Positions 1 to 64,000 of a stretch of 64,000 bases of DNA are shown here, piece after piece. Source of the DNA: Nisaea sediminum. Lineage in GTDB: Bacteria; Pseudomonadota; Alphaproteobacteria; Thalassobaculales; Thalassobaculaceae. Below the pieces are notes generated by a model. It did no database searches. It was not told the origin of the DNA and saw only the letters and a list, made by a program, of their open reading frames with translations. The position numbers were made by a program, and so were the translations under genes. The stretch spans positions 186,001-250,000 of the forward strand of contig NZ_JACZCQ010000004.1 in assembly GCF_014904705.1 (NCBI RefSeq), written 5' to 3'. Every line of letters begins with the position of its first letter. Position 1 is the first letter of the stretch.

Positions 1-371
1 TGATCGGCACCGCCCGCGGCAGGGTCGTCACGACGGAAAAGCCGTGCCCGACCATCGATGCCGCCGCCATCGCCGCTTCGCAGATGCCGATGACCGGAAT
101 ATCCAGGAGCTCCCGGCAGGCCTCGAGGCCCGGATCGTCGAAACAGGCAATGACGAGCGCGTCGGCACCTTCCGCCGCCCCCTTCTTCGCCTCGCAGAGC
201 AGCCCCGGCACGCAATAGGCTTCGTCGTAATGCCCCTCGATGCTGACCGGTCCGTCGGCAGGATTGCGCGCGACGATCTCGGTACCTGGCGCCGCGATGG
301 CGACGGCCGTCTCGCGGATCTTATCCGTCATCGAGGCTGTGGTGTTCGGATTGATAACCAGAATCTTCATG
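1..371 (-). CDS. Asp/Glu/hydantoin racemase family protein, partial (C-terminus outside window)
   Basis: The first 123 residues of a cofactor-independent racemase are present and the 3' end runs off the window. The protein opens with MKILVINPNTT, and the N-terminal N-P-N-T-T segment is typical of the hydantoin/Asp-Glu racemase family. A first catalytic cysteine is visible in the V-I-A-C-F-D segment at about residue 76. These enzymes epimerise amino acids or 5-substituted hydantoins in the cytoplasm. It follows the second ABC permease by 7 nt, so it is probably the last or a late gene of the transporter operon and may act on the imported compound. It does not look like EutA of ectoine operons, although an ectoine module lies nearby. 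Substrate is unknown. Confidence 0.8.
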
Positions 372-378
372 AAGTCCC

Positions 379-1218
379 TCAGACCATTCCCTTGTCCGCG
401 TCCGAACCGTGGCGCCTCTGGCGCCAGCGGAAGAGCAGGACGGCCGACAGGCTAACACCGATCACGACGAGGGACAGCGCCGTCGTGTAGGCGCCGAGCG
501 CATAGATCACCGGTGTGGTCACGTTGGTCTGCATCGCATGCAGTTCCATCGGCAGCGTGTTGAGTGCGCCGACCGACTGCGATGTGCGGGCAATCTCGTC
601 ATAGGAGAGCGTGAAGCCGAAAAGCGCGACGCCGATCAGGCTCGGCGCGACGATCGGCAGCACGACATGGCGGATTGTCTGCCAGCCGCTGGCCCCGAGG
701 TCGCGCGCCGCTTCCTCGTAGGCCGGATCGAAGCGGTTGAAAACCGCAAACATGATCAGGAGGCCGAAAGGCAGGGTCCAGGTGAGATGCGCGCCGAAGG
801 CCGAGCTCCACCAGGAGCGCTCGATCCCGAGCAGTTCGAACATCGAGCCGATCCCGAGGCTGACGACGATGGAGGGCATGATCAGACTGGCGATCACGAC
901 GTAGAACAGCACGGTGCTGCCCCGGAAGCGCTTGCGGTAGGCCAGCCCCGAGAGGAAGGAGATCACCACGGTCGCCAGCATCACCATCATTCCGAGCTTG
1001 ATCGAGCGGTCGAAGGAGCCCCAGATGTCGCCGATCGATTGCGGACGGAAGATATCCGCGAACCAGTGCAGCGAGACCCCGTTCATCGGGAAGGTCAGCC
1101 CACCGTCCGGGCCCTGGAAGGCGAGCAGGATGACCGCGAACATCGGCCCATAGAGGAAGAAGACGAAGGCGCCGAAGATTGTCGCCAGGACGTAGAAGCT
1201 GCGGGTGCGGGCGCCCAT
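379..1218 (-). CDS. ABC transporter permease, PotC-like
   Basis: This 279-residue inner-membrane permease has about six hydrophobic segments. It carries the cytoplasmic EAA loop (E-A-A-R-D-L-G-A-S-G-W-Q-T-I near residue 170) that docks on the ATPase, as in the spermidine/putrescine (PotC) permease family. It starts one base after the stop of the other permease and is clearly co-transcribed with it. With the permease at 1220, the binding protein at 2148 and the ATPase at 3476 it forms a complete importer. The Pot family carries polyamines, but relatives also carry opines and other small organics, so the substrate cannot be read from sequence. Confidence 0.9.
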   Translation of the reverse strand: MGARTRSFYVLATIFGAFVFFLYGPMFAVILLAFQGPDGGLTFPMNGVSLHWFADIFRPQSIGDIWGSFDRSIKLGMMVMLATVVISFLSGLAYRKRFRGSTVLFYVVIASLIMPSIVVSLGIGSMFELLGIERSWWSSAFGAHLTWTLPFGLLIMFAVFNRFDPAYEEAARDLGASGWQTIRHVVLPIVAPSLIGVALFGFTLSYDEIARTSQSVGALNTLPMELHAMQTNVTTPVIYALGAYTTALSLVVIGVSLSAVLLFRWRQRRHGSDADKGMV

Positions 1219-1219
1219 C

Positions 1220-2077
1220 TCAGAGCTCCTTGCGCACGTCTGCGAAGCGCATCAGAGCCATGATCAGCAGGATCACGACGCCGAGCAGCACCATCGAGTT
1301 GGCCGCCGCGGGCGGGAACTGGAGATAGGAGAGTTCGGCCGCGATCGCCTTGCCGACCGAGGCCACCTGGCCGCCTCCGAGCACGTTCACGGTGACGAAA
1401 TCGCCCATCACCATCGCGACGACGAAGATCGAGCCGATGGCGATACCCGGTTTGCAGAGCGGCACGATGACATTCCAGACCGTCTGCCAGCCGTTCGCGC
1501 CCGCATCGGTCGCGGCTTCCAGCAGGCTCCCGTCTATCCGCATCATCGAGTTGAAGATCGGCACGATCATGAAGAGCGTGTAGAGATGCACATAGCCGAT
1601 CACCACGGCGAATTCGCTGTAGAGCAGCCATTCCACCGGCATGTCGGTGATTCCCAGCGCCAGCAGCGCCTTGTTCACCAGGCCGTTCCGCCCGAGCAGC
1701 GGGATCCAGGCGATCATGCGGATCACGATCGAGGTCCAGAACGGGATCGTGCAGAGCAGGAAAAGCACGATCTGCATGGTGATCGTGCGGATATGGAAGG
1801 CGAGGAAATAGGCGATGGTGAAGCCGAGCACGAGCGTGATCGCCCAGACCATGAGACAGAAGCGGAAGGTGATCAGATAGGTCTGGTAGGTCACCGAAGA
1901 CGAGAAGACGTCCTCGTAATTGAACAGCACGAAGTCGGGAATGAGGATCTGATAGGTCTGGTAGTCGAAGAAGCTGACCACCACGACGAGCGCGATGGGC
2001 AGCGCGAAGAAGACCAGAAAGATCAGCGTCAGCGGCAATGCCTGCAGATAGGCAATCCAGGCGCTCAGTCGCTCCAT
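1220..2077 (-). CDS. ABC transporter permease, PotB-like
   Basis: A 285-residue permease with about six membrane segments and an EAA loop (E-A-A-T-D-A-G-A-N-G-W-Q near residue 188). It is the PotB-type partner of the permease at 379-1218, and the ATG at 2077 follows the binding-protein gene by 70 nt. That gap holds a strong hairpin at 2110-2136. The ending L-M-R-F-A-D-V-R-K-E-L and the 1-nt gap to the next permease indicate tight co-expression. The function is membrane translocation for the importer encoded across 379-4504. Confidence 0.9.
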   Translation of the reverse strand: MERLSAWIAYLQALPLTLIFLVFFALPIALVVVVSFFDYQTYQILIPDFVLFNYEDVFSSSVTYQTYLITFRFCLMVWAITLVLGFTIAYFLAFHIRTITMQIVLFLLCTIPFWTSIVIRMIAWIPLLGRNGLVNKALLALGITDMPVEWLLYSEFAVVIGYVHLYTLFMIVPIFNSMMRIDGSLLEAATDAGANGWQTVWNVIVPLCKPGIAIGSIFVVAMVMGDFVTVNVLGGGQVASVGKAIAAELSYLQFPPAAANSMVLLGVVILLIMALMRFADVRKEL

Positions 2078-2109
2078 CAGGCTTGTCCCGGTTCGGCGCG
2101 TTGAAGGAA

Positions 2110-2136
2110 CCGGGGGCCGGACAGACCGGCCCCCGG
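2110..2136 (-). promoter_or_regulatory. 11-bp perfect stem-loop between binding-protein and permease genes
   Basis: The arms CCGGGGGCCGG and CCGGCCCCCGG are perfectly complementary around a 5-nt loop. The stem lies just after the binding-protein stop codon and before the permease start, and no T-run follows it on the minus strand. Such intercistronic stems often stabilise or partly terminate the mRNA, so that the binding protein is made in excess over the membrane parts. That role is inferred from position. Confidence 0.6.
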
Positions 2137-2147
2137 CATCGGAGGTA

Positions 2148-3452
2148 TCAGGCGGCGATGAACTCGTTCCACTTGCGGACCATGTAGCGGTCCTCGTCCA
2201 TCACGGTGTTCCATACGGTCACGTTGCCCATGCGGTCCCAGAAGGAACCGCCGTCGCGGACGGTACCGGCGGATTCGATCTTCTGGCCGGTCGGGCTCAT
2301 GATGTCGGACGCAGCCGGCTTGCCTTCCATCCAGAAGCCCCACTCGTCCTCGGACATGTAAGGTTTCGCGGTTTCCAGCACGGCGGTGTAGTAGCCCTGT
2401 CGGTTCAGGAAGGCGCCAGCCCAGCCGGACATGTACCAGTTCACGAACTCGTAGGCGGCATCCAGCTTCTTGCCGTCGAGATGGGACGGCAGGCCGAGGC
2501 CGCCGGCCCAGGCGCGGTAGCCCTCCTTCAGCGGCTGGTACTTGCAGGCAACGCCCATCGAGCGGACCTTGGTCACCGCCGGAGACCACATGGACTGGAT
2601 CACGACCTCGCCCGAGGCCATTAGGTTGACGCTCTCGTTGAATTCCTTCCAGAAAGCGCGGAACTGGCCGTCCTTCTTGGCCTCCGTCAGCACCTTCATG
2701 GTGGCGTCGATCTCTTCCCTGGTCATGTTGCCCTTGTCGCCGTAGGAGACGAGCTTCGAGGCCTCGCAGACCATGGCGGCATCCATGATGCCGATGGACG
2801 GGATGTTCAGGATCGAGGCCTTGCCCTTGAATTCGGGGTTCAGCAGCTCGGCCCAGGTATCGATCGGGCGCTTGATCAGGTCCGGCCGGATGCCGAGCGT
2901 GTCGGCGTTGTAGACGGTCGGGATCAGCGTCATGAATCCGCTCGGCTCTTCGGCGAACTCGGAGGATTCCGCGCCCTTCAGATAGCTGACCTTGATCGGC
3001 GCGATGCCCTGACGGGACATCTTGGTGCCGTCCGGCAGCGCGCCCTTGGTGAAGATCGGCACGATCTGGTCGTAGTACTTGATCTTCGAGACATCCATGC
3101 CCTTCATCTTGCCCGAGGGCACGATCTTCTTGAGCATCCAGTATTCGGCATCGAGCATGTCGAAGGACGAGGACTGGGTCACCGCCCGCTTCACCACGTC
3201 GTCAGAGGTGAGCGAGGTGTACTGGATGGTGAAGCCGAGATCCTCCTTCGCTTTGTCGGCCAGTTCCTTGAACTGGTTGACGCCGGTGCCGGCGATATGG
3301 AGCGTGATCGGCTCCGAGGCATGCACGAAGGGCGCACCCTTTATAAAGGCGCCGCCGGCGACCGCCCCCGCGGCCATTCCCTTCAGCACCCCGCGCCGCG
3401 AGACCGCTCCCTTGGACGTTTTCGTCTTTTTCTGGTCCTTGGTATTCGACAT
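2148..3452 (-). CDS. ABC transporter substrate-binding protein, PotD-like, Tat-exported
   Basis: A 434-residue periplasmic binding protein of the PotD/PotF type. Residues 18-23 carry a twin-arginine motif (S-R-R-G-V-L-K) followed by a hydrophobic stretch ending near an A-S-E cleavage site at about residue 46, so export by the Tat route is likely. The mature part has the two-lobed layout of the family with the conserved Y-N-A-D-T-L-G and N-P-E-F-K-G-K-A segments. It lies 23 nt downstream of the ATPase gene, so the order is ATPase, binding protein, permease, permease, racemase. The ligand is not identifiable by eye. Confidence 0.88.
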   Translation of the reverse strand: MSNTKDQKKTKTSKGAVSRRGVLKGMAAGAVAGGAFIKGAPFVHASEPITLHIAGTGVNQFKELADKAKEDLGFTIQYTSLTSDDVVKRAVTQSSSFDMLDAEYWMLKKIVPSGKMKGMDVSKIKYYDQIVPIFTKGALPDGTKMSRQGIAPIKVSYLKGAESSEFAEEPSGFMTLIPTVYNADTLGIRPDLIKRPIDTWAELLNPEFKGKASILNIPSIGIMDAAMVCEASKLVSYGDKGNMTREEIDATMKVLTEAKKDGQFRAFWKEFNESVNLMASGEVVIQSMWSPAVTKVRSMGVACKYQPLKEGYRAWAGGLGLPSHLDGKKLDAAYEFVNWYMSGWAGAFLNRQGYYTAVLETAKPYMSEDEWGFWMEGKPAASDIMSPTGQKIESAGTVRDGGSFWDRMGNVTVWNTVMDEDRYMVRKWNEFIAA

Positions 3453-3475
3453 CTGAAGCCTCCTCTATTGATGTC

Positions 3476-4504
3476 CTACCGATCGGCGCCAAGCCGGTGC
3501 AGATCGCTAGAACGCCAAGACGCGGTGACGCTTTCGCCCACCCGGAAACCCTCGGCGAAGAACTGGGAATCCGGCAGGGAAACGGTGAAATCCTGAAGTT
3601 CGGGTGCATCGAGACGGAGTTTCGCCCAGAGCCCGAGATACTCGACGGCCGCGATCTTCGCCTCGACGCTCTGGCGGTCTTCCCCGGCCGGCGTTCCGGC
3701 GCGGGCAAGGCTGACCCTGTCGGCCCGGATCGCGACGGAACCTGCCGGATCGCCGCCGGCGATGGCACCGCTCATGACGTTGTGTCCGCCGATGAAACGG
3801 GCGACGAAGACACTGGCCGGCTTCTCGAACACCACGCGCGGCGGCGCCGCCTGCTCTATCCGTCCGTCATTCATCACCACGACCAGATCAGCCAGCGCCA
3901 TCGCCTCCTCCTGGCTGTGGGTGACATGAATGAAGCTGATGCCAAGTTCGGACTGCAGACGCTTCAACTCCTCCCGCATGCGGATGCGAAGGAACGGGTC
4001 GAGCGCAGAAAGCGGCTCGTCGAGCAGAAGCACGTCCGGCTTGGTCACCAGCGCGCGGGCAAGCGCAACGCGCTGCTGCTGCCCCCCGGAGAGTTGAGAC
4101 GGCAGGCGCCCCGCATGCTGGTCCATCTCGACCAGCGCCAGGTATTCCATCGCGGTCGCCCGTCGCTCCGCCTTTCCGACACCGCGCATCTTCAGGCTGA
4201 AGGCGACATTCTCGACGCAGCTCAGATGCGGGAAGAGCGCATAGCTCTGGAACATCATGGCGGTGCCGCGTTTCGCCGGCGGAAGGTCGGAGACATTGTC
4301 CCCGCCGATCAGCACGTCACCGTCGGAAACGCTCTCGTGTCCCGCGATCATGCGCAATGTCGTGGTCTTGCCGCAGCCCGACGGGCCGAGCAGGCAGCAA
4401 TAGCTGCCGGCCGGGATCCTAACGTCGATCGCCTTGACGGCCTCGACGTCCCCATACCGCTTCGTCAGTCCGACCAGTTCGATTTCACCGCCTGTGCGCA
4501 CCAC
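3476..4504 (-). CDS. ABC transporter ATP-binding protein, PotA-like
   Basis: A 342-residue ATPase that begins with GTG at 4504, preceded by GGGGAG at a 7-nt spacing. Visible motifs are Walker A (G-P-S-G-C-G-K-T-T at about 39-47), the signature L-S-G-G-Q-Q-Q-R, Walker B (V-L-L-L-D-E-P-L-S-A-L-D) and the switch histidine in F-I-H-V-T-H-S. The C-terminal 100 residues form a TOBE-like domain, as in PotA/FbpC proteins. It is the first gene of the importer operon, so the promoter should lie in 4505-4700. Confidence 0.93.
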   Translation of the reverse strand: MVRTGGEIELVGLTKRYGDVEAVKAIDVRIPAGSYCCLLGPSGCGKTTTLRMIAGHESVSDGDVLIGGDNVSDLPPAKRGTAMMFQSYALFPHLSCVENVAFSLKMRGVGKAERRATAMEYLALVEMDQHAGRLPSQLSGGQQQRVALARALVTKPDVLLLDEPLSALDPFLRIRMREELKRLQSELGISFIHVTHSQEEAMALADLVVVMNDGRIEQAAPPRVVFEKPASVFVARFIGGHNVMSGAIAGGDPAGSVAIRADRVSLARAGTPAGEDRQSVEAKIAAVEYLGLWAKLRLDAPELQDFTVSLPDSQFFAEGFRVGESVTASWRSSDLHRLGADR

Positions 4505-4850
4505 GCCTTATCTCCCCGATCAGCGTTTTCTTGCTGCAGCGCAACATTACGTCATCAAACAGCAATATGCGTGCCACGCCATGGCGGCGCGAAACTCGCG
4601 AAAAAGCGGCGAAATCTGCGTTCAATGCCTATAAATTTTGCACTGCAGCGCTTGCCGCTGGTTAATTTCGCGCCAATCACCTTCGTTCGCCGTGCGCGTC
4701 GGTTCGTCTCCTTGCGGAACCACACTCATGGCGGTGATCTGATAGACAGCGTGCCGGCTGCGCCGCAAAATGGGATTCTTCCGACCGGTCATTGCGACGG
4801 CGCCGTATTCGCACCTTAGAAACCGGTAAGCCTTTTCAAGGACCCCGAAA
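4505..4850. other. 346-nt divergent intergenic region
   Basis: This gap separates the Pot-like importer operon (minus) from the EamA exporter gene (plus), so it should hold both promoters. I saw no convincing coding sequence, terminator or long inverted repeat. The only clear signal is the ribosome binding site AAGGA at 4838-4842, 8 nt before the TTG start at 4851. Confidence 0.5.
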
Positions 4851-5852
4851 TTGGTCAGCGAGCCAGACAAGAAAACACCCGCCACCAACCCGCTATCCGA
4901 TTTCGCAAACCGTCTGTCGCTCTTCGGCTCCCGCCTTCTGGAACCGGTTGCGGTTCCCTTCCGGGCCCTGCCCGGCAATGCGCGCGGCGCCATCTGGATC
5001 CTGATCGCCAGCTTCTTCTTCACCGTCATGGTCGCGCTGATCAAGTCGGTCGGCGACGATATCTCCGTGTTCCAGATCCTGCTCTTCCGTCAGATTGTGA
5101 TGACCTGCACGGTGATGCCGATCCTTATCTCCGGCTTTCCCGAGATCCTGAAAACGCGCCATCTTCCACTGCATCTGGTCCGTGTGGCGCTTGCCGTCGT
5201 CGCCATGACCTGCGGCTTCACCGCCTTCATCCACCTACCGCTCGCCGAGGCCACGGCTCTCGGCTTCGCCAAGAGCCTCTTCGTCACGATCCTCGCCCTC
5301 ATCATCCTGCGCGAGGTCGCGGGTCCGCGGCGCTGGATCGCCGTGCTGGTCGGCTTTGCCGGGGTGCTGATCATGGTCCAGCCGGGTCCGGCCGGGATCA
5401 ACTTCTACTCGATCCTCGCAGTCACCGGCGCCGCCGCCGCCGCGGGCGTCATGGTGATCATCCGCAAGCTGTCCCGGCACGACCGCTCGGTCACGATCCT
5501 CAGCTATCAGGCGATCATGGTCGGCCTGCTGATGCTGGTTCCGACCGTCTATTACTGGGTCACGCCCACGCTGGAGCAATGGCTGATCATGGGCGCGATT
5601 GGCCTCTTTTCGGTGGTCGGCCAGCTCATGAACATTCAGGGATTCAAGGAGGGCGAAGCGTCGGCCGTGGCGCCGATGGACTATACCCGACTGATCTACG
5701 CCGCCCTCCTCGGCTTCATCGTCTTCGGAGAGGTCCCGGATCTCGACACCGTGCTGGGTGCCGCGCTGATCATCGGAACCTCGATCTATACCGTCCGCGC
5801 CGAGAAGCGGGCCGGCGAGCGCAGCCGAAAGGCAGAGCCCGCCGGACAGTAG
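4851..5852 (+). CDS. EamA/DMT-family transporter
   Basis: A 333-residue membrane protein with about ten hydrophobic helices arranged as two repeated EamA halves (about 45-170 and 185-315). This is the drug/metabolite transporter superfamily, which mostly exports amino acids, nucleosides or other metabolites. The start is TTG at 4851, chosen because AAGGA stands 8 nt upstream. A first in-frame ATG at 5028 would delete the first helix. The gene ends 7 nt from the convergent aminotransferase gene. No substrate can be assigned. Confidence 0.85.
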   Translation: MVSEPDKKTPATNPLSDFANRLSLFGSRLLEPVAVPFRALPGNARGAIWILIASFFFTVMVALIKSVGDDISVFQILLFRQIVMTCTVMPILISGFPEILKTRHLPLHLVRVALAVVAMTCGFTAFIHLPLAEATALGFAKSLFVTILALIILREVAGPRRWIAVLVGFAGVLIMVQPGPAGINFYSILAVTGAAAAAGVMVIIRKLSRHDRSVTILSYQAIMVGLLMLVPTVYYWVTPTLEQWLIMGAIGLFSVVGQLMNIQGFKEGEASAVAPMDYTRLIYAALLGFIVFGEVPDLDTVLGAALIIGTSIYTVRAEKRAGERSRKAEPAGQ

Positions 5853-5859
5853 CCTTCTC

Positions 5860-7233
5860 CTAGGAGCCGAGCCCCTTCTTCACCGCCTTCACCGCCGCGT
5901 CGACGATGATGTCCGCCTCGGCCCGCGTGAGGCAGAGCGGCGGGGCGAAGCCGATGACGTCGGAATGCGGCATGGCGCGGGCGATGACGCCCTCGCCGAG
6001 CAGCGCGTTCGCCACCGACCATCCGGCCTTCCTGGCCGGATCAAAGAAGCGCCTGTCGTCCTTGTCCTCGACCAGTTCGACCGCCGCGATCATGCCCTCG
6101 CCGCGCACCTCGCCGACATTCGGATGGCCGCCGAGCGCGTCCCTGAGAGCCGAGCTGAAATAGGCACCGGTCTCTCCGGCATTCGCGACCAGACCAAGAG
6201 AGTCGATCAGTTTCAGGTTGGCGACACCGGCCGCTGCCCCGATCGGATGGGCGGAATAGGTCCAGCCGTGCCCGATGGCACCGAACTCGTCCGTCCCCTG
6301 CTCCAGCACCTTCCAGACCTTGTCGGAGATGATCGAGCCGGAGAGCGGCGCGTAGGCCGAGGTCAGGCCCTTGGCGATCGAAATGATATCCGCCTCGATG
6401 CCATAATGGTCGGAGCCCATCATCGAGCCGAGACGGCCGAAGCCGGTGACCACCTCGTCGGCGATCAGCAGAATGTCGTGCTTCTTCAGGATCGGCTGGA
6501 TCGCCTCCCAGTAACCGGGCGGCGGCGGTACGATCCCGCCGGTACCGAGCAGCGGCTCGCCGATGAAGGCGCCGATGGTGTCCGCACCCTCGCGCTCGAT
6601 CAGCGCTTCCAGCTCGGCCGCGCAATGGGCGGTGAACTGCGCCTCGCTCATGCCCGGCTTTGCCTGGCGGTAATAGTAGGGCGCCTCGGTATGCAGCACC
6701 TGCGGCAGCGGCAGGTCGAACTGCTTGTGGAAGAGCTCGAGCCCGGTCAGCGAGCCGGTCATGAGCCCGGAGCCGTGATAGCCGCGCCAGCGCGAAATGA
6801 TCTTCTTCTTCTCCGGCCGCCCGAGCACGTTGTTGTAATACCAGACCAGCTTGATGTTGGTCTCGTTCGCGTCCGAACCGCCAAGGCCGAAATAGACCTT
6901 GGACATGTTCTTCGGCGCCCGGTCGACGACCATCTTGGCAAGCGTGATCGAGGCCTCGGTGCCGTGCCCGACATAGGAATGGTAATAGGCCAGCTCTTGC
7001 GCCTGCGCGGCGATGGCGTCGGCGATCTCGGTGCGTCCGTAGCCGACATTCACGCAATAGAGCCCGGCGAAAGCATCCAGCAGCCGCTTGCCGTCCCGGT
7101 CCTCGATATAGACTCCGGAGCCGCCGGTGATCACCCGGGTCGGGGTCTCCCCGCGGGCATGCTGGGCGAGATGGGTCGAGGGATGAAAGAAGTTCTCCCG
7201 GTCCCACTGGGCGAGCTGGTCGTTGGTGAGCAT
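5860..7233 (-). CDS. doeD: Class III aminotransferase, probable diaminobutyrate transaminase DoeD
   Basis: A 457-residue fold-type I PLP enzyme of the omega-transaminase group. The PLP lysine is K288 in I-S-I-A-K-G-L-T-S and the pyridine-binding aspartate is D259 in I-A-D-E-V-V-T-G-F-G-R. Family members move the omega-amino group of putrescine, GABA, beta-alanine or 2,4-diaminobutyrate to a keto acid. Because it lies downstream of asnC-eutC-eutB and next to doeA, I infer it is DoeD, turning L-2,4-diaminobutyrate from ectoine into aspartate semialdehyde. A putrescine-pyruvate aminotransferase is the main alternative. An SD (GGAG) lies 7 nt before the ATG. Confidence 0.72.
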   Translation of the reverse strand: MLTNDQLAQWDRENFFHPSTHLAQHARGETPTRVITGGSGVYIEDRDGKRLLDAFAGLYCVNVGYGRTEIADAIAAQAQELAYYHSYVGHGTEASITLAKMVVDRAPKNMSKVYFGLGGSDANETNIKLVWYYNNVLGRPEKKKIISRWRGYHGSGLMTGSLTGLELFHKQFDLPLPQVLHTEAPYYYRQAKPGMSEAQFTAHCAAELEALIEREGADTIGAFIGEPLLGTGGIVPPPPGYWEAIQPILKKHDILLIADEVVTGFGRLGSMMGSDHYGIEADIISIAKGLTSAYAPLSGSIISDKVWKVLEQGTDEFGAIGHGWTYSAHPIGAAAGVANLKLIDSLGLVANAGETGAYFSSALRDALGGHPNVGEVRGEGMIAAVELVEDKDDRRFFDPARKAGWSVANALLGEGVIARAMPHSDVIGFAPPLCLTRAEADIIVDAAVKAVKKGLGS

Positions 7234-7238
7234 GTCTG

Positions 7239-7284
7239 CTCCTTTCGAAAGCCTGTACTGAATGCTGAGCTGGTTTCGAAGGAG
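7239..7284. promoter_or_regulatory. Imperfect inverted repeat upstream of the aminotransferase
   Basis: CTCCTTTCGAAA at 7239-7250 and TTTCGAAGGAG at 7274-7284 are inverted copies differing by a single T. Each holds a TTCGAA core. The left arm overlaps the ribosome binding site of the aminotransferase gene. It may be an operator for the AsnC-type regulator just upstream, or an RNA stem that hides the SD. Evidence is the symmetry only. Confidence 0.35.
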
Positions 7285-7351
7285 AGTATCGGGAGCGGCG
7301 GGAGAATGTCTGTCTGAATTGAGCAGGGACGGCAGAGAGATTTTCGCGCTA

Positions 7352-7831
7352 TCAGCCGCCTGCCAGAAGGTCTATCGGGAGAGCGGCGGCGCCTTTCACC
7401 TCCTTTGTGACGACATAGGTGTAATAGCGCTTCACCCCGGCATCGCTCTCCAGCAGCCGGTCGATCAGGCGCTGGTAGCTCGCGACATTCCGGGTCACGA
7501 CCTGGAGAAGGTAATCGAGCCCGCCGCCGAGCGCCCAGCAGGCGACAATCTCCCGCTCCGCGGTCACCTTCGCCTCGAAACGGGAGAAATCCTCGCTCCT
7601 GTGATTGTCGAGTTCGACGGTGACGAAGACCGCCATATGCTCCGCCAGCGCCTCGAGCGCGATGCGGGCGCCGTAGCCACGCACGATCCCGGCCGCTTCC
7701 AGCCGCTGCAGCCGTTCCCAGCAGGGCGTGTTGGAGAGATTGACCCGCTTCGCCAGCTCGGATTTCGAGATCCGCCCCTCCTCCTGCAGAATGGAAAGGA
7801 TCTTCAGGTCGCGGGCGTCGAGTTTCAGCAT
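7352..7831 (-). CDS. doeX: Lrp/AsnC-family regulator, probable DoeX
   Basis: A 159-residue protein starting at the ATG of M-L-K-L-D-A-R-D-L-K at 7831. A longer frame would overlap the upstream gene and adds a non-conserved Arg/Pro-rich tail. Residues 1-60 form the AsnC winged helix (I-S-K-S-E-L-A-K-R-V-N-L-S) and residues about 70-150 the RAM ligand-binding domain. Ectoine operons in Halomonas and Ruegeria carry an AsnC regulator (DoeX/AsnC) in the same position. Its targets may be the palindromes at 9907-9957. It lies between eutC and doeD on one strand. Confidence 0.82.
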   Translation of the reverse strand: MLKLDARDLKILSILQEEGRISKSELAKRVNLSNTPCWERLQRLEAAGIVRGYGARIALEALAEHMAVFVTVELDNHRSEDFSRFEAKVTAEREIVACWALGGGLDYLLQVVTRNVASYQRLIDRLLESDAGVKRYYTYVVTKEVKGAAALPIDLLAGG

Positions 7832-7841
7832 GGGGCGGGCC

Positions 7842-8834
7842 TCAGGCGGAAATGACCGCGCCGGTCCCTGCCCGCGCCGCCAGCGCGACGGCATGGGTGG
7901 CGATGGCGGTATCCTGCGCTCCGGTCCCGGTCAAATCCACGAGGGTGATGTCGCCCGGAGCCTGACGTCCTTTCCCCTTGCCCGCGATCACCTCGCCGAG
8001 CTCCGCGAAGATCTGATCACTACCGGCGGAACCGGCCGCGATGGCGGCCCGGAGCTCACCCTGGATGCGGCACTGGGAAAGCCGGTCCGGAACATAGGTG
8101 GAGAGGCGGTCGAATGCCGCCGGATCGATCTCGACCTTGCCGGGCTGGTCGGAGCCCATGGCCGTGACATGCAGGCCCGCATGCAGCCAGTCCGCCTTCA
8201 GCAGCGGCTCCCGCGACGGTGTCGTGGTCACGACGAGCTGGCTCTCGGCGACCAGCGTCGCCGGATCCGCCTCCGCCCGCGCTTCGATACCGAGATTCGC
8301 CGAGAGATCGGCGGCGCAAGCCGCGGCCCGGTCCGGATCGCGTCCCCAGACCAGCACCCTTTCGAACGGACGGACCAAACGGGCCGCCTCGATCTGGAGC
8401 CGCGCCTGTACGCCGGTCCCGAAGACGCCGGCGGTATGAACTTCTTCCGGCGCGAGATGTCGCGCTGCGACGGCACCCGCCGCCGCGGTCCGGACATCCG
8501 TCAGGTAGCCGTTGTCGAGCAGCAGCGCCTCGACCAGACCGGTCTGCGCCGAAAACAGGATCATCAGACCGTTCAGGCTCGGCAGGCCGAGCTTCGGATT
8601 GTCGAAGAAGCCGGGGCTGACCTTGATCGCGAAGCCGTCGAAACCCGGGATATAGGCGGTCTTCACATCCACCTCGCCGTTCGCGGCCGGAATTTCCATG
8701 GAGAGGATCGGCGGCATGACGACCTCGCCCGAGGCGAGCGCCCGGAACGCGCTCTCGACCACGTCGACGGCCGCGAGATCGAGCTTCACCAGGTCCCGGA
8801 GATCGGCTTCGGTCAGGATCTTGATGTCAGGCAT
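7842..8834 (-). CDS. eutC: Ornithine cyclodeaminase/mu-crystallin family, probable EutC
   Basis: A 330-residue NAD(P)-binding protein of the OCD/mu-crystallin family. The Rossmann motif G-T-G-V-Q-A-R-L-Q lies near residue 140, and K-V-S-P-G-F near 73 supplies the conserved lysine region. It overlaps the threonine-dehydratase-like gene by 8 nt, the eutB-eutC pairing seen in ectoine and hydroxyectoine operons. There the pair is assigned to handling the hydroxylated diaminobutyrate intermediate. Because doeA is adjacent, EutC is preferred to a true ornithine cyclodeaminase. Other OCD family members reduce imines or make proline. Confidence 0.78.
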   Translation of the reverse strand: MPDIKILTEADLRDLVKLDLAAVDVVESAFRALASGEVVMPPILSMEIPAANGEVDVKTAYIPGFDGFAIKVSPGFFDNPKLGLPSLNGLMILFSAQTGLVEALLLDNGYLTDVRTAAAGAVAARHLAPEEVHTAGVFGTGVQARLQIEAARLVRPFERVLVWGRDPDRAAACAADLSANLGIEARAEADPATLVAESQLVVTTTPSREPLLKADWLHAGLHVTAMGSDQPGKVEIDPAAFDRLSTYVPDRLSQCRIQGELRAAIAAGSAGSDQIFAELGEVIAGKGKGRQAPGDITLVDLTGTGAQDTAIATHAVALAARAGTGAVISA

Positions 8835-9849
8835 GATAGGGTCGCCCTTCGAGCGTGACGTCTCCGAGCCGCACGGACCGCCCGGCCATGATGTCGTGAT
8901 GCATCGACATGTCGAGATTGCGTCCGGTCACGATCGTCGCCGCCGGGCCCGACAGCCGCGGCAGCTTGCCCGCGAGCAGGACCGCCGCGCCGACCGCGGA
9001 GCCGCCCTCGCAGACGATGCGATCCTCGTAATAGAACGCCTGCATCGCCCGGTAGATCTCCTCCTCAGTCACCAGGATGGCGTCGTCCAGCAGATCGCGG
9101 CACATCTTCAGGGTGAGCCGGTTGTCGGCCCCCAGCCCGCCGCCGAGCGAGTCCGCAAGGCTCGGCACCTCCTCGACGGAAACATTGCGCCCCGCCGCGA
9201 GCGATTCATACATCGCCGCGCCCCGGTCCATGGAAATTCCGACGACCCGGACAGACGGTTTCACCGCCTTGGCCGCCAGGGCGATCCCAGCGGCCAACCC
9301 CCCTCCGGAAAGCGGGACCAGAAGGGTTTCAAGGTCCGGGCGCGCTTCGAGAAGCTCCAGTCCGATCGTTCCCTGCCCGGCGATCACCAGTGGATCGTCG
9401 AAAGGCGGGATCTCCGCCAGCCCCTCTTCCTCGACCAGCCGCCGGCTTTCCTCCGCCGCTTCGTCCTGAGAACGCCCGACGATCCGCACCTCGGCGCCGA
9501 GCGCGCGGATCCCCTCGACCTTGGCCTCAGGCACCAGTTCGGACATGCAGACCACTGCCCGGAGACCGCGCGCCCTCGCCGCATAGGCGACGCCGCGCCC
9601 GTGATTGCCGGTCGAGCAGCAGGTGACGCCCGGACAGTCCGCAGGAAGCGCCGTGATCGCGTTCGCCGCGCCGCGGATCTTGAAGGCACCGATCGGCTGG
9701 GCAAGCTCCAGTTTCAGCAGGATCTCCGTCCCGGCCCGTGCCGAGAGGAAGGGCGACGGCACCAGCGGTGTTTCCAGCGCGATCCCGGCGATTGCGGCGC
9801 GGCCGGCTTCCACCGTCGCTTTCGAGAGTTCGCGGCGCCAATCGCTCAC
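8827..9849 (-). CDS. eutB: Threonine dehydratase-like PLP enzyme, probable EutB
   Basis: A 340-residue fold-type II PLP enzyme. The PLP lysine lies in P-I-G-A-F-K-I-R-G-A-A-N (about residue 52) and the phosphate loop in S-G-G-G-L-A-A-G. I place the start at GTG 9849 because GGAAGGA lies 9 nt upstream and the conserved domain begins right after it. The frame stays open to 10116 but would then overlap doeA. EutB is thought to dehydrate/deaminate the hydroxy-diaminobutyrate made from hydroxyectoine. The protein lacks the C-terminal ACT domain of biosynthetic IlvA, consistent with a catabolic role. Confidence 0.78.
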   Translation of the reverse strand: MSDWRRELSKATVEAGRAAIAGIALETPLVPSPFLSARAGTEILLKLELAQPIGAFKIRGAANAITALPADCPGVTCCSTGNHGRGVAYAARARGLRAVVCMSELVPEAKVEGIRALGAEVRIVGRSQDEAAEESRRLVEEEGLAEIPPFDDPLVIAGQGTIGLELLEARPDLETLLVPLSGGGLAAGIALAAKAVKPSVRVVGISMDRGAAMYESLAAGRNVSVEEVPSLADSLGGGLGADNRLTLKMCRDLLDDAILVTEEEIYRAMQAFYYEDRIVCEGGSAVGAAVLLAGKLPRLSGPAATIVTGRNLDMSMHHDIMAGRSVRLGDVTLEGRPYHA

Positions 9850-9906
9850 AGACAAATTTCCTTCCGAAGGGGACAAGTAATTGTGCTTTTTTCTTTTCAG
9901 CATCGG

Positions 9907-9957
9907 CCACATGTGGCGGCGATTGTCAAATTGACGATGTTGATGCTCAATCGCCGC
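9907..9957. promoter_or_regulatory. Nested palindromes in the eutB/doeA divergent control region
   Basis: Three symmetrical elements fall in the 148 nt between the two divergent genes. CCACATGTGG (9907-9916) is a perfect 10-bp palindrome. GCGGCGATTG (9916-9925) and CAATCGCCGC (9948-9957) are perfect 10-bp inverted arms 22 nt apart. Inside them, AT-t-GTCAA-A-TTGAC-g-AT (9922-9938) is a 17-bp palindrome with one mismatched pair. Lrp/AsnC proteins bind such symmetrical sites, so DoeX is the natural candidate binder. Confidence 0.6.
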
Positions 9958-9997
9958 AACTTCCTGATTTCGCAACGCCATCCATGGAATCACCGAA

Positions 9998-11197
9998 ATG
10001 CCAGACGTAAAGCTGCCGTTTTCCCGCGATGAATATGCCGAGCGTCTTGCAAGGGTCCGTGTTGCCATGGAAAAGGCCGGGGTCGAGGTCCTGTTCGTTT
10101 CCGATCCCTCGAACATGGCCTGGCTGACCGGCTATGACGGCTGGTCCTTCTATGTCCATCAGGGCGTGATCGTCGGCCCCGAAGGCGAGCCGATCTTCTG
10201 GGGCCGCGGCATGGACGCCAAGGGCGCGATGCGCACCTGTTACATGAATGAGGACAATATCCGGGGCTACGCCGACGATTACGTCATGGCCTCCGACCGC
10301 CATGCGATGCAGGATCTCGCCAAGGTGCTCGCGGACCGCGGCTGGAACGCCAGGACCCTCGGCGTCGAAATGGAAAATTACTACTACTCCGCCCGCGCCC
10401 ATTCCGTGTTGACCAAGCATCATGAGGGCGAAGTCGAGGACGCGACGGGTCTGGTGAACTGGCAGCGCGGTGTGAAATCGCCGACCGAGCTCAAATACAT
10501 GCGCCGCGCGGCCCGCATCGTCGAGAAGATGCATGCCGCGATCTACGAGCTGATGCGCCCGGGTCTCAGGAAGAACGAGCTGGTGGCGGAGATCTACCGC
10601 ACCGGCCTGATGGGCGGCGAGGACGAGGAAGGCAGCTTCGGCGGCGATTATCCGGCCATCGTGCCGTTGCTGCCGACAGGCAAGGACGCGAGCGCCGCGC
10701 ACCTCACCTGGGACGATGCCGAGCTCGAGCCGAACGCCGCGACCTTCTTCGAGATCGCCGGCTGCTACCGCCACTATCACGCCCCGCTCTGCCGGACGAT
10801 CCATCTCGGCCCGCCGCCGCTCGACATGCTGCGCGCGGAGGAAGTGGTGCTGGAAGGCATCACGGACGGGATCGAGGCGGCGCGGGCCGGCAACACGACC
10901 GGCGACATCGCCCGCGCCTTCTATGCGGTGCTGGAGAAGCACGGCGTGAAGCGCGAGGGCCGCTGCGGCTATCCGATCGGTCTCTCCTATCCGCCGGACT
11001 GGGGCGAGCGCACCATGTCGATCCGCCCGAGCGACACTTCCGTGCTGCAGCCGAACATGACCTTCCACTTCATGCCGGCGCTCTGGATGGACGACTGGGG
11101 GCTTGAGATCACCGAGACCATTCGCATCACCGAGGACGGCCCAGCCGAATGTCTCGCCAATGTCGAGCGCAAGCTCTTCGTGAAAGAGGACTCGTAG
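9998..11197 (+). CDS. doeA: M24/creatinase-fold hydrolase, probable ectoine hydrolase DoeA
   Basis: A 399-residue protein with a creatinase N-terminal domain (about 1-160) and a pita-bread M24 domain (about 165-390). The usual aminopeptidase metal ligands are not all in place: the segment A-G-C-Y-R-H-Y-H-A-P-L-C-R stands where peptidases have their metal site. This fits DoeA, a non-peptidase that opens the ectoine ring to N-acetyl-2,4-diaminobutyrate. The N-terminal pattern L-P-F-S-R-D-E-Y-A-E-R-L and L-T-G-Y-D-G-W-S-F-Y-V is also DoeA-like. It is divergent from eutBC and 7 nt upstream of an M20 deacetylase. A creatinase or prolidase is less likely. Confidence 0.78.
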   Translation: MPDVKLPFSRDEYAERLARVRVAMEKAGVEVLFVSDPSNMAWLTGYDGWSFYVHQGVIVGPEGEPIFWGRGMDAKGAMRTCYMNEDNIRGYADDYVMASDRHAMQDLAKVLADRGWNARTLGVEMENYYYSARAHSVLTKHHEGEVEDATGLVNWQRGVKSPTELKYMRRAARIVEKMHAAIYELMRPGLRKNELVAEIYRTGLMGGEDEEGSFGGDYPAIVPLLPTGKDASAAHLTWDDAELEPNAATFFEIAGCYRHYHAPLCRTIHLGPPPLDMLRAEEVVLEGITDGIEAARAGNTTGDIARAFYAVLEKHGVKREGRCGYPIGLSYPPDWGERTMSIRPSDTSVLQPNMTFHFMPALWMDDWGLEITETIRITEDGPAECLANVERKLFVKEDS

Positions 11198-11204
11198 CCC
11201 GGCC

Positions 11205-12368
11205 ATGCTGGCGACCCGCGAAGAGACCCTCTCGATCCTTGAGGACCTGATCGGCTTCCCGACCGTCTCCGCCGACAGCAATCTGGCGCTGATCGGCTAT
11301 GCGGCAGACCGGCTCCGCGATCTCGGGGCGGAAGTGAAGGTCTATCGGGACGACAGCGGGGCCAAGGCGAACCTCTTCGCCACCATCGGCCCCGAGGTCG
11401 ACGGCGGGATCGTGCTCTCCGGGCACAGCGACGTTGTCCCGGTCGCGGACCAGGACTGGTCGAGCGATCCCTTCGAAATGCGGATCGCGGATGGCAAAGC
11501 CTACGGACGCGGCACCTGCGACATGAAGGGCTACATCGCCGCCGCGCTCGCCATGGCGCCGCACTATGCCAGGGCAGACCTGAAGCGCCCCGTGCATTTC
11601 GCCTTCACCTATGACGAGGAGGTCGGCTGTCTCGGCGCGCAGGCGCTGATGCACGACCTCGCCCTGCTGCCTTTCCGGCCCGCCGTCTGCATTATCGGCG
11701 AGCCGACCGAGATGCGGATCATCGAGGGCCATAAGGGCTGCTGCGAATATACCGTCACCTTCACCGGTATGGAGGGCCACGGCTCGCAACCGGACCTCGG
11801 GGTCAACGCGGTCGAGTATGCCGTGCGCTACGTGACCCGGCTCATGGAACTGCGCGAGGCACTGAAGACGCGGGCACCGGAAGGCTCGCGCTTCGATCCG
11901 CCCTGGAGCACGCTGCAGATCGGCCGGCTCTCCGGCGGCGTCGCCCATAATGTGATCCCCGGCCTTGCGACACTGGACTGGGAGATGCGGCCGGTCGTGA
12001 AGGCCGACATGGATTTCGTGAAGGACGCGATCGCCGCCTATGTTCGCGACGACCTGCTACCCGCCATGCGGAAGGTCGCACCCTCCGCCGATATCGTCAC
12101 CGACGTGATCGGCGAGGTCGACGGGCTGGAGCCGGTCCCGGAAAGCGAAGCGCTGCGCATCGTCGCCGAACTGACCGGCGCCAACGGCGCCGATCTCGTC
12201 GCGTTCGGGACCGAGGCCGGACTCTTTCAGCGGCTCGGAATCTCAACCGTGGTCTGCGGCCCCGGCTCCATTGAGCAGGCCCACAAGCCGGACGAGTTCA
12301 TCGCCCTCGACCAGCTCGACCAGTGCCTGGCGATGCTTGGCAAGCTGTCGGCGAAACTGACCGCCTGA
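11205..12368 (+). CDS. M20 deacetylase, ArgE-like; possible N-acetyl-diaminobutyrate deacetylase
   Basis: A 387-residue zinc hydrolase of the ArgE/DapE type. Visible metal and catalytic residues are H74 and D76 (G-H-S-D-V-V), D106 (G-T-C-D-M-K-G), the E138-E139 pair (Y-D-E-E-V), E166 (G-E-P-T-E) and a late histidine in E-Q-A-H-K-P-D-E-F. The family removes N-acetyl groups from ornithine or related diamino acids. It is co-transcribed with doeA, whose product would be N-acetyl-2,4-diaminobutyrate, so it probably does the job done elsewhere by the unrelated AspA-type DoeB. A general acetylornithine deacetylase remains possible. Confidence 0.75.
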   Translation: MLATREETLSILEDLIGFPTVSADSNLALIGYAADRLRDLGAEVKVYRDDSGAKANLFATIGPEVDGGIVLSGHSDVVPVADQDWSSDPFEMRIADGKAYGRGTCDMKGYIAAALAMAPHYARADLKRPVHFAFTYDEEVGCLGAQALMHDLALLPFRPAVCIIGEPTEMRIIEGHKGCCEYTVTFTGMEGHGSQPDLGVNAVEYAVRYVTRLMELREALKTRAPEGSRFDPPWSTLQIGRLSGGVAHNVIPGLATLDWEMRPVVKADMDFVKDAIAAYVRDDLLPAMRKVAPSADIVTDVIGEVDGLEPVPESEALRIVAELTGANGADLVAFGTEAGLFQRLGISTVVCGPGSIEQAHKPDEFIALDQLDQCLAMLGKLSAKLTA

Positions 12369-12377
12369 GCCAGTCGT

Positions 12378-13262
12378 TCAGCCGGCAAAACTCTCGGCGA
12401 TGTCGCCAAGGGACGAAACCAGGATCGGCAACGGGTCACGGTCCTGCACGGCGAGACCGACGGTGTACTGCACAACCGGGTCCACCAGCTTGATCGCCTT
12501 CAACCCGCTCGCCGTCCCGATCGTTCGCTGGACGATCTCGGGCAGGACCGCAGCGAAACCGCCGTCCTGCACGTGGGCGCAGATGCTGATGATCGAATTG
12601 CTCTCGACCTCCGGAACCGCGACGCAGGAGGCCTGCCGGAAGGCTGCATCGACGATACGGCGGTTCTGCATGTCGCGGGTCAACAGGCAGAGCGGCTGCG
12701 ATGCCGCCTCGGCCCAGGTGACGCTCTCGCGGCCGGCGAACGGATGCTCGCGGGCCACGAACAACCGGTAGGATTCCCGGTAAAGCGGCCAGGTCTTGCA
12801 GTCCTCCAGCGGCTCGTTGTCGAGATAGGTGATGCCGGCGTCGATCGAGTAATCCTCGAGCTGCCGGATGATCTCGTTCGAGGTGCGCGAGACGATGCTG
12901 AAGCCGACCTGTGGGTAGAGTTTGCGCAGCGGCCCGGTCAGGTCCGGCGTCATCGGCAGGGCCGAAGGGATCACGCCGAGGGTGATGGAGCCGCGCAGGT
13001 CTCCCGTCAGCGCCTCCAGCTCTTCGCGCATGCCCTCGCAATCCTCGACAATGCGCTTGGCCCAGCGAAGGACGCGCTGCCCCTCCTCCGTCAGGCCGTG
13101 ATAGCGCTGGCCGCGCATCACGATAGACACACCGAGTTCCTGCTCAAGCTGACGGATCCGGCCGGAAAGGGTCGGCTGGGTGACGTTGCAGATCTCGGCC
13201 GCGCGGGTGAAATGTTCTTCCTGGGCGAGCGCGATGAGATAGCGGAGCTGACGTATATCCAT
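12378..13262 (-). CDS. LysR-family transcriptional regulator, likely FdsR-type
   Basis: A 294-residue LysR protein beginning M-D-I-R-Q-L-R-Y-L, the usual LysR start. A TTG 33 nt upstream would overlap fdsD. The N-terminal winged helix (about 1-60, T-Q-P-T-L-S-G-R-I-R-Q-L-E) is followed by a periplasmic-binding-protein-like effector domain. It lies 22 nt downstream of fdsD in the same direction, so it is probably part of the formate dehydrogenase operon and may regulate it. In other bacteria the equivalent gene often sits upstream and divergent, so this position is less usual. Confidence 0.8.
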   Translation of the reverse strand: MDIRQLRYLIALAQEEHFTRAAEICNVTQPTLSGRIRQLEQELGVSIVMRGQRYHGLTEEGQRVLRWAKRIVEDCEGMREELEALTGDLRGSITLGVIPSALPMTPDLTGPLRKLYPQVGFSIVSRTSNEIIRQLEDYSIDAGITYLDNEPLEDCKTWPLYRESYRLFVAREHPFAGRESVTWAEAASQPLCLLTRDMQNRRIVDAAFRQASCVAVPEVESNSIISICAHVQDGGFAAVLPEIVQRTIGTASGLKAIKLVDPVVQYTVGLAVQDRDPLPILVSSLGDIAESFAG

Positions 13263-13284
13263 CGGGAGGGGAATGCTCTCGGAA

Positions 13285-13497
13285 TTAACTGGCAATCGCC
13301 TTTTCTACACCCTCTCGCGCAAGATCGGTCAAACCATCCGCATTTTTCTTGAGGCTATTCGCGATGCCCGCCCGCATCCGCGGATCCCAGAAGTCCCGGA
13401 TATGCTGGGCGATCCGCGCCACCGCGTCGTCATGTCCGTAAGGCTTGAAGAAGTCCGCGATCTGGTTGGCCATGCGGATCAGTTCGTCGGAGTTCAT
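13285..13497 (-). CDS. fdsD: NAD-dependent formate dehydrogenase delta subunit
   Basis: A 70-residue soluble protein starting M-N-S-D-E-L-I-R-M-A-N-Q-I and containing F-F-x-x-Y and H-I-R-D-F-W-D-P-R-M-R, characteristic of FdsD. The frame remains open upstream, but the true ATG at 13497 overlaps the fdhD stop by ATGA. FdsD is a small subunit needed for full activity or assembly of the FdsABG complex. It is the fifth gene of the fds operon. Confidence 0.85.
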   Translation of the reverse strand: MNSDELIRMANQIADFFKPYGHDDAVARIAQHIRDFWDPRMRAGIANSLKKNADGLTDLAREGVEKAIAS

Positions 13498-14318
13498 GCT
13501 GCCGGCTCCTCGGCCCTGAGAGTGTCGAAGATCATCAGTTCGCCCTCGCTTGCGACGGCGAGGGTAAGTCCCGCCTCCTCGGCCGCCCGGAGCGACAGGC
13601 TCGTCGGGGCCGAGGCAGCAGCCACGAAGGGCACGCCGATCGCCGCCGCCTTCTGCACCATTTCGAAGCTGATCCGGCTGGAGAGCAGGATGAAACAGCG
13701 GGAGCGGTCGATATCCAGCCGTGCCGTCGCGCCGGCCAGCTTGTCCAGCGCGTTGTGGCGGCCGACATCCTCGCGGACGGAAAGGACCTCGCCTTCCGCC
13801 CCGCAAAGCGCCGCCGCGTGTGTCGAGCGGTTTTCGCGCCGCATTTCCTGCAGCGCCGGAAAGACCTCATAGGCGGCGAGCACCGCTTGGGTCCTCGGGA
13901 AATATCCATGCACTTTCGGCAGGGCCGGAACCGCCGCCGCGAGGGTCTGCGCGCCGCAGATACCGCAGCCGGCGCGGGACGGCAGGTTGCGCCGGCGCGC
14001 CTCCGCCCGGCCGGCATCGGCCCCGGAGACCCGGAGATTGATCACGTATCCGTCCGCCGCCCCGGCGACGGCGCACCGGCGCAAGTCGCCCGGATCGCGC
14101 ACGATCCCCTCGTTGAGAGCGAAGCCGAGGGCGAAATCCTCGAGATCCGCCGGCGTCGCCATGACCACGGCGAAATGCGCGCCGTTGACCAGGACAGCGA
14201 GCGGAACCTCTTCCGCAACGGTCCAGCGCATCGGGCCGGGCCGGGAGCCGCCGCTAAGGGTGCCCCAGACAGGATGGGAGACCGCGGCCTGAGACCTTCC
14301 AGAATGCCTCACCCGCAT
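13494..14318 (-). CDS. fdhD: Formate dehydrogenase accessory sulfurtransferase FdhD
   Basis: A 274-residue protein of the FdhD/FdsC family. The C-G-I-C-G motif places the reactive cysteines at about C118 and C121. These relay sulfur from a cysteine desulfurase to the bis-MGD molybdenum cofactor before it is inserted in the alpha subunit. The conserved E-D-V-G-R-H-N-A-L-D-K and S-S-R-I-S-F-E-M-V-Q-K segments are present. It starts one base after the fdsA stop codon and overlaps fdsD by ATGA, so all three are translated together. Confidence 0.93.
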   Translation of the reverse strand: MRVRHSGRSQAAVSHPVWGTLSGGSRPGPMRWTVAEEVPLAVLVNGAHFAVVMATPADLEDFALGFALNEGIVRDPGDLRRCAVAGAADGYVINLRVSGADAGRAEARRRNLPSRAGCGICGAQTLAAAVPALPKVHGYFPRTQAVLAAYEVFPALQEMRRENRSTHAAALCGAEGEVLSVREDVGRHNALDKLAGATARLDIDRSRCFILLSSRISFEMVQKAAAIGVPFVAAASAPTSLSLRAAEEAGLTLAVASEGELMIFDTLRAEEPAA

Positions 14319-14319
14319 G

Positions 14320-17172
14320 TCACTCCGCCGCCTCGATCTCGATCCGGTAGTTTTTCCGCCGTGCCTCCTCGTGCTCGTCCTGCCAGCCGGACGGACGGTT
14401 GGAGCGGCTTACCTGCACGGCCGTCACCTTGTATTCGGGGCAGTTGGTCGCCCAGTCGGAATTGTCCGTGGTGATCACGTTGGCGCCCGTCAGCGGGTGA
14501 TGGAAAGTCGTGTAGACGACACCCTGGGGCATCCGGTCCGACACTTCGGCCCGGAGCGTAGTCGCGCCCATGCGACTCGCGAGCGAGACCATGTCGCCGT
14601 CCGCGATCCCGCGCTCCTCCGCGTCGAAGGGGTGGATCTCCAGGATATCCTCGCCGTGCCAGCGGTTGTTCTCGGTTCGCCGCGTCTGGGCGCCGACATT
14701 GTACTGGCTGAGGATCCGGCCGGTCGTCAGGATCAGCGGATACATCCGCGTGCTACGCTCGGTGGTCGGGACATATTCCGTCACCATGAACATGCCCTTG
14801 CCGCGCACGAAACCGTCCACATGCATGATCGGAGAGCCGTTCGGGAAGGCCTCGTTCACCGGCCATTGCAGCTGCTCGCCCGCATCGATCCGAGCGTGCG
14901 AGACACCGGCGAAGCTCGGCGTCAGCCGCGCGATCTCCCGCATGATCTCGTGGCTGCCCGCATAGGACATCGGGTAGCCCATGGCCGTCGCGAGACGGCA
15001 GACAGCTTCCCATTCGCTGAGGCCCGATTTCTCCTGCATCGCCGGACGCACCCGGTTGATGCGCCGCTCGGCATTGGTGAAAGTGCCGTCCTTCTCGAGG
15101 AAGGAGGTGCCCGGCAGGAAGACATGGGCGAAGGCCGCGGTCTCGTTCAGGAACAGGTCCTGCACGATCAGGCAGTCGAGCGCCTTCAGCGCCTCTTCCA
15201 CATGCTGGGTGTTCGGGTCCGACTGGGCGATGTCCTCGCCCTGCACGAACATGCCCCGGAAGCTGCCGTCGATCGCGGCGGAGAACATGTTCGGGATGCG
15301 CAGACCGGGCTCGCTCAGCAGCGGCACACCCCAGTCGCCTTCGAAGAGGCTGCGCACCGCATCGTCGGCGACATGGCGGTAACCCGGGAACTCATGCGGG
15401 AAGGAGCCCATGTCGCAGGAACCCTGGACGTTGTTCTGGCCCCGGAGCGGGTTCACACCGACTCCCTCGCGCCCGATATTGCCGGTCGCCATGGCGAGAT
15501 TGGCCATCGCCATGACCATGGTCGAGCCCTGGGAGTGCTCGGTAACGCCGAGGCCGTAGTAGATCGCCCCGTTGCCGCCCGAAGCGAAGAGCCGCGCGGC
15601 CTTGCGCAGCTCCTCCGCGGGGGCGCCGATGATCTCGGCGAGCGCCTCCGGGCTGTTGCGCTCCTCGGCGACGAACTTCGCCCAACGACGGTATTCCTCG
15701 ACGTCGCATCGCTCGAGGACAAACTGCTCGTCCTCCAGTCCCTCGGTCACGATCACATGGGCAAGTGCGTTCATCACCGCGACATTTGTGCCGGGACGCA
15801 GCTGGATGTGATGTGCCGCCCTGATATGCGGGGACTCCACCAGATCGATCCGGCGCGGGTCGAGCACGATGATCTGCCCGCCTTCCCGGAGCCGCTTCTT
15901 CATCCTGCTGCCGAAGACCGGATGCGCATCGGTCGGGTTGGCGCCGATCAGCAGGATCACGTCGGACTTCTCGACCGACTTGAAGTTCTGCGTGCCTGCA
16001 GAGGTGCCGAAGGTGGTCTTGAGGCCGTAGCCGGTCGGCGAGTGGCAGACCCGGGCGCAGGTATCGACATTGTTGGTGCCGAAGGCGGCGCGGATCATCT
16101 TCTGCACGACATAGACTTCCTCGTTCGTGCAACGCGAGGAGGTGATGCCGCCGATGGAGCCCTTGCCGTATTTCGCCTGCACCGCCTTCAGCCTGTCGGC
16201 GGCGAAGGAGATCGCCTCGTCCCAGGAGACCTTGCGCCACGGATCGGTGATCCTCTCGCGGATCATCGGTTCGGTCTGGCGGTCCTTGTGAGTGGCGTAG
16301 CCGAAGGCGAAGCGGCCCTTCACACAGGAATGGCCCTCGTTCGCGCCGCCGTCCTTCCATGGCACCATGCGGACGACCTCGTCGCCCTGCATCTCGGCGC
16401 GGAAGGAGCATCCGACGCCGCAATAGGCGCAGGTGGTGACCACGCTGCGCGACGGGATGCCTTTCTCGACGACGGATTTCTCGACCAGCGTCGCGGTCGG
16501 GCAGGCCTGCACGCAGGCACCGCAGGAAACGCAGTCGGAGGAGAAGAAATCGTCGACGGCCGTGCCCGGCGAGACCCGGCTCTCGAAGCCGCGTCCGGAA
16601 ATGGTCAGCGCGAAGGTACCCTGCACTTCCTCGCAGGCCCGCACGCAGCGGGAGCAGACGATGCATTTCGAGGGGTCGTACTGGAAGTAGGGATTGGAGA
16701 CGTCCACCTCGGCTTTGCTCTCCGGCGCGAAATGGCTCTCGCCATCCATGCCGTAACGGACCTCGCGGAGGCCGACAGTGCCCGCCATGTCCTGCAATTC
16801 GCAATCGCCGTTTGTCGGGCAGGTCAGGCAGTCGAGCGGGTGGTCGGAGATATAGAGCTCCATGATCCCCTTGCGGATCCGCTCCAGCCGGGCGTTCTGG
16901 GTCGTCACCTTCATGCCCTCGGTGACCGGCGTGGTGCAGGAGGACGGGGTGCCGCGCACGCCCTCGATCTCCACCAGGCACATGCGGCAGGAGCCCCAGG
17001 CGTCAACCATGTCGGTGGCGCAGAGCTTCGGGATCGGCCGGTCTACCAGCGAGGCCGCGTACATCACCGAGCTGCCTTCGGGGACCGTGACCTCGGTACC
17101 GTCGATGAAGAGAGTGACCGGCTCGCCGTCGCCCGCAGGCGTGCCGTGATCGTGCTGCCTTTGATAGGTCAT
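14320..17172 (-). CDS. fdsA: NAD-dependent formate dehydrogenase alpha subunit
   Basis: A 950-residue catalytic subunit oxidising formate to CO2 in the cytoplasm. An N-terminal NuoG-like region carries a [2Fe-2S] set (C51, C62, C65, C79), a His-Cys3 set (H111, C115, C118, C124) and two ferredoxin-like sets (C170/173/176/180 and C214/217/220/224). The molybdopterin domain begins with C248, C251, C255 and C283. C-A-R-V-C-H-S-P gives the molybdenum ligand C376 and the active-site H377. Electrons pass to FdsB/FdsG. Length and order match FdsA of Rhodobacter and Cupriavidus. Confidence 0.95.
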   Translation of the reverse strand: MTYQRQHDHGTPAGDGEPVTLFIDGTEVTVPEGSSVMYAASLVDRPIPKLCATDMVDAWGSCRMCLVEIEGVRGTPSSCTTPVTEGMKVTTQNARLERIRKGIMELYISDHPLDCLTCPTNGDCELQDMAGTVGLREVRYGMDGESHFAPESKAEVDVSNPYFQYDPSKCIVCSRCVRACEEVQGTFALTISGRGFESRVSPGTAVDDFFSSDCVSCGACVQACPTATLVEKSVVEKGIPSRSVVTTCAYCGVGCSFRAEMQGDEVVRMVPWKDGGANEGHSCVKGRFAFGYATHKDRQTEPMIRERITDPWRKVSWDEAISFAADRLKAVQAKYGKGSIGGITSSRCTNEEVYVVQKMIRAAFGTNNVDTCARVCHSPTGYGLKTTFGTSAGTQNFKSVEKSDVILLIGANPTDAHPVFGSRMKKRLREGGQIIVLDPRRIDLVESPHIRAAHHIQLRPGTNVAVMNALAHVIVTEGLEDEQFVLERCDVEEYRRWAKFVAEERNSPEALAEIIGAPAEELRKAARLFASGGNGAIYYGLGVTEHSQGSTMVMAMANLAMATGNIGREGVGVNPLRGQNNVQGSCDMGSFPHEFPGYRHVADDAVRSLFEGDWGVPLLSEPGLRIPNMFSAAIDGSFRGMFVQGEDIAQSDPNTQHVEEALKALDCLIVQDLFLNETAAFAHVFLPGTSFLEKDGTFTNAERRINRVRPAMQEKSGLSEWEAVCRLATAMGYPMSYAGSHEIMREIARLTPSFAGVSHARIDAGEQLQWPVNEAFPNGSPIMHVDGFVRGKGMFMVTEYVPTTERSTRMYPLILTTGRILSQYNVGAQTRRTENNRWHGEDILEIHPFDAEERGIADGDMVSLASRMGATTLRAEVSDRMPQGVVYTTFHHPLTGANVITTDNSDWATNCPEYKVTAVQVSRSNRPSGWQDEHEEARRKNYRIEIEAAE

Positions 17173-17185
17173 TGCTTCATCCTCC

Positions 17186-18736
17186 CTATTCGGCCGCGAG
17201 GGCCGGCGCGCGGTCGAAATCCTCGGGGAACAGGCGGATGGCGGAGAGCACCGGCATGGGCGTGAGGCCGCCCATGGCGCAGAGCGATCCGTCCGTCATC
17301 AGCTCGCAGAGGTCTTCGATGAGCGCGATGTTGCGGGCGACATTCTCGCCCCGGAGTATCTTCTCGACGGTTTCCCGGCCGCGGACCGCGCCGATCCGGC
17401 AGGGCGTGCATTTCCCGCAGCTTTCCTCCTCGCAGAATTCGAAGGCGAAGCGGGCCATCTCGGCCATGTCAACACTCTCGTCGAACACGGTGATGCCGCC
17501 ATGGCCGAGCATCGCCTTGTTCTCGGCGAGTGCCTCGTAATCCATCGGCAGGTCGAGCATCTCGTCCGAGACATAGGCGCCAAGCGGGCCGCCGAGCTGC
17601 GCGGTGCGGAAGGGACGCCCGGTCGCCGTGCCGCCGCCGAACGTTTCAATGAGCTCCCGGATGGTGACGCCGAAGGCCTTCTCTACGAGGCCGCCGCGCC
17701 TGATATTGCCCGCGAGCTGGAAAGCCTGGGTGCCGCGCGAGCGGCCCATGCCGAATTCCTTATAGAAATCCGCGCCTTTGGCGAGGATCATCGGAACGGT
17801 CGCGAGCGTCAGGACGTTGTTCACCACCGTCGGCTTGCCGAAGAGGCCGTGGATCGCCGGGATCGGCGGCTTGGAGCGCACCGTCCCGCGCCGACCCTCG
17901 ATGCTGTTCAGCATCGAGCTTTCCTCGCCGCAGATATAGGCGCCGGCGCCGCGCCGGATCGAGACGCGGAAATCCTTCCCGCTGCCGCGGATATTGCCTC
18001 CAAGCCAGCCCGCCTCCTCCAGTGCCTCGATGGCGCGGCTCATCTTGGAAATCGCGTGCGGATATTCTGAGCGGATATAGACGATGCCCCGCCGGGCACC
18101 GGTCGCCAGCCCGGCGATCGCCATGCCTTCGAGCAGGGTGAAGGGATCGCCTTCCATCAGCATGCGGTCGGCAAAGGTCCCGCTGTCGCCCTCGTCGGCG
18201 TTGCAGCAGATATATTTCTCCGCCGTCTCCTGCTTGCGCACCGTGTGCCACTTGATGCCGGCGGGAAAGCCCGCGCCGCCGCGGCCGCGGAGGCCGGATT
18301 GCAGCACCGCCTCGCAGATCGCCTCGCCGGTCATGGTGAGTGCCGTCTTCAGGCCGGCGAGCCCTCCATGCGCCTCGTAGTCCCTTACGGAAAGCGGATC
18401 GATCACGCCTACGCGGGCGAAGGTCAGCCGCTCCTGGTTCTTGAGGTAATCGATCTCCTCGGTCGGGCCGAGGGCGAGCGGGTGATCGCCACCGGCAACG
18501 ATCGCTTCGAGCAGACCCGAGGCCTCGCCCGGCGGTACCGGTCCGAAGGCCATCCGCCCATCCGGGCCCTCCCATTCGACCAGCGGCTCCAGCCACAGGA
18601 GACCGCGCGAACCATTGCGCACAAGCTTCAGATCGAGACCGCGCTCTCCGGCCGCAACCATCAGCGCCTTCGCGACCCGCTCTGCCCCAACCGAGAGCGC
18701 AGCGGCATCGTCCGGGACATAGAGGATCATGCTCAT
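17186..18736 (-). CDS. fdsB: NAD-dependent formate dehydrogenase beta subunit
   Basis: A 516-residue NuoF-like subunit that passes electrons from FdsA to NAD via FMN. The NAD site lies in G-L-R-G-R-G-G-A-G-F-P-A-G (about 148), FMN contacts in N-A-D-E-G-D-S-G-T-F, and a [4Fe-4S] site in E-S-C-G-K-C-T-P-C-R with a later cysteine. The first 100 residues form a thioredoxin-like extension with no cysteines, so it cannot carry its own cluster. The start at 18736 follows GGAGG and overlaps fdsG by ATGA. The frame is open for 35 more codons upstream, but those are not conserved. Confidence 0.95.
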   Translation of the reverse strand: MSMILYVPDDAAALSVGAERVAKALMVAAGERGLDLKLVRNGSRGLLWLEPLVEWEGPDGRMAFGPVPPGEASGLLEAIVAGGDHPLALGPTEEIDYLKNQERLTFARVGVIDPLSVRDYEAHGGLAGLKTALTMTGEAICEAVLQSGLRGRGGAGFPAGIKWHTVRKQETAEKYICCNADEGDSGTFADRMLMEGDPFTLLEGMAIAGLATGARRGIVYIRSEYPHAISKMSRAIEALEEAGWLGGNIRGSGKDFRVSIRRGAGAYICGEESSMLNSIEGRRGTVRSKPPIPAIHGLFGKPTVVNNVLTLATVPMILAKGADFYKEFGMGRSRGTQAFQLAGNIRRGGLVEKAFGVTIRELIETFGGGTATGRPFRTAQLGGPLGAYVSDEMLDLPMDYEALAENKAMLGHGGITVFDESVDMAEMARFAFEFCEEESCGKCTPCRIGAVRGRETVEKILRGENVARNIALIEDLCELMTDGSLCAMGGLTPMPVLSAIRLFPEDFDRAPALAAE

Positions 18737-19212
18737 CGCCCCGCCTCCAAGATCGCGGCGTCGAGCGACGGACCGTCGGCGCGCCCGAGCAGTTCGCTGC
18801 CGACCATCGCCGCCGGCGCAAGTGCACAATTGCCGAGACAATAAACCGGCTCGAAGGTGACGCCCGCCGCCGTCGCCTCGCGCAAGGTCACGCCGTAACG
18901 CGACAGGATCTCCTCGGTCAGGGCTTCCGCCCCCATGGAGCGGCAGGCCTCGGCCTGGCAGATCTTGACCGTGACCCGACCGCCCGGCCTGGTCCTGAAA
19001 TCATAGTAGAAACTGACGACGCCGTGGACCTCTGCCTTGGAGAGATTCACGCACTCGGCAAGTGCAGGGACGCACATCTCCGGGATGTATCCGAGCTTGT
19101 CCTGCAAATCGTGCAGGATCTCCAGCAGCATCGGCGCCTGATTGCCATATTCGGCGCAGAGCGCGCGCACCTCAAGAATCTCGGGCCGTTCGGCGGTCGC
19201 CGGCATGAGCAT
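18733..19212 (-). CDS. fdsG: NAD-dependent formate dehydrogenase gamma subunit
   Basis: A 159-residue NuoE-like thioredoxin-fold subunit. It has the [2Fe-2S] cysteines C-x4-C (I-C-Q-A-E-A-C) and C-x3-C (V-Y-C-L-G-N-C). It is the first gene of the operon fdsG-fdsB-fdsA-fdhD-fdsD-lysR, so the main promoter lies in 19213-19371. The start is uncertain among TTG 19221, ATG 19212 and ATG 19206; GCGAG stands at good spacing only for 19206. The protein core is unaffected. Confidence 0.92.
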   Translation of the reverse strand: MLMPATAERPEILEVRALCAEYGNQAPMLLEILHDLQDKLGYIPEMCVPALAECVNLSKAEVHGVVSFYYDFRTRPGGRVTVKICQAEACRSMGAEALTEEILSRYGVTLREATAAGVTFEPVYCLGNCALAPAAMVGSELLGRADGPSLDAAILEAGR

Positions 19213-19289
19213 ATCTCGCAATGGTTTTGTCGCATCCCCGCTTTCCCGCAGGTTGAGACAGAAGCATTTACGAGTAGCGCCGCGCGATC

Positions 19290-19316
19290 CAATCGTTAGT
19301 ACCGATGGATCGATTG
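19290..19316. promoter_or_regulatory. Inverted repeat upstream of fdsG, candidate LysR site
   Basis: CAATCG at 19290-19295 and CGATTG at 19311-19316 form a perfect inverted repeat with 15 nt between the arms. The site lies about 80 nt upstream of the fdsG start in the only sizeable gap before the operon. LysR proteins bind interrupted dyads of this size, and a LysR gene ends the operon. The evidence is positional. Confidence 0.35.
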
Positions 19317-19371
19317 ATATCCTCTATGACGCAAGCGAAGCGCCGAGGGACAACCCCGGTCTGTGTGCTGG

Positions 19372-21021
19372 CTAATCATCCTCTCCGGCGGGCTCAGCCA
19401 GCGGAAAACTGATGAAGATGCGCGAACGGGATGCAGAGAATTCACGCTCGATTCTGCCACCGAGCTCAAGCTTGATGCTGGCATCGATGAGGCGCGTGCC
19501 GAAACCCTTGCGCCCCCCGTTTCCGGACAGATCCGCAGGACCGTCGTCCGGCGCCGCGCCCGGACGTTCCTCGATCCATTCGAGCTGCAGATGATCTTCG
19601 TCTTTGACAAGTTCCCAGGACACCTTCAGACGGCCGTCCCCATCGGAAACGCCGCCATATTTGAGGGCATTGGTGGCAAGTTCGTGGAAGGTAAGGCCAA
19701 GGGCCTGTGTTGCGGTCTCCCCAAGCTTGACCGATGGACCGTCGACCGCGCCTTCGGAAATCGCATCCCCGAAAACCTGCTGCAGCTCTCCACGCAGCAG
19801 CGTCTCGAGGTCCGCATTCAACCTGCCGGAGCTGGTCAGCAGATCCTGTGCGTTCGCCATCGCCTGCATGCGCGCTTCGAAGGACCGGCTGAAATCCTCC
19901 AGCGTCTCCGAATTCAACGCAGTCTGCCGCGCCATGGCGAGGATCCGGGTGATCGAGTTTTTGATCCGGTGCTTGGTCTCGTGCAGCAGAAGGTCCTTCT
20001 CCTCCACCGCCTTTTCTGTCAGTGCCTGGATTTCCCGGGCCGCTTCCATCGCACGGACCTGCAGCCGTGCAACCATGGCAAGCGCGCCAGAGAGCAACAG
20101 GAAAATCGCTCCGAGGACAGTGGTACGCCAGTAACGCGACGCGTCGAAGAAAGCCTTGGTCTCGTGCGCCGTGATGGTCCAGGAGCGCCCTGCGATGGGG
20201 AGCTTGCGCTCGACGGTGAACCTGCTCGACGCTGAAATCTCATCGTATCCATCCGAGTGGAACAGGAGCTCGGACTGCCCGTCTGTCGTGTCTCGGGTCT
20301 CGACGACGAGCGGGAGCCGGTCCGACCGTTCCAGCGCCGCCCGATGGAAGTCGCCGGCCCGGAAGGCGGCATAGACGAATCCGATCGGCTCGGCCCGATA
20401 AGCGACCCCGGTTCCCGAGCGGTAGAGCGGCGTATAGACGAGGAACCCGGCCTGCTTGACCGATGTCACCTCCTGCACCAGCGATACCGGTGCGCTCGCT
20501 GTATCCTGCCCGGACTCGATCGCGGTCTGCATCGCGCGGCGGCGCAGGGGCTCGCTGAACATGTCGTAGCCGAGCGCGGCCTCGTTCCGGAAATTGTGCG
20601 GTTCGAGCAGGACGATGACCGCGCGCCGGTCCTGATCCGTTTCCGGCCAGGCCTTGATCGCCCAGTCGTAGTTCCGCTCCAGCTCCGCCTCGACGTCCCG
20701 CTCCCGGCCGGCAGGCAGGAACCGCGCAAAGCCGAGGCCCTGCAGGCCATCGAACCGCTGCTCGATTTCCAGCCCGTCGACATAGGAGATGAAGTCCTGC
20801 CGGGACACGGTGCCGCGGCTGGTGGAGAAATAGGCGTTGGTCGCACGCAGCAAAGCCAGAGAGCGCCTGAGACGCTCGCCGATACGGTCGACCGTATCGT
20901 CGGCAAGAGCCTCGAAACGCGCCTGTTCGGCGGCTTCTTCGGCCCGGTAGACAACGATCGTCGTCGCGAGGCCGATCGATCCGACCAGAAGAAAAACAAG
21001 CAGCGGGAAATATCGGCTCAA
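19372..21021 (-). CDS. CHASE-domain HWE-family sensor histidine kinase
   Basis: A 549-residue membrane kinase read from TTG 21021, chosen because AAGGA lies 8 nt upstream. The frame is open to another TTG at 21087 without a good SD. A first membrane helix (about 8-27) and a second (about 302-320) bracket a periplasmic CHASE sensor (about 50-230). The phospho-acceptor is H351 in H-E-T-K-H-R-I-K-N. A histidine in the N-box (T-F-H-E-L-A-T-N-A) and W-x-E in the G1 region mark the HWE/HisKA_2 family used in PhyR phosphorylation. It lies near phyR and is a good candidate PhyR kinase. Confidence 0.85.
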   Translation of the reverse strand: MSRYFPLLVFLLVGSIGLATTIVVYRAEEAAEQARFEALADDTVDRIGERLRRSLALLRATNAYFSTSRGTVSRQDFISYVDGLEIEQRFDGLQGLGFARFLPAGRERDVEAELERNYDWAIKAWPETDQDRRAVIVLLEPHNFRNEAALGYDMFSEPLRRRAMQTAIESGQDTASAPVSLVQEVTSVKQAGFLVYTPLYRSGTGVAYRAEPIGFVYAAFRAGDFHRAALERSDRLPLVVETRDTTDGQSELLFHSDGYDEISASSRFTVERKLPIAGRSWTITAHETKAFFDASRYWRTTVLGAIFLLLSGALAMVARLQVRAMEAAREIQALTEKAVEEKDLLLHETKHRIKNSITRILAMARQTALNSETLEDFSRSFEARMQAMANAQDLLTSSGRLNADLETLLRGELQQVFGDAISEGAVDGPSVKLGETATQALGLTFHELATNALKYGGVSDGDGRLKVSWELVKDEDHLQLEWIEERPGAAPDDGPADLSGNGGRKGFGTRLIDASIKLELGGRIEREFSASRSRIFISFPLAEPAGEDD

Positions 21022-21189
21022 GAATGCGGTCCTTGAAAATTCGTTAACTTTTTTACGGCCTCCCCCGCGCTTCCGCAATTCTTTCAATTTGAAGCAATTC
21101 CGACCCGCCTCTCGAGCCGAAACCGGGGGAGATCAGCAGCTTCAACAAACCGGAATCTGAGAGAGGAAGAAGGTCAGCGAAAGGCGGGA

Positions 21190-21214
21190 GGAACAAATTC
21201 GAGCCTTAATCGTT
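21190..21214 (+). promoter_or_regulatory. EcfG-type promoter with no ORF behind it
   Basis: GGAAC at 21190-21194, 16 nt, then CGTT at 21211-21214 match the same EcfG promoter seen upstream of nepR-ecfG. It points away from both flanking kinase genes, which are on the minus strand, toward a terminator at 21303-21342. Confidence 0.7.
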
Positions 21215-21220
21215 GTCACT

Positions 21221-21342
21221 ATAACTGCAGCAACGCTGAGCGTTCTTACAAAAAAGAAAGCCGCACGACTGCAGACGGAATTCCAACTCCCGAGAGGTTT
21301 AGGCCGGCGCTGTCGCTCCCCTGACGGCGCCGGCAATTTTTT
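21221..21342 (+). ncRNA. Candidate stress-induced small RNA between two sensor kinase genes
   Basis: A transcript starting about 7 nt after the CGTT element at 21211 would run about 120 nt to the T-run at 21337-21342. It has a short 5' stem-loop (AACGC-TGA-GCGTT, 21232-21244), a single-stranded A-rich middle, and a G+C-rich terminator stem whose loop is C-rich (GCTCCCCT). No ORF with a ribosome binding site is evident. The layout resembles EcfG/sigmaT-controlled regulatory RNAs such as GsrN of Caulobacter in general plan only; no sequence homology was tested. The last 2 nt overlap the 3' end of the opposite-strand kinase gene. Confidence 0.55.
21303..21342 (+). terminator. Intrinsic terminator on the plus strand
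   Basis: GCCGGCGC (21303-21310) pairs with GCGCCGGC (21327-21334), and an inner GTC/GAC pair lengthens the stem. A run of six T follows at 21337-21342. There is no upstream plus-strand gene for it to serve, which supports a non-coding transcript. In the minus direction it immediately follows the stop of the kinase gene at 21341 but lacks a T-run. Confidence 0.75.
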
Positions 21343-22342
21343 ATTCTTCTTCGCGTTGCTGGAACGTCAGGCGGTAGGAAACCCGGTCGTCGTCATAGCG
21401 GTACTCGGCCTCGCCGCCGACCGCGTTCGGGACGACACGCTGCAACACGATGCTGCCGAAGACGCTCTGGTCCGCGATCGCATCATCGCTGAGCGTCAGG
21501 CCCTTCCGGTTCTCCGACCAGGTGACGGCAACCCGCGGGCACTCGTTCTTCTTGCGGGCCGCGGCGCAGGAGATTTCGATCGGCGCGCCGCCGGCACGCA
21601 TCGTTCCGGCGCCGGCCGCGTTGACCACAAGCTCATGCAGCGCAAGTCCGACATGCAGCGCCTCGTTCGGGTTGAGCCAGAGATTCTCGCCCGTGACGGA
21701 GACAGAACCGGGCACTTCCGGCAGGTACTTTTCGATCTGCTGTTCGGCAAGCTCGTAGAAACGGGCGCCGCGCCAGCTCGAATCCGTAATCAGGTCCTGG
21801 GATTGAGAAAGGGAATGGAGACGGCCGAAGAATTTGCGCTTGAAGAACTCCAGATCGGGCGCAAAACGTGCGGTCTGGTTCGCGATGCTCTGAATGATCG
21901 CCAGCAGATTCTTCGAACGGTGACTCAGTTCCCGCAGCAAGGCGCGCAGAATTCTCTCCCGGCGCCGTTCCTCTGTCAGATCGATGATCGTCGTCATGAC
22001 AGAGACGGATCCGTCGGCCGCGCGGATCGGCTCGGCATGGATCTCGAAGAACAGCTCGTCTCCCGGGGAGATTTCGGTCCGCCGCTTTTCCCCGGCCTCC
22101 AACGCCTCGCGTTTCAGCGCGGCGATTTCGGCGCCGCTGTCGGCACCGAAAATGGCGGTGTCCTCAGGGTTGCCCGCCGCATCCACCGACCAGCAGTCCG
22201 GGAGGTTGGCGATGAACACATAACCGAGATCGGCGCCCTGGAGCGTCACGCAGACGCCGGACCGGATCAACGCCCGGACCAGATAATCGCTGAGTTCGGA
22301 CTCGTTCTGGCCCGCCTTCTTCCAGGTCAGAGACTCCGTCAC
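21341..22342 (-). CDS. Soluble HWE-family histidine kinase with PAS-like sensor
   Basis: A 333-residue protein with no membrane segment. Residues about 18-125 look like a PAS domain ending in D-L-T-E-E-R-R-R-E-R. The phospho-acceptor is H141 in L-S-H-R-S-K-N-L-L-A-I-I. The N-box A-L-H-E-L-V-V-N-A-A with H236 and the W-S-E motif further on are the hallmarks of HWE kinases. The start is GTG 22342 with GGGGAGG upstream. It sits between phyR and a second HWE kinase, so it may feed phosphate into PhyR or act as a phosphatase. The two kinases differ in both sensor and location. Confidence 0.85.
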   Translation of the reverse strand: MTESLTWKKAGQNESELSDYLVRALIRSGVCVTLQGADLGYVFIANLPDCWSVDAAGNPEDTAIFGADSGAEIAALKREALEAGEKRRTEISPGDELFFEIHAEPIRAADGSVSVMTTIIDLTEERRRERILRALLRELSHRSKNLLAIIQSIANQTARFAPDLEFFKRKFFGRLHSLSQSQDLITDSSWRGARFYELAEQQIEKYLPEVPGSVSVTGENLWLNPNEALHVGLALHELVVNAAGAGTMRAGGAPIEISCAAARKKNECPRVAVTWSENRKGLTLSDDAIADQSVFGSIVLQRVVPNAVGGEAEYRYDDDRVSYRLTFQQREEE

Positions 22343-22429
22343 AGCCTTCGAACCTCCCCAAAATCCCGAATCGGCTGCGGGCGCCGCAACCTCGCAGCGC
22401 CCGCTTTCCCGGCCGGGCCGGCTAATTCA

Positions 22430-22594
22430 CTAGACCCGCCTGAACAGCCGCGCCAGAAGCGAAACCACGAACAGAACGAGGAAAAGGAAAAACAGAATTT
22501 GTGCGATACCGGCACTTGCACCAGCCACACCCCCAAAACCAAGAACGCCGGCAACGACCGCGACAAGAAAGAAAAGAAGTGCATAGAAAAGCAT
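22430..22594 (-). CDS. DUF1328 small membrane protein
   Basis: A 54-residue protein of two hydrophobic helices, beginning [10 protein letters not shown] and ending L-L-A-R-L-F-R-R-V. This is the DUF1328/YtjA family of tiny inner-membrane proteins of unknown role. GGAGG lies just before the ATG. An EcfG-type promoter sits at 22624-22648, so the gene should be switched on by general stress. It is located between phyR and the cytoplasmic HWE kinase. Confidence 0.88.
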
Positions 22595-22623
22595 AACAGC
22601 CTCCGTTGTCTTGATAGAGATGA

Positions 22624-22648
22624 AACGCTTTTCTGGTCTTTTCGTTCC
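22624..22648 (-). promoter_or_regulatory. EcfG-type promoter of the DUF1328 gene
   Basis: Reading the minus strand, GGAAC (22648-22644), 16 nt, then CGTT (22627-22624). The start codon follows 30 nt downstream at 22594. The sequence fits the GGAAC-N16-CGTT consensus exactly. Confidence 0.8.
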
Positions 22649-22683
22649 GCGATCGCCGAAATTTTCAGCTACCGGGCATCAAT

Positions 22684-23487
22684 TCATTCGGCTGCCGCCG
22701 CCGGAACCTCCCGCATGAAGAACAGGGCCTGACTGATCAGCGCCTTGACCATGTCCGGGTTGAACGGCTTCGTGACCAGGAAGGCCGGCTCCGGCCGCTC
22801 TCCGGTCAGGAACCGCTCTGGAAACGCGGTGATGAAGATCACCGGAATATTGCTGTCGGTCTTCAGAATATCGTTCACCGCGTCGATCCCCGAACTGCCG
22901 TCGGCGAGCTGGATATCGGCGAGAACCATCTTCGGCTTGGTGCGGGCAAAAAGGTCGACGGCCTCGGAATGGGTCCGCGCGATGCCGGTGACTTTGTGCC
23001 CGAGGGATTCGACCATCTGCTCGATATCCATCGCGATCAGCGGCTCGTCCTCGATGATCATGATGTCGGTCTCGACCTGGCGGGAGATCTCCTGCGACGC
23101 CTCATTGAGCAACGCGCCGACGCCGACCTCGTCCTGCCCGAGGATCTCGCCTATCTCGGCATGAGAGAAACCTTCGATCACGGCCAGAAGAAACGCCTGA
23201 CGCGCCACCGGAGGCACCGCAGCGAGATTTGCCGCCGCCCGTTTTTCCCAGGCATAGGGAGAGTCTTTCGGTTCGATCTCGATCGGAACGGAACCGAACA
23301 GGCGGGCGAAGAGTTTAAACAGGGACACGCGGTCGCTGGATGTTTCCGGGAAGCAGGAAACGTCGGCGATCAGCGCCTCGAGGGTTGCCGCGACATACGC
23401 GTCCCCGGACGTCTGCGACCCGCTGACAGCGCGCGCATGGCGGCGCAAGCTCGGAAGATGCGGAGCGACGCGAGTGGATAAAGACAT
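22684..23487 (-). CDS. phyR: PhyR-type response regulator, anti-anti-sigma factor
   Basis: A 267-residue two-domain protein. Residues about 20-137 resemble an ECF sigma factor (region 2- and 4-like helices, V-A-R-Q-A-F-L-L-A-V-I-E-G-F-S-H-A-E-I) without DNA-binding function. Residues about 140-257 are a receiver with acidic pocket E146-D147, phospho-acceptor D191, T220 and K240. When phosphorylated, PhyR exposes its sigma-like domain, binds NepR and frees EcfG. It is divergent from nepR-ecfG and has its own EcfG promoter at 23536-23560, giving positive feedback. Confidence 0.95.
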   Translation of the reverse strand: MSLSTRVAPHLPSLRRHARAVSGSQTSGDAYVAATLEALIADVSCFPETSSDRVSLFKLFARLFGSVPIEIEPKDSPYAWEKRAAANLAAVPPVARQAFLLAVIEGFSHAEIGEILGQDEVGVGALLNEASQEISRQVETDIMIIEDEPLIAMDIEQMVESLGHKVTGIARTHSEAVDLFARTKPKMVLADIQLADGSSGIDAVNDILKTDSNIPVIFITAFPERFLTGERPEPAFLVTKPFNPDMVKALISQALFFMREVPAAAAE

Positions 23488-23535
23488 GAAACGAACTCCC
23501 TCAGAGCCCTCGAAACGGGCGGTTCACCGACGTAT

Positions 23536-23560
23536 AACGGACGGGCTGAAAAAAAGTTCC
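23536..23560 (-). promoter_or_regulatory. EcfG-type promoter of phyR
   Basis: On the minus strand, GGAAC (23560-23556), 16 nt, CGTT (23539-23536), with the phyR ATG 49 nt further on. It is placed back to back with the nepR promoter; the two -35 elements are 8 nt apart. Confidence 0.85.
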
Positions 23561-23568
23561 CCGGGTTC

Positions 23569-23593
23569 GGAACTTTTTTGATCGCCGTGCGTT
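23569..23593 (+). promoter_or_regulatory. EcfG-type promoter of nepR-ecfG
   Basis: GGAAC at 23569-23573, 16 nt, CGTT at 23590-23593, with the nepR ATG 34 nt downstream. This autoregulatory promoter is the reference from which the other sites in the window were recognised. Confidence 0.88.
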
Positions 23594-23627
23594 TAATTGC
23601 CGACTGACGCAGGTGGGAAAGAGATCC

Positions 23628-23831
23628 ATGGCCGACACAAACAACACGGACAACCGGGGACCGGCCCTCAACGGACCGCCCCGCGACAATGACGTAAACG
23701 CCCAGATTTCCGGGAAGTTGCGTGAACTTTACGATTCCGTCCGCGAAGAGGCGATCCCCGACCGTTTCCTCGACCTGCTCGAGAAACTCGACGAGGCGGA
23801 ACAGAATTCCAAGCTGGCGGTGAAGAAATGA
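23628..23831 (+). CDS. nepR: NepR-family anti-sigma factor
   Basis: A 67-residue protein with the NepR core I-S-G-K-L-R-E-L-Y-D-S-V at about 26-37 and the following P-D-R-F-L-D-L-L-E-K-L helix. NepR holds EcfG inactive and is captured by phosphorylated PhyR. I chose the ATG at 23628, with GGGAAAGAG before it, over a GTG 15 nt upstream. Its stop overlaps the ecfG start by ATGA, which ties production of the sigma factor to its inhibitor. Confidence 0.93.
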   Translation: MADTNNTDNRGPALNGPPRDNDVNAQISGKLRELYDSVREEAIPDRFLDLLEKLDEAEQNSKLAVKK

Positions 23832-24403
23832 GCGCGGACCGATCGACGGCCGGCGCCGCTGCCGCCGGTTTCAAGCGTGACATGATTGCGGCATTGCCCA
23901 ATCTCCGCGCCTTCGCCGTCTCCCTGATCGGCGCCTCCGACAAGGCCGACGATCTGGTTCAGGACACGATCATGAAAGCCTGGGCCAAGCAGGACAGCTT
24001 CACCCACGGCACCAACATCAAAGCCTGGCTCTTCACCATCCTGCGCAATGAGTTCTACAGCCAGATGCGCAAGCGGGGCCGCGAGGTGCAGGACAGCGAG
24101 GGCACCTTGACCGAGCGGCTCTCCGTACATCCGGAACAATACGGTTCGCTCGACATGCGGGATTTCCGCAGGGCGCTCGACACCCTGCCGGAAGACCAGC
24201 GCGAGGCGTTGATTCTCGTCGGCGCCTCCGGGTTCTCCTACGAGGAGGCCTCGGAAATCTGCGGCTGTGCCGTCGGGACGATCAAGAGCCGGATCAACCG
24301 CGGACGGCAGAAGCTGCAGGAGATTCTCTATATCGAGGGCCCCTCCGACTACGGTCCGGATGCCCTTTCCGCACCTGTCACCTCCCAGGCATTCGTCGCC
24401 TGA
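23828..24403 (+). CDS. ecfG: EcfG-type (ECF15) general stress sigma factor
   Basis: A 191-residue sigma-70 family protein. Region 2 covers about 20-85 (D-D-L-V-Q-D-T-I-M-K-A-W at 41-52), and region 4 covers about 118-165 (L-P-E-D-Q-R-E-A-L-I-L then V-G-T-I-K-S-R-I-N-R-G-R). It directs RNA polymerase to GGAAC-N16-CGTT promoters under general stress. It is translationally coupled to nepR and its targets appear to include at least six other sites within 10 kb. A short proline-containing tail follows region 4. Confidence 0.95.
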   Translation: MSADRSTAGAAAAGFKRDMIAALPNLRAFAVSLIGASDKADDLVQDTIMKAWAKQDSFTHGTNIKAWLFTILRNEFYSQMRKRGREVQDSEGTLTERLSVHPEQYGSLDMRDFRRALDTLPEDQREALILVGASGFSYEEASEICGCAVGTIKSRINRGRQKLQEILYIEGPSDYGPDALSAPVTSQAFVA

Positions 24404-24461
24404 TCCCGGCTTATTTCCTGCCCAATACCGGTTCGACCCGTCCACATTCCGGAGAGTCCAG

Positions 24462-25361
24462 ATGCGCGTCGTTGCTGTCCTGAACCGCGACGGCGGCACC
24501 TTCAAGACCACCGATATCGAGGCCTATTGCGACGTCCTGCGGCGGAGCTTCTCCGCGAACGGACGCGAGATCGACTGCCGGCCCACCTCCGGCAAGGAGA
24601 TCGTCGCAGCACTTGAGAACGCGGCCGGCGAGGACAAGTACGATGCCCTGATCGCCGGCGGCGGAGACGGCACGGTCTCCGCCGCAACCTCGATCGCCTG
24701 GGAAAGCGGCAAGCCGCTCGGCGTGCTGCCCGCCGGAACGATGAACATGTTCGCCCGAGCGCTCGGCCTGCCGCTCGACCTTGAACAGGCCGCCGAGGCT
24801 CTGGCGGAGGCCGACACGTCTCCCTGCGACATCGCTACGGCCAACGGGCGGCCCTTCGTGCATCAGTTCTCCGTCGGTATGCAGCCCCGGATCATCCGGG
24901 ACCGCAACAGCTTCCAGTACTATTCCCGGATCGGGAAGATGGTCGCGGGACTCCGGGCCACGCTGGCGACCTTCCACAGGCCGCCGGCCTTTCCGGCCAC
25001 GATCAAGACAGATGACGATCACCGAGAAGGCCGCTACAGCCTGATTGTCGTCAGCAACAACCTCTATGGCGACGGGCATCTGCCTTACGCGGACGATCTG
25101 ACAGGCGGTGTTCTCGGCATCGGTCAGGCCGCCCCGCTCAAGCCGCACCAGAACCTACAGCTGATTGCCGATTTCCTCGTCGGAAACTGGCGCGCCAACC
25201 CCGATTTCGAGATGGAGCCGGCGCGCTCGGTCACGCTCGAATTTCCGAAGCTGACGCGCAAGGCGAAAGCCACCATCGACGGCGAACTGGTCAGGCTGGA
25301 AAAAAATGTGGAACTGAAAATCCACCCAGGTGCGCTCACGGTTCTCAAATCGAAACCGTGA
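24462..25361 (+). CDS. Diacylglycerol kinase-family lipid kinase (YegS/BmrU type)
   Basis: A 299-residue protein starting at ATG 24462 after GGAGAG; the frame stays open upstream inside ecfG. G-G-G-D-G-T at 66-71 is the nucleotide-binding motif and P-A-G-T-M-N-M-F-A-R at 90-99 is the second signature of the DAGK catalytic domain. It would phosphorylate a lipid at the inner membrane face. It lies 58 nt downstream of ecfG and could be read from the same stress promoter. Preferred lipid is unknown. Confidence 0.85.
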   Translation: MRVVAVLNRDGGTFKTTDIEAYCDVLRRSFSANGREIDCRPTSGKEIVAALENAAGEDKYDALIAGGGDGTVSAATSIAWESGKPLGVLPAGTMNMFARALGLPLDLEQAAEALAEADTSPCDIATANGRPFVHQFSVGMQPRIIRDRNSFQYYSRIGKMVAGLRATLATFHRPPAFPATIKTDDDHREGRYSLIVVSNNLYGDGHLPYADDLTGGVLGIGQAAPLKPHQNLQLIADFLVGNWRANPDFEMEPARSVTLEFPKLTRKAKATIDGELVRLEKNVELKIHPGALTVLKSKP

Positions 25362-25404
25362 AGCTCGCCCCGGGCGAGGCAAACCCTGAAAGCTCCTCCG
25401 AGCG

Positions 25405-25845
25405 TTAGTCAGCCTCGCCGCCGCCGGTTTCCGACCCGTTATTGCCAAGAGCGAAATAGGCCAGCGCTGCGCCTGCCGCGGCCATCACGGCGAGATTGGA
25501 TCCCTTGAGCATCGGCAATGCTGTCAGCGCCGTCGAGACCGTTTCGGCACTCGCGCGCCGTACCTCGGCCTCGCGCCGCCGCTCCGTCGCATTGATCGCC
25601 ACCGCGATCGTGGCGACAAGGACCGCGAGGGCGGCCGAAACCACCCCCACGATCGCGAGCGCGCCCGGCAAACCGAGCTGCCCGGCGAGCCAGAGCGTGC
25701 CAGCGACGAGAACCGCGCCGTAGGCCGTCGCCCCGAACAGGCCGGAAACCGCCGCGAGGACCACGTTGCGCCGCGCTCGGGCCGCAAGGCGCTCCGCGTT
25801 CCAGGCCGCGATCCGTCCGATATGGGCTGCAAGTCGTCCGATCAC
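25405..25845 (-). CDS. Small membrane protein, phage-holin-superfamily-like
   Basis: A 146-residue protein with two strong hydrophobic segments (about 38-62 and 64-85), an R/E-rich linker, then a third weaker segment near 118-134. The pattern is like the DUF1469/holin-superfamily accessory proteins that accompany DUF883 proteins in stress gene clusters. It lies 3 nt downstream of the DUF883 gene and is surely co-expressed. There is no sign of a phage context. Function is unknown. Confidence 0.65.
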   Translation of the reverse strand: MIGRLAAHIGRIAAWNAERLAARARRNVVLAAVSGLFGATAYGAVLVAGTLWLAGQLGLPGALAIVGVVSAALAVLVATIAVAINATERRREAEVRRASAETVSTALTALPMLKGSNLAVMAAAGAALAYFALGNNGSETGGGEAD

Positions 25846-25848
25846 GGC

Positions 25849-26196
25849 TTAACGCCTGATCAGATAGCCCGCGACGAGGCCGATCCCGGCCGCGATCGCG
25901 ATCGAACGGAGGGGCCGTTCGCGCACACCGGTGCTGACGCCGTCCTCGATCCGTTTCAGATCGTCCCGGACACGGCGCGCAGCCGCGCCCGACCGTTCGG
26001 CTGCCTTGGACGCCATGTCCTGACCGCGGGCCTTTGCCTCGCCGGCCTTGCTCCGGCCTAGATCGGCGAAGCTGCCCGCAAGCGCCGCGACGTCCTCGCG
26101 CAGCGCGGCAAGCTGGCTCTCGATATCCTCCTGGGGGGCGTTCTTGCCGTCGGTTGCCTTCTTGGCCGTGGTGGCATTCGCCTGAGCGGTCGCCAT
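25849..26196 (-). CDS. DUF883/ElaB-YqjD-like membrane-anchored protein
   Basis: A 115-residue protein with a long charged helical region (about 20-90, rich in A, E, K, R) and a single C-terminal hydrophobic anchor ending G-L-V-A-G-Y-L-I-R-R. This is the ElaB/YqjD/DUF883 layout; in E. coli such proteins are stationary-phase-induced and tether ribosomes to the inner membrane. It is the first gene of a two-gene unit. I found no exact EcfG promoter ahead of it: a GGAAC is present upstream but no CGTT stands at the right spacing. Confidence 0.8.
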   Translation of the reverse strand: MATAQANATTAKKATDGKNAPQEDIESQLAALREDVAALAGSFADLGRSKAGEAKARGQDMASKAAERSGAAARRVRDDLKRIEDGVSTGVRERPLRSIAIAAGIGLVAGYLIRR

Positions 26197-26221
26197 GATG
26201 AACTCCTTTCGGGTATGGGGG

Positions 26222-26257
26222 AAAAGTGCGGGGTTCCGGACCGGGCCGGCACCCCGC
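26222..26257 (-). terminator. Terminator after the PRC-barrel gene
   Basis: GCGGGGT (26228-26234) pairs with ACCCCGC (26251-26257), with more GC pairing inside the loop. On the minus strand the stem is followed by ACTTTTCC, a short T-run. It lies between the PRC-barrel stop and the DUF883 start. Confidence 0.5.
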
Positions 26258-26290
26258 CGCCGGAACTGTCGCCGGCAATTGCACGCTCGA

Positions 26291-27178
26291 TCAGCGCAGG
26301 ATCACGATTTCCGGATCGTTGTCGTAGGCCTCCGCACTGAAGGCCGGATGCGCCTCGAGTTGGGCCTGGGTAAAGGGCATCTGGACCACGATGTCGCCAT
26401 CCGTCCGGTCCATCATCACCCGGCCGGTACCGGACCCGAGGGCAACGCGCTTCTCGCCGATACCGAGGAAACCGCCGACATCGACGACATAAGCTTCGAC
26501 CCGATTGCCGCCAGCAAGCAGAACTCGGCTGATCTCGCCGATATCCTCCTTGTCGGCTCCAAAGACTTGTGCGCCGACCAGCTCCTTCGGCTGGACCGTC
26601 GCCAGGTCCACCGGCATCAGGTCCTTGTCGTCCGGCATGTAGGCACCGAGGGCCTTTTTCGTACCCGTCTTGAAGTCGCTGAACGCCTTGTCGACGTCTT
26701 TCATGTCCGGCGCCGAGATGCTGAGACCGGTGAGCTTCTCGAACTTCTCGCGGTCATATTCCGGCGCGGCCTCGAGTTCGGCTTTGGAGGCGTTCACCGT
26801 CAGGCGGCGGCCGTCCTCCAGCGGGATCCACACGAGACGGTCGATATCGACGGCGACGTCCTTCTCGCCGATGCCGAGCACGCCGCCGACACCGATCACC
26901 GTCGCCACGACGATGCCGTCCGTGGTCATCACGATATCGTTGATGTCGCCGATCGGTTCGGCGTCACTGGCAGCGGAATTGTAGACCGCCTGGCCGATCA
27001 GCACGGAGGCGAGGATCTGGTCTCGCTCGACCTTGTGGTAGGAGTTCGCGCTCGCGGCGCTTCCGGCCTTGGTTTCATTGCCAAAAACAACCTTGCCGGT
27101 CGCGGCGCCAGACGACGCGGCCCCCGACAGAACCACGGCGGCGCTCAATGCCGTCGTTGCAAGAAGATTGCGGATCAT
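26291..27178 (-). CDS. Secreted protein with two PRC-barrel domains
   Basis: A 295-residue protein with an N-terminal Sec signal (residues about 1-25, cleavage near S-G-A-A). Two PRC-barrel-like repeats follow. Each contains an I-G-D/E-I segment and a V-G-G-x-L-G-I-G-E-K motif (about residues 85-105 and 235-250), so the protein looks like an internal duplication. PRC-barrel proteins in alphaproteobacterial envelopes are often stress-induced but poorly understood. The start is ATG 27178, preceded by GGAGAAGGA. No EcfG site was found upstream. Confidence 0.82.
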   Translation of the reverse strand: MIRNLLATTALSAAVVLSGAASSGAATGKVVFGNETKAGSAASANSYHKVERDQILASVLIGQAVYNSAASDAEPIGDINDIVMTTDGIVVATVIGVGGVLGIGEKDVAVDIDRLVWIPLEDGRRLTVNASKAELEAAPEYDREKFEKLTGLSISAPDMKDVDKAFSDFKTGTKKALGAYMPDDKDLMPVDLATVQPKELVGAQVFGADKEDIGEISRVLLAGGNRVEAYVVDVGGFLGIGEKRVALGSGTGRVMMDRTDGDIVVQMPFTQAQLEAHPAFSAEAYDNDPEIVILR

Positions 27179-27300
27179 AATTTCCTTCTCCTCATAGAAT
27201 AAAATTTCCACATCTCGTAATTCAAAGCGCTTCGATGAAATACCGTGCGCTTACAAAGGAGAAACGCCGAAAGCCCATTTATTGTTCCTTGTCTGTCAGA

Positions 27301-27335
27301 TAAAAACGAAAACCCCCGCGATGAGCGCGGGGGTT
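27301..27335 (-). terminator. Terminator of the OmpA-family gene
   Basis: AACCCCCGCG (27311-27320) and CGCGGGGGTT (27326-27335) form a perfect 10-bp stem with a 5-nt loop. On the minus strand the stem is followed by TTCGTTTTTA. It lies 24 nt beyond the stop codon of the OmpA-like gene. Confidence 0.88.
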
Positions 27336-27358
27336 GTCTTATTATGTAGTTTTTTATT

Positions 27359-28309
27359 TTACTGCGGGGCGACCGCAACGGAGTCCGTCTTGGTCACCTG
27401 ACCGCGGGCGATGATGACAACGCGACGATTCAGCTGCTCACGCACGCCGTCGCCAAGCTCGACGGCCGGCTTGCTCTCGCCTTCCGGCTCGACCTCCAGC
27501 TTTTCGTAGTCGCCGAGAGTCATGCCCTGGCGACCAAGCTCCGTACGGACCGACTGAGCGCGGTCGGCGGAAAGCTTCATGTTGTAGTCGGCGGGGCCGG
27601 AGGTATCCGCATGCCCCTCGATATAGAGGGTAACGACCGGCTGAATGCCTTTCATCTCGGTCACGAAGGCGTCGATCTTGGCCTGCTCGGCCGGGCGGAT
27701 CGAGGAGCTGTCAAACCCGAAATACACGGTCTCACGGGCAATCTCTTCAACGACAGTGGTCACCGTGGTCGTCTTCGGCGCCGGCTTCGCCTCGGACACC
27801 TTCGGCTGCATTGCGAGCTCCAGCGCCGCCATCGCGGCATCAAACTCCTGCTTGCAGGCCGCAATATGCGCCGGCTGATGACCTTCCTCCTGCTGCTCGA
27901 CCCAGCAATCGTATTTCGCCTGGGCGTGTGCCGCCTGCTTCGGCGCCGTCGTACGCGCGCCCTTGTCGAACAGAGCGATCATACCGGCACGGGCCATTTC
28001 CAGCTCTCGCAGCTTGAGCGGATCCTCGATGCTCCACTCCTTCGGGTCGGACGGCATCGGGGTCTGGCCTTTCGCGGCCATCATGCCTTTCTCGGCGTGG
28101 TTCTCGGCGTCGATCCAGTCATACATCTCGTCCGCCTCGAATATCGTGAGATCCTTGTACTCGCGCACGAGGTTCGCGCGGAAATCGTCGCCGGCCGGAA
28201 CCTCCTTGCGGATCTCCTCGACCTGTTCGAAGAAAATGTTGGCGTCCGCATTGGCCGGAACAAAGGCCAGAAACGCCATCGGAACGGTGCTGAGCAGATA
28301 CTTTTTCAT
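27359..28309 (-). CDS. OmpA-family periplasmic/outer-membrane protein
   Basis: A 316-residue protein with a Sec signal peptide (about 1-21). A helical middle region (about 25-185) is followed by a C-terminal OmpA domain (about 188-305) that binds peptidoglycan. The domain shows F-G-F-D-S-S-S-I, I-E-G-H-A-D-T-S-G and Y-N-M-K-L-S-A-D-R-A. There is no N-terminal eight-stranded barrel, so it is more a peptidoglycan-anchored envelope protein than a porin. An EcfG promoter at 28429-28453 lies 120 nt upstream and a clean terminator follows, so it is a single-gene stress unit. Confidence 0.85.
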   Translation of the reverse strand: MKKYLLSTVPMAFLAFVPANADANIFFEQVEEIRKEVPAGDDFRANLVREYKDLTIFEADEMYDWIDAENHAEKGMMAAKGQTPMPSDPKEWSIEDPLKLRELEMARAGMIALFDKGARTTAPKQAAHAQAKYDCWVEQQEEGHQPAHIAACKQEFDAAMAALELAMQPKVSEAKPAPKTTTVTTVVEEIARETVYFGFDSSSIRPAEQAKIDAFVTEMKGIQPVVTLYIEGHADTSGPADYNMKLSADRAQSVRTELGRQGMTLGDYEKLEVEPEGESKPAVELGDGVREQLNRRVVIIARGQVTKTDSVAVAPQ

Positions 28310-28428
28310 GATTGCCTCCTGAAACGATCAAACATCTGTGCTGTATTCAGAATGCGGCCCCGCCAAATCCGGGACGCCTTCCCTCTGAATTTCTTTGTCC
28401 GGCCTTCTCAAACCCGACATATTTACAA

Positions 28429-28453
28429 AACGCGCAAACAGAAAAAATGTTCC
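28429..28453 (-). promoter_or_regulatory. EcfG-type promoter of the OmpA-family gene
   Basis: On the minus strand, GGAAC (28453-28449), 16 nt, CGTT (28432-28429). The start codon is 119 nt downstream, leaving a 5' leader of about 110 nt. It lies just beyond the terminator of the preceding lipoprotein gene. Confidence 0.8.
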
Positions 28454-28480
28454 CGGAATTTTTATTATTTTTATCCAAAC

Positions 28481-28511
28481 AAAAAAGCAGCCGCATAAAC
28501 CGCGACTGCTT
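28481..28511 (-). terminator. Terminator of the small lipoprotein gene
   Basis: AAGCAGCCGC (28485-28494) and GCGACTGCTT (28502-28511) form a 10-bp stem with one G-U type pair. On the minus strand it ends in a run of T. It lies 58 nt past the lipoprotein stop in an AT-rich gap. Confidence 0.75.
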
Positions 28512-28568
28512 TAAATTTATTTTTTCATACACCGTTCAATCTACAATTAATTGAAACAAGCAAAATTT

Positions 28569-28739
28569 TTACTTGTCCGTTGCATCCTCAATCGCATCGC
28601 CGGCCTGCTCGACGGTATCGTCGATGCTTTCGCCAAGCTGTTCGGCGGGCCCCTGGCGGTCACAGGCCATCAGGCCGAGCGTACCGGCGGCGACGAAGGC
28701 AATCACCAGAAGAGTGCGCAGCTGAAGGGGGATATTCAT
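28569..28739 (-). CDS. Small lipoprotein (56 residues)
   Basis: A 56-residue protein with a short basic start, a hydrophobic segment (about 10-23) and the lipobox L-M-A-C, making C26 the lipidated residue. The mature 31 residues are acidic and helical (E-Q-L-G-E-S-I-D-D-T-V-E-Q-A-G-D). The plan is like entericidin-type small lipoproteins. An EcfG promoter lies at 28803-28827 and a terminator at 28481-28511, so it is a separate stress unit. Its role is unknown; envelope protection is a guess. Confidence 0.82.
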   Translation of the reverse strand: MNIPLQLRTLLVIAFVAAGTLGLMACDRQGPAEQLGESIDDTVEQAGDAIEDATDK

Positions 28740-28800
28740 CACGGAGTCCCTTTCGGTCTTGTGAAGGTCGGCGGCGCGGATGCGCCCGCTTTCTGATGAG

Positions 28801-29904
28801 TCAACGTCCGGCCGGGCAAATGGTTCCGCCGGTTTTGTTTCCTGCGGCGAAATCGTAGGCCAGCTTGCCGAAAACGGCGATCGGAGCGGCCAGGAATGCC
28901 CCCGGCATGCCCCAGCACCAGGTCCAGAACAGCATGGAGAGGAAAACCAGGATCGGATTGAGGGTCATCTTCCGCCCCATTACGACGGGAGTTACCGCGT
29001 AGCACTCGATCGCATTGATCATTGCGAAAGCGGCCGGAGCCGCCGCGATCTGGAGCGGCGTCTCGAAACTCGCAAATCCGGCCAGGGTCAGCACCGCGAT
29101 CATCGCGAACGGACCGACGAAAGGCAGGAAATTCAGAAAGAAAGCGAGCACGCCCCAGATCGCCGGATTGGGCAGACCGATCGCAAACATGGCGAGCGCA
29201 GTCAGCACCCCCACCGCGAGATTGATCGCCGTCAGCGAGCGGACATAGGTCGAGAATTTCTCCTGCACCGCATTCATGAATGCAACGAAGCGGGTCCGGT
29301 CGGATACCCGGCGCACCAGGGCGCGCACCGTCTTCCGGCCTTGCGCCAGGAGCATGTAAAGCAGCCCGAGCGTGATCGCCATCTGCGCGAAGGTGAGCCA
29401 GGTGTAGCTGGCAAGCTGCTCCAGCATGGACGGGCCGCGCACCACGACCCTGGCGTCGTTGCCGCCACCGTTGTCTGCCATGTTCTTGATTTTCTCGGTG
29501 GCCTCGGACGCCTGCTCTATGGAGTGCCTGAGCCCCCAGAACTCGCGCTCCAGCTTACGCAGCATTGCCGGCAGTTCGTCGAGCCAATAGCCGGCAGGTT
29601 CTGTCAGCTGGAACAAAGCGAACGCGCCGGTGCCGATAAGCCCGGCAAGAACCGCAAGGGCGCCGAGCCAGTCCGGCAGGCCGACGGACTTCATGGTCCG
29701 GACGGCCGGATAGAGAATGACGCTGAGAAACAGCGCGAGGAAGATCGGAAGGAAAAGCTCGGAGGCGAGATAGAGTATCGAGCCGGCCGCGAACAGAAAC
29801 AGTCCGATGACGGCGACGGACTCAGCGTCGCGCATGCACTGCCTCCACGCGGCCGGCTCGCCCCCTACATCGTCACGGCTGCCGGCTCGATCCAGCAAGG
29901 ACAT
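28801..29904 (-). CDS. AI-2E family (PerM-like) membrane transporter
   Basis: A 367-residue membrane protein with about eight hydrophobic helices. The late motifs V-M-G-R-K-M-T-L-N-P and C-W-G-M-P-G-A-F-L-A-A-P are typical of the AI-2E/PerM/YdiK family. Members export varied small molecules or run as Na/H antiporters; few truly carry AI-2. I chose ATG 29904 after GAGAGGGGGG rather than an upstream start that would run into the next gene. It follows the PLDc_N gene by 25 nt and is probably read from the EcfG promoter at 30159. Confidence 0.82.
   Translation of the reverse strand: MSLLDRAGSRDDVGGEPAAWRQCMRDAESVAVIGLFLFAAGSILYLASELFLPIFLALFLSVILYPAVRTMKSVGLPDWLGALAVLAGLIGTGAFALFQLTEPAGYWLDELPAMLRKLEREFWGLRHSIEQASEATEKIKNMADNGGGNDARVVVRGPSMLEQLASYTWLTFAQMAITLGLLYMLLAQGRKTVRALVRRVSDRTRFVAFMNAVQEKFSTYVRSLTAINLAVGVLTALAMFAIGLPNPAIWGVLAFFLNFLPFVGPFAMIAVLTLAGFASFETPLQIAAAPAAFAMINAIECYAVTPVVMGRKMTLNPILVFLSMLFWTWCWGMPGAFLAAPIAVFGKLAYDFAAGNKTGGTICPAGR
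28803..28827 (-). promoter_or_regulatory. EcfG-type promoter of the small lipoprotein gene
   Basis: On the minus strand, GGAAC (28827-28823), 16 nt, CGTT (28806-28803). It sits inside the last codons of the AI-2E family gene and lies 64 nt ahead of the lipoprotein ATG. Confidence 0.8.
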
Positions 29905-29929
29905 TGCCCCCCTCTCCGCGCCGTCTGGA

Positions 29930-30124
29930 TCAGACGGCGACGTTCGAAGGACGACGCGGTCCGGCAAACAGCCAGATCAGCAGACCGATGACCGGCAGCA
30001 GCAGGATCAACAGGATCCAGACCAGCTTGTTGACGCCCGGCGCGCGGCTCGCGAGCACCTGAATGATGGCGTAGATATCGGCGATCAGAACGACGAGGCC
30101 GAACAGGCCGGAAAACAGTTCCAT
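29930..30124 (-). CDS. PLDc_N-type small membrane protein
   Basis: A 64-residue protein with two hydrophobic helices (about 3-24 and 35-53) and the linking V-N-K-L-V-W-I-L-L-I-L-L-L-P-V-I-G. This is the phospholipase D N-terminal (PLDc_N) membrane module found alone in many bacteria. The start is ATG 30124, with GGAG upstream; a GTG 9 nt earlier is possible. An EcfG promoter lies 35 nt upstream. It leads a two-gene unit with the AI-2E family transporter. Confidence 0.82.
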   Translation of the reverse strand: MELFSGLFGLVVLIADIYAIIQVLASRAPGVNKLVWILLILLLPVIGLLIWLFAGPRRPSNVAV

Positions 30125-30158
30125 TGGTCCCACTCCGGAAATTTGTCTCTGTCCAAAG

Positions 30159-30183
30159 AACGCGCGGACGGCGAAATAGTTCC
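30159..30183 (-). promoter_or_regulatory. EcfG-type promoter of the PLDc_N/AI-2E unit
   Basis: On the minus strand, GGAAC (30183-30179), 16 nt, CGTT (30162-30159), with the ATG 35 nt downstream. It is the seventh exact match to the same pattern within 9 kb. Confidence 0.82.
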
Positions 30184-30202
30184 GGAAACCTCTCCCGGTC
30201 GC

Positions 30203-30883
30203 TCAGGAGAGATTGGTTTGACCGGCACGCCGAGGGACGAGGCCGATCAGCAGCGAAGCGAGGACCGCGGCCGGAAGGACCCAGGCCTCCCAGGTACCCA
30301 GCGTCGCAAGCGTAGCCCAGCTGGCAAAGCACCAGGCAAGCGGCAGAACGGCCAGCAGGGCGGCGCGCGGCGTCCATCCCGCGGCCGCCACGGCCCCGAG
30401 CGTCACGATTGCCGTCGGGTCGGGCGTGAGCGCAAACAGCTCGCCGCCGCTGATCGGGCGTCCTGCCATCACCGATAGGAACGGGTGCAGGAAGATGCCG
30501 TAGGCGGCGAGGATGGCGCCGCCCGCCCGCCGAACCTTGCAGGCGCAAGGCCGCAGCGCATCACCGTAGATACCGAATGCGCTCAGGAGGATTGCCTGGG
30601 CAAGAAAGCCCCACGCCAGATCGCCCGCAAGCCAGTTTATCGTCGCGTAGCGGGGCAGGAATGCAAGTGCGCCGACCGTCCAGGCCAGCGCGAGGATTCC
30701 GGCAATCGTCCGCCCGGACCTCGGGCTCTGACGGAGTATTGCGGCAACAACCATCGCTCCCGCGGCGAGTGCGCCGAACTGGCCCGGCCAGAGGGCCGCA
30801 TTGTGCAGCTCGAACAGGCGCCAATAGACTTCCTCGGAGAACAGCAGGAAGTCCTCCGGGCTGTAGGTCAGCCAGACGTCCAT
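30203..30883 (-). CDS. DUF6064-like integral membrane protein
   Basis: A 226-residue protein with about six to seven hydrophobic helices, starting M-D-V-W-L-T-Y-S-P-E-D-F-L-L-F-S. The pattern resembles the DUF6064 family; no function is known. Its start overlaps the stop of the aldo/keto reductase gene, so the two are co-translated. Both lie just downstream of the hydroxycinnamate operon on the same strand, but nothing links them to it chemically. Confidence 0.65.
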   Translation of the reverse strand: MDVWLTYSPEDFLLFSEEVYWRLFELHNAALWPGQFGALAAGAMVVAAILRQSPRSGRTIAGILALAWTVGALAFLPRYATINWLAGDLAWGFLAQAILLSAFGIYGDALRPCACKVRRAGGAILAAYGIFLHPFLSVMAGRPISGGELFALTPDPTAIVTLGAVAAAGWTPRAALLAVLPLAWCFASWATLATLGTWEAWVLPAAVLASLLIGLVPRRAGQTNLS

Positions 30884-31818
30884 CACATATCCCGGATGAA
30901 GGCCGCGAGGCGTTCTCGCACAGCGTTATCTAGGAGCGGCCCGCTTGCCGCCTCGACATTCTCGCGCGCATGTTCCGGTTTCGTCGTCGCCGGGATCGGG
31001 AGGGTCTCCGCCGGAGCCGAGAGGATGAATTTCAGGACGATCTGCGCCCAGCTCAAAGCACCGGTTTCAGTCACCCAGTCCGGAAGCGTCACGCGCTCAA
31101 GGCGCCGGGTCAGGTCGCCGCGGCGGAACGGACGATTGACGATCACGGCAATACCGCGCTCGCGCGCCAGCGGCAGGATGCGTTCCTCGACCTCGCGATC
31201 GACGGGATTGTAGGTCACCTGGATGAAGTCGAGCTGACGGGACTGCATGACCCTCTCGAACAGGTCGTGCCGCCGTCCGTGCGAGGTGGTGATGCCGAGA
31301 TAGCGCACCTGGCCGGCCTCCTTCATCGCCGCGAGCGTGTCGAGATGCGCCTCCCAGCCGACGAGGTTATGCACCTGGACGAGATCGAAGCGCGGCACGC
31401 GCCAATAGGCGCGCGACTGCGCGATCTGCGACGGCCCCTCTTCCGTGTCGCCGGTCCAGACCTTGTCGGCGGAAAAGACATCGCCGGTCCGGCCCAGCGT
31501 CTCCAGTCCCGCGCCGATGACGTCCTGCGCGGAGCCGTACATCGGAGAGCTGTCGATCATCCGTCCTCCGGCATCGAAGAAGGCGCGCATCACCTCCGCC
31601 GATGAGGCGCGCAGGACCGGATCGTTCCCGACATTGAAGGTGATCCAGCTCCCGAGGCCGACCGCGGGCACGCGCTCTCCGGAGGACGGGATCGTGCGCA
31701 TGAGCGGCGCGGAACCGCGTGCAGCTCCGGGAACGAGCGGGATCGACAGTGCAGCGACGGCACCGGCAAGAAATCGTCGGCGGGTCGCGCCGGAGAAAGG
31801 CGGCTTCGGTTCGATCAT
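30883..31818 (-). CDS. Tat-exported aldo/keto reductase
   Basis: A 311-residue protein with a twin-arginine signal (T-R-R-R-F-L-A-G at about 12-19, hydrophobic to about 30). The mature part is a TIM-barrel aldo/keto reductase with D-S-S-P-M-Y-G (catalytic Asp and Tyr), the lysine in A-D-K-V-W and a histidine in V-Q-V-H-N. Export is unusual because the family normally uses cytoplasmic NADPH. Tat export would allow folding with cofactor inside. It follows the DUF3237 gene by 26 nt. Substrate is unknown. Confidence 0.8.
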   Translation of the reverse strand: MIEPKPPFSGATRRRFLAGAVAALSIPLVPGAARGSAPLMRTIPSSGERVPAVGLGSWITFNVGNDPVLRASSAEVMRAFFDAGGRMIDSSPMYGSAQDVIGAGLETLGRTGDVFSADKVWTGDTEEGPSQIAQSRAYWRVPRFDLVQVHNLVGWEAHLDTLAAMKEAGQVRYLGITTSHGRRHDLFERVMQSRQLDFIQVTYNPVDREVEERILPLARERGIAVIVNRPFRRGDLTRRLERVTLPDWVTETGALSWAQIVLKFILSAPAETLPIPATTKPEHARENVEAASGPLLDNAVRERLAAFIRDM

Positions 31819-31844
31819 ACCGATTATCTGGGCCGCCGGCGGCC

Positions 31845-32306
31845 TCAGGCAACCGCGAACAGCGCGATTTCGACGGCCGACGGCAGACGCGCGCCGGTGC
31901 CGACGAAGAGCGTGCGGTTGACCCAGTCGTAGCGCGGGTCGCCGGTCTCGAGATGCGCTGCGGTGCGCATGTAGTACGCATCCGGATCGACCGCCTCGCC
32001 CGCCGCGAGCTGCGCGATCACATCCGGCGGACCGTGCCGGAAGCCCTTGTTCACGACCTCGATCAGCGCCCCGTCCGGGGTCTCGAAGGCATAGCGCGCG
32101 TCGAGAAAGGCGCAGCCGTCGTCATAGACCGTCTGCCAGTCCGCCCCGACATTCAGGATCGTTCCGTTCAGCTCCGGCCCTTCGACCTTTCCGCCGACGA
32201 TGGGAATGATCCTGCGCTTTCCGGCCCGCCCGCGCCCGAGTTCGCGGATCGGCGACAGTTCCACCGTCAGCGTGCAGACCGGACGCAGTCCCGGCGCGGC
32301 CCTCAT
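31845..32306 (-). CDS. DUF3237 family protein
   Basis: A 153-residue soluble protein with the DUF3237 features G-R-x-x-x-I-P-I-x-G-G and a C-terminal Y-D-W-V-N-R-T-L-F-V-G-T-G. The family is often found in aromatic-acid catabolic clusters but has no proven reaction. It starts 1 nt after the amidohydrolase stop and is clearly in the same operon. A small barrel-type binding or isomerase role is a guess. Confidence 0.75.
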   Translation of the reverse strand: MRAAPGLRPVCTLTVELSPIRELGRGRAGKRRIIPIVGGKVEGPELNGTILNVGADWQTVYDDGCAFLDARYAFETPDGALIEVVNKGFRHGPPDVIAQLAAGEAVDPDAYYMRTAAHLETGDPRYDWVNRTLFVGTGARLPSAVEIALFAVA

Positions 32307-32307
32307 C

Positions 32308-33180
32308 TCAGGCGAACCCGAGCAGGCGGGCGGCGTTGTTCTTCAGGATGTCGGGCCGGATCTCGTCCTTGATGCTGATCTGCTCGAAATCGGCGAGCCA
32401 GCGCTCCGGCGTGATCATCGGCCAATCCGAGCCGAAGAGGACCTTCTTTCGCAGGATCGAATTGCAGTAGCGCACCAGGATTTCCGGGAAATATTTCGGG
32501 CTCCAGCCGGAAAGGTCGATATAGACGTTCGGCTTGTGCTGGGCGACGGCGAGTGCCTCCTCCTGCCAGGGGAAGGAGGGATGGGCGAGGATGATCTTCA
32601 TCTCCGGGAAGTCGACCGCGACATCGTCCATATACATCGGGTTGGAATATTTCAGCCGCATCCCGTTGCCGCCCGGCATGCCGGAGCCGACTCCGGTCTG
32701 CCCGGTATGGAATAGCGCGATGCAGCCCTCCTCCGCGATCGCTTCGTAGAGCGGGTAGGCCATGCGGTCGTTCGGGTAGAAGCCCTGCATGGTCGGGTGG
32801 AACTTGAATCCCTTTATCCCGAAGTCGCGGATCAGGCGGCGCGCCTCGCGGACCCCCATCTTGCCCTTCCAGGGATCGATGGAGGCGAAGGGGATCAGCA
32901 CGTCGTCATTCTCCGCCGCGAGCTCCGCCACTTCCTCGTTCTTGTAGCGCCGGTAGCCGGTCTCGCGCTCGGCATCGACCGGAAAGATCACTGCGGCGAT
33001 GTTCTGCTCGCGGTAATGCTGGGCGGTCTCGGGCACGGTCGGCGGATGGCTCCAGGGCGCGCGGAAGTATTTCGCCATGGTGGCCTGCAACTCGTCATAG
33101 CCGTCGTCGGTATGGCAGCCGCAGGGCTCTTCGGCGTGGGTGTGGATGTCGATCGCACGGACCTTGGAGATATCGACCAT
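32308..33180 (-). CDS. Amidohydrolase-2 family enzyme, probable 4-hydroxyphenyl-beta-ketoacyl-CoA hydrolase
   Basis: A 290-residue TIM-barrel metal enzyme. The first metal site is D-I-H-T-H near residue 11, other ligands are likely H in F-K-F-H-P, H in I-L-A-H-P and D in G-S-D-W-P. The superfamily includes decarboxylases and hydrolases. In Agrobacterium fabrum a member of this family releases the aromatic acid and acetyl-CoA from the beta-keto-CoA intermediate of ferulate degradation. Since CoA ligase, hydratase and dehydrogenase genes are alongside, that role is preferred over a decarboxylase. Confidence 0.72.
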   Translation of the reverse strand: MVDISKVRAIDIHTHAEEPCGCHTDDGYDELQATMAKYFRAPWSHPPTVPETAQHYREQNIAAVIFPVDAERETGYRRYKNEEVAELAAENDDVLIPFASIDPWKGKMGVREARRLIRDFGIKGFKFHPTMQGFYPNDRMAYPLYEAIAEEGCIALFHTGQTGVGSGMPGGNGMRLKYSNPMYMDDVAVDFPEMKIILAHPSFPWQEEALAVAQHKPNVYIDLSGWSPKYFPEILVRYCNSILRKKVLFGSDWPMITPERWLADFEQISIKDEIRPDILKNNAARLLGFA

Positions 33181-33191
33181 GGTTGCTTCCT

Positions 33192-35012
33192 TCAGATCCT
33201 TGTGACGGCCGGATCGCCGTCGTCATAGAGCCGCTCCAGCAGCGCGGCGCGGCGCTGCAGGATACGGCGGAAATTGAGATTGCCCTTGGCGGTCATTTCG
33301 GCCTCCGGCATCGAGGCCGGCTCGGCGAGCACGATGGCGCGGCCGACCCGGGTCGAGCTGCCGGAGATCTCCCGCGCCCGGCCAGCCAGCCGGCGATGGA
33401 TGTCGCCGAGCAGCAGCTTGTCGGTCAGCGCGCCCGCCTCTTCGTCCAGAGCGTAGCCCTCCCGCTCAAGCTCGGCGAGGTTCGGGAAGATCATCACTCC
33501 AATCTCGTCCCTGTCGGCCCCCGTCACGACAAGGTCGGCGGCGAGCGGCGCGAGACAGGAGAGTACATCGATCCGGAGCTGGGCCGCTCTGACCCAGGTG
33601 CCGGTCAGCAGCTTGAAGTCCTCGGAGATACGGCCATCGAAGCGCATACCCCGGTTGTGATCGGTCGGGTCGACGAATGTCATGGCGTCACCGGTGATGA
33701 AGAAGCCCTCCTCGTCGAACGCCTCCTTCGTCTTTTCCGGCGCCTCGAAATAGCCGGGCATGATGGTCGGACCCTTGACACGTACCTCGCAGCGCATGTC
33801 CGCATCCGGGATCAGCTTGACCGTGACGCCATTCAGCGGCACGCCGACGACGCCGGAACGTTCGGTCGGCTCCATCTGCATGAGCGCGGCGGGTGCGGTC
33901 TCGGTGAGGCCCCAGGAAGAGGTGATGAGCGGCACTTCGCCCTTCACCTCGGATGCCATCCGTTCCAGCCCTTCCCAGACTTCCTGCGGCAGGGAAGCCC
34001 CGGCATAGAAGATAAGGTCGAGATCCTCAAAGAAACGCTGCCGGAGGTCCGCATCGTCGGTCAATGCCTTCAGCAGCATGGAGAACCCGACGGGCACGTT
34101 GAACGAGAGCGTGCCGGGCATCAGCGAGAGGTTCTCCACCGTGCGCTCGAACAGCCCCTTCACCGGTTTGCCATCGTCAATATAGAGGCTGCCGCCGTTC
34201 GCCAGCATCATGTTGAAATTGTGCGAACCGCCGAAGACATGGTTCCAGGGCAGCCAGTCCGTGATCCTCGGCGGACGCTTGCGCAGGAACGGCAGGGCGT
34301 CCGCGATCTGCGTCTGGTTGGTGCACATCATCCGGTGGGTCGTCAGCACGCCCTTCGGGTCGGATGTCGAACCGGACGTCATCAGGATCTTGGCCACGGT
34401 GTCGGGCGTAATCGCCGCGAAAGCCGCATCGACATCAGGGCCGGCTTTCACCTTCAGCAGATCGTCGAAGGCCGTGACACCCGCACCTCCGCCGGCGCGG
34501 CTCGCGACGATCTCGACCCCCTCGAAAATGTCGAGCGCAAGCGCCTCCGCGTACTGCGCAGCATCCACGGTATAGGCCATTTTAGGCTTCACGAGTTCGA
34601 CGGCATGACGGAGCCGGTTGTGGGCGCCGTGCACGAGCGAATACTGCTCCGCCACGGGAACGATGGGCGCACCGATATATTGCGCCGCCAGCGCCAGCAG
34701 GCCGTGGTCGACACCGGCGCCGGAGAGCACGATGATCGGCGTCGTTGTGTCCATCCCGCGCTCCAGCAACGCGGCGGCAAGTGCCCGAACCTTCTGCAGT
34801 ACCGAACCGTAGCGCTCCTCACGCCAGCCGGCGCCACTGCGCTCGGCAAGGAACACACGGTTCGGTGCCTCCCCGGCCCAATGGTGCAACCAGTCCCCGG
34901 TGCACCTCACCACCGGGCCAAGCGGATAGGACGAGCGCAGGAGGATGCTGCCATCCGGCCTGTCCTCCCTCTCGGTCCGATGCGGCTTGAAATTGCTGGC
35001 GCGCTTGATCAT
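33192..35012 (-). CDS. Feruloyl-CoA synthase-like hydroxycinnamate CoA ligase
   Basis: A 606-residue AMP-forming CoA ligase. The P-loop T-S-G-S-T-S-D-P-K-G lies at about 215, the A5 motif W-G-L-T-E-T-A at about 362 and the adenylate-binding G-D-A-M motif at about 442. The start S-N-F-K-P-H-R and the non-canonical C-terminus are typical of feruloyl-CoA synthase. It would activate ferulate, caffeate or p-coumarate in the cytoplasm. It overlaps the MarR gene by ATGA. The exact hydroxycinnamate cannot be told from sequence. Confidence 0.82.
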   Translation of the reverse strand: MIKRASNFKPHRTEREDRPDGSILLRSSYPLGPVVRCTGDWLHHWAGEAPNRVFLAERSGAGWREERYGSVLQKVRALAAALLERGMDTTTPIIVLSGAGVDHGLLALAAQYIGAPIVPVAEQYSLVHGAHNRLRHAVELVKPKMAYTVDAAQYAEALALDIFEGVEIVASRAGGGAGVTAFDDLLKVKAGPDVDAAFAAITPDTVAKILMTSGSTSDPKGVLTTHRMMCTNQTQIADALPFLRKRPPRITDWLPWNHVFGGSHNFNMMLANGGSLYIDDGKPVKGLFERTVENLSLMPGTLSFNVPVGFSMLLKALTDDADLRQRFFEDLDLIFYAGASLPQEVWEGLERMASEVKGEVPLITSSWGLTETAPAALMQMEPTERSGVVGVPLNGVTVKLIPDADMRCEVRVKGPTIMPGYFEAPEKTKEAFDEEGFFITGDAMTFVDPTDHNRGMRFDGRISEDFKLLTGTWVRAAQLRIDVLSCLAPLAADLVVTGADRDEIGVMIFPNLAELEREGYALDEEAGALTDKLLLGDIHRRLAGRAREISGSSTRVGRAIVLAEPASMPEAEMTAKGNLNFRRILQRRAALLERLYDDGDPAVTRI

Positions 35013-35485
35013 CCGGCGCCTCCGTTGCGGATCAGCGTCATGGCCGTGGCGACCGTCGCGCGCATTTCCGGCGTCAGCCGCTTGAGTACCCGCGCCTCAT
35101 GGCGCTCCGCCGCCGTCATCGCCTCCTCGCTAAGCTGCCGCCCGGCACGCGTGACATTGAGCGCATAGGTGCGCCTGTCGGTCTTCAGCCGGTCACGCGC
35201 GATCAATCCACGGCGCTCGAGCTCGTCAACGATGACGACCAGATTGGGCCGCTCCATATCCATCACATCAGCGAGTTGCGACTGGCTGAGACCCGGATTG
35301 GACATGATCAGGACCAGTGCCGTATAGGACGTCATCCGCAGGCCGAACGGTTTCAGGGTCTCGGTCAGATCCGATTGGATCACGTTGAAGGCGCGCTTCA
35401 GACGGTAGCCGAGAAAGCGCTCCAGCAAGCGGTCCGACACCTCGCTGTCCGGCGGCGGGACGATCTCCGCTTTCGCAGATCTCAT
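35009..35485 (-). CDS. MarR-family regulator of the hydroxycinnamate operon
   Basis: A 158-residue winged-helix protein (L-S-Q-S-Q-L-A-D-V-M-D-M-E-R-P-N-L-V-V-I as the recognition region, about 66-85; wing D-R-R-T-Y-A-L). It overlaps both neighbours by ATGA. In comparable operons a MarR repressor releases DNA on binding a hydroxycinnamoyl-CoA (for example CouR, FerC, HcaR). Its likely operator is the perfect inverted repeat at 40109-40127 ahead of the TRAP transporter genes. Confidence 0.85.
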   Translation of the reverse strand: MRSAKAEIVPPPDSEVSDRLLERFLGYRLKRAFNVIQSDLTETLKPFGLRMTSYTALVLIMSNPGLSQSQLADVMDMERPNLVVIVDELERRGLIARDRLKTDRRTYALNVTRAGRQLSEEAMTAAERHEARVLKRLTPEMRATVATAMTLIRNGGAG

Positions 35486-36258
35486 GCGCCGGCCCCGAAG
35501 CTCGGCACCCGCTTCTCGAGAAAGGCCGCCAGCCCTTCGATCGCGTCGGGACTTGTCTGCGTCAGCGCCGCACAGAGGCTCTCGGTGAAGAGACCATCAG
35601 CCTTCGACATGTCCTCAATCCGGGCCAGGGCCTGGATCATGATGTAATTCGACAGCGGTGCGTTGGTGGCGATCTTGGCGGCGAGATCGAGCGCCATGTC
35701 GAGCGCTTCGCTGTCGCCGACCGCGTAATGGGCCAATCCGAGAGCGAGCCCCTCCTCCGCCGAGTAGCGCCGACCGGTCAGCATCATCTCGATCATCCGG
35801 TCCGCGCCGAGGATCCGGCCGACCCGGACGCTGGCGCCGCCGCCGACGAAAATCCCGCGCCGCCCCTCGGGCAGCTGGAAGATCGTCGAGGGTTCGGCGA
35901 TCCGGACATGGGTCGCGGTCGCAAGCTCGAGGCCGCCACCGATCACGGCGCCGCTCATGGCGGAGACCACCGGCAAGCCGCCGAACTGCACCCGGTTCAT
36001 GACCTCGTGCCAGGCCCGGGAATGACGCATGGTTCCCTCGGCGTCCCGCGCGACATGCTCGCTGAGATCCAGGCCGGAGCAGTAATGCTCTCCTGACCCG
36101 GTCAGCACGGCGGCCTTCACCCCCGTCGGCGGCGCCTTGAAGAAACCGTCGATGGCATTCAGCAGCGCATCGCTCATGGCATTGCGCTTCTCCGGCCGGT
36201 TCATCGTCAGCAGCGCGATCTCGCCGCGCGTCTCGATCTTTAGGACGGGTTCGCTCAT
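35482..36258 (-). CDS. Enoyl-CoA hydratase, likely hydroxycinnamoyl-CoA hydratase
   Basis: A 258-residue crotonase-fold protein starting at ATG 36258, with GAGGA 6 nt upstream (an ATG at 36264 sits too close to it). The oxyanion-hole segments are S-G-E-H-Y-C-S-G-L-D-L and G-A-V-I-G-G-G-L-E-L. It would hydrate the side-chain double bond of feruloyl- or coumaroyl-CoA. In the beta-oxidative route the product stays intact for the adjacent dehydrogenase; in the retro-aldol route it would give vanillin. No aldehyde dehydrogenase gene is nearby, which favours the former. Confidence 0.82.
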   Translation of the reverse strand: MSEPVLKIETRGEIALLTMNRPEKRNAMSDALLNAIDGFFKAPPTGVKAAVLTGSGEHYCSGLDLSEHVARDAEGTMRHSRAWHEVMNRVQFGGLPVVSAMSGAVIGGGLELATATHVRIAEPSTIFQLPEGRRGIFVGGGASVRVGRILGADRMIEMMLTGRRYSAEEGLALGLAHYAVGDSEALDMALDLAAKIATNAPLSNYIMIQALARIEDMSKADGLFTESLCAALTQTSPDAIEGLAAFLEKRVPSFGAGA

Positions 36259-36267
36259 GGGCATTCC

Positions 36268-37032
36268 TCAGCGCCGCGGCAGCCGCACCGCGCCGTCGAG
36301 GCGGATGGTGGTGCCGTTCAGATAGGGGTTGGTGATGATCTGCCCCGCGAGCAGGGCGTATTCATGCGGTTCGCCGAGCCGGTCCGGGAAGGGGATGTTC
36401 TCGGTGATCTTCTTCGTCACCTCTTCCGGCAGGCATTGCATCATCGGAGTGTGGAAGAGGCCCGGCGCGATGGCGACGACCCGGATGCCGAACTGGGCAA
36501 GCTCCCGTGCCGCGGGGAGGCAGAGCGACGCGATGCCGCCCTTGGAGGCGGCATAGGCGGTCTGGCCGAGCTGCCCGTCCTCGAAAGCGACGGAGGCGGT
36601 ATTGATGATCACGCCGCGCTCGCCGCCGTCCAGCGGCTCCAGTCCAGATATCAGGCGGGCCGCGTGACTCATCACGTTGAAGGTGCCGAAGAGATTGACC
36701 TTCAGCGTGCGTTCGAAGACGTCGATGGAGAGCTTGCCCTCCCGGCCGACGATGCGGGCGGCGGTGCCGATCCCGGCGCAGTTCACGGCGATGCGCGGAG
36801 CCTCACCAAGGTCTTCGGCGGCGCTTTCCAGCGCAGCGCCGACGGCCTCCGCGTCGCTGACATCCACCTTGCGGAACAGTCCTCCGATCTCCTCCGCAAC
36901 GGCAGCGCCGCGCTCGGCATCGAAATCGAAGATCGCGACCTTCGCCCCTTCGGCAGCCAGATGGCGCGCCGTCGCGGCCCCGAGGCCGCTTCCGCCGCCG
37001 GTAACGATGGCCGCATTTCCGTCAATGCGCAT
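36268..37032 (-). CDS. SDR dehydrogenase, likely 3-hydroxyacyl-CoA dehydrogenase type II
   Basis: A 254-residue short-chain dehydrogenase. The NAD site is G-G-G-S-G-L-G at 12-18, an acidic D-F-D follows at about 36, and the catalytic residues are S in N-T-A-S-V and Y-A-A-S-K. The P-D-R-L-G-E-P-H-E-Y-A end is typical of HSD17B10-like 3-hydroxyacyl-CoA dehydrogenases. It fits the oxidation of 3-hydroxy-3-arylpropionyl-CoA to the beta-keto thioester. It lies 9 nt upstream of the hydratase gene. Confidence 0.85.
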   Translation of the reverse strand: MRIDGNAAIVTGGGSGLGAATARHLAAEGAKVAIFDFDAERGAAVAEEIGGLFRKVDVSDAEAVGAALESAAEDLGEAPRIAVNCAGIGTAARIVGREGKLSIDVFERTLKVNLFGTFNVMSHAARLISGLEPLDGGERGVIINTASVAFEDGQLGQTAYAASKGGIASLCLPAARELAQFGIRVVAIAPGLFHTPMMQCLPEEVTKKITENIPFPDRLGEPHEYALLAGQIITNPYLNGTTIRLDGAVRLPRR

Positions 37033-37046
37033 GGCTCGGATCTCCG

Positions 37047-38360
37047 TCAGGTGAGCAGGAACAGCGTGATCGAGGGAAACAGCACCAGCAGGATCACGCG
37101 CAGGATGTCGGAGGTGACGAACCAGAGCACCGCCTTGTAGGTTTCGGCGATCGGCGTCTCACGATCCATCACATTGATAATGAAGAGATTCATCCCCACA
37201 GGCGGGGTTATGAGCCCAACCTCGACGACGATCAGCACCAGAATGCCGAACCAGATCGCCATATGCTCCGGGCTCATGCCGAAATCGAGCTGGCTCACCA
37301 CGGGGAAGAAGATCGGAATGGTCAGCAGAATCATCGAGAGGCTGTCCATCAGGCAGCCGAAGATCAGGTAGAAGACCAGGATCAGGCTCAGGACCAGCCA
37401 CGGGCTGAATCCCTGGCCGACAACCCAGCCGGACAGCTCCTGCGGCACCTGGCTGAGGGCGAGGAAGCTATTGTAGAGCCCGGCGCCGAGGATGATGAAG
37501 AAGATCATCGCGCTGCTCTGCGCCGTCGAGATGATGCTCTCTTTCAGGCTCTGCCAGGTCAGGCTCCCCTTTGCCAGCGCGACCAGTCCGGTTCCGGCCG
37601 CACCGACCGCCGCGCCCTCCGTCGGCGTGAACCAGCCGAGATAGATCCCGCCGACCACGAGACCGAAGACCAGAAGAACCGGCCAGACGTCGATCAATGC
37701 GCGGAAGCGCTCGTCATATTCCACAGGCTCGCGTGTTCCCGCCGCTTCCGGGTTGCGCCGGACATAAAGCGAGATGGTGATCATGTACCCGAGCGCGGCC
37801 AGCAGGCCGGGCACGAAGGCCGCAGCGAACAGCTTGGCGATATTCTGCTCGGTCAGGATGGCGTAGATCACCAGAATGACCGAGGGCGGAATCAGGATGC
37901 CGAGCGTGCCGCCGGCGGCCAACGTGGCGGTCGCGAAACCGCCCGAATAGCCGTATTGCCGGAGCTCCGGCAGGGCGACCTTGCTCATGGTCGCCGCCGT
38001 CGCGAGGGAGGAGCCGCAGATCGCGCCGAAGCCGGCGCAGGCGCCGACCGCGGCCATCGCGACTCCACCACGCCTGTGCCCGAGCCAACTTTCCGCCGCC
38101 TTGAACAGGGCCGAGGACATGCCCGAGACGGTGGCGAACTGCCCCATCAGAAGGAACATCGGAATGATGGTCAGCGAGTAGCTGGAGAAGGTGGTGTAGG
38201 TCTCCGACTTCAGCTTCGCCATGAACATCGCACTGCCGCCGGTCGCGAGATAGAGCCCGCCGATCCCGCAGAGGAACATCGCGAGACCGATCGGCGCGCG
38301 CAGGAAAATCAGGACAAGAAGGACCGGAAAGGACCAGAAACCGAGTTCAAGCGGACTCAC
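37047..38360 (-). CDS. TRAP transporter large permease, DctM-type
   Basis: A 437-residue integral membrane protein with about twelve helices and the conserved G-S-S-L-A-T-A-A-T-M-S-K and G-I-L-I-P-P-S segments of TRAP DctM subunits. It uses a sodium gradient to import organic acids caught by the DctP binding protein. Translation starts at GTG 38360, 3 nt after the stop of the joined DctP-DctQ frame. Its place at the head of the hydroxycinnamate operon suggests uptake of hydroxycinnamates or a related aromatic acid. Confidence 0.92.
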   Translation of the reverse strand: MSPLELGFWSFPVLLVLIFLRAPIGLAMFLCGIGGLYLATGGSAMFMAKLKSETYTTFSSYSLTIIPMFLLMGQFATVSGMSSALFKAAESWLGHRRGGVAMAAVGACAGFGAICGSSLATAATMSKVALPELRQYGYSGGFATATLAAGGTLGILIPPSVILVIYAILTEQNIAKLFAAAFVPGLLAALGYMITISLYVRRNPEAAGTREPVEYDERFRALIDVWPVLLVFGLVVGGIYLGWFTPTEGAAVGAAGTGLVALAKGSLTWQSLKESIISTAQSSAMIFFIILGAGLYNSFLALSQVPQELSGWVVGQGFSPWLVLSLILVFYLIFGCLMDSLSMILLTIPIFFPVVSQLDFGMSPEHMAIWFGILVLIVVEVGLITPPVGMNLFIINVMDRETPIAETYKAVLWFVTSDILRVILLVLFPSITLFLLT

Positions 38361-38363
38361 GGA

Positions 38364-40052
38364 TCAGTTCCCCCCGATGGCGAGCGGATTGCGGCCGGAG
38401 ACCAGCGCAACCACCCGCGAAATGGCGACATACAAGGCAATGAGGCTGGCGATGACCGCCGCGGCGAAACTCGCGCCGTAGGCCCACCAGATCGGAAACT
38501 GCAACAGGAACGTGGTCTCGCCGTTGCGCAGCTTGCTCTGGAATCCCTCGAACAGGCGCCACGCGACGAGCATCACGATCACAGTGAAAACGACTTCCCA
38601 GAACGTGATCAGGAAGCGGTTTACCCGGCCCGGGAGCTGATCGGAGAGAATATCCACGGTCGCATGGCCGCCATACAGCTGGCAGATCGGCAGGAATGCG
38701 AAAATCGCGAAGGCGATCCCGGCCTCGACCAGCTCGAAATCGCCGGTTACGGGCGCAACGCCGGTCGCCAGCAGGGCCTCTCCCAGCACAGGGAAAAGCT
38801 CCGACAGAAAGGCGCTGTGGCCGAAGGTGTTCAAACCGCGCCCGAGCACGCTGATGCAGGTGACGGCAATCAGCGTCAGCAGCACGGCGCCGCCAAGCAG
38901 GGCCATGAAACGGGCGAGCCTCGTCGCGAATGCGGACATGGAAGCAGCTCCGGGTATCGTAGGAGAGCGCGGGAGCCCCGGGCCGGTTTTCGGTCCGGGG
39001 GGGCGGGGGTATTGCGCCGCCCCGGGCTTCTTGGTCCGGGCCGCCGCCCTCGCGAGCAACGCGTCGCCGTCGAGGCCCTTTTCCTTCATCTCCTTCAGCC
39101 ACGCGGCTCTGACCGGCTCCGCAGCCGTCTTCCACTCCGCGACCTGCGCCGCGGTCAAAGTGGTGATGCTGTTGCCGCGATCCGCCGCGGCCTTGCGCGC
39201 GGGAGCGTCGTCGCGCTGCATCTGTGCACCGGCAAAAGCGGAAAACTCGATGCCGGAATTCTTGTCGATGACCGCCTTCAGGTCGTCCGGCAGGCTGTCC
39301 CACTTGTCCTTGTTCATCGCGAAGATAAAGGTCGTGGTGTAGAGCACGTCATCGCCGAACTCGGTGTGGGTGCCAACCAGTTCCGGCACCTTCAGGGCCC
39401 CGGTCACTTCCCACGGAATGACAGTTGCGTCGATCACGCCCTTGGAAAGCGCTTCCGGCACCGCCGGCACGGGCATGCCCACGGGCGTGGCGCCGAGCGT
39501 CGAGAACAGCATGTTGGTCACGCGCGTCGGCGCGCGCAGCTTCACACCGTTCAGATCCCCGACCGAGGTGATCGGCGACTTGGAATGGATGACGCCCGGA
39601 CCGTGGACCCAGAGCCCCAGGACCTTGAAGGCCTTGAAGTCGCTGTCCATCATGGTTTCCTCGGCGAGTTCCCAATAGGCCCGCGAGGTCGCCTCGGCAT
39701 TGGTCATGGTGAAGGGAAGCTCGAAGACCTCGGCGCGCGGGAAGCGGCCCGGCGTGTAGCCGGAGACGGTCCAGATGATGTCGGCGACGCCGTCGATCGC
39801 CTGATCGATCAGCTCCGGCGGCTTGCCGCCGAGCTGCATCGCCGGAAAGCGCTGGATCTCGATGCGGCCGTTCGAGTCCGCCTCGATCTTGTCGGCCCAG
39901 ACATGAAGAATGTTTTTCGGGACATTGGCCTGCGCCGGCAGGAACTGGTGCATGCGCAGGGTCACTTCGGCGGCAGACGCCACACCGACACCGAAGGCGA
40001 ACGCGGCAACGGCCGCGACCGCACGGGTCACGCTCACGCGGATAAAGGTCAT
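38364..40052 (-). CDS. TRAP binding protein (DctP) and small permease (DctQ) in one open frame
   Basis: One 562-residue frame holds two parts. Residues 1-340 are a DctP binding protein with a Sec signal (about 1-28) and the conserved R-x-P-x segment near 172. Residues 372-562 are a DctQ permease with four helices, starting at a methionine (ATG 38939) that has GGAG 9 nt upstream. The 30-residue Pro/Gly-rich link between them reads through DNA with a hairpin (38976-39000) and a seven-G run. DctQ normally starts inside the cell whereas DctP is exported, so a true fusion would need a new topology. Loss of a stop codon or an indel is as likely. Confidence 0.8.
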   Translation of the reverse strand: MTFIRVSVTRAVAAVAAFAFGVGVASAAEVTLRMHQFLPAQANVPKNILHVWADKIEADSNGRIEIQRFPAMQLGGKPPELIDQAIDGVADIIWTVSGYTPGRFPRAEVFELPFTMTNAEATSRAYWELAEETMMDSDFKAFKVLGLWVHGPGVIHSKSPITSVGDLNGVKLRAPTRVTNMLFSTLGATPVGMPVPAVPEALSKGVIDATVIPWEVTGALKVPELVGTHTEFGDDVLYTTTFIFAMNKDKWDSLPDDLKAVIDKNSGIEFSAFAGAQMQRDDAPARKAAADRGNSITTLTAAQVAEWKTAAEPVRAAWLKEMKEKGLDGDALLARAAARTKKPGAAQYPRPPGPKTGPGLPRSPTIPGAASMSAFATRLARFMALLGGAVLLTLIAVTCISVLGRGLNTFGHSAFLSELFPVLGEALLATGVAPVTGDFELVEAGIAFAIFAFLPICQLYGGHATVDILSDQLPGRVNRFLITFWEVVFTVIVMLVAWRLFEGFQSKLRNGETTFLLQFPIWWAYGASFAAAVIASLIALYVAISRVVALVSGRNPLAIGGN

Positions 40053-40108
40053 GGTTTCCTCCCCATATGACCGGTCTTTGGCGGAGGCTTGGACGCCTCT
40101 CTTCCAAT

Positions 40109-40127
40109 TAGTTATTCAACATAACTA
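40109..40127. promoter_or_regulatory. MarR-type operator candidate ahead of the TRAP/hydroxycinnamate operon
   Basis: TAGTTAT (40109-40115), five nt, ATAACTA (40121-40127): perfect 7-bp arms in an AT-rich patch of an otherwise GC-rich gap. It lies 57 nt upstream of the TRAP ATG, where a repressor site would be expected. Width and symmetry fit MarR-family binding. Confidence 0.65.
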
Positions 40128-40159
40128 TTTCGGGAGGAAACAGACAAGGTGACTGGCAG

Positions 40160-41119
40160 TCAAGAGGTGATCTTCTGCGTGCGCCCGTAGAACAGCAACA
40201 TCGTGATGATCACGCCGCCGTAGATCACCTGCCGCCCGGCCTCGGGCATCTGCATGATCGAGAGCACCGATTTCAGCAGAACGATCAGGATCACGCCGAT
40301 CAGCGTGCCCACATAGCGGCCCTGGCCGCCGAGAATGCGGGTGCCGCCGATTACCACGGCGGCGATGGCGGGCAGAAGGAACTCGTTGCCCATCCCCTGA
40401 TAGGCCTTGTTCGAATAGCCGGCGAGCAAGGCGCCTGCGATACCGGCGCAGGCTCCGGAGGTGACGAAGGCGCCGACCACGACAAGGCGGGTCCGGATAC
40501 CGGAGAGATAGGCCGCCGCCTCCCTATTGCCGGTCGCGTAGATCGAGCGACCGAATGACGTCCGCCGGAGCATCACCGCGACCAGGATCGAGACCGCCGC
40601 CCAGACATAGATCGCCGAGGGAATGCCCAGCACGTGATCCGCGGCAAGGAACCGCATCAGCGGCGTCGCCTGATCCTGCGGGGCGAAGCCACCTGTATGC
40701 GCGACCATGAGCCCGCGCAGGACGGAATCGACTCCGAGCGTGAAGATCATGGAGGGAATGCGCAGATAGGCGACCCCGATGCCGTTCACGAGGCCGACCA
40801 GAATGCCCACCGCAAGCGCGGTCGGCAGGGCCATCGGCCCGCCCACGGCGGCGGCCATCATCGCCGCGGCGGTCAGCGTCCAGGGCACCGAGAGATCGAT
40901 ATTGCCGAGCAGGATGACCACCATCATCCCCGCCGCGACGATGCCGAGGAAGGATCCGGTCTGCAGCTGCTGCAGGAGATAGGTGGGCGAGAGCAGCGGC
41001 GCACTGCCCTGCGTGGAGAGCGTGTATCCCGTGCCGATCGCGAGGATCACGGCGACGAATCCGAGCGAGATCCAGATCGGCTTGTCTTCCGGTTTCATGC
41101 GGGCGAGCCAGTTTTTCAT
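40160..41119 (-). CDS. Sugar ABC transporter permease, RbsC-like
   Basis: A 319-residue permease with about eight to ten helices. It has the G-A-G-x-G-A-L-L-A-G-type region and A-A-V-V-I-G-G-T-R-I-L-G-G motif of RbsC/XylH permeases. It starts at ATG 41119 after GGAG; an open stretch upstream lies within the other permease gene. It pairs with the permease at 41130 in a heterodimer. The two are last in the order binding protein, ATPase, permease, permease. Confidence 0.9.
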   Translation of the reverse strand: MKNWLARMKPEDKPIWISLGFVAVILAIGTGYTLSTQGSAPLLSPTYLLQQLQTGSFLGIVAAGMMVVILLGNIDLSVPWTLTAAAMMAAAVGGPMALPTALAVGILVGLVNGIGVAYLRIPSMIFTLGVDSVLRGLMVAHTGGFAPQDQATPLMRFLAADHVLGIPSAIYVWAAVSILVAVMLRRTSFGRSIYATGNREAAAYLSGIRTRLVVVGAFVTSGACAGIAGALLAGYSNKAYQGMGNEFLLPAIAAVVIGGTRILGGQGRYVGTLIGVILIVLLKSVLSIMQMPEAGRQVIYGGVIITMLLFYGRTQKITS

Positions 41120-41129
41120 CACGGGTCTC

Positions 41130-42179
41130 CTAACGGAACAGCTCGAGACGGTTCTTGACCCGGAGGGTCCGGAACGCGCCGAGACTGACCGCAGCAAGCA
41201 GGACGAATCCCTGGATCAGGGGCTGCAGCAGCGGGTCTATCGAGAGGATGCGGAAATAGAACGAGATCACCCTGAGGATCAGCGCTCCGACGAGCGACGC
41301 GATGGCGCCGCCGACGCCGCCGAGCAGCGAGGTACCGCCGAGCACCACCGCGGCGATCGAATTCAGCGTATAGGCTCCGGCCTGGCTGATATCCGCGTTG
41401 CCCGAGGATGTCTGGATCGCGAGATAGAGCCCGCCGCATGCGGCGAAGAAGCCCGCCAGCGTGAAAGCCGCGATCTTGGCCCGCGCGAGCGGCAGCCCGG
41501 ACATGAAGGCCGCGCCCTCCGCCGAGCCGATCGCGTAGATCGCCCGTCCGGTAACCGTCCGCCGGAAGGGAAGCCAGACCCCGAAGGCAATCAGCACCAC
41601 CAGAATGACCGGCACCGGGATCCAGGCAATCGCCTGGAACCAGCCCGCATCCGGATCGAAGAGCCGGTAGGTGTCGACGAAGTCCCAGAGCGCGTTGGTC
41701 AGCGCCCAGCTCATGTCGTCGTCGACATTGCCGCCCGGCTTCGGCCGGATGAACAGGGCGAAGCCCATGGCGACGGCCCCAGTGGCCAGCGTCGCGATGA
41801 TCGGCTGCAGCCGGCCATAGACCACGATCAGCCCGTTCAGCAGCCCGAAGGCGGAACCGCAGGCGAGCGTGATCAGCGCACCGAGAAAGATCTGCCAGGG
41901 CGAACCGTGGAGCAGCTCCGAGGCGATGCAGTTGGCCAGCGTCATCACCGCGCCGACACTGAGATCGAGTCCGCCGAGCAGAACCGGCGCGGTCTGCGCC
42001 ATGGCGACGAAGATGATCGCCGCGGACTCGTTCGAGTTCTGGATCAGGATGGCCGAGGAAAAGCCCCTCGGATGCATCACATTGTAGATCGCATAGAGCA
42101 CGATCAGCATGGTGACCGCTCCGATGAAGGCGCGGTTCTGCCGGAACAGGGTGACAAGAGCTCCCGAACGCCCGCTCAT
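41130..42179 (-). CDS. Sugar ABC transporter permease, RbsC-like
   Basis: A 349-residue permease of the same family, with L-L-G-G-L-D-L-S-V-G-A near residue 75 and A-A-V-V-L-G-G-T-S-L-L-G-G near residue 275. An insert (about 150-185) distinguishes it from its partner. It overlaps the ATPase gene by ATGA. Two unlike permeases rather than a homodimer suggest a branch of the family that carries pentitols, autoinducers or less common sugars. Confidence 0.9.
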   Translation of the reverse strand: MSGRSGALVTLFRQNRAFIGAVTMLIVLYAIYNVMHPRGFSSAILIQNSNESAAIIFVAMAQTAPVLLGGLDLSVGAVMTLANCIASELLHGSPWQIFLGALITLACGSAFGLLNGLIVVYGRLQPIIATLATGAVAMGFALFIRPKPGGNVDDDMSWALTNALWDFVDTYRLFDPDAGWFQAIAWIPVPVILVVLIAFGVWLPFRRTVTGRAIYAIGSAEGAAFMSGLPLARAKIAAFTLAGFFAACGGLYLAIQTSSGNADISQAGAYTLNSIAAVVLGGTSLLGGVGGAIASLVGALILRVISFYFRILSIDPLLQPLIQGFVLLAAVSLGAFRTLRVKNRLELFR

Positions 42180-43738
42180 CGCGCGCCCTCCCCGCTTCCC
42201 GGCAATCCGATATTGAGCGAGGCGGCGACGATCGCCTCCTCGGTGACCGCCTCGTCCTCGAGTTCGGCCACGATCGCGCCGTCATACATGATCGCCACCC
42301 GGTCGCAGCAGCCGATCAGCTCGTCGTAATCCGTCGAATAGAACAGGATCGCCTTGTCCGCGTCCGCGAGGTCCCGCAGGAGCCGGTAGATCTCCTGCTT
42401 GGTGCCGACATCGATGCCCCGCGTCGGATCGTTCAGCAGGATCACGTCCGGATCGGTCATCAGCCATTTCGCGATCACAACCTTCTGCTGGTTGCCGCCG
42501 GAGAGGGTTGCGACCGCGTCCTCCTGGCGTCCGATCTTGATCTGCAGGGTCCGGATGCCCTGTTCGACCGCGTCCCGTTCGAGCTGCGGGTCGATGAAGC
42601 CGCCCTTTGAGACCTTGTCGAAGGAAGCCGCGAGCAGGTTGTCCGCGATCGACATCGGCAGCATCAGCCCCTCGGTCTTGCGATCTTCCGGCACCAGCGC
42701 GATCCGGCGTTTTTCGGATTTCGCCTCGGCCGGCGAGCCCGACAAGGCGGACACATCGCCGACGCGGGCCGCCCCGCGCACATCGCGAAGCACGCCGAAG
42801 AGCGCCAGCAGGAGCTCTTTCTGTCCCTGGCCGTCGAGACCGCCAAGGCCGACGATCTCGCCCTTGCGGACCGTGAGATCGACGCCCTTCAGGCGGTTCT
42901 CCCAGGAAAGCCCCTCCACCACCAGATGCGGCGCCCGGGACGCCTTCTCGGGTTTCGGGGGATAGTAGCTGCTGACCTCGCGGCCGATCATCAAGCGCAC
43001 GATCTCGCTGTCCGTCCGTGACCCTTTGGGGAAAGTCTCGACATGGCTGCCGTTGCGGAAGACCGAGAGCGTGTCGCAGAGCTTCTCCACCTCGTGCATG
43101 CGATGGGAAATGAAAAGGATCGAGGTTCCCTGCGCTTTCAGTTCCTCAAGAAGTCCGTAAACCGTCTCGACGTCATGGCGGGTTAGCGCGGAGGTCGCCT
43201 CGTCGAGGATCAGCACCTGCGGCGCCTTGCCGAGAGCCTTCGCGATCTCGACCATCTGCCGGCGCGAGAGGCTGAGCTCCCGGACCAGCGCGCGCGGATC
43301 GACATCCTCGCAGTGAATGCGGGCCAGCAGGTCCTCCGCTTTCTCCCGCTGGGCCTTCCCATCGATCAGGCCGAAGCGGCGCGGCGGATCGGCGAGCGAG
43401 ATATTGTCCGCGACGGAGAGATCGGGGACGAGAGAGAGTTCCTGGAAGACGCAGACGATCCCCGCAGCCGCGGCTTCCGCCGGACTGGCGAAGCGAACGG
43501 CTCGACCATCGACATGCATCCTGCCCGTGTCCGCCTGGTGCACGCCGGACATGATCTTGATGAGGGTGGACTTGCCCGCCCCGTTCTCACCCAGGATCGC
43601 GTGGATCGAGCCGAGCCGGCAGGCGAAATCGACATTCTCGAGCGCCCGCGCACCGGCGAAATATTTCGAGACACCCGCGAGTTCGAGATGCGGGCTCCCC
43701 TGCCCGTTCAGGGCGGCGTCCTGCGCCTTCGGGATCAT
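42176..43738 (-). CDS. Sugar ABC transporter ATPase, RbsA/MglA-type
   Basis: A 520-residue double ATPase. The first half has Walker A (G-E-N-G-A-G-K-S-T, about 50-58), signature L-S-L-S-R-R-Q-M-V and Walker B (L-I-L-D-E-A-T-S-A-L). The second half keeps L-S-G-G-N-Q-Q-K-V and V-I-L-L-N-D-P-T-R-G-I-D-V-G but lacks a good Walker A, as usual for this family. It powers sugar uptake with the permeases downstream. Two stem-loops separate it from the binding protein gene. Confidence 0.93.
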   Translation of the reverse strand: MIPKAQDAALNGQGSPHLELAGVSKYFAGARALENVDFACRLGSIHAILGENGAGKSTLIKIMSGVHQADTGRMHVDGRAVRFASPAEAAAAGIVCVFQELSLVPDLSVADNISLADPPRRFGLIDGKAQREKAEDLLARIHCEDVDPRALVRELSLSRRQMVEIAKALGKAPQVLILDEATSALTRHDVETVYGLLEELKAQGTSILFISHRMHEVEKLCDTLSVFRNGSHVETFPKGSRTDSEIVRLMIGREVSSYYPPKPEKASRAPHLVVEGLSWENRLKGVDLTVRKGEIVGLGGLDGQGQKELLLALFGVLRDVRGAARVGDVSALSGSPAEAKSEKRRIALVPEDRKTEGLMLPMSIADNLLAASFDKVSKGGFIDPQLERDAVEQGIRTLQIKIGRQEDAVATLSGGNQQKVVIAKWLMTDPDVILLNDPTRGIDVGTKQEIYRLLRDLADADKAILFYSTDYDELIGCCDRVAIMYDGAIVAELEDEAVTEEAIVAASLNIGLPGSGEGAR

Positions 43739-43783
43739 GTTTCCCCCGATTCCGTACTGCTGAAATCTAACAGAAGAAGAAAG

Positions 43784-43839
43784 CGGGTGCCCGCCGGGAT
43801 GGCGGACACCCGAGTGATAGCTCGCCAGGGATGAGCTAT
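43784..43839 (-). promoter_or_regulatory. Two tandem stem-loops between binding protein and ATPase genes
   Basis: One stem pairs CGGGTG...CCGCC with GGCGG...CACCCG (43784-43812). A second pairs ATAGCTC (43817-43823) with GAGCTAT (43833-43839) and overlaps the stop codon of the binding protein. They probably protect the upstream message or cut read-through, giving more binding protein than ATPase. On the minus strand a pyrimidine-rich tract follows the first stem. Confidence 0.6.
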
Positions 43840-44972
43840 TTCACGTCCTTCTCGGATTGCGCCATGATCGCCGGTCCGGTGATGTTCACGCCGCAGGGCG
43901 GGAACTCATTCACGGTGAAGAAGTTGTCCGGCAGGTCCGTCCAGTAATTCACGCCGTCCTTCAGCGTATCGTAGGTCGCGACCGGCAGCGGCACCGAAAT
44001 CAGCTGCGGCATCGCATTGCCTTCCAGCGCGGAAACCGCCGCCTTCATCGCGATCGCGACGAGGCCCGGAGACTGGCCGATGGAGATCCCGTGCAGACCT
44101 TTGGCGGAATGCTTGGCGACCAGCTTGCGGTATCCGTTCTCCGCCTCGCCGGCGATCGGGACCATCGGATGGCCGCTGTCGAGCAGCGCCTGGACCACGC
44201 CCGTGGTGCCGCCTTGGGCGGCGACCGCGTCGAAATGACCGTGCACGGCGATGGCGTCTGCGACGACCTTCTGTGCGGTGCCGTCATCCCAGTTGCCGAC
44301 CACGGAGACTCGTTCCCACTTGCCGCCGGACTTGTCGAGCGCCTCGTTGATGCCGATCGAGCGGTCGCGGTCCACGGAATTGCCCGGAAGGCCGCGGACC
44401 TCAAGGATCTTGCCCGAGGTCTTGCCCTGCTTGGCGAGCTGGTCGACGACCCACTGGCCGAACATCAGCCCCATCTCGAGCTGGTTCTCGTTGACCTGCA
44501 TCACCTTGTCGGTGTCGAGCACGTTGTCGAACGGCACCAGCACGACATTGTTGCGGTCGGCGAGACGGATCACCCGGTCGAACCCGTCCGGCGAGACCGC
44601 GATGGTGACGATGGCGTCGAAGCCCTGGTTGATGAAGTCCTCGATGGCCCCGAGCTGCGCCGGCGCGTCGGTTCCGGTCGAGACGACCTTGAACTCGGAG
44701 ATCTTGCCCTTGATCGCCGGATCCTCGGCGAAGGCCTTGGCGGTCTTGATCATCTGGATGCGCCAGGTGTTGCCGACGAAACCGTTGACCACGGCAACCT
44801 TGAACGGACCCTTGCGGGCCTCCCACTGCAGATACTTGGTGCTGCTGTTCCAGGGGGCGAAACATTCCGGTTCCGCTCCCGGACCGGAAACCACCTTCGG
44901 CCCGGCATGAGCCAGCGGAGCGGCCAGCAACAGCCCCGCGAGCGCGAGTGACGCAATGCGAATTCTCTTCAT
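43836..44972 (-). CDS. Sugar ABC transporter periplasmic binding protein, RbsB-like
   Basis: A 378-residue protein with a Sec signal peptide (about 1-23) and a mature LacI/RbsB-type periplasmic-binding fold (F-K-V-A-V-V-N-G-F-V-G-N-T-W near residue 57, E-V-R-G-L-P-G-N-S-V-D-R-D-R near 190). It contains two cysteines far apart (about 37 and 362) that could form a disulfide. It is the first gene of the transporter unit, 89 nt downstream of a FadR-type regulator. Its ligand is unknown; the W- and N-rich pocket suits a sugar or polyol. Confidence 0.88.
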   Translation of the reverse strand: MKRIRIASLALAGLLLAAPLAHAGPKVVSGPGAEPECFAPWNSSTKYLQWEARKGPFKVAVVNGFVGNTWRIQMIKTAKAFAEDPAIKGKISEFKVVSTGTDAPAQLGAIEDFINQGFDAIVTIAVSPDGFDRVIRLADRNNVVLVPFDNVLDTDKVMQVNENQLEMGLMFGQWVVDQLAKQGKTSGKILEVRGLPGNSVDRDRSIGINEALDKSGGKWERVSVVGNWDDGTAQKVVADAIAVHGHFDAVAAQGGTTGVVQALLDSGHPMVPIAGEAENGYRKLVAKHSAKGLHGISIGQSPGLVAIAMKAAVSALEGNAMPQLISVPLPVATYDTLKDGVNYWTDLPDNFFTVNEFPPCGVNITGPAIMAQSEKDVK

Positions 44973-45061
44973 GTCTTCCTCCCATTTTGCGCTCGTGGCG
45001 CGCTGACGCGGCTTTTTTCTGCAGCCGTCATCCGGTTACGGCACCCATTCCGGGAGCCCCT

Positions 45062-45805
45062 TCAGCCCCCTTCCTGTTCGGCGAAAAGAGTGCTGAAATT
45101 TTCCAGCCCAAAATCGAGATGCGACTGGGCGAGATACTGGTAGGCGATACGGTTGCGGCCCCGGAGGGCGCCGAGGATCGCTTCGTGCTGCTCATAGGTC
45201 TGTCCCCGGCTTTCGTCCGTCTGCTTGCCGAGGACCATGATTTTCAGGATGACCGGCTTCATCGTGCGGTAAACGTCCAGCGCCGACCGGTTGCCCAGCG
45301 CCGCCAGCAGGCCGAGATGAAACCGGAAGTCGTATTCGCAGGCTTCGTCGCGGTCGGCGGCCGCGCGCATCTCCTCGTTAATTCCCGCCATCTCCGCAAT
45401 GTCCTCGTCGGTGATGCGGTCGATCAGCCTGTCGGCGGACATGACTTCGAGCAGGCTGCGAAACCCCTGCACATCGGCAAAGGTCTCGCGCGAGACCCCG
45501 ATGGTCTGGAACGAGAACAGGTCGAACACCCGTTCCATCCGGCGGTCGATGATCACCGCCCCGATCTTCGGCCGCACATCGACGACGCCATATGCCTTCA
45601 GCATGCGCATGGCCTCGCGCACCGTGTTCCGGCTTGTCGCGAACAGTTCGCTGAGCTCGCGCTCGGACGGAAGCTTGTCGCCCACCCCGAGACCGCGCTC
45701 GTCGATGAGGCCGCGTATCCCTGTGGCAAGGTCCTCGACCGCGGAATTCTGCAGGTGCGACCCCACTGTCCCCGACGGACGATCAGCTGGTAGCGCTGTG
45801 ATCAT
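45062..45805 (-). CDS. FadR-subfamily GntR regulator
   Basis: A 247-residue protein read from ATG 45805. The winged helix (about 30-90; L-P-S-E-R-E-L-S-E-L-F-A-T-S-R-N-T-V-R-E-A) is followed by an FCD ligand domain (about 105-235) with D-F-R-F-H-L-G-L and H-E-A-I-L histidines that usually bind a metal and an organic acid. It probably controls the sugar-transport genes just downstream. The frame stays open for 48 codons upstream but that part is AT-rich and unlike a protein. Confidence 0.82.
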   Translation of the reverse strand: MITALPADRPSGTVGSHLQNSAVEDLATGIRGLIDERGLGVGDKLPSERELSELFATSRNTVREAMRMLKAYGVVDVRPKIGAVIIDRRMERVFDLFSFQTIGVSRETFADVQGFRSLLEVMSADRLIDRITDEDIAEMAGINEEMRAAADRDEACEYDFRFHLGLLAALGNRSALDVYRTMKPVILKIMVLGKQTDESRGQTYEQHEAILGALRGRNRIAYQYLAQSHLDFGLENFSTLFAEQEGG

Positions 45806-46278
45806 GACGAGTGCCGGTTTCCCTACATCACGGCGTCCCGACCGTGATCTTTTATTTGTTGGACCAGATTTAATTAACGACAGCAAATTTCCGGAGTCAA
45901 TCGCCTCATGAGCGCTTAAACAGGTGAATTCCAGATCATATTGGCGCAACTAAATATTCTTGGTTGGACAATAAGAAAGGCGTGTCGCACAAGCCGAGAC
46001 GCCGCAGGTCGCGGTGTGAGCCGCGGCCCTCCGGATTCCCTCGTCCCCTTCCTCCAGTGGCAAATCCCACCTCATGGAGAGCAGCACGTCGGAAACCGGA
46101 ATTCCGGCCGCTCAGAATGTGCGTTCTCGCACGGACGCCCCCCTGATCAGGCTTCATAGCTCCGCCCAAGTCCGCCCCCTATCGGAGCGGGTTCAGTATT
46201 CGAGATGTGAAATCAGCGGTTGGGTCCCCGTTTGCGAAGTCGCGGCCCCGACCGGAACGACCAAAGAGGGAAAAGAGA
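45806..46278. other. 473-nt intergenic region, AT-rich near the regulator
   Basis: The first 165 nt are notably AT-rich and should hold the promoter of the FadR-type gene. GTTGGACCA (45858-45866) and GTTGGACA (45963-45970) are near-identical direct repeats about 105 nt apart that could be part-sites for that regulator. The rest, up to the DUF1127 start, shows no convincing gene, terminator or RNA. Confidence 0.4.
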
Positions 46279-46506
46279 ATGACCAGACATCAGTTCGCCG
46301 CCGCGGGTGGACTTGGCGCGCGTCTATTGCGGGCCGCTGGCATCCAGGGCTGGTGGCTTCCGCTTCACCTGTTGCGATGCCTTAGCCGACGGATCCGTCA
46401 CCGGAAGGAATACGAGCACCTGCAGGACCTGCCGGATTATCTGCTCAGGGACATTGGAATCAGCCGGACCGAGATCGAGGAACGGATCCAGCGCCCATTC
46501 CTCTGA
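46279..46506 (+). CDS. DUF1127 domain protein
   Basis: A 75-residue basic protein. The C-terminal 40 residues form a DUF1127/YjiS-like motif (L-Q-D-L-P-D-Y-L-L-R-D-I-G-I-S-R-T-E-I). Small DUF1127 proteins in alphaproteobacteria bind RNA and affect phosphate and carbon metabolism. The start is ATG 46279, after an A/G-rich GGGAAAAGAG; the open frame further upstream is not conserved-looking. The gene stands alone, convergent with the aryl-CoA ligase gene. Confidence 0.8.
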   Translation: MTRHQFAAAGGLGARLLRAAGIQGWWLPLHLLRCLSRRIRHRKEYEHLQDLPDYLLRDIGISRTEIEERIQRPFL

Positions 46507-46560
46507 GCGCGCAATCACCGCGATTCAGGGCCGCCATTCCAACGGCAGCCCAGACCGGTA

Positions 46561-48174
46561 TCAGTGCTTCAGCCGAAAACGCTGGATCTTGCCGGTCTGC
46601 GTCTTCGGCAGAGCCTTGGTGAAGACCACCGAGCGCGGATACTTGTAGGGCGCGATCGTCGCCTTCACGTGACCCTTGAGCAGTTCCGCCTCGGCGTCCG
46701 ACGGCTCGATCCCTTCCGCCAGAACGACATGCGCCTCGACGATCTGCCCGCGCTCCGCGTCCGTGGCGCCGACCACCGCGCATTCCGCGACATGGGCGTG
46801 GGCCAGCAGCGCCGCCTCGACCTCGGGGCCGGCGATGTTGTAGCCGGCAGAGACGATCATGTCGTCATTGCGAGCAGCGAAGTGGAAATATCCGTCCTCG
46901 TCCTGCACGAAGGTGTCGCCGGTGATGTTCCAGCCGTCCTGCACGTAGTTCGCCTGGCGCTCGTCGGCGAGATAGCGGCAGCCGGTCGGGCCCTTGACCG
47001 CGAGCCGGCCGGGCGTGCCGCGCGGCACCTCGTTCATGTCCCCGTCCACCACCTTCGCCTCGTAGCCGGAAACCGGCTTTCCGGTGCAGGCAGGGTGCGC
47101 GTCACCGAAGCGGTTGGTGATGAAGATATGCAGCAGCTCGGTCGAGCCGATGCCGTCGAGCATTGGCTTGCCGGTCTTCTTCATCCACTCCTCGAAGACC
47201 GGAGCCGGAAGCGTCTCTCCGGCGGAGACCGCGCAGCGCAGGGATGAGAGATCCGCCCCCTCCTCCATCGCCCGGAGCATGACCCGGTAGGCGGTCGGCG
47301 CGGTGAAGCAAACGGTCGCCTTGTAGGTCTCGATGATCTCGATCATGTTCGGCGGCGAGGCGGTCTCCAGCAGCGTCGCCGTCGCACCGAAGCGGAGCGG
47401 GAAGATGGCGAGCCCGCCGAGCCCGAAGGTGAAGGCAAGCGGCGGAGATCCGACGAAAACGTCGTCCGGCGTCACGTTCAGCACCTCGCGCGCATAGCCG
47501 TCCGCGATCATCAGAAGGTCGCGGTGGAAATGCATGGTCGCCTTCGGCGCGCCCGTGGTGCCGGAGGTGAAGCCGAGCAGGGCGACATCGTCGCGCCCGG
47601 TCCTCACCGCCTCGAAACGCACCGGCTTGCCGAGGGCGATACGGTCGAGCTCGGCGTCGTGGTTGGCGGTACCGTCGAAGCCGACCACCGCCTTCAAGTA
47701 TTTGCTGTCCTTGCCGCAGGCGACCAGTTCGTCCATCAGCCGCGTGTCGCAGAGCGCGAGGCCGATCTCCGCCTTGTCGACGATTTTCGACAGCTCGCCC
47801 GCCCGCAGCATCGGCATGGTGTTGACCACCACCGCGCCCGCCTTGGTCGCGGCGAGCCAGCAGGCGACCAACGCCGGATTGTTGGCGGAACGGATCAGCA
47901 CCCGATTGCCCGGCTTCACGCCGTAATCCTCGACCAGCGCATGGGCGAGGCGGTTGGTCCAGTCGGTCAGTTCCTTGTAGGTGCGCTGGCGGCCGTTGCC
48001 GATCAGCGCCACATTGTCGCCGAAGCCCTTGGCGACCATGTCGTCGGTCAGCACCTTGCCGACATTCAGATATTCGGGATAGGGAAAGCCCTCGAGCAGG
48101 TAGTGCGGCTGCATGGAACCGGGCGGGAGATTGTCCCGCGTGAAGGTGTCGATATGCCCGCTCGGTCCCAGCAT
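46561..48174 (-). CDS. Benzoate-CoA ligase family, probable 2-aminobenzoate-CoA ligase
   Basis: A 537-residue AMP-forming ligase. Motifs are F-T-S-G-T-T-G-A-P-K (about 180), G-S-T-E-L-L-H-I-F (about 320), G-D-T-F (about 410) and the catalytic lysine in P-K-T-Q-T-G-K-I-Q near the end. The H-I-D-T-F-T-R-D-N-L-P-P start is typical of 2-aminobenzoate-CoA ligases. As last gene of an operon led by a two-domain aminobenzoyl-CoA monooxygenase/reductase, it should make anthraniloyl-CoA. ATG 48174 was chosen because upstream codons lie in the neighbour gene. Confidence 0.8.
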   Translation of the reverse strand: MLGPSGHIDTFTRDNLPPGSMQPHYLLEGFPYPEYLNVGKVLTDDMVAKGFGDNVALIGNGRQRTYKELTDWTNRLAHALVEDYGVKPGNRVLIRSANNPALVACWLAATKAGAVVVNTMPMLRAGELSKIVDKAEIGLALCDTRLMDELVACGKDSKYLKAVVGFDGTANHDAELDRIALGKPVRFEAVRTGRDDVALLGFTSGTTGAPKATMHFHRDLLMIADGYAREVLNVTPDDVFVGSPPLAFTFGLGGLAIFPLRFGATATLLETASPPNMIEIIETYKATVCFTAPTAYRVMLRAMEEGADLSSLRCAVSAGETLPAPVFEEWMKKTGKPMLDGIGSTELLHIFITNRFGDAHPACTGKPVSGYEAKVVDGDMNEVPRGTPGRLAVKGPTGCRYLADERQANYVQDGWNITGDTFVQDEDGYFHFAARNDDMIVSAGYNIAGPEVEAALLAHAHVAECAVVGATDAERGQIVEAHVVLAEGIEPSDAEAELLKGHVKATIAPYKYPRSVVFTKALPKTQTGKIQRFRLKH

Positions 48175-48178
48175 GATC

Positions 48179-49318
48179 TCAGCTCCCCAGTACCTGCCGG
48201 GCGATGACGATCTTCTGCACGTCGCTCGCCCCCTCGTAGATGCGGAGCGCCCGGATCTCTCGATAAAGGCTCTCCACGATTGTTCCCTTGCGCACCCCGT
48301 CGCCGCCATGCAGCTGGACGGCCTGGTCGATAACCTGCTGCGCCGTCTCGGTCGCATAGAGCTTGGCCATGGAGGCTTCGCGGGTGACGCGCGCGGCGCC
48401 CATGTCCTTGGTCCAGGCGGCGCGGTAGATCAGCAGGGCCGCCGCGTCGACGCCGAGCGCCATGTCGGCGAGATGCCCCTGCACCATCTGCAGCTCGGCG
48501 AGCGGCGCGCCAAAGAGCTCGCGCTCCTTCGCCCGCTTCAGGCTTTCGTCCAGCGCCCGGCGCGCGAAACCGAGCGCGGCGGCGCCGACGGTCGCGCGGA
48601 AGATGTCGAGCACGGACATGGCGATGCGGAAGCCCGCCCCCGGCTCTCCGATCATCGCGTCCGCCGGAAGGCGCACATCGTTGAACTTCAGCCGCGCCAG
48701 CGGATGCGGCGCGATCACTTCCAGCCGCTCCGCGATCTCGAAGCCGGGCATGTCAGCCGGCACCAGGAAAGCGGAGAGGCCTTTAGCGCCGGGCCCCTCG
48801 CCGGTACGGGCGAAAACGACATAGATGTCGGCAATGCCGCCGTTCGAGATCCAGGTCTTCTCGCCGGAAAGGACGAAATGGTTGCCATCGCGTCGCGCCG
48901 AAGCGGTGATATTGGCGACGTCGGACCCCGAGGCAGGCTCAGTCAGCGCGAAGGCGGAGATCGCCTTGCCGGCGCGGGTCCGTGCCAACCATTCCCGCTG
49001 CTCCGGCGTCCCGAAGAGCGAGACGGCGCCCATGCCGAGACCCTGCATGGCGAAGGCGAAATCGGCGAGCCCGTCATGCCGCGCCAGCGTCTCTCGGAGA
49101 ATGCAGAGAGACCGCACGTCGAGCTTCTCGCCCTCGTCGGCACCGCTCAATTTCAGGAACCCTGCAGCGCCGAGGTCGGCGACCAGCCCGAGGCAGGCCT
49201 CGTCGACATCGCCGTGATCCGCCGGCAGGTGCTCCGCGCACCAGCTCTCCAGTTTTTCCGCGAGTTCCCGGTGCTTCGCCTCGAAGAACGGCCAGGAAAG
49301 GAAGCTCGTATCCGCCAT
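48179..49318 (-). CDS. Acyl-CoA dehydrogenase
   Basis: A 379-residue flavoenzyme with the three-domain acyl-CoA dehydrogenase fold. Visible are [11 protein letters not shown] (FAD and substrate contact near 128), the W-I-S-N-G region, and a C-terminal Y-E-G-A-S-D-V-Q with a candidate catalytic glutamate. It overlaps the hydratase stop at 49318. In this operon it would oxidise a cyclic or ring-opened acyl-CoA intermediate of the anthraniloyl-CoA route. Confidence 0.87.
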
Positions 49319-50130
49319 CAGTTGCCCTCGAAAACAGGTTTTTCCTTTGCGACAAAGGCTTTATAGGCGCGCTCGAAGTCCTTCGTCTGCATGCAGATGG
49401 CCTGGGCCTGCGCTTCCGCCTCGATCGCCTGTTCGAGCGACATGCTCCATTCCTGGTTCAGCTGGGTCTTGGTGATGCCATGGGCGAAGACCGGTCCAGC
49501 AACGAGGCGGCGGGCGAAGGCCATCGCCTCCTCCTCAAGCTTCTCCGCGTCATGCAGCGCATTGAAGTACCCCCAGGCGAGGCCTTCCTCGGCGCTCATG
49601 GAGCGGCCGGTATAGAGCAGCTCCGCCGCCCTACCCTGGCCGATGATGCGGGGCAGGATGGCGCAGGCTCCCATGTCGCAGCCGGCCAGCCCGACCCGGG
49701 TGAAGAGGAAGGCGGTCTTCGCCTCCGGCGTGCCGAGGCGGATGTCGGACGCCATGGCGACGATCGCGCCGGCGCCGACCGAGATTCCGTCGACCGCGGC
49801 GATCACCGGCTTGCCACAGCCGATCATCGCCTTGACGAGATCGCCGGTCATCCGGGTGAAAGCAAGCAGTCCCTTCATGTCCATATCGATCAGCGGGCCG
49901 ATGATGTCGTGAACGTCACCGCCAGAGCAGAAGTTCCCGCCGTTCGAGGCGAAGACCACGGCGTCCACGTCGTCGGCATAGGGCAGAGCGCGGAAGGTAT
50001 CGCGCAGCTCGGCATAGCTCTCGAAGGTGAGCGGGTTCTTCCGGTCCGGCCGGTCGAGCCGCACCGTCGCGATCCTTTCCTCGACCTGCCAGAGGAAATG
50101 TTTCGGCTGCAGCCCTGCCATCGCGGTCAT
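49318..50130 (-). CDS. Enoyl-CoA hydratase family protein
   Basis: A 270-residue crotonase-fold protein with oxyanion loops [10 protein letters not shown] and [13 protein letters not shown]. It overlaps the MarR gene by ATGA. It probably adds water to an unsaturated ring thioester, or hydrolyses the ring, in anthraniloyl-CoA breakdown. The family includes ring hydrolases, so either role is possible. Confidence 0.85.
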
Positions 50131-50579
50131 CGGCCGTCTCCCTGTCTGCGAATGTTCTTGAGCCGGGCCGCGATCAGTTCCGCATCCTCCGGCGGGATGG
50201 ATTCCAGGAGCCCGTCGACCCAGCCCTCGTGGGCGGCGGCCACCTGGGTAAATGTCTCGCGGCCAAGAGGGGTCAGTCGCACCAGCGTGGCGCGCTTGTC
50301 GCCCGCGACCGGCACCCGCTCCACCAGGCCGTCCTGCACCAGCCGCTCGACGATCACGGTCACGTTGCCGTTGGAGACCATGAGCTGCTGCGACAGCTCG
50401 CTCATCTGGAGGCCCGTGCCGCTGTGCTCCAGCACCGAAAGAACGTCGAAGCGCGGCAGGGTATGGCCGTAGGCGAGCCGCATCTCCTCGCGCAGCGCGT
50501 TCTCGACGTAGCGCGTGGTGCGCAGCAGCCCCAGCCAGAGCCGAAGCCGCGCTTTGCGGGCGCTGTCCGCCTCGCTCAT
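50127..50579 (-). CDS. MarR-family regulator of the anthraniloyl-CoA operon
   Basis: A 150-residue winged-helix protein starting at ATG 50579 (M-S-E-A-D-S-A-R-K), overlapping the SDR gene by ATGA. The recognition helix area is [16 protein letters not shown], and the wing is D-K-R-A-T-L-V-R-L. Its probable targets are the two tandem 14-bp palindromes at 53672-53699, upstream of the first gene of the operon. Confidence 0.86.
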
Positions 50580-51322
50580 ATCTCGCCTCCGCTGATCGAG
50601 ACCGCCTCGCCGTTCACTCCCTCCGAGCCCGGACCACACAGCCAGAGCGCGGCCGCACTGACTTCGACGGGCGCGATCAGGCGGCCCTGCGGATTGTTCG
50701 CCGCCAGCTTTGCCCGCGCTTCGTCCGGAGTGGTGCCGGTTTTCTCGACGATGTTGGCGATGCTGCGCTCGGTCATCTCGGTATCGAGGAAGCCGGGGCA
50801 GAGCGCGTTCGCGGTGACGCCGCTGCGTGCGACCTCAAGGGCGACGGAGCGGACGAGGCCGACGACCCCATGCTTGGCCGCCGTATAGGCCGCGACATAG
50901 GGATAGCCCTTCAGGCCTGCGGTCGAGGCGACGGCGATCAGCCGGCCCCAGTCGCGTCCCTTCATCTGCTGCAGTCCGGCGCGCAGGGTGAGGAAGGTGC
51001 CGGTCAGGTTGACCGCGATATGACGGTTCCAGTCCGCGAGGCCCGTCTTGGCGAAAGGCGCACTCTCGGCCATCCCGGCATTGGCGATCACGATGTCGAC
51101 CGGTCCCGCCGCCTTGAAGAGTGCCGCGACGGCGGCCTCGTCCGTCACATCCGCCGCGCAAGGCGAGATCGCGCTATGCCGTCCCGCAACCGTCTCCAGC
51201 GCATCGATCCGCCGCCCTGCGATAACGACACGCGCCCCAGCCTCGGCAAAACGGAGCGCCATGTCGGCGCCGACACCGCTGCCGCCACCTGTAATGAGCG
51301 CGGTTTTGCCGTCGAGGCTCAT
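50576..51322 (-). CDS. SDR dehydrogenase, likely 3-hydroxyacyl-CoA dehydrogenase
   Basis: A 248-residue short-chain dehydrogenase with G-G-G-S-G-V-G (about 12-18), N-A-G, S in A-V-A-S-T and Y-T-A-A-K. Start ATG 51322 overlaps the monooxygenase stop by ATGA. It likely oxidises the hydroxy group made by the hydratase during ring degradation. A long frame continues upstream into the monooxygenase gene but is not part of the protein. Confidence 0.86.
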
Positions 51323-53613
51323 ACCCGGATCTCCGCCGCCTGGGCCCGCTCCGCCAGCCGGTAAAGCTGGTCGCGTCCCGCAAGGTACGGCGCCGGCCAC
51401 GCGGTCCCGCGGTCGCCATGCGCCGCCGCCGCGTGCAGGGTCCAGTAGGGATCGGCGAGATGCGCGCGGGCGAGGCAAACGAGATCCGCCCGCCCCGCGA
51501 GCAGGATCGAGTTCACATGGTCCGGCTCGTAGATATTGCCGACCGCCATGGTCGCGACCCCCGCCTCGTTGCGGATCCGGTCGGAGAACGGCGTCTGGAA
51601 CATGCGGCCATAGACTGGCTTCGCCTCGACCGAGGTCTGGCCCGCAGAGACGTCGACGATGTCGACCCCGGCGGCGGCGAAGAGCCGGGCGATCTCCACC
51701 GCCTCTTCCGGCGTCACCCCGTCGTCGCCCGCCCAGTCGTTCGCCGAGATGCGCACCGACATCGGCTTCTCGGCCGGCCAGACGGCGCGCATCGCAGTGA
51801 AGATCTCCAGTGGATACCGCATCCGGTTGCCGAGATCGCCGCCATATGCGTCGGTCCGCCGGTTGGAGAGCGGCGAGATGAAGGAGGAGATCAGGTAGCC
51901 GTGGGCAGCATGCAGCTCGACCATGTCGAAACCGGCTCTCGCTGCCATTTCGGTTGCGGCGATGAATTCGTCGCGCACCCGGTCCATGTCGGCCCGGTCC
52001 ATTTCCCTCGGCGTCGCGTTCTTCGGCGACCAGGGAATGGCGGAGGCGGAAAGCAGCGTCCAGTTGCCGTCCTTCAGCGGTGCGTCCATCTCCTCCCAGC
52101 CGAGCTGGGTCGAGCCCTTGCGGCCGGAATGGCCGATCTGGGCGCAGATCTTCGCCTTGGTCTCGGTATGGACGAAATCGGTCAGACGCCGCCAGGCCGC
52201 CTCATGCTCCGGCGCGTAGAGACCGGGACAGCCGGGCGTGATCCGCCCTTCCGGCGAGACGCAGGTCATCTCGATATAGACGAGGCCCGCACCGCCCTTT
52301 GCCCGCTCGGCGTAATGCGCGAAATGCCAGTCCGTCGGGCAGCCGTCGACCGCCTTGTACTGCGCCATCGGCGAGACCACGACGCGGTTGGCGAGACTCA
52401 TGTCGCGGAGTTCGAACGGCGCGAACATCGGCGCCCGGTGCGGCGCGTTGGCGCCCGCGCCCGCCTGGCGCTGAAACCAGATCTCGGCCGATTTCAGCCA
52501 GTCCGGATCCCGCAGCCTCAGATTCTCGTGGCTGATGCGCTGGGAACGGGTCAGCAGCGCGTAGTTGAACTGCACCGGATCGAGCGTCAGGTAGCGCTCC
52601 ACCTCCTCGAACCATTCGGTCGAGTTCCGCGCCGCCGATTGCAGGCGCAGCACCTCGACGCGGCGCTCCTCCTGATATCGGGTGAAGGCGCCCTCAAGAG
52701 TCGGTTCGGAGTGCAGGTAGTTGGCGAGCGCGATGGCGCTCTCGAAGGCGAGCTTGGTGCCGGAGCCGATGGAGAAATGCGCCGTCGCCGAGGCGTCGCC
52801 AAGCAGGACGACATTCTCGTGGAACCATCTCTGGCAGAGCACGCGCGGGAAATTCAGCCAGGCCGATCCGCGGAGATGCCGGGCGTTCGACATCAGGGCG
52901 TGGCCACCGAGATGATCGCGGAAGATCTCCTCGCAGGTCGCGATGCTCTCGTCCTGGGTCATCCCGCCGAAACCCCAGGCATTCCAGGTTTCTTCGGAGC
53001 ATTCGACGATGAAGGTCGCGGTGTCCTCGTCGAACTGATAGGCGTGCGCCCAGACCCAGCCCTTCGCCGTCTCCTCGAAGATGAAGGTGAAGGCGTCATC
53101 GAACTTCTGGTGCGTGCCGAGCCAGACGAACTTGCAGGCCCGGGTCTCGATCTCCGGCCGGAAGCTCCCGGCGAACTCGTTCCGGGTCCTGGAATTCAGC
53201 CCGTCGGCGGCGACGACGAGATCGTAGTCCTCCATGTAGGCGGCGGCGCTCTCGATCTCAGTCTCGAACCGCATTTCGATGCCGAGCTCGTGCGCGCGCT
53301 CCTGCAGCAAGAGCAGCAACTTCATCCGGCCGATGCCGCAGAAACCGTGACCCGAGGAGGTCGTGCAGGTGCCGCGGTAATGCACGGCGATATCGTCCCA
53401 ATAGGCGAAATGGGCGCGGATCGCCTCGGCGCTGACCGGATCGTTGGCCTTCAGATTGTCGAGCGTCTCGTCCGACAGCACGACGCCCCAGCCGAACGTG
53501 TCGTCGGCGCGGTTGCGCTCGATCACGGTGATCTCGTGCGCCGGATCCTTCAGCTTCATCGAGATGGCGAAATAGAGGCCCGCGGGCCCGCCGCCGAGAC
53601 ATGCGATCTTCAT
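51319..53613 (-). CDS. Two-domain aminobenzoyl-CoA monooxygenase/reductase
   Basis: A 764-residue fusion. Residues about 1-385 are a PHBH-type FAD monooxygenase (G-G-G-P-A-G-L-Y-F at 7-15; [18 protein letters not shown]). Residues about 395-760 are an Old-Yellow-Enzyme type FMN reductase ([18 protein letters not shown]). This pairing is the 2-aminobenzoyl-CoA monooxygenase/reductase, which hydroxylates and dearomatises anthraniloyl-CoA. GGAG lies 8 nt before ATG 53613. Some databases label such fusions salicylyl-CoA 5-hydroxylase. Confidence 0.85.
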
Positions 53614-53671
53614 GGATTTGGCTCCGCCGAGTTCGGTCGACCCGAGAAAGGATTTCACTCCGCCATAAATG

Positions 53672-53699
53672 TTTCAAGCTTTAAATTTCAAACTTGAAA
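53672..53699. promoter_or_regulatory. Tandem 14-bp palindromes, candidate MarR operators
   Basis: TTTCAAGCTTTAAA (53672-53685) and TTTCAAACTTGAAA (53686-53699) abut exactly. Each is one base off the perfect palindrome TTTCAAGCTTGAAA, and together they give TTTCAAG...CTTGAAA at the outer ends. The site sits in the gap between the monooxygenase gene and the divergent ridA, so one regulator could control both. Confidence 0.7.
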
Positions 53700-53710
53700 T
53701 ATATCTGGAG

Positions 53711-53768
53711 CGCAACGCGCCCTGCCCTTATGATGCAGGGCAGAAACGCAACGAGACGCAACGCGCCC
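53711..53768. repeat. 12-bp direct repeat around a small hairpin upstream of ridA
   Basis: CGCAACGCGCCC occurs at 53711-53722 and again at 53757-53768, with a third partial copy (CGCAACGAG) between. A hairpin CTGCCC (53722-53727) / GGGCAG (53738-53743) lies between the copies. These fall in the presumed 5' leader of ridA. Confidence 0.5.
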
Positions 53769-53784
53769 GCCCGGAGGAAATCCG

Positions 53785-54183
53785 ATGAGCCATATCAACG
53801 TGCAGCCGGAAGGCTGGGTTCAGCCCAAGGGCTATGCCAACGGCATCCTCGCGCGCGGGGCTTCGCTCCATATCGGCGGGCAGATCGGCTGGAACGCGGA
53901 CCAGATCTTCGAGGCGAAGGATTTCATCGGCCAGATGGAGCAGGCGCTGCTCAACATTCGCGCCGTGCTCGAAGCCGCCGGCGGCAAGCCGGAACATCTG
54001 GTCCGGCTCACCTGGTACGTGACCGACAAGCAGGAATATCTCGCCAACCAGCGCGCCGTCGGTGAGGCCTATCGCCGGGTCCTCGGCTACCATTTCCCAG
54101 CGATGGCGATGGTGGTGGTGACGGCGCTGGTCGAGGACGAAGCCAAGATCGAGATCGAGGCGACCGCGGTTATTCCGGACTGA
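53785..54183 (+). CDS. RidA-family enamine/imine deaminase
   Basis: A 132-residue YjgF/RidA protein with the conserved arginine in H-L-V-R-L-T-W-Y and a C-terminal E-A-T-A-V-I. RidA proteins hydrolyse reactive enamines and imines. GGAGG precedes the ATG. It is divergent from the anthraniloyl-CoA operon and shares its control region. The reductase step of that pathway gives an amino-oxo-cyclohexene (enamine) thioester, so this RidA may remove the nitrogen as ammonia. Generic housekeeping RidA activity is the alternative. Confidence 0.82.
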   Translation: MSHINVQPEGWVQPKGYANGILARGASLHIGGQIGWNADQIFEAKDFIGQMEQALLNIRAVLEAAGGKPEHLVRLTWYVTDKQEYLANQRAVGEAYRRVLGYHFPAMAMVVVTALVEDEAKIEIEATAVIPD

Positions 54184-54192
54184 CGATTTGCC

Positions 54193-55338
54193 TCAGCGGA
54201 AGGCGAGGTTCTTCCGCGACAGCTCCGCCACGCTGCTGACCCCCATCAGGCGCATGTCGCGCTCGATTTCCGTCCGCATCAGGGTCAGCGCGCGTTCCAC
54301 TCCGGCCTGCCCGGCTGCCGCCAGCGGATAGAGATAGAAGCGTCCACCACCGACAGCCTTGGCACCCATCGAAAGCGCCTTGAGGACATGGGTCCCACGC
54401 TGGATGCCGCTGTCCATGATGACGTCGATCTTGTCCCCCACCGCGTCGACGATTTCCGCGAGTTGGTCAAAGGAGGAGCGCGAGCCGTCGAGCTGGCGGC
54501 CGCCATGGTTGGAGATCACGATGCCGGTGCAGCCGATCTCGACCGCCCGCTTCGCATCCTCGACCGACATCACGCCCTTCAGGCAGAACTGCCCATCCCA
54601 GAGCTCGACCATCTTGGCGACATCGTCCCATGTCATGGACGGATCGAGCATCTCGGTGAAATAGCGGCCGATCGACATCGCGCCGCCGCTCATGTCGACA
54701 TGCTCGTCGAGCTGCGGCAGGGCGAACTTCTCGTGGGTGACGTAGTTGATACCCCAGAGCGGCTTGATCGCGAATTGCAGCATGCCGCCGAGCGTCAGGC
54801 GGAAGGGGATGGAGAAGCCGGTGCGCAGGTCGCGCTCCCGGTTGCCGCCGGTGATGCTGTCGACGGTCAGCATCATCACCTGGACGCCCGCCTCCTTGGC
54901 GCGCTCCATCATCGCCCTGTTCAGGCCCCGGTCCTTGTGGAAATAGAACTGGTAGCATTGCGGATTGTCATGGCGGCGCCGCAGTTCCTCGAGGCTGACC
55001 GTGCCGAGGGACGAGACCCCGAACATGGTGCCGAACTTCGCCGCCGCCGCCGCCACCGCGCGCTCGCCGTCATGGTGGAAGAGCCGCTGCAACGCGGTCG
55101 GCGAGCAGTAGATCGGCATCGCCAGCTTCTGCCCCATCACAGTCACCGACATGTCGACATCGGCGACGCCGCGCAGGACGTTCGGCACCAGGTCGCAGCG
55201 CTCGAAACTCTCCGTATTGCGGCGGTAGGTCACCTCGTCGTCGGCGGCGCCGTCGATGTAGTTGAAGATCGGCCCGGGAAGCCTCCGCTTCGCCAGCTTC
55301 CGGAAGTCCTGAAAATTGTGACAGTCCGACAGCCGCAT
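54193..55338 (-). CDS. FMN-dependent alpha-hydroxyacid dehydrogenase (LldD family)
   Basis: A 381-residue TIM-barrel flavoenzyme with I-S-N-H-G-G-R-Q-L-D-G (active-site His and Arg), Y-I-D-G-A-A-D-D-E near the start and M-D-S-G-I-Q-R-G for phosphate binding. Members oxidise L-lactate, glycolate or mandelate. It starts at ATG 55338, 3 nt after the fumarase gene stop. Since it is not near lactate permease genes and has a conserved membrane-linked region, L-lactate or a related hydroxy acid is only a family-level guess. Confidence 0.85.
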   Translation of the reverse strand: MRLSDCHNFQDFRKLAKRRLPGPIFNYIDGAADDEVTYRRNTESFERCDLVPNVLRGVADVDMSVTVMGQKLAMPIYCSPTALQRLFHHDGERAVAAAAAKFGTMFGVSSLGTVSLEELRRRHDNPQCYQFYFHKDRGLNRAMMERAKEAGVQVMMLTVDSITGGNRERDLRTGFSIPFRLTLGGMLQFAIKPLWGINYVTHEKFALPQLDEHVDMSGGAMSIGRYFTEMLDPSMTWDDVAKMVELWDGQFCLKGVMSVEDAKRAVEIGCTGIVISNHGGRQLDGSRSSFDQLAEIVDAVGDKIDVIMDSGIQRGTHVLKALSMGAKAVGGGRFYLYPLAAAGQAGVERALTLMRTEIERDMRLMGVSSVAELSRKNLAFR

Positions 55339-55340
55339 CA

Positions 55341-56729
55341 CTATTCTCCGACCATGGTCTCTGGGCGCACCCATTCGTCATATTGCGCTTCCGTCAGGTA
55401 GCCAAGCGCAAGAGCCGCTTCCTTCAGGCTGCTGCCCTCGGCGAAGGCCTTCTTCGCGATCTGCGCCGCCTTGTCGTAGCCGATATGGGGATTGAGGGCG
55501 GTCACCAGCATCAGGGACTGCTCCATCAGCTGCCTGATCCGGCCCTCGTTCGCCTCGATGCCTCTGACGCAATTGTCCGAGAAGCTCCGGGTGCCGTCCG
55601 CCAGCAGCCGGATCGACTGCAGCAGGTTGTAGATCATCACCGGCTTGAAGACATTGAGCTCGAAATGCCCGGTCGCGCCGGCCGTGGTGATGGTGACGTG
55701 GTTGCCGATCACCTGGGCCGCGACCTGGGTCAGCGACTCCGACTGGGTCGGGTTCACCTTGCCCGGCATGATGGAGGAGCCGGGCTCGTTCGCCGGAAGC
55801 TGCAGCTCGCCGAGCCCGCTCCGGGGACCGCTGCCGAGCATCCGGATGTCGTTGGCGATCTTCATGCAGCTCGCCGCCAGCACGTTGAGGCAACCGGACA
55901 TCTCGACCAGCGCGTCGTGCGCGGCCAGCGCCTCGAACTTGTTCACCGCACTGGTGAAGGGAATGCCGGTGATCTCCCGCACCTGCTCGACGAACGCGTC
56001 CGCGAAGCCCGGCGCGGCGTTCAGCCCGGTGCCGACGGCGGTGCCGCCCTGCGCCAGCTCGCGAAGCCTGGGCAGCGCGCCTCTTACCCGTTCGATGCCG
56101 AGCTCAATCTGCCGAGCGTAGCCGGAGAATTCCTGACCGAGCGTGACCGGCGTCGCGTCCTGCAGATGCGTCCGACCGATCTTCACGATGGTGGCGAACT
56201 CCTCCCGCTTCGCCTTCAGCGCCGCATGGAACTCCGCCAGTGCCGGGAGCAGCTCGCGCTCGATTTCCAGCACCGCCGCGATCGACATCGCGGTCGGGAA
56301 ACTGTCGTTCGAGCTCTGCCCCATATTGACGTGATCGTTCGGATGGACCGGCGCCTTGCTGCCGACCGTCCCGCCGAGCATCTCGATGGCCCGGTTCGAG
56401 ATCACCTCGTTCAGGTTCATGTTGGTCTGGGTGCCGGAGCCGGTCTGCCAGACGACGAGCGGGAAATGATCGTCGAGCTTGCCCTCGACGATCTCGTCCG
56501 CCGCCGCCGCCATGGCCCTGCCGAGCTCAGGATCAAGCTTGCCGAGCGCCATGTTGGCCAGCGCCGCCGCCTTCTTCTGGATCGCGAAGGCGCGGATCAA
56601 AGCCGTCGGCATCCGCTCGCCGCCTATCTTGAAGTTCTGCAGCGAGCGCTGGGTCTGGGCGCCCCAGTAACGGTCCGCGGGCACGGACATCTCGCCCATG
56701 GTATCCATTTCAACGCGTGTATCGGTCAT
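55341..56729 (-). CDS. fumC: Class II fumarate hydratase
   Basis: A 462-residue protein of the fumarase/aspartase family with the signature [10 protein letters not shown] and the N-terminal S-x-x-M-D-T-M-G-E pattern of class II fumarase. The [10 protein letters not shown] segment near 98 and H-L-Q-D-A-T-P-V near 187 are the other active-site parts. Length is exactly that of FumC. GGAGGA lies before the ATG. It converts fumarate to malate in the TCA cycle and needs no iron-sulfur cluster. Confidence 0.94.
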
Positions 56730-56854
56730 CATCGGTCCTCCGTAAGCCCATATGGGCCCGGTTGCGTTTCGGACCAGCATCTCTCATTATCGCGTTCCCG
56801 CGGCGGTATCGGCACGGGGTTTCATCGACACCGTGACGGTATCTTGAAGGCTGC

Positions 56855-56872
56855 GCCGACGTTAACGTCGGC
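56855..56872. promoter_or_regulatory. 18-bp perfect palindrome between fumC and the TPR gene
   Basis: GCCGACGTTAACGTCGGC is perfectly self-complementary with no spacer. It stands about 125 nt upstream of fumC and 43 nt upstream of the TPR ATG. It could be an operator for a dimeric regulator. No partner regulator is evident nearby. Confidence 0.5.
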
Positions 56873-56915
56873 AGACCCACCGCGCCAGCCGAAAGCAGCT
56901 AGAGAAAACAAACGG

Positions 56916-57677
56916 ATGTCGTCGCTTTCCCTCGATCAGGCATTTGCCCGCGCTGCGGACCTCGAAGCACGGGGCCAAGGCGCGGACGCCTGCCGGATCT
57001 ACCGCGACATTCTTCGGGACGATCCAAAGAATCGCGAGGCTTTGAGGGCGGTCTCGACAATTCTCAACGGCGTGGTCGCGCTTTATGAGAACGGCCGGTT
57101 CGAGGATGTCGTTCTGCAGGGGAACGCGCTAAAGGAAGTCCTTCCCAATTCCGCCGCGCTATGGAATGTCGTCGCCGCCGCCGATCAGGCATTGGTTAAA
57201 CTCGAGGACGCGGCCCGCGGCTTCGAAAGGACCCTGGAGCTAAAGCCCGAGCTTCCTTCCGGCCACAACAATCTCGGCGTGGCACTTCGCGATCTCGGAA
57301 GGTACGCCGAGTCGGAAACTGCCTATCGCCGCTCTCAGGTGCTCTGCCCGGACTACGCGGATCCGTATGTCAACCTCGCCAATGGACTGAAGAACAGGGG
57401 GCAGATCCCGGACGCGATCCGGCTCTACGAAAGGGCGCTGATGCTTGAGCCAGACAACGCTCCGGCACGGACTGCCAAGCTCTACCAGCAGGCGCAGATC
57501 TGCGATTTCTCCTGGTGGCACGAGTTTCGGAATGTGCGCGAATCGCTCGGCCTCAAAACCGGAAAAGTGCCACCTTTTGCCCCCCTGTTCATGGATGACG
57601 ACCCGGAAGCGCAGCATATCCGGGCACGAAACTGGGCGCGAAGGACTGCCGACCCAGATCCCGTCTCCGGTAAATAA
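56916..57677 (+). CDS. TPR protein, probably truncated SPINDLY/O-GlcNAc-transferase-like protein
   Basis: A 253-residue protein. Residues about 5-190 hold four to five TPR-like repeats (for example P-S-G-H-N-N-L-G-V-A-L-R-D-L-G-R and D-P-Y-V-N-L-A-N-G-L). Residues about 195-240 read C-D-F-S-W-W...P-F-A-P-L-F-M-D-D-D-P-E-A-Q, the linker that in SPINDLY-like proteins leads into the glycosyltransferase. The catalytic part is missing: a stop follows soon after. It may be a remnant or a stand-alone TPR scaffold. The frame upstream of 56916 is the shadow of fumC. Confidence 0.75.
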   Translation: MSSLSLDQAFARAADLEARGQGADACRIYRDILRDDPKNREALRAVSTILNGVVALYENGRFEDVVLQGNALKEVLPNSAALWNVVAAADQALVKLEDAARGFERTLELKPELPSGHNNLGVALRDLGRYAESETAYRRSQVLCPDYADPYVNLANGLKNRGQIPDAIRLYERALMLEPDNAPARTAKLYQQAQICDFSWWHEFRNVRESLGLKTGKVPPFAPLFMDDDPEAQHIRARNWARRTADPDPVSGK

Positions 57678-57781
57678 GCGATGACCTACACGAGCGCCCG
57701 TCGCCGGCGCACGGTCTGCTTCCGCCCAGCCGGCCTCCCTAGGATCTCTACGCGGCCTGAAACGCCTCGGGGTAGCCAGTC

Positions 57782-58396
57782 CTACCGCCCGTCCGGACGC
57801 ACCATCTCGAAAGTATCTCGGCTGGTCGCGTAGAAATTCGCGCCGAGCCGGGCGATCGTGTCGAGCCCCGCATGGTCGATATGGAGCTTCTCCTCGTTGA
57901 GCAGGAGATCGTCGCGGACGGCGATGGCACGGACCTCTCCGACCACGATCTCGCGCCGGTTGCCGAGTTCCAGCGTCGTGTGCCGGGTGCATTCGAGAAC
58001 GGCCGGCGCCTCCGCGATGCGCGGCGGCTTTACGTGTATCGACGGCGCGGTGGTGAACCCGGACAGCGGGATCTCCGATTCCCCGTGCGGCAGCGGCGTC
58101 GAGCAGAGATTCATTTTCTCCGCCATCGCCCGGTCGACCATGTTGACGACGAATTCCCGCGTCGCTCGGATGTTCACCGAGGTGTCCTTTGGCGAGCCAT
58201 CCGGCCGCGCCTCGAGGCCGAGCACGACCATGCAGGGATCGAAGGCGATGGCGTTGAAAAAGGAAAACGGCGCCGCGTTAACCACGCCCTCCTCGTCGAC
58301 GGTCGTCACCAGTGCAATCGGCCGCGGCGTCACGACGTTGCGCATCAGCTTGTAGGCGTCCGCCGCCGACAGGTCGGCGAGATCGAAACTCTTCAT
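57782..58396 (-). CDS. Flavin reductase-like FMN-binding protein
   Basis: A 204-residue split-barrel protein. The FMN-binding segments are T-P-R-P-I-A-L-V-T-T (about 24-33) and N-A-A-P-F-S-F-F-N (about 41-49). The family reduces flavins or carries FMN for partner monooxygenases. ATG 58396 was chosen; the open frame before it is not conserved-looking. It is divergent from a ThDP-dependent enzyme gene 160 nt away. No partner monooxygenase is adjacent, so its role is open. Confidence 0.82.
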   Translation of the reverse strand: MKSFDLADLSAADAYKLMRNVVTPRPIALVTTVDEEGVVNAAPFSFFNAIAFDPCMVVLGLEARPDGSPKDTSVNIRATREFVVNMVDRAMAEKMNLCSTPLPHGESEIPLSGFTTAPSIHVKPPRIAEAPAVLECTRHTTLELGNRREIVVGEVRAIAVRDDLLLNEEKLHIDHAGLDTIARLGANFYATSRDTFEMVRPDGR

Positions 58397-58554
58397 ATCC
58401 GGCGTCCGTTTTCGCTTGTCGGAGCAGCGTGCCTCCTGCCGGGTGAAAACCGGAGACGATGCTGCAAGAGAACAATTGATCTGAGTTCCGGGCTGTGCGT
58501 CACTCGACCCGCAATTCTGAAGATCCAATCACGTCCTAACAGGGAGCCCCTCCG

Positions 58555-60276
58555 GTGGGAAGTACGATGAACGGCGCTCAGGTCATCCTGAAGATGCTGG
58601 AGCTCCATGGCGTATCGCACGTCTTCGGTCTCCCCGGCGAGACGACGATCGGCTGGTACAAGGAATGGCGCCGCCATTCAAACATCGAATTCGTCCTGAC
58701 CCGGGACGAGCGGACCGCCGCCTTCGCCGCCGAGGCCTACGCCAAGATCACCGGACGACCCTGCGTCCTCGAAGCGCCGAGCCCCGGCGTGACCCACTGC
58801 ACGCCCGGCCTGACCGAGGCCTATCTGAGCTCGGTGCCGGTGATCTATTTCAGCTCCGACATCCCGGTGAACCAGGACAAGAAGCACGGGCTGACGGGGG
58901 TCGACCAGACCGCGCTCTATGACAGCATCTGCAAGGAATCCTTCCACCTGACCAGCGTGAAGGACATTCCCTTCTTGCTCCGCCGCGCCTTCCGCGTGGC
59001 GACCTCGGGGCGGCCCGCGCCGGTCCATGTCCGCGTGCCGATCAACATCTTCCACGACGAGGCCGAGATCGACGATCTCTATGCCGAGCAGGATTACAGC
59101 CACTACCCGGCGCACCGTCCGGTCGCCGACCATTCGAAGATCCGCCAGGCGATCGAGATCCTGCTGGCAGCCGAGAAGCCGGTCATCGTCTGCGGCCAGG
59201 GCGCGCTGATCTCGCGGGCCTCGGAGATCCTCGTCGAGCTTGCCGAACTGCTGCAGATCCCGGTCGCGACGACCACCCCGGGCAAGGGCACCATCGCGGA
59301 AACCCACCCGCTGTCACTGCGCGTCATCGGCGCCCGCGGCGGGATGGACTATTCAAACGCTTACGTGAACAGCGCCGATACGGTCTTCTTCGTCGGCACC
59401 AATACCGACTCCAGCTCGACCGACCACTGGAAACTCTACGGTGATCCGAAGACCAAGACCTTCCTCCATCTCGACATCGCCGAAGCCCATGTCGGGAACA
59501 ACTTCCCGCTGAAGGTGGGTCTCGTCGGCGATGCGCGGGCGACGCTCGAATACATGGTCGAGCTGATCCGCGCCGGCCATCCCGACCTGAAGCGCGAGAC
59601 GCTCGACCTCACCCAGATCAAGCGGACGGCGCTCGACAATGTCTTCAATTCCAACATCCCGATGCCGGAAGGTACCGTCTCGCCAGTGAAGCTGACCCAG
59701 GTGCTCGATACGATCCTCCCGCCGAATGCGATCGTGACGGCGGAACCCGGTGTCAGCGCGATTTATCCCTCTGCCTTGCTCTCCCTGAAACAGGCCGGGC
59801 GGGGCTATATCACGAACTATTCGATGGGCGCGCTCGGCTACTCCGTCCCTGCCGGGATCGGCGCCTCCTTCGCGAACGACGGTCCGGTGATCTCCTTCAC
59901 CGGGGACGGTTCGCTCGCCTTCGTGCTCGGCGATTTCGAGACCATCAAGCGCAGCGGCAAGAACCACACCGTGATCCTCACCCGGAACGACAATTACGGC
60001 TGGATCCGCGGCGAGGCCATCCTGCTCGACGATGTCGACGAGCCCTGGTCGACGGATTTCGGCGCCGTCGACTATATCAAGGTCGCAGAAGGCTTCGGTT
60101 TTCGGACCGCCCGGATCACTTCCGAGAGCGAGATCGAGCCGGTCCTCCGAGACGCCATTTCCCATCCCGGCGCCAGCTTCGTCGAGATCATGGTGCCGTC
60201 ACAGGACAAGATCGTGCCGTTCGTCCCCTCCTGGGTCCGCGCCGCGAAATCAAAGAACCTGCCCTATTTCTCCTGA
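58555..60276 (+). CDS. ThDP-dependent enzyme, acetolactate-synthase-like, substrate unknown
   Basis: A 573-residue ThDP enzyme. The N-terminal domain has G-L-P-G-E-T-T with the catalytic glutamate near residue 28. The middle domain (about 195-330) binds a nucleotide in many relatives, and the C-terminal domain has G-D-G-S-L-A-F ... N-D-N-Y-G-W for Mg-ThDP. GTG 58555 with AGGGAG 8 nt upstream is preferred; ATG 58567 is the alternative. Relatives are acetolactate synthases, benzoylformate decarboxylases and sulfoacetaldehyde acetyltransferases. No small regulatory subunit (IlvH) follows, so a biosynthetic IlvB is unlikely. Confidence 0.82.
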   Translation: MGSTMNGAQVILKMLELHGVSHVFGLPGETTIGWYKEWRRHSNIEFVLTRDERTAAFAAEAYAKITGRPCVLEAPSPGVTHCTPGLTEAYLSSVPVIYFSSDIPVNQDKKHGLTGVDQTALYDSICKESFHLTSVKDIPFLLRRAFRVATSGRPAPVHVRVPINIFHDEAEIDDLYAEQDYSHYPAHRPVADHSKIRQAIEILLAAEKPVIVCGQGALISRASEILVELAELLQIPVATTTPGKGTIAETHPLSLRVIGARGGMDYSNAYVNSADTVFFVGTNTDSSSTDHWKLYGDPKTKTFLHLDIAEAHVGNNFPLKVGLVGDARATLEYMVELIRAGHPDLKRETLDLTQIKRTALDNVFNSNIPMPEGTVSPVKLTQVLDTILPPNAIVTAEPGVSAIYPSALLSLKQAGRGYITNYSMGALGYSVPAGIGASFANDGPVISFTGDGSLAFVLGDFETIKRSGKNHTVILTRNDNYGWIRGEAILLDDVDEPWSTDFGAVDYIKVAEGFGFRTARITSESEIEPVLRDAISHPGASFVEIMVPSQDKIVPFVPSWVRAAKSKNLPYFS

Positions 60277-60279
60277 CGA

Positions 60280-61539
60280 TCAGGCCGAACCCATCGCCCG
60301 CGCGGGGCTGCGCCGGTCGAGTTGGAACCAGAGGAAGGCCGCGACTCCGAGGTTCAGCAGGTTCCAGGCGACGCCGTTGAGGAAGGCCGCGTCGTAGGAC
60401 AGGGTCAGATCATAGATCACGCCCGACATCCAGCCGCCGAGCGCCATGCCGAGCAGGGTCGCCGATAGCACGAGGCCGACCCGCGTGCCCGCCTCCGCGG
60501 CCGGAAAGACCCGGCGCACGACCAACGCATAGGTCGGCACGATACCGCCCTGGGCCAGTCCGAACAGGGCGGAGACGAAATAGAGCGAGACCAGTCCGTC
60601 GAAAGGCAGGAAGAGCAGCAGCGACAGCCCCTGCAGGAACGACGACAACATCAGCGTGCGCAGCGCGCCGATCTTGTCGGCGATCCAGCCGAAGGTGAGC
60701 CGGCTGATGATCCCTGCGAACAACATCAGGGACAGCATCTCCGCGCCGCGCGCCGTGCCGTAGCCCAGATCCCCGCAATAGGCCACGATATGCACCTGCG
60801 GCATCGCCATGGCGACACAGCAGGCCAGCCCGGCGAGGAGCAGCAGCCCCTGCACCACCGGCCCGCGCAAGGAGATCTCGTCGGTCTCCGGAACGGACTG
60901 AGGCCCCGTCTGCACACCGGGTGCGGGCGGCGCCACCTCGGGGCTTCGCTGGCGCAGTGCCGTGGAGAGTGGCAACAGGGTCAGCAGGCAGATTCCCGCG
61001 ATGATGACATGCGTGTCGCGCCAGCCCTGACTGTCGACGAGATATTGCACCACAGGCGGCCAGACCGTTCCGGCGAGATAGCTTCCGCTGGCACCGATAG
61101 CGACCGCGAGGCCCCGGCGGCGCTGGAACCAGTGGGTGATGTCGGAGATCACCGGCCCAAAGCTGGCCGAGCTGCCGAGCATCCCGATCAGCACGCCCTG
61201 AAGCGCCGCGAACTGCCAGAGGCTCGCGGCCTGGGCGGAGAGGAAATATCCGAGCGCGAGCATAACCGCGCCGAAGCGCAGCGGGATCATGATGCCGAAA
61301 CGATCCGCCAGGCGCCCCATCAGGATGCCTCCGACGGCGAACCCGATCATCGTCACCGTATAGGGGAGTGAGGCATCCGCCCGCGCCACGTTGAAATCCG
61401 CCTCCACCGCCGGCAGGGTCACGACAACCGACCAGAGACCGACACCGCCGATCATGCTGATCAACAGGGACATGGAGAGGCGGAACCAGGCGTAGGGACT
61501 GTCGACCTCACGCACCGCGAAGATGGACGCGTTTTTCAT
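60280..61539 (-). CDS. MFS transporter
   Basis: A 419-residue protein with twelve hydrophobic helices and the loop 2-3 motif G-R-L-A-D-R-F-G (about 76-83). A second copy, G-W-I-A-D-K-I-G, lies in the C-terminal half. This pattern is of the major facilitator superfamily, near the oxalate/monocarboxylate type. It is convergent with the ThDP enzyme gene (3 nt apart) and 102 nt downstream of another MFS gene. A carboxylic acid substrate is plausible only by family. Confidence 0.85.
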   Translation of the reverse strand: MKNASIFAVREVDSPYAWFRLSMSLLISMIGGVGLWSVVVTLPAVEADFNVARADASLPYTVTMIGFAVGGILMGRLADRFGIMIPLRFGAVMLALGYFLSAQAASLWQFAALQGVLIGMLGSSASFGPVISDITHWFQRRRGLAVAIGASGSYLAGTVWPPVVQYLVDSQGWRDTHVIIAGICLLTLLPLSTALRQRSPEVAPPAPGVQTGPQSVPETDEISLRGPVVQGLLLLAGLACCVAMAMPQVHIVAYCGDLGYGTARGAEMLSLMLFAGIISRLTFGWIADKIGALRTLMLSSFLQGLSLLLFLPFDGLVSLYFVSALFGLAQGGIVPTYALVVRRVFPAAEAGTRVGLVLSATLLGMALGGWMSGVIYDLTLSYDAAFLNGVAWNLLNLGVAAFLWFQLDRRSPARAMGSA

Positions 61540-61641
61540 TCGGCGATTTGCCTTGTTCGAGAAAGGATTGGGAGCCGCCCGAAAGGTGGCGGCCGGTCAA
61601 AAATAGCCGAGATGGCGCCCGGCGCAAAGCGGTCAGGCCGC

Positions 61642-62838
61642 TTACTTGACCGCGGGTACGGAAACGTGTTCCGCGAGGATGCTCAGGACCAGTGCCGCGA
61701 CAAAGCAGCCCGCCAGCATCGGCGAAACGGCCGGCCAGCCCCACAGGCTTGCGACGAACCCCGCCAACGGCGGTCCAACCATTGCACCGCCCGCTCCGAA
61801 CTGGGCGAGCACCCCGTTCGCGGACGCGAGCCCTTCCGGCCCGGCCACGAGATCCGGCAGGCGGGTGAAGGCGACTGCCGGATAGAGCCCGACGAAGGCG
61901 TTCGCGAGGATGGCGGCAGCGGCCGCGAGCCAGGCCGGATGAAGGCCTCCGATCTCGGCAGAGAAAGTGAAAACAGCGAGGGTGAAGATGGCCGCGACCA
62001 ACAGACCCGTCGCCGCAAGGCGAAGAAACGCGTTCCGGCCATAAAGACGCGAGAGCGCCCAGCCGGCGGCGAAGCTGCCCGCCATGGTCGCGAGCGAGGC
62101 CACACCGGCAAAGATCCCGGCGGCTGCGGACGCAAGTCCGGTTTCCTCGATCAGGTAGGTCGGCAGCATCGCCAGCATGCCGACCTCGGCGAGGGTGAAG
62201 CAGCCGAACCCGGCCGTCAGAAGCCAGACGGGGAGCCCGGGAAAGACCAGCCGGGCGACAGCAGGACGCGGCGCACCCGGAAGGGCGAACCATCCCGCGG
62301 CGACAATGACGGCGAGCAGTCCCCAGGCAAGAAAGATCCCGCTCATCGGCAGGACAGCAAGCATGGCCCCGGTTACAGCCACCCCGATGGCGAGTCCGGC
62401 GGGCACGAAGGTGCTCCAGAGCGCGAATGCCGCGCCCCGCGCCGCCGGTGGCGCGACGGTCGCGATCATGCTGGGAGCGGCAATGACGATGAGGACGTAT
62501 CCCGCCGCTTCCGCAAGACGCAGCGCGACCAGTGCCGACGCATCCGGCGCAAACCCCTCGCCGATCCCGGCGGCCGCGAGCAGCAGCAATCCGAAGCCGA
62601 GCCCCTGCCGGTTGCCGAGCCGGCCGATCAGTAGGCCCGCGAGAAGCCCGAGAACTGCACCGCCCGCTTCCAGCAGTGAGGCGATCCACCCGGCCTCGGC
62701 GAGCGTCAGGCCGTATTCCTCCCGGAGAATCGGGAGCAAGGCCGACATCTTGCCGAGCTGGGCCGCCGCCAGCAGCCCCATCAGCCAGAGAAGAATGATC
62801 TGCGGCCAGTACCGCCCGGAAATGCCATTCTGATGCAT
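61642..62838 (-). CDS. MFS transporter
   Basis: A 398-residue protein with about twelve helices and an L-I-G-R-L-G-N-R-Q-G loop (about 71-80). It is shorter and more hydrophobic than its neighbour at 60280 and seems of another subfamily (CynX/sugar-phosphate-like). It starts at ATG 62838, 78 nt downstream of the XRE regulator gene and on the same strand, so the regulator may control it. Confidence 0.83.
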   Translation of the reverse strand: MHQNGISGRYWPQIILLWLMGLLAAAQLGKMSALLPILREEYGLTLAEAGWIASLLEAGGAVLGLLAGLLIGRLGNRQGLGFGLLLLAAAGIGEGFAPDASALVALRLAEAAGYVLIVIAAPSMIATVAPPAARGAAFALWSTFVPAGLAIGVAVTGAMLAVLPMSGIFLAWGLLAVIVAAGWFALPGAPRPAVARLVFPGLPVWLLTAGFGCFTLAEVGMLAMLPTYLIEETGLASAAAGIFAGVASLATMAGSFAAGWALSRLYGRNAFLRLAATGLLVAAIFTLAVFTFSAEIGGLHPAWLAAAAAILANAFVGLYPAVAFTRLPDLVAGPEGLASANGVLAQFGAGGAMVGPPLAGFVASLWGWPAVSPMLAGCFVAALVLSILAEHVSVPAVK

Positions 62839-62916
62839 GACCAGACCCTAGGCGGACGCAAACGCCCCGGGCCACGCATAAAATATGCATCTGCTTTGCG
62901 CCCGCACTCCGGCCGG

Positions 62917-63480
62917 TCAGTCGAGCGTGGTCGCGAGGCGACCGGCGGTGCCATCCTCAAGCATGACGCGTTCCCAGAGGATGCGGCTCGGAACGATCGG
63001 CACGATGTCGCTGCCATTGATGCCGGTTTCGACCACCAGCGAGGCGAGGCCGCCTTCGTGCCAACCCATGGCGTCGAGGCCGCTTTCGGCCACCAGGATT
63101 TCCGGCGACGCGAAGACCAGCATCGACTTGCCCATGAGATCGGCCATATCGGCCCGCCAGTCCGCCTGTCGCGACCGCGACGCGGCGAGCAATCGGTGCG
63201 TCCGGTCGCAGACCAGATGGACCTTCATGCTGGAAGCCTCGACGAGACGGCGGAGCGCACTATCCTGCGACGGGCCCGGTGCCACCGCCAGCAGCTTCTG
63301 CGCTGCCGCGACATACGGCTCCGGCATGTCGAACGCACCTGTTTCCCAGCGTGAAACCGTGGTTTGCGTCACCCCGAGGAGTTCCGCGAGATGGCTCTGT
63401 TTCATCCCGCGATGCAGCCTCAACCGCTTCAGGGGAAAGGTGTTTGTCGCGTTGCTCTGGACTATGTTCTGACGATGCAT
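62917..63480 (-). CDS. XRE-family transcriptional regulator
   Basis: A 187-residue protein starting at ATG 63480 (M-H-R-Q-N-I-V-Q). The HTH_XRE domain covers about 15-65 (K-Q-S-H-L-A-E-L-L-G-V-T-Q-T-T-V-S-R-W-E). The C-terminal 110 residues form a globular region with no motif I recognise. It is divergent from the Orn/Lys/Arg decarboxylase gene, and upstream of an MFS gene. Control of either is possible. The longer frame ahead of the ATG is not conserved-looking. Confidence 0.82.
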   Translation of the reverse strand: MHRQNIVQSNATNTFPLKRLRLHRGMKQSHLAELLGVTQTTVSRWETGAFDMPEPYVAAAQKLLAVAPGPSQDSALRRLVEASSMKVHLVCDRTHRLLAASRSRQADWRADMADLMGKSMLVFASPEILVAESGLDAMGWHEGGLASLVVETGINGSDIVPIVPSRILWERVMLEDGTAGRLATTLD

Positions 63481-63701
63481 GTCGCACCCCGTACGGAACC
63501 GCTTTCTCACTATACCCGTGAAGGAGAGAGCGCGAAGCGTGCCTGCGGCCGGCAACTTACCCGCGGCGCGCAAATTTCCAATGCAGCCAGTTGACCGCGG
63601 CCGCAAAAGCCTATGAAACATTATATGAGGGACCGGGATAGAGACTGACATAGAAAAGGCAGACTCTGCCCATCCGCTTTTCCACGCGCCAGGACAGCTC
63701 C

Positions 63702-64000
63702 ATGAAGTTCCGCTTTCCGATCGTCATCATCGATGAAGACTTCCGTTCCGAGAACATCTCGGGCTCTGGCATTCGCGCGATCGCGCAAGCCATTGAGAGC
63801 GAGGGCTTCGAGGTCCTCGGCGTGACCAGCTACGGCGACCTCTCGAAGTTCGCCCAGCAGCAGTCCCGGGCCAGCACCTTCCTGCTCTCGATCGACGACG
63901 AGGAATTCACTCCCGGCCCCGATCTCGATCCGGCGGTGCTCAACCTGCGGAACTTCATCGAGGAAGTGCGCTGGAAGAACGCCGAGGTGCCGATCTATAT
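63702..64000 (+). CDS. Orn/Lys/Arg decarboxylase, partial (N-terminus only)
   Basis: The first 99 residues are present, beginning M-K-F-R-F-P-I-V-I-I-D-E-D-F-R-S-E-N. This is the N-terminal wing (response-regulator-like) domain of fold-type I amino acid decarboxylases: I-I-D-E-D near residue 9, then a helix and T-F-L-L-S-I-D-D. The PLP domain lies beyond the window. The enzyme would make agmatine, cadaverine or putrescine. AGGA lies 8 nt upstream of the ATG. Confidence 0.8.
   Translation, partial: MKFRFPIVIIDEDFRSENISGSGIRAIAQAIESEGFEVLGVTSYGDLSKFAQQQSRASTFLLSIDDEEFTPGPDLDPAVLNLRNFIEEVRWKNAEVPIY

Follow-up and report, generated by a model that had tools for sequence, protein, structure and literature searches.

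Does the gap between two HWE histidine kinase genes of Nisaea sediminum encode a small RNA (sRNA) that depends on the sigma factor EcfG? The gap lies in a stretch of 64 kb (the window), and the core of the general stress response (GSR) adjoins it, with HWE kinases, PhyR, NepR and EcfG assigned by Pfam. The features are located as follows.

19372–21087, minus strand: CHASE-HWE histidine kinase (P0002), divergent from the sRNA promoter, start codon uncertain (Pfam CHASE, HWE_HK)
21190–21214, plus strand: EcfG-type promoter of the predicted sRNA, GGAAC-N16-CGTT, with GGAAC at 21190–21194 and CGTT at 21211–21214 (motif scan)
21220–21342, plus strand: predicted sRNA of about 120 nt, start placed by promoter spacing and end by the T run
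21225–21274, plus strand: 5' domain closed by a CTGCAG/CTGCAG stem, 21225–21230 with 21269–21274 (predicted fold)
21287–21296, plus strand: CTCCCGAGAG, in the middle segment of the RNA, partly accessible in the predicted fold
21303–21342, plus strand: intrinsic terminator with a 13-bp stem (21303–21334), an exposed CUCCCC loop (CTCCCC in DNA) and the tail AATTTTTT (terminator scan, fold)
21341–22342, minus strand: HWE histidine kinase on the PhyR side (P0001; Pfam HWE_HK)
22624–22648, minus strand: EcfG-type promoter upstream of the PhyR-side kinase (motif scan)
22684–23487, minus strand: PhyR (Pfam PhyR domains), with an EcfG-type promoter at 23536–23560 (motif scan)
23613–24403, plus strand: nepR-ecfG (Pfam NepR, Sigma70_r2, Sigma70_r4_2), with an EcfG-type promoter at 23569–23593 (motif scan)

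The promoter lies where the original prediction had placed it, on the plus strand and against both minus-strand kinases. Among 20,000 dinucleotide shuffles of 21088–21340, 25 contain a plus-strand N16 motif by chance. The window holds 13 EcfG-type motifs (N15–18) against 1.62 expected, a number reached by none of 100 shuffles, and eight of the 13 fall at 21–31 kb. In the whole genome the motif with N16–17 occurs 95 times, compared with 55 times for the reversed control; single matches elsewhere therefore mean little, and it is the local cluster that stands out. Further minus-strand motifs are located at 27263–27288, 28429–28453, 28803–28827 and 30159–30183, of which the first two precede the genes of a PRC-barrel and an OmpA-family protein. 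These motifs at 27–30 kb suggest a local EcfG regulon.

The GC-rich stem followed by six T, also predicted, was recovered as a 13-bp stem and T6. Terminator-like sites are not enriched in the window as a class (13 versus 14.9 expected), and the site at 21303–21342 has the most stem pairs of the 13. Its final two bases fall within the stop codon of the opposite-strand kinase. The fold of the RNA has a z-score of −3.5, and none of 200 shuffles is equally stable. The 5-bp stem-loop described at first is present (AACGC-TGA-GCGTT, 21232–21244); the predicted fold favours the outer CTGCAG/CTGCAG stem over it. The C-rich loop likewise had to be relocated. In the predicted fold the exposed CUCCCC is the terminator loop, and a GsrN-type exposed tandem-C loop is absent from the 5' domain of the window RNA; the loop of this domain is C-rich in Nisaea nitritireducens and not in the window, so that strict kinship with GsrN is less well supported. 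As predicted, no plus-strand open reading frame (ORF) of at least 20 aa lies between promoter and terminator, and no frame of at least 8 aa was found inside the RNA of the window, of the related species G004 or of N. nitritireducens. At the gathering score, Rfam 15 gave no match in the window and none in nine related loci.

Within the genus, an alignment of G004 with the window spans 5,314 columns at an identity of 0.908. Its longest unbroken run of identity, 21216–21343 (128 nt), starts just past the −10 element and stops at the T run, coinciding with the predicted transcript. Of 5,192 windows of 122 nt, seven are perfect, all inside this run, and 21221–21342 is identical at 122 of 122 positions. 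Both promoter elements are unchanged in G004, with one change in the spacer. The right-hand kinase gene is identical at 912 of 999 positions (269 of 333 third positions) and the left flank (21034–21180) at 130 of 146. Set against these less identical neighbours, the 128-nt run indicates that something transcribed from promoter to terminator is under strong constraint.

N. nitritireducens (locus L035) has promoter and terminator in the same place; its promoter lies 159 nt away from the kinase stop codon, and its terminator is made of a 13-bp stem and T8. The stretch in G003, of the same genus, is identical to that of N. nitritireducens. The RNAs of the window and of N. nitritireducens share CTGCA with GACTGC, the segment CCCGAGAG and a terminator with a C-rich loop. 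Searched at the DNA level, 36 family genomes gave matches only in G000 and G004; G001 and G002, two of the five genus genomes, gave no DNA match to the locus and are without this PhyR.

Loss of promoter or terminator in close relatives had been named as evidence against the sRNA; both are kept in G004 and N. nitritireducens, and the same arrangement was found in most of 80 loci collected from more distant bacteria. These loci are the best 80 of 548 from a PhyR search, mostly Rhizobium and its kin. A P0001-like kinase adjoins PhyR in 79 of them. A strict antisense GGAAC-N16-CGTT occurs within 450 nt past the kinase stop in 57 of these 79, a count that includes two (L040 and L078) where the promoter leads into a protein gene; the motif density of the loci themselves predicts 0.066 per 450 nt. 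All 60 collected promoters that face the PhyR-side kinase have a spacing of 16 (58 loci, the window and G004; N15–18 allowed, motif closest to the kinase used; L040, L078 and L090 included). What follows the antisense EcfG promoter in those three loci (Nitratireductor, Zhengella) is a 65-codon ORF (MNWNQ...), presumably CsbD-like, in place of the sRNA.

A covariance model, R1, was built from 30 rhizobial RNAs. The consensus has three stems, one at the 5' end enclosing a long C-rich loop, a second hairpin whose loop is also C-rich, and the terminator; the window segment 21287–21296 resembles CTCCCGATGAG of the rhizobial stem II by eye, with no separate score. When the alignment of these 30 RNAs is given its RNAalifold structure, 93.9% of cells pair, and both partners vary in 16 of the 21 base pairs, compared with a mean of 9.9 after shuffling (0 of 500 as many) and with two to five pairs when partners are slid. 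R1 matches 60 of the 80 loci at E 1.1e-11 or better, 30 of which built the model, with many near-copies among them; 58 of the RNAs face the kinase and two are flipped. Around the same RNA, the opposite strand carries nine more matches below E 0.001. No match at E 0.001 was obtained in 20 loci, namely L035, L036, L040, L078, L090 and 15 others. In four loci (L068, L105, L107, L113) R1 finds the RNA and no strict motif is present, the −10 element reading AGTT, not CGTT. In the two flipped cases (L073:6602–6715 and L108:8236–8349) the sRNA points away from the kinase, with an EcfG-type motif just upstream. A candidate in Rhodobium orientis (L036:7165–7286; R1 23.6 bits, E 0.001) was dropped as no EcfG-type motif was seen close upstream; the nearest, at about 6861, stands ahead of a small ORF.

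The covariance-model search proposed at the outset thus recovered the RNA in most rhizobial loci and did less well in Nisaea. In N. nitritireducens, R1 picks out the expected position on the expected strand with 15.2 bits; E is 0.13 when 391 kb are searched and 6.5e-4 in an unfiltered search of 2 kb, where the runner-up has 1.4 bits. The window RNA does not score significantly, with 7.7 bits (E 0.05, again in 2 kb) against 6.9 bits at another place, and in a wider search the sole window match lies elsewhere (8.4 bits at 42158–42246). Given these weak scores, the case for kinship of the window RNA is built on where it lies, on its promoter and terminator, and on the selection acting on it. Judged by position and by way of N. 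nitritireducens, it likely descends from the rhizobial RNA, which goes beyond what the sequence itself establishes.

The closest described counterpart is ReC64 of R. etli. Excerpts of PMC3892343 place it downstream of tcrY beside phyR, with its start mapped by 5' RACE and a reporter signal that was abolished without ecfG1. A Northern blot signal is reported in the excerpt of PMC2881028, and that of PMC4167512 describes an increase in saline shock and assigns SigA and RpoH motifs there; detection in stationary phase is also reported among these three papers. The window has the features expected of a ReC64-like RNA: an EcfG-type promoter in the gap past the PhyR-side kinase and facing it, a terminator about 110–130 nt past the start and no conserved ORF. 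The length given for ReC64 in these excerpts is 88 bp, with an unexplained larger band, compared with about 120 nt predicted here, and ReC64 is matched to the collected rhizobial RNAs by place, not by sequence. The window RNA differs from the ReC64/rhizobial kind in sequence and in the location of the C-rich stretch.

GsrN of Caulobacter crescentus, as described in the excerpt of PMC5869019, is an EcfG/SigT-driven sRNA with an exposed C-rich loop, usually near the GSR core genes. The window RNA resembles it in its EcfG-type promoter close to the GSR core and its exposed C-rich loop; it differs in that the 5' loop is not C-rich and CUCCCC lies in the terminator loop. The same excerpt predicts homologues in R. 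etli, S. meliloti, B. abortus, Agrobacterium, Rhodopseudomonas and Bradyrhizobium, Nisaea not being among those named. CcsR1 (Rfam RF02791) is stress-induced and has a C-rich motif by its Rfam description; membership of the window RNA was rejected (score 12 bits, E 3.9; gathering score 65.3). RpoE2-dependent and alarmone-dependent sRNAs are reported from S. meliloti and R. etli, none placed at this site in the excerpts (PMC3616915, PMC6180224, PMC3188799). Among the matches listed for literature on the Nisaea stress response, GsrN or ReC64, none describes a Nisaea sRNA.

Promoter, terminator, fold, selection and conserved position together make it very likely that the window encodes a general-stress-response sRNA of the ReC64/GsrN kind, induced by EcfG and acting by base pairing; from them we infer its transcription, EcfG dependence, action in trans and targets. 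With promoter and terminator kept in relatives, the EcfG-dependent sRNA originally proposed is the best reading of the DNA. PhyR would release EcfG from NepR, and EcfG would then transcribe about 120 nt rightward from the promoter at 21190–21214. The transcript would end at the hairpin abutting the kinase stop codon and expose CUCCCC in the terminator loop, with a partly open CUCCC in mid-RNA. Pairing in trans by these exposed C-rich stretches appears the likeliest mode of action, most likely with G-rich leaders or ribosome binding sites (RBSs) of stress-related mRNAs, whose translation or stability would change.

When the two C-rich segments were paired with 50 RBS regions of the window, shuffles paired as low in 117 of 200 and 154 of 200 cases. 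The RBS region of katG, whose leader is the pairing partner expected for a GsrN-like RNA, gives −14.9 kcal/mol with the middle segment and −10.7 kcal/mol with the loop, values that 11 and 15 of the 50 regions equal or better. The phyR RBS pairs with the middle segment at −18.0 kcal/mol, second of the 50. Accessible segments of 25 chosen loci were also compared with 300 of 953 pooled RBS regions, using crude gene starts; the fraction pairing as strongly as phyR had a median of 0.12 and a mean of 0.26 (0.11 for the window, 0.60 for N. nitritireducens). Neither the 50 window regions nor the 25 loci against 300 pooled regions singled out a target, and we regard the phyR RBS as a lead, not a result.

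The sRNA and kinase genes are convergent, and the RNA could instead tune the kinase gene, either as a cis-antisense RNA or through transcriptional interference. Since an EcfG-type promoter also lies upstream of the kinase (22624–22648), kinase and sRNA may be induced together. The predicted RNA does touch the kinase message, as first noted, its 3' end reaching the stop codon in the Nisaea loci; an effect on this message is less well supported. It shares no more than 2 nt with the kinase ORF, an overlap that is not kept in rhizobia, where the distance to the stop codon varies widely among loci, and the RNA points away from the kinase in L073 and L108. We consider such tuning improbable. A little more doubtful still is that the hairpin belongs chiefly to the kinase message, closing it as a bidirectional terminator or as a 3' stabiliser, the upstream promoter being a leftover or the driver of a decoy transcript. 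An A run and stem do follow directly after the kinase stop codon in the window and in N. nitritireducens; however, the T run is found only on the plus strand, the kinase strand having CTAAACC after the stem, the rhizobial terminator stands apart from the stop codon, and the 128-nt identity and conserved promoter would be left unexplained. That the promoter drives a very small protein is highly improbable: the 65-codon ORF of L040, L078 and L090 and frames of at least 8 aa (16 to 30 aa) in four of 13 RNAs examined speak for it, but such frames are absent from the window, G004 and N. nitritireducens RNAs, and base pairs covary in the rhizobial ones.

The origin of the locus bears on that of the predicted sRNA. 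Among 36 family genomes (20 at least 90% complete; the order search covered the same 36), this PhyR is present only in G000, G003 and G004 (84–100%). In the other family genomes the best full-length PhyR match is 30% identical, with receiver-domain matches up to 44%. Of 385 genomes sampled from the class, 62 gave a match; outside the genus, PhyR identity in this sample peaks at 55%, as against 80% in Rhodobium and 73–78% in Rhizobium-type loci. Searched with the kinase, the 385 class genomes yielded just two matches from the genus plus five weak ones (31–37% identical). A quick PhyR tree unites three Nisaea and 26 Rhizobiales rows (SH-aLRT 100), apart from 28 other class PhyR and three family PhyR, with a program warning of long branches. 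The Rhizobiales rows come from the best 80 PhyR matches, and other Rhizobiales families may therefore sit among the remaining rows. Nesting of the Nisaea PhyR within Rhizobiales was not adopted, as a single clade of the 26 Rhizobiales rows is not rejected by the AU test (p 0.526); the position may be sister or nested. In the EcfG tree 19 class rows split from Nisaea plus Rhizobiales with a support of 98, and the Nisaea rows are held together with a support of only 3.

The OmpA-like gene to the right of the locus is 93% identical in G004 and 70% in G003 and at most 41% in G001 and G002, and thus goes with the block. The left-hand gene, presumably a formate dehydrogenase subunit, is not part of it: G003 carries its match on a different contig, G001 also has one and G002 has none. 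From about 19300 to at least 28300 in the window, PhyR and a close OmpA are common to G003 and G004 and missing in G001 and G002. The grouping of PhyR and EcfG with Rhizobiales and the absence from most of the family suggest that the locus was transferred; block transfer is the simplest reading, the alternative being loss elsewhere. The sRNA probably arrived with the GSR locus from a Rhizobiales-like donor. More speculatively, and with the odds against it as a whole, the entire module (kinases, PhyR, NepR, EcfG and its own sRNA) may have crossed alphaproteobacterial orders as a block; in the recipient, the RNA would have kept promoter, place and terminator, while its C-rich recognition stretch left the 5' domain for the terminator loop and was re-aimed at host messages, perhaps at the phyR RBS as feedback.

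The predicted RNA extends EcfG-driven sRNAs beside the GSR locus to Nisaea. The analysis also describes a rhizobial RNA family with strong covariation; seven of the loci that carry it were scanned against Rfam, none with a match. The locus offers a natural case of a regulatory RNA apparently travelling with its locus, in which conserved parts may be distinguished from those that were re-tuned.
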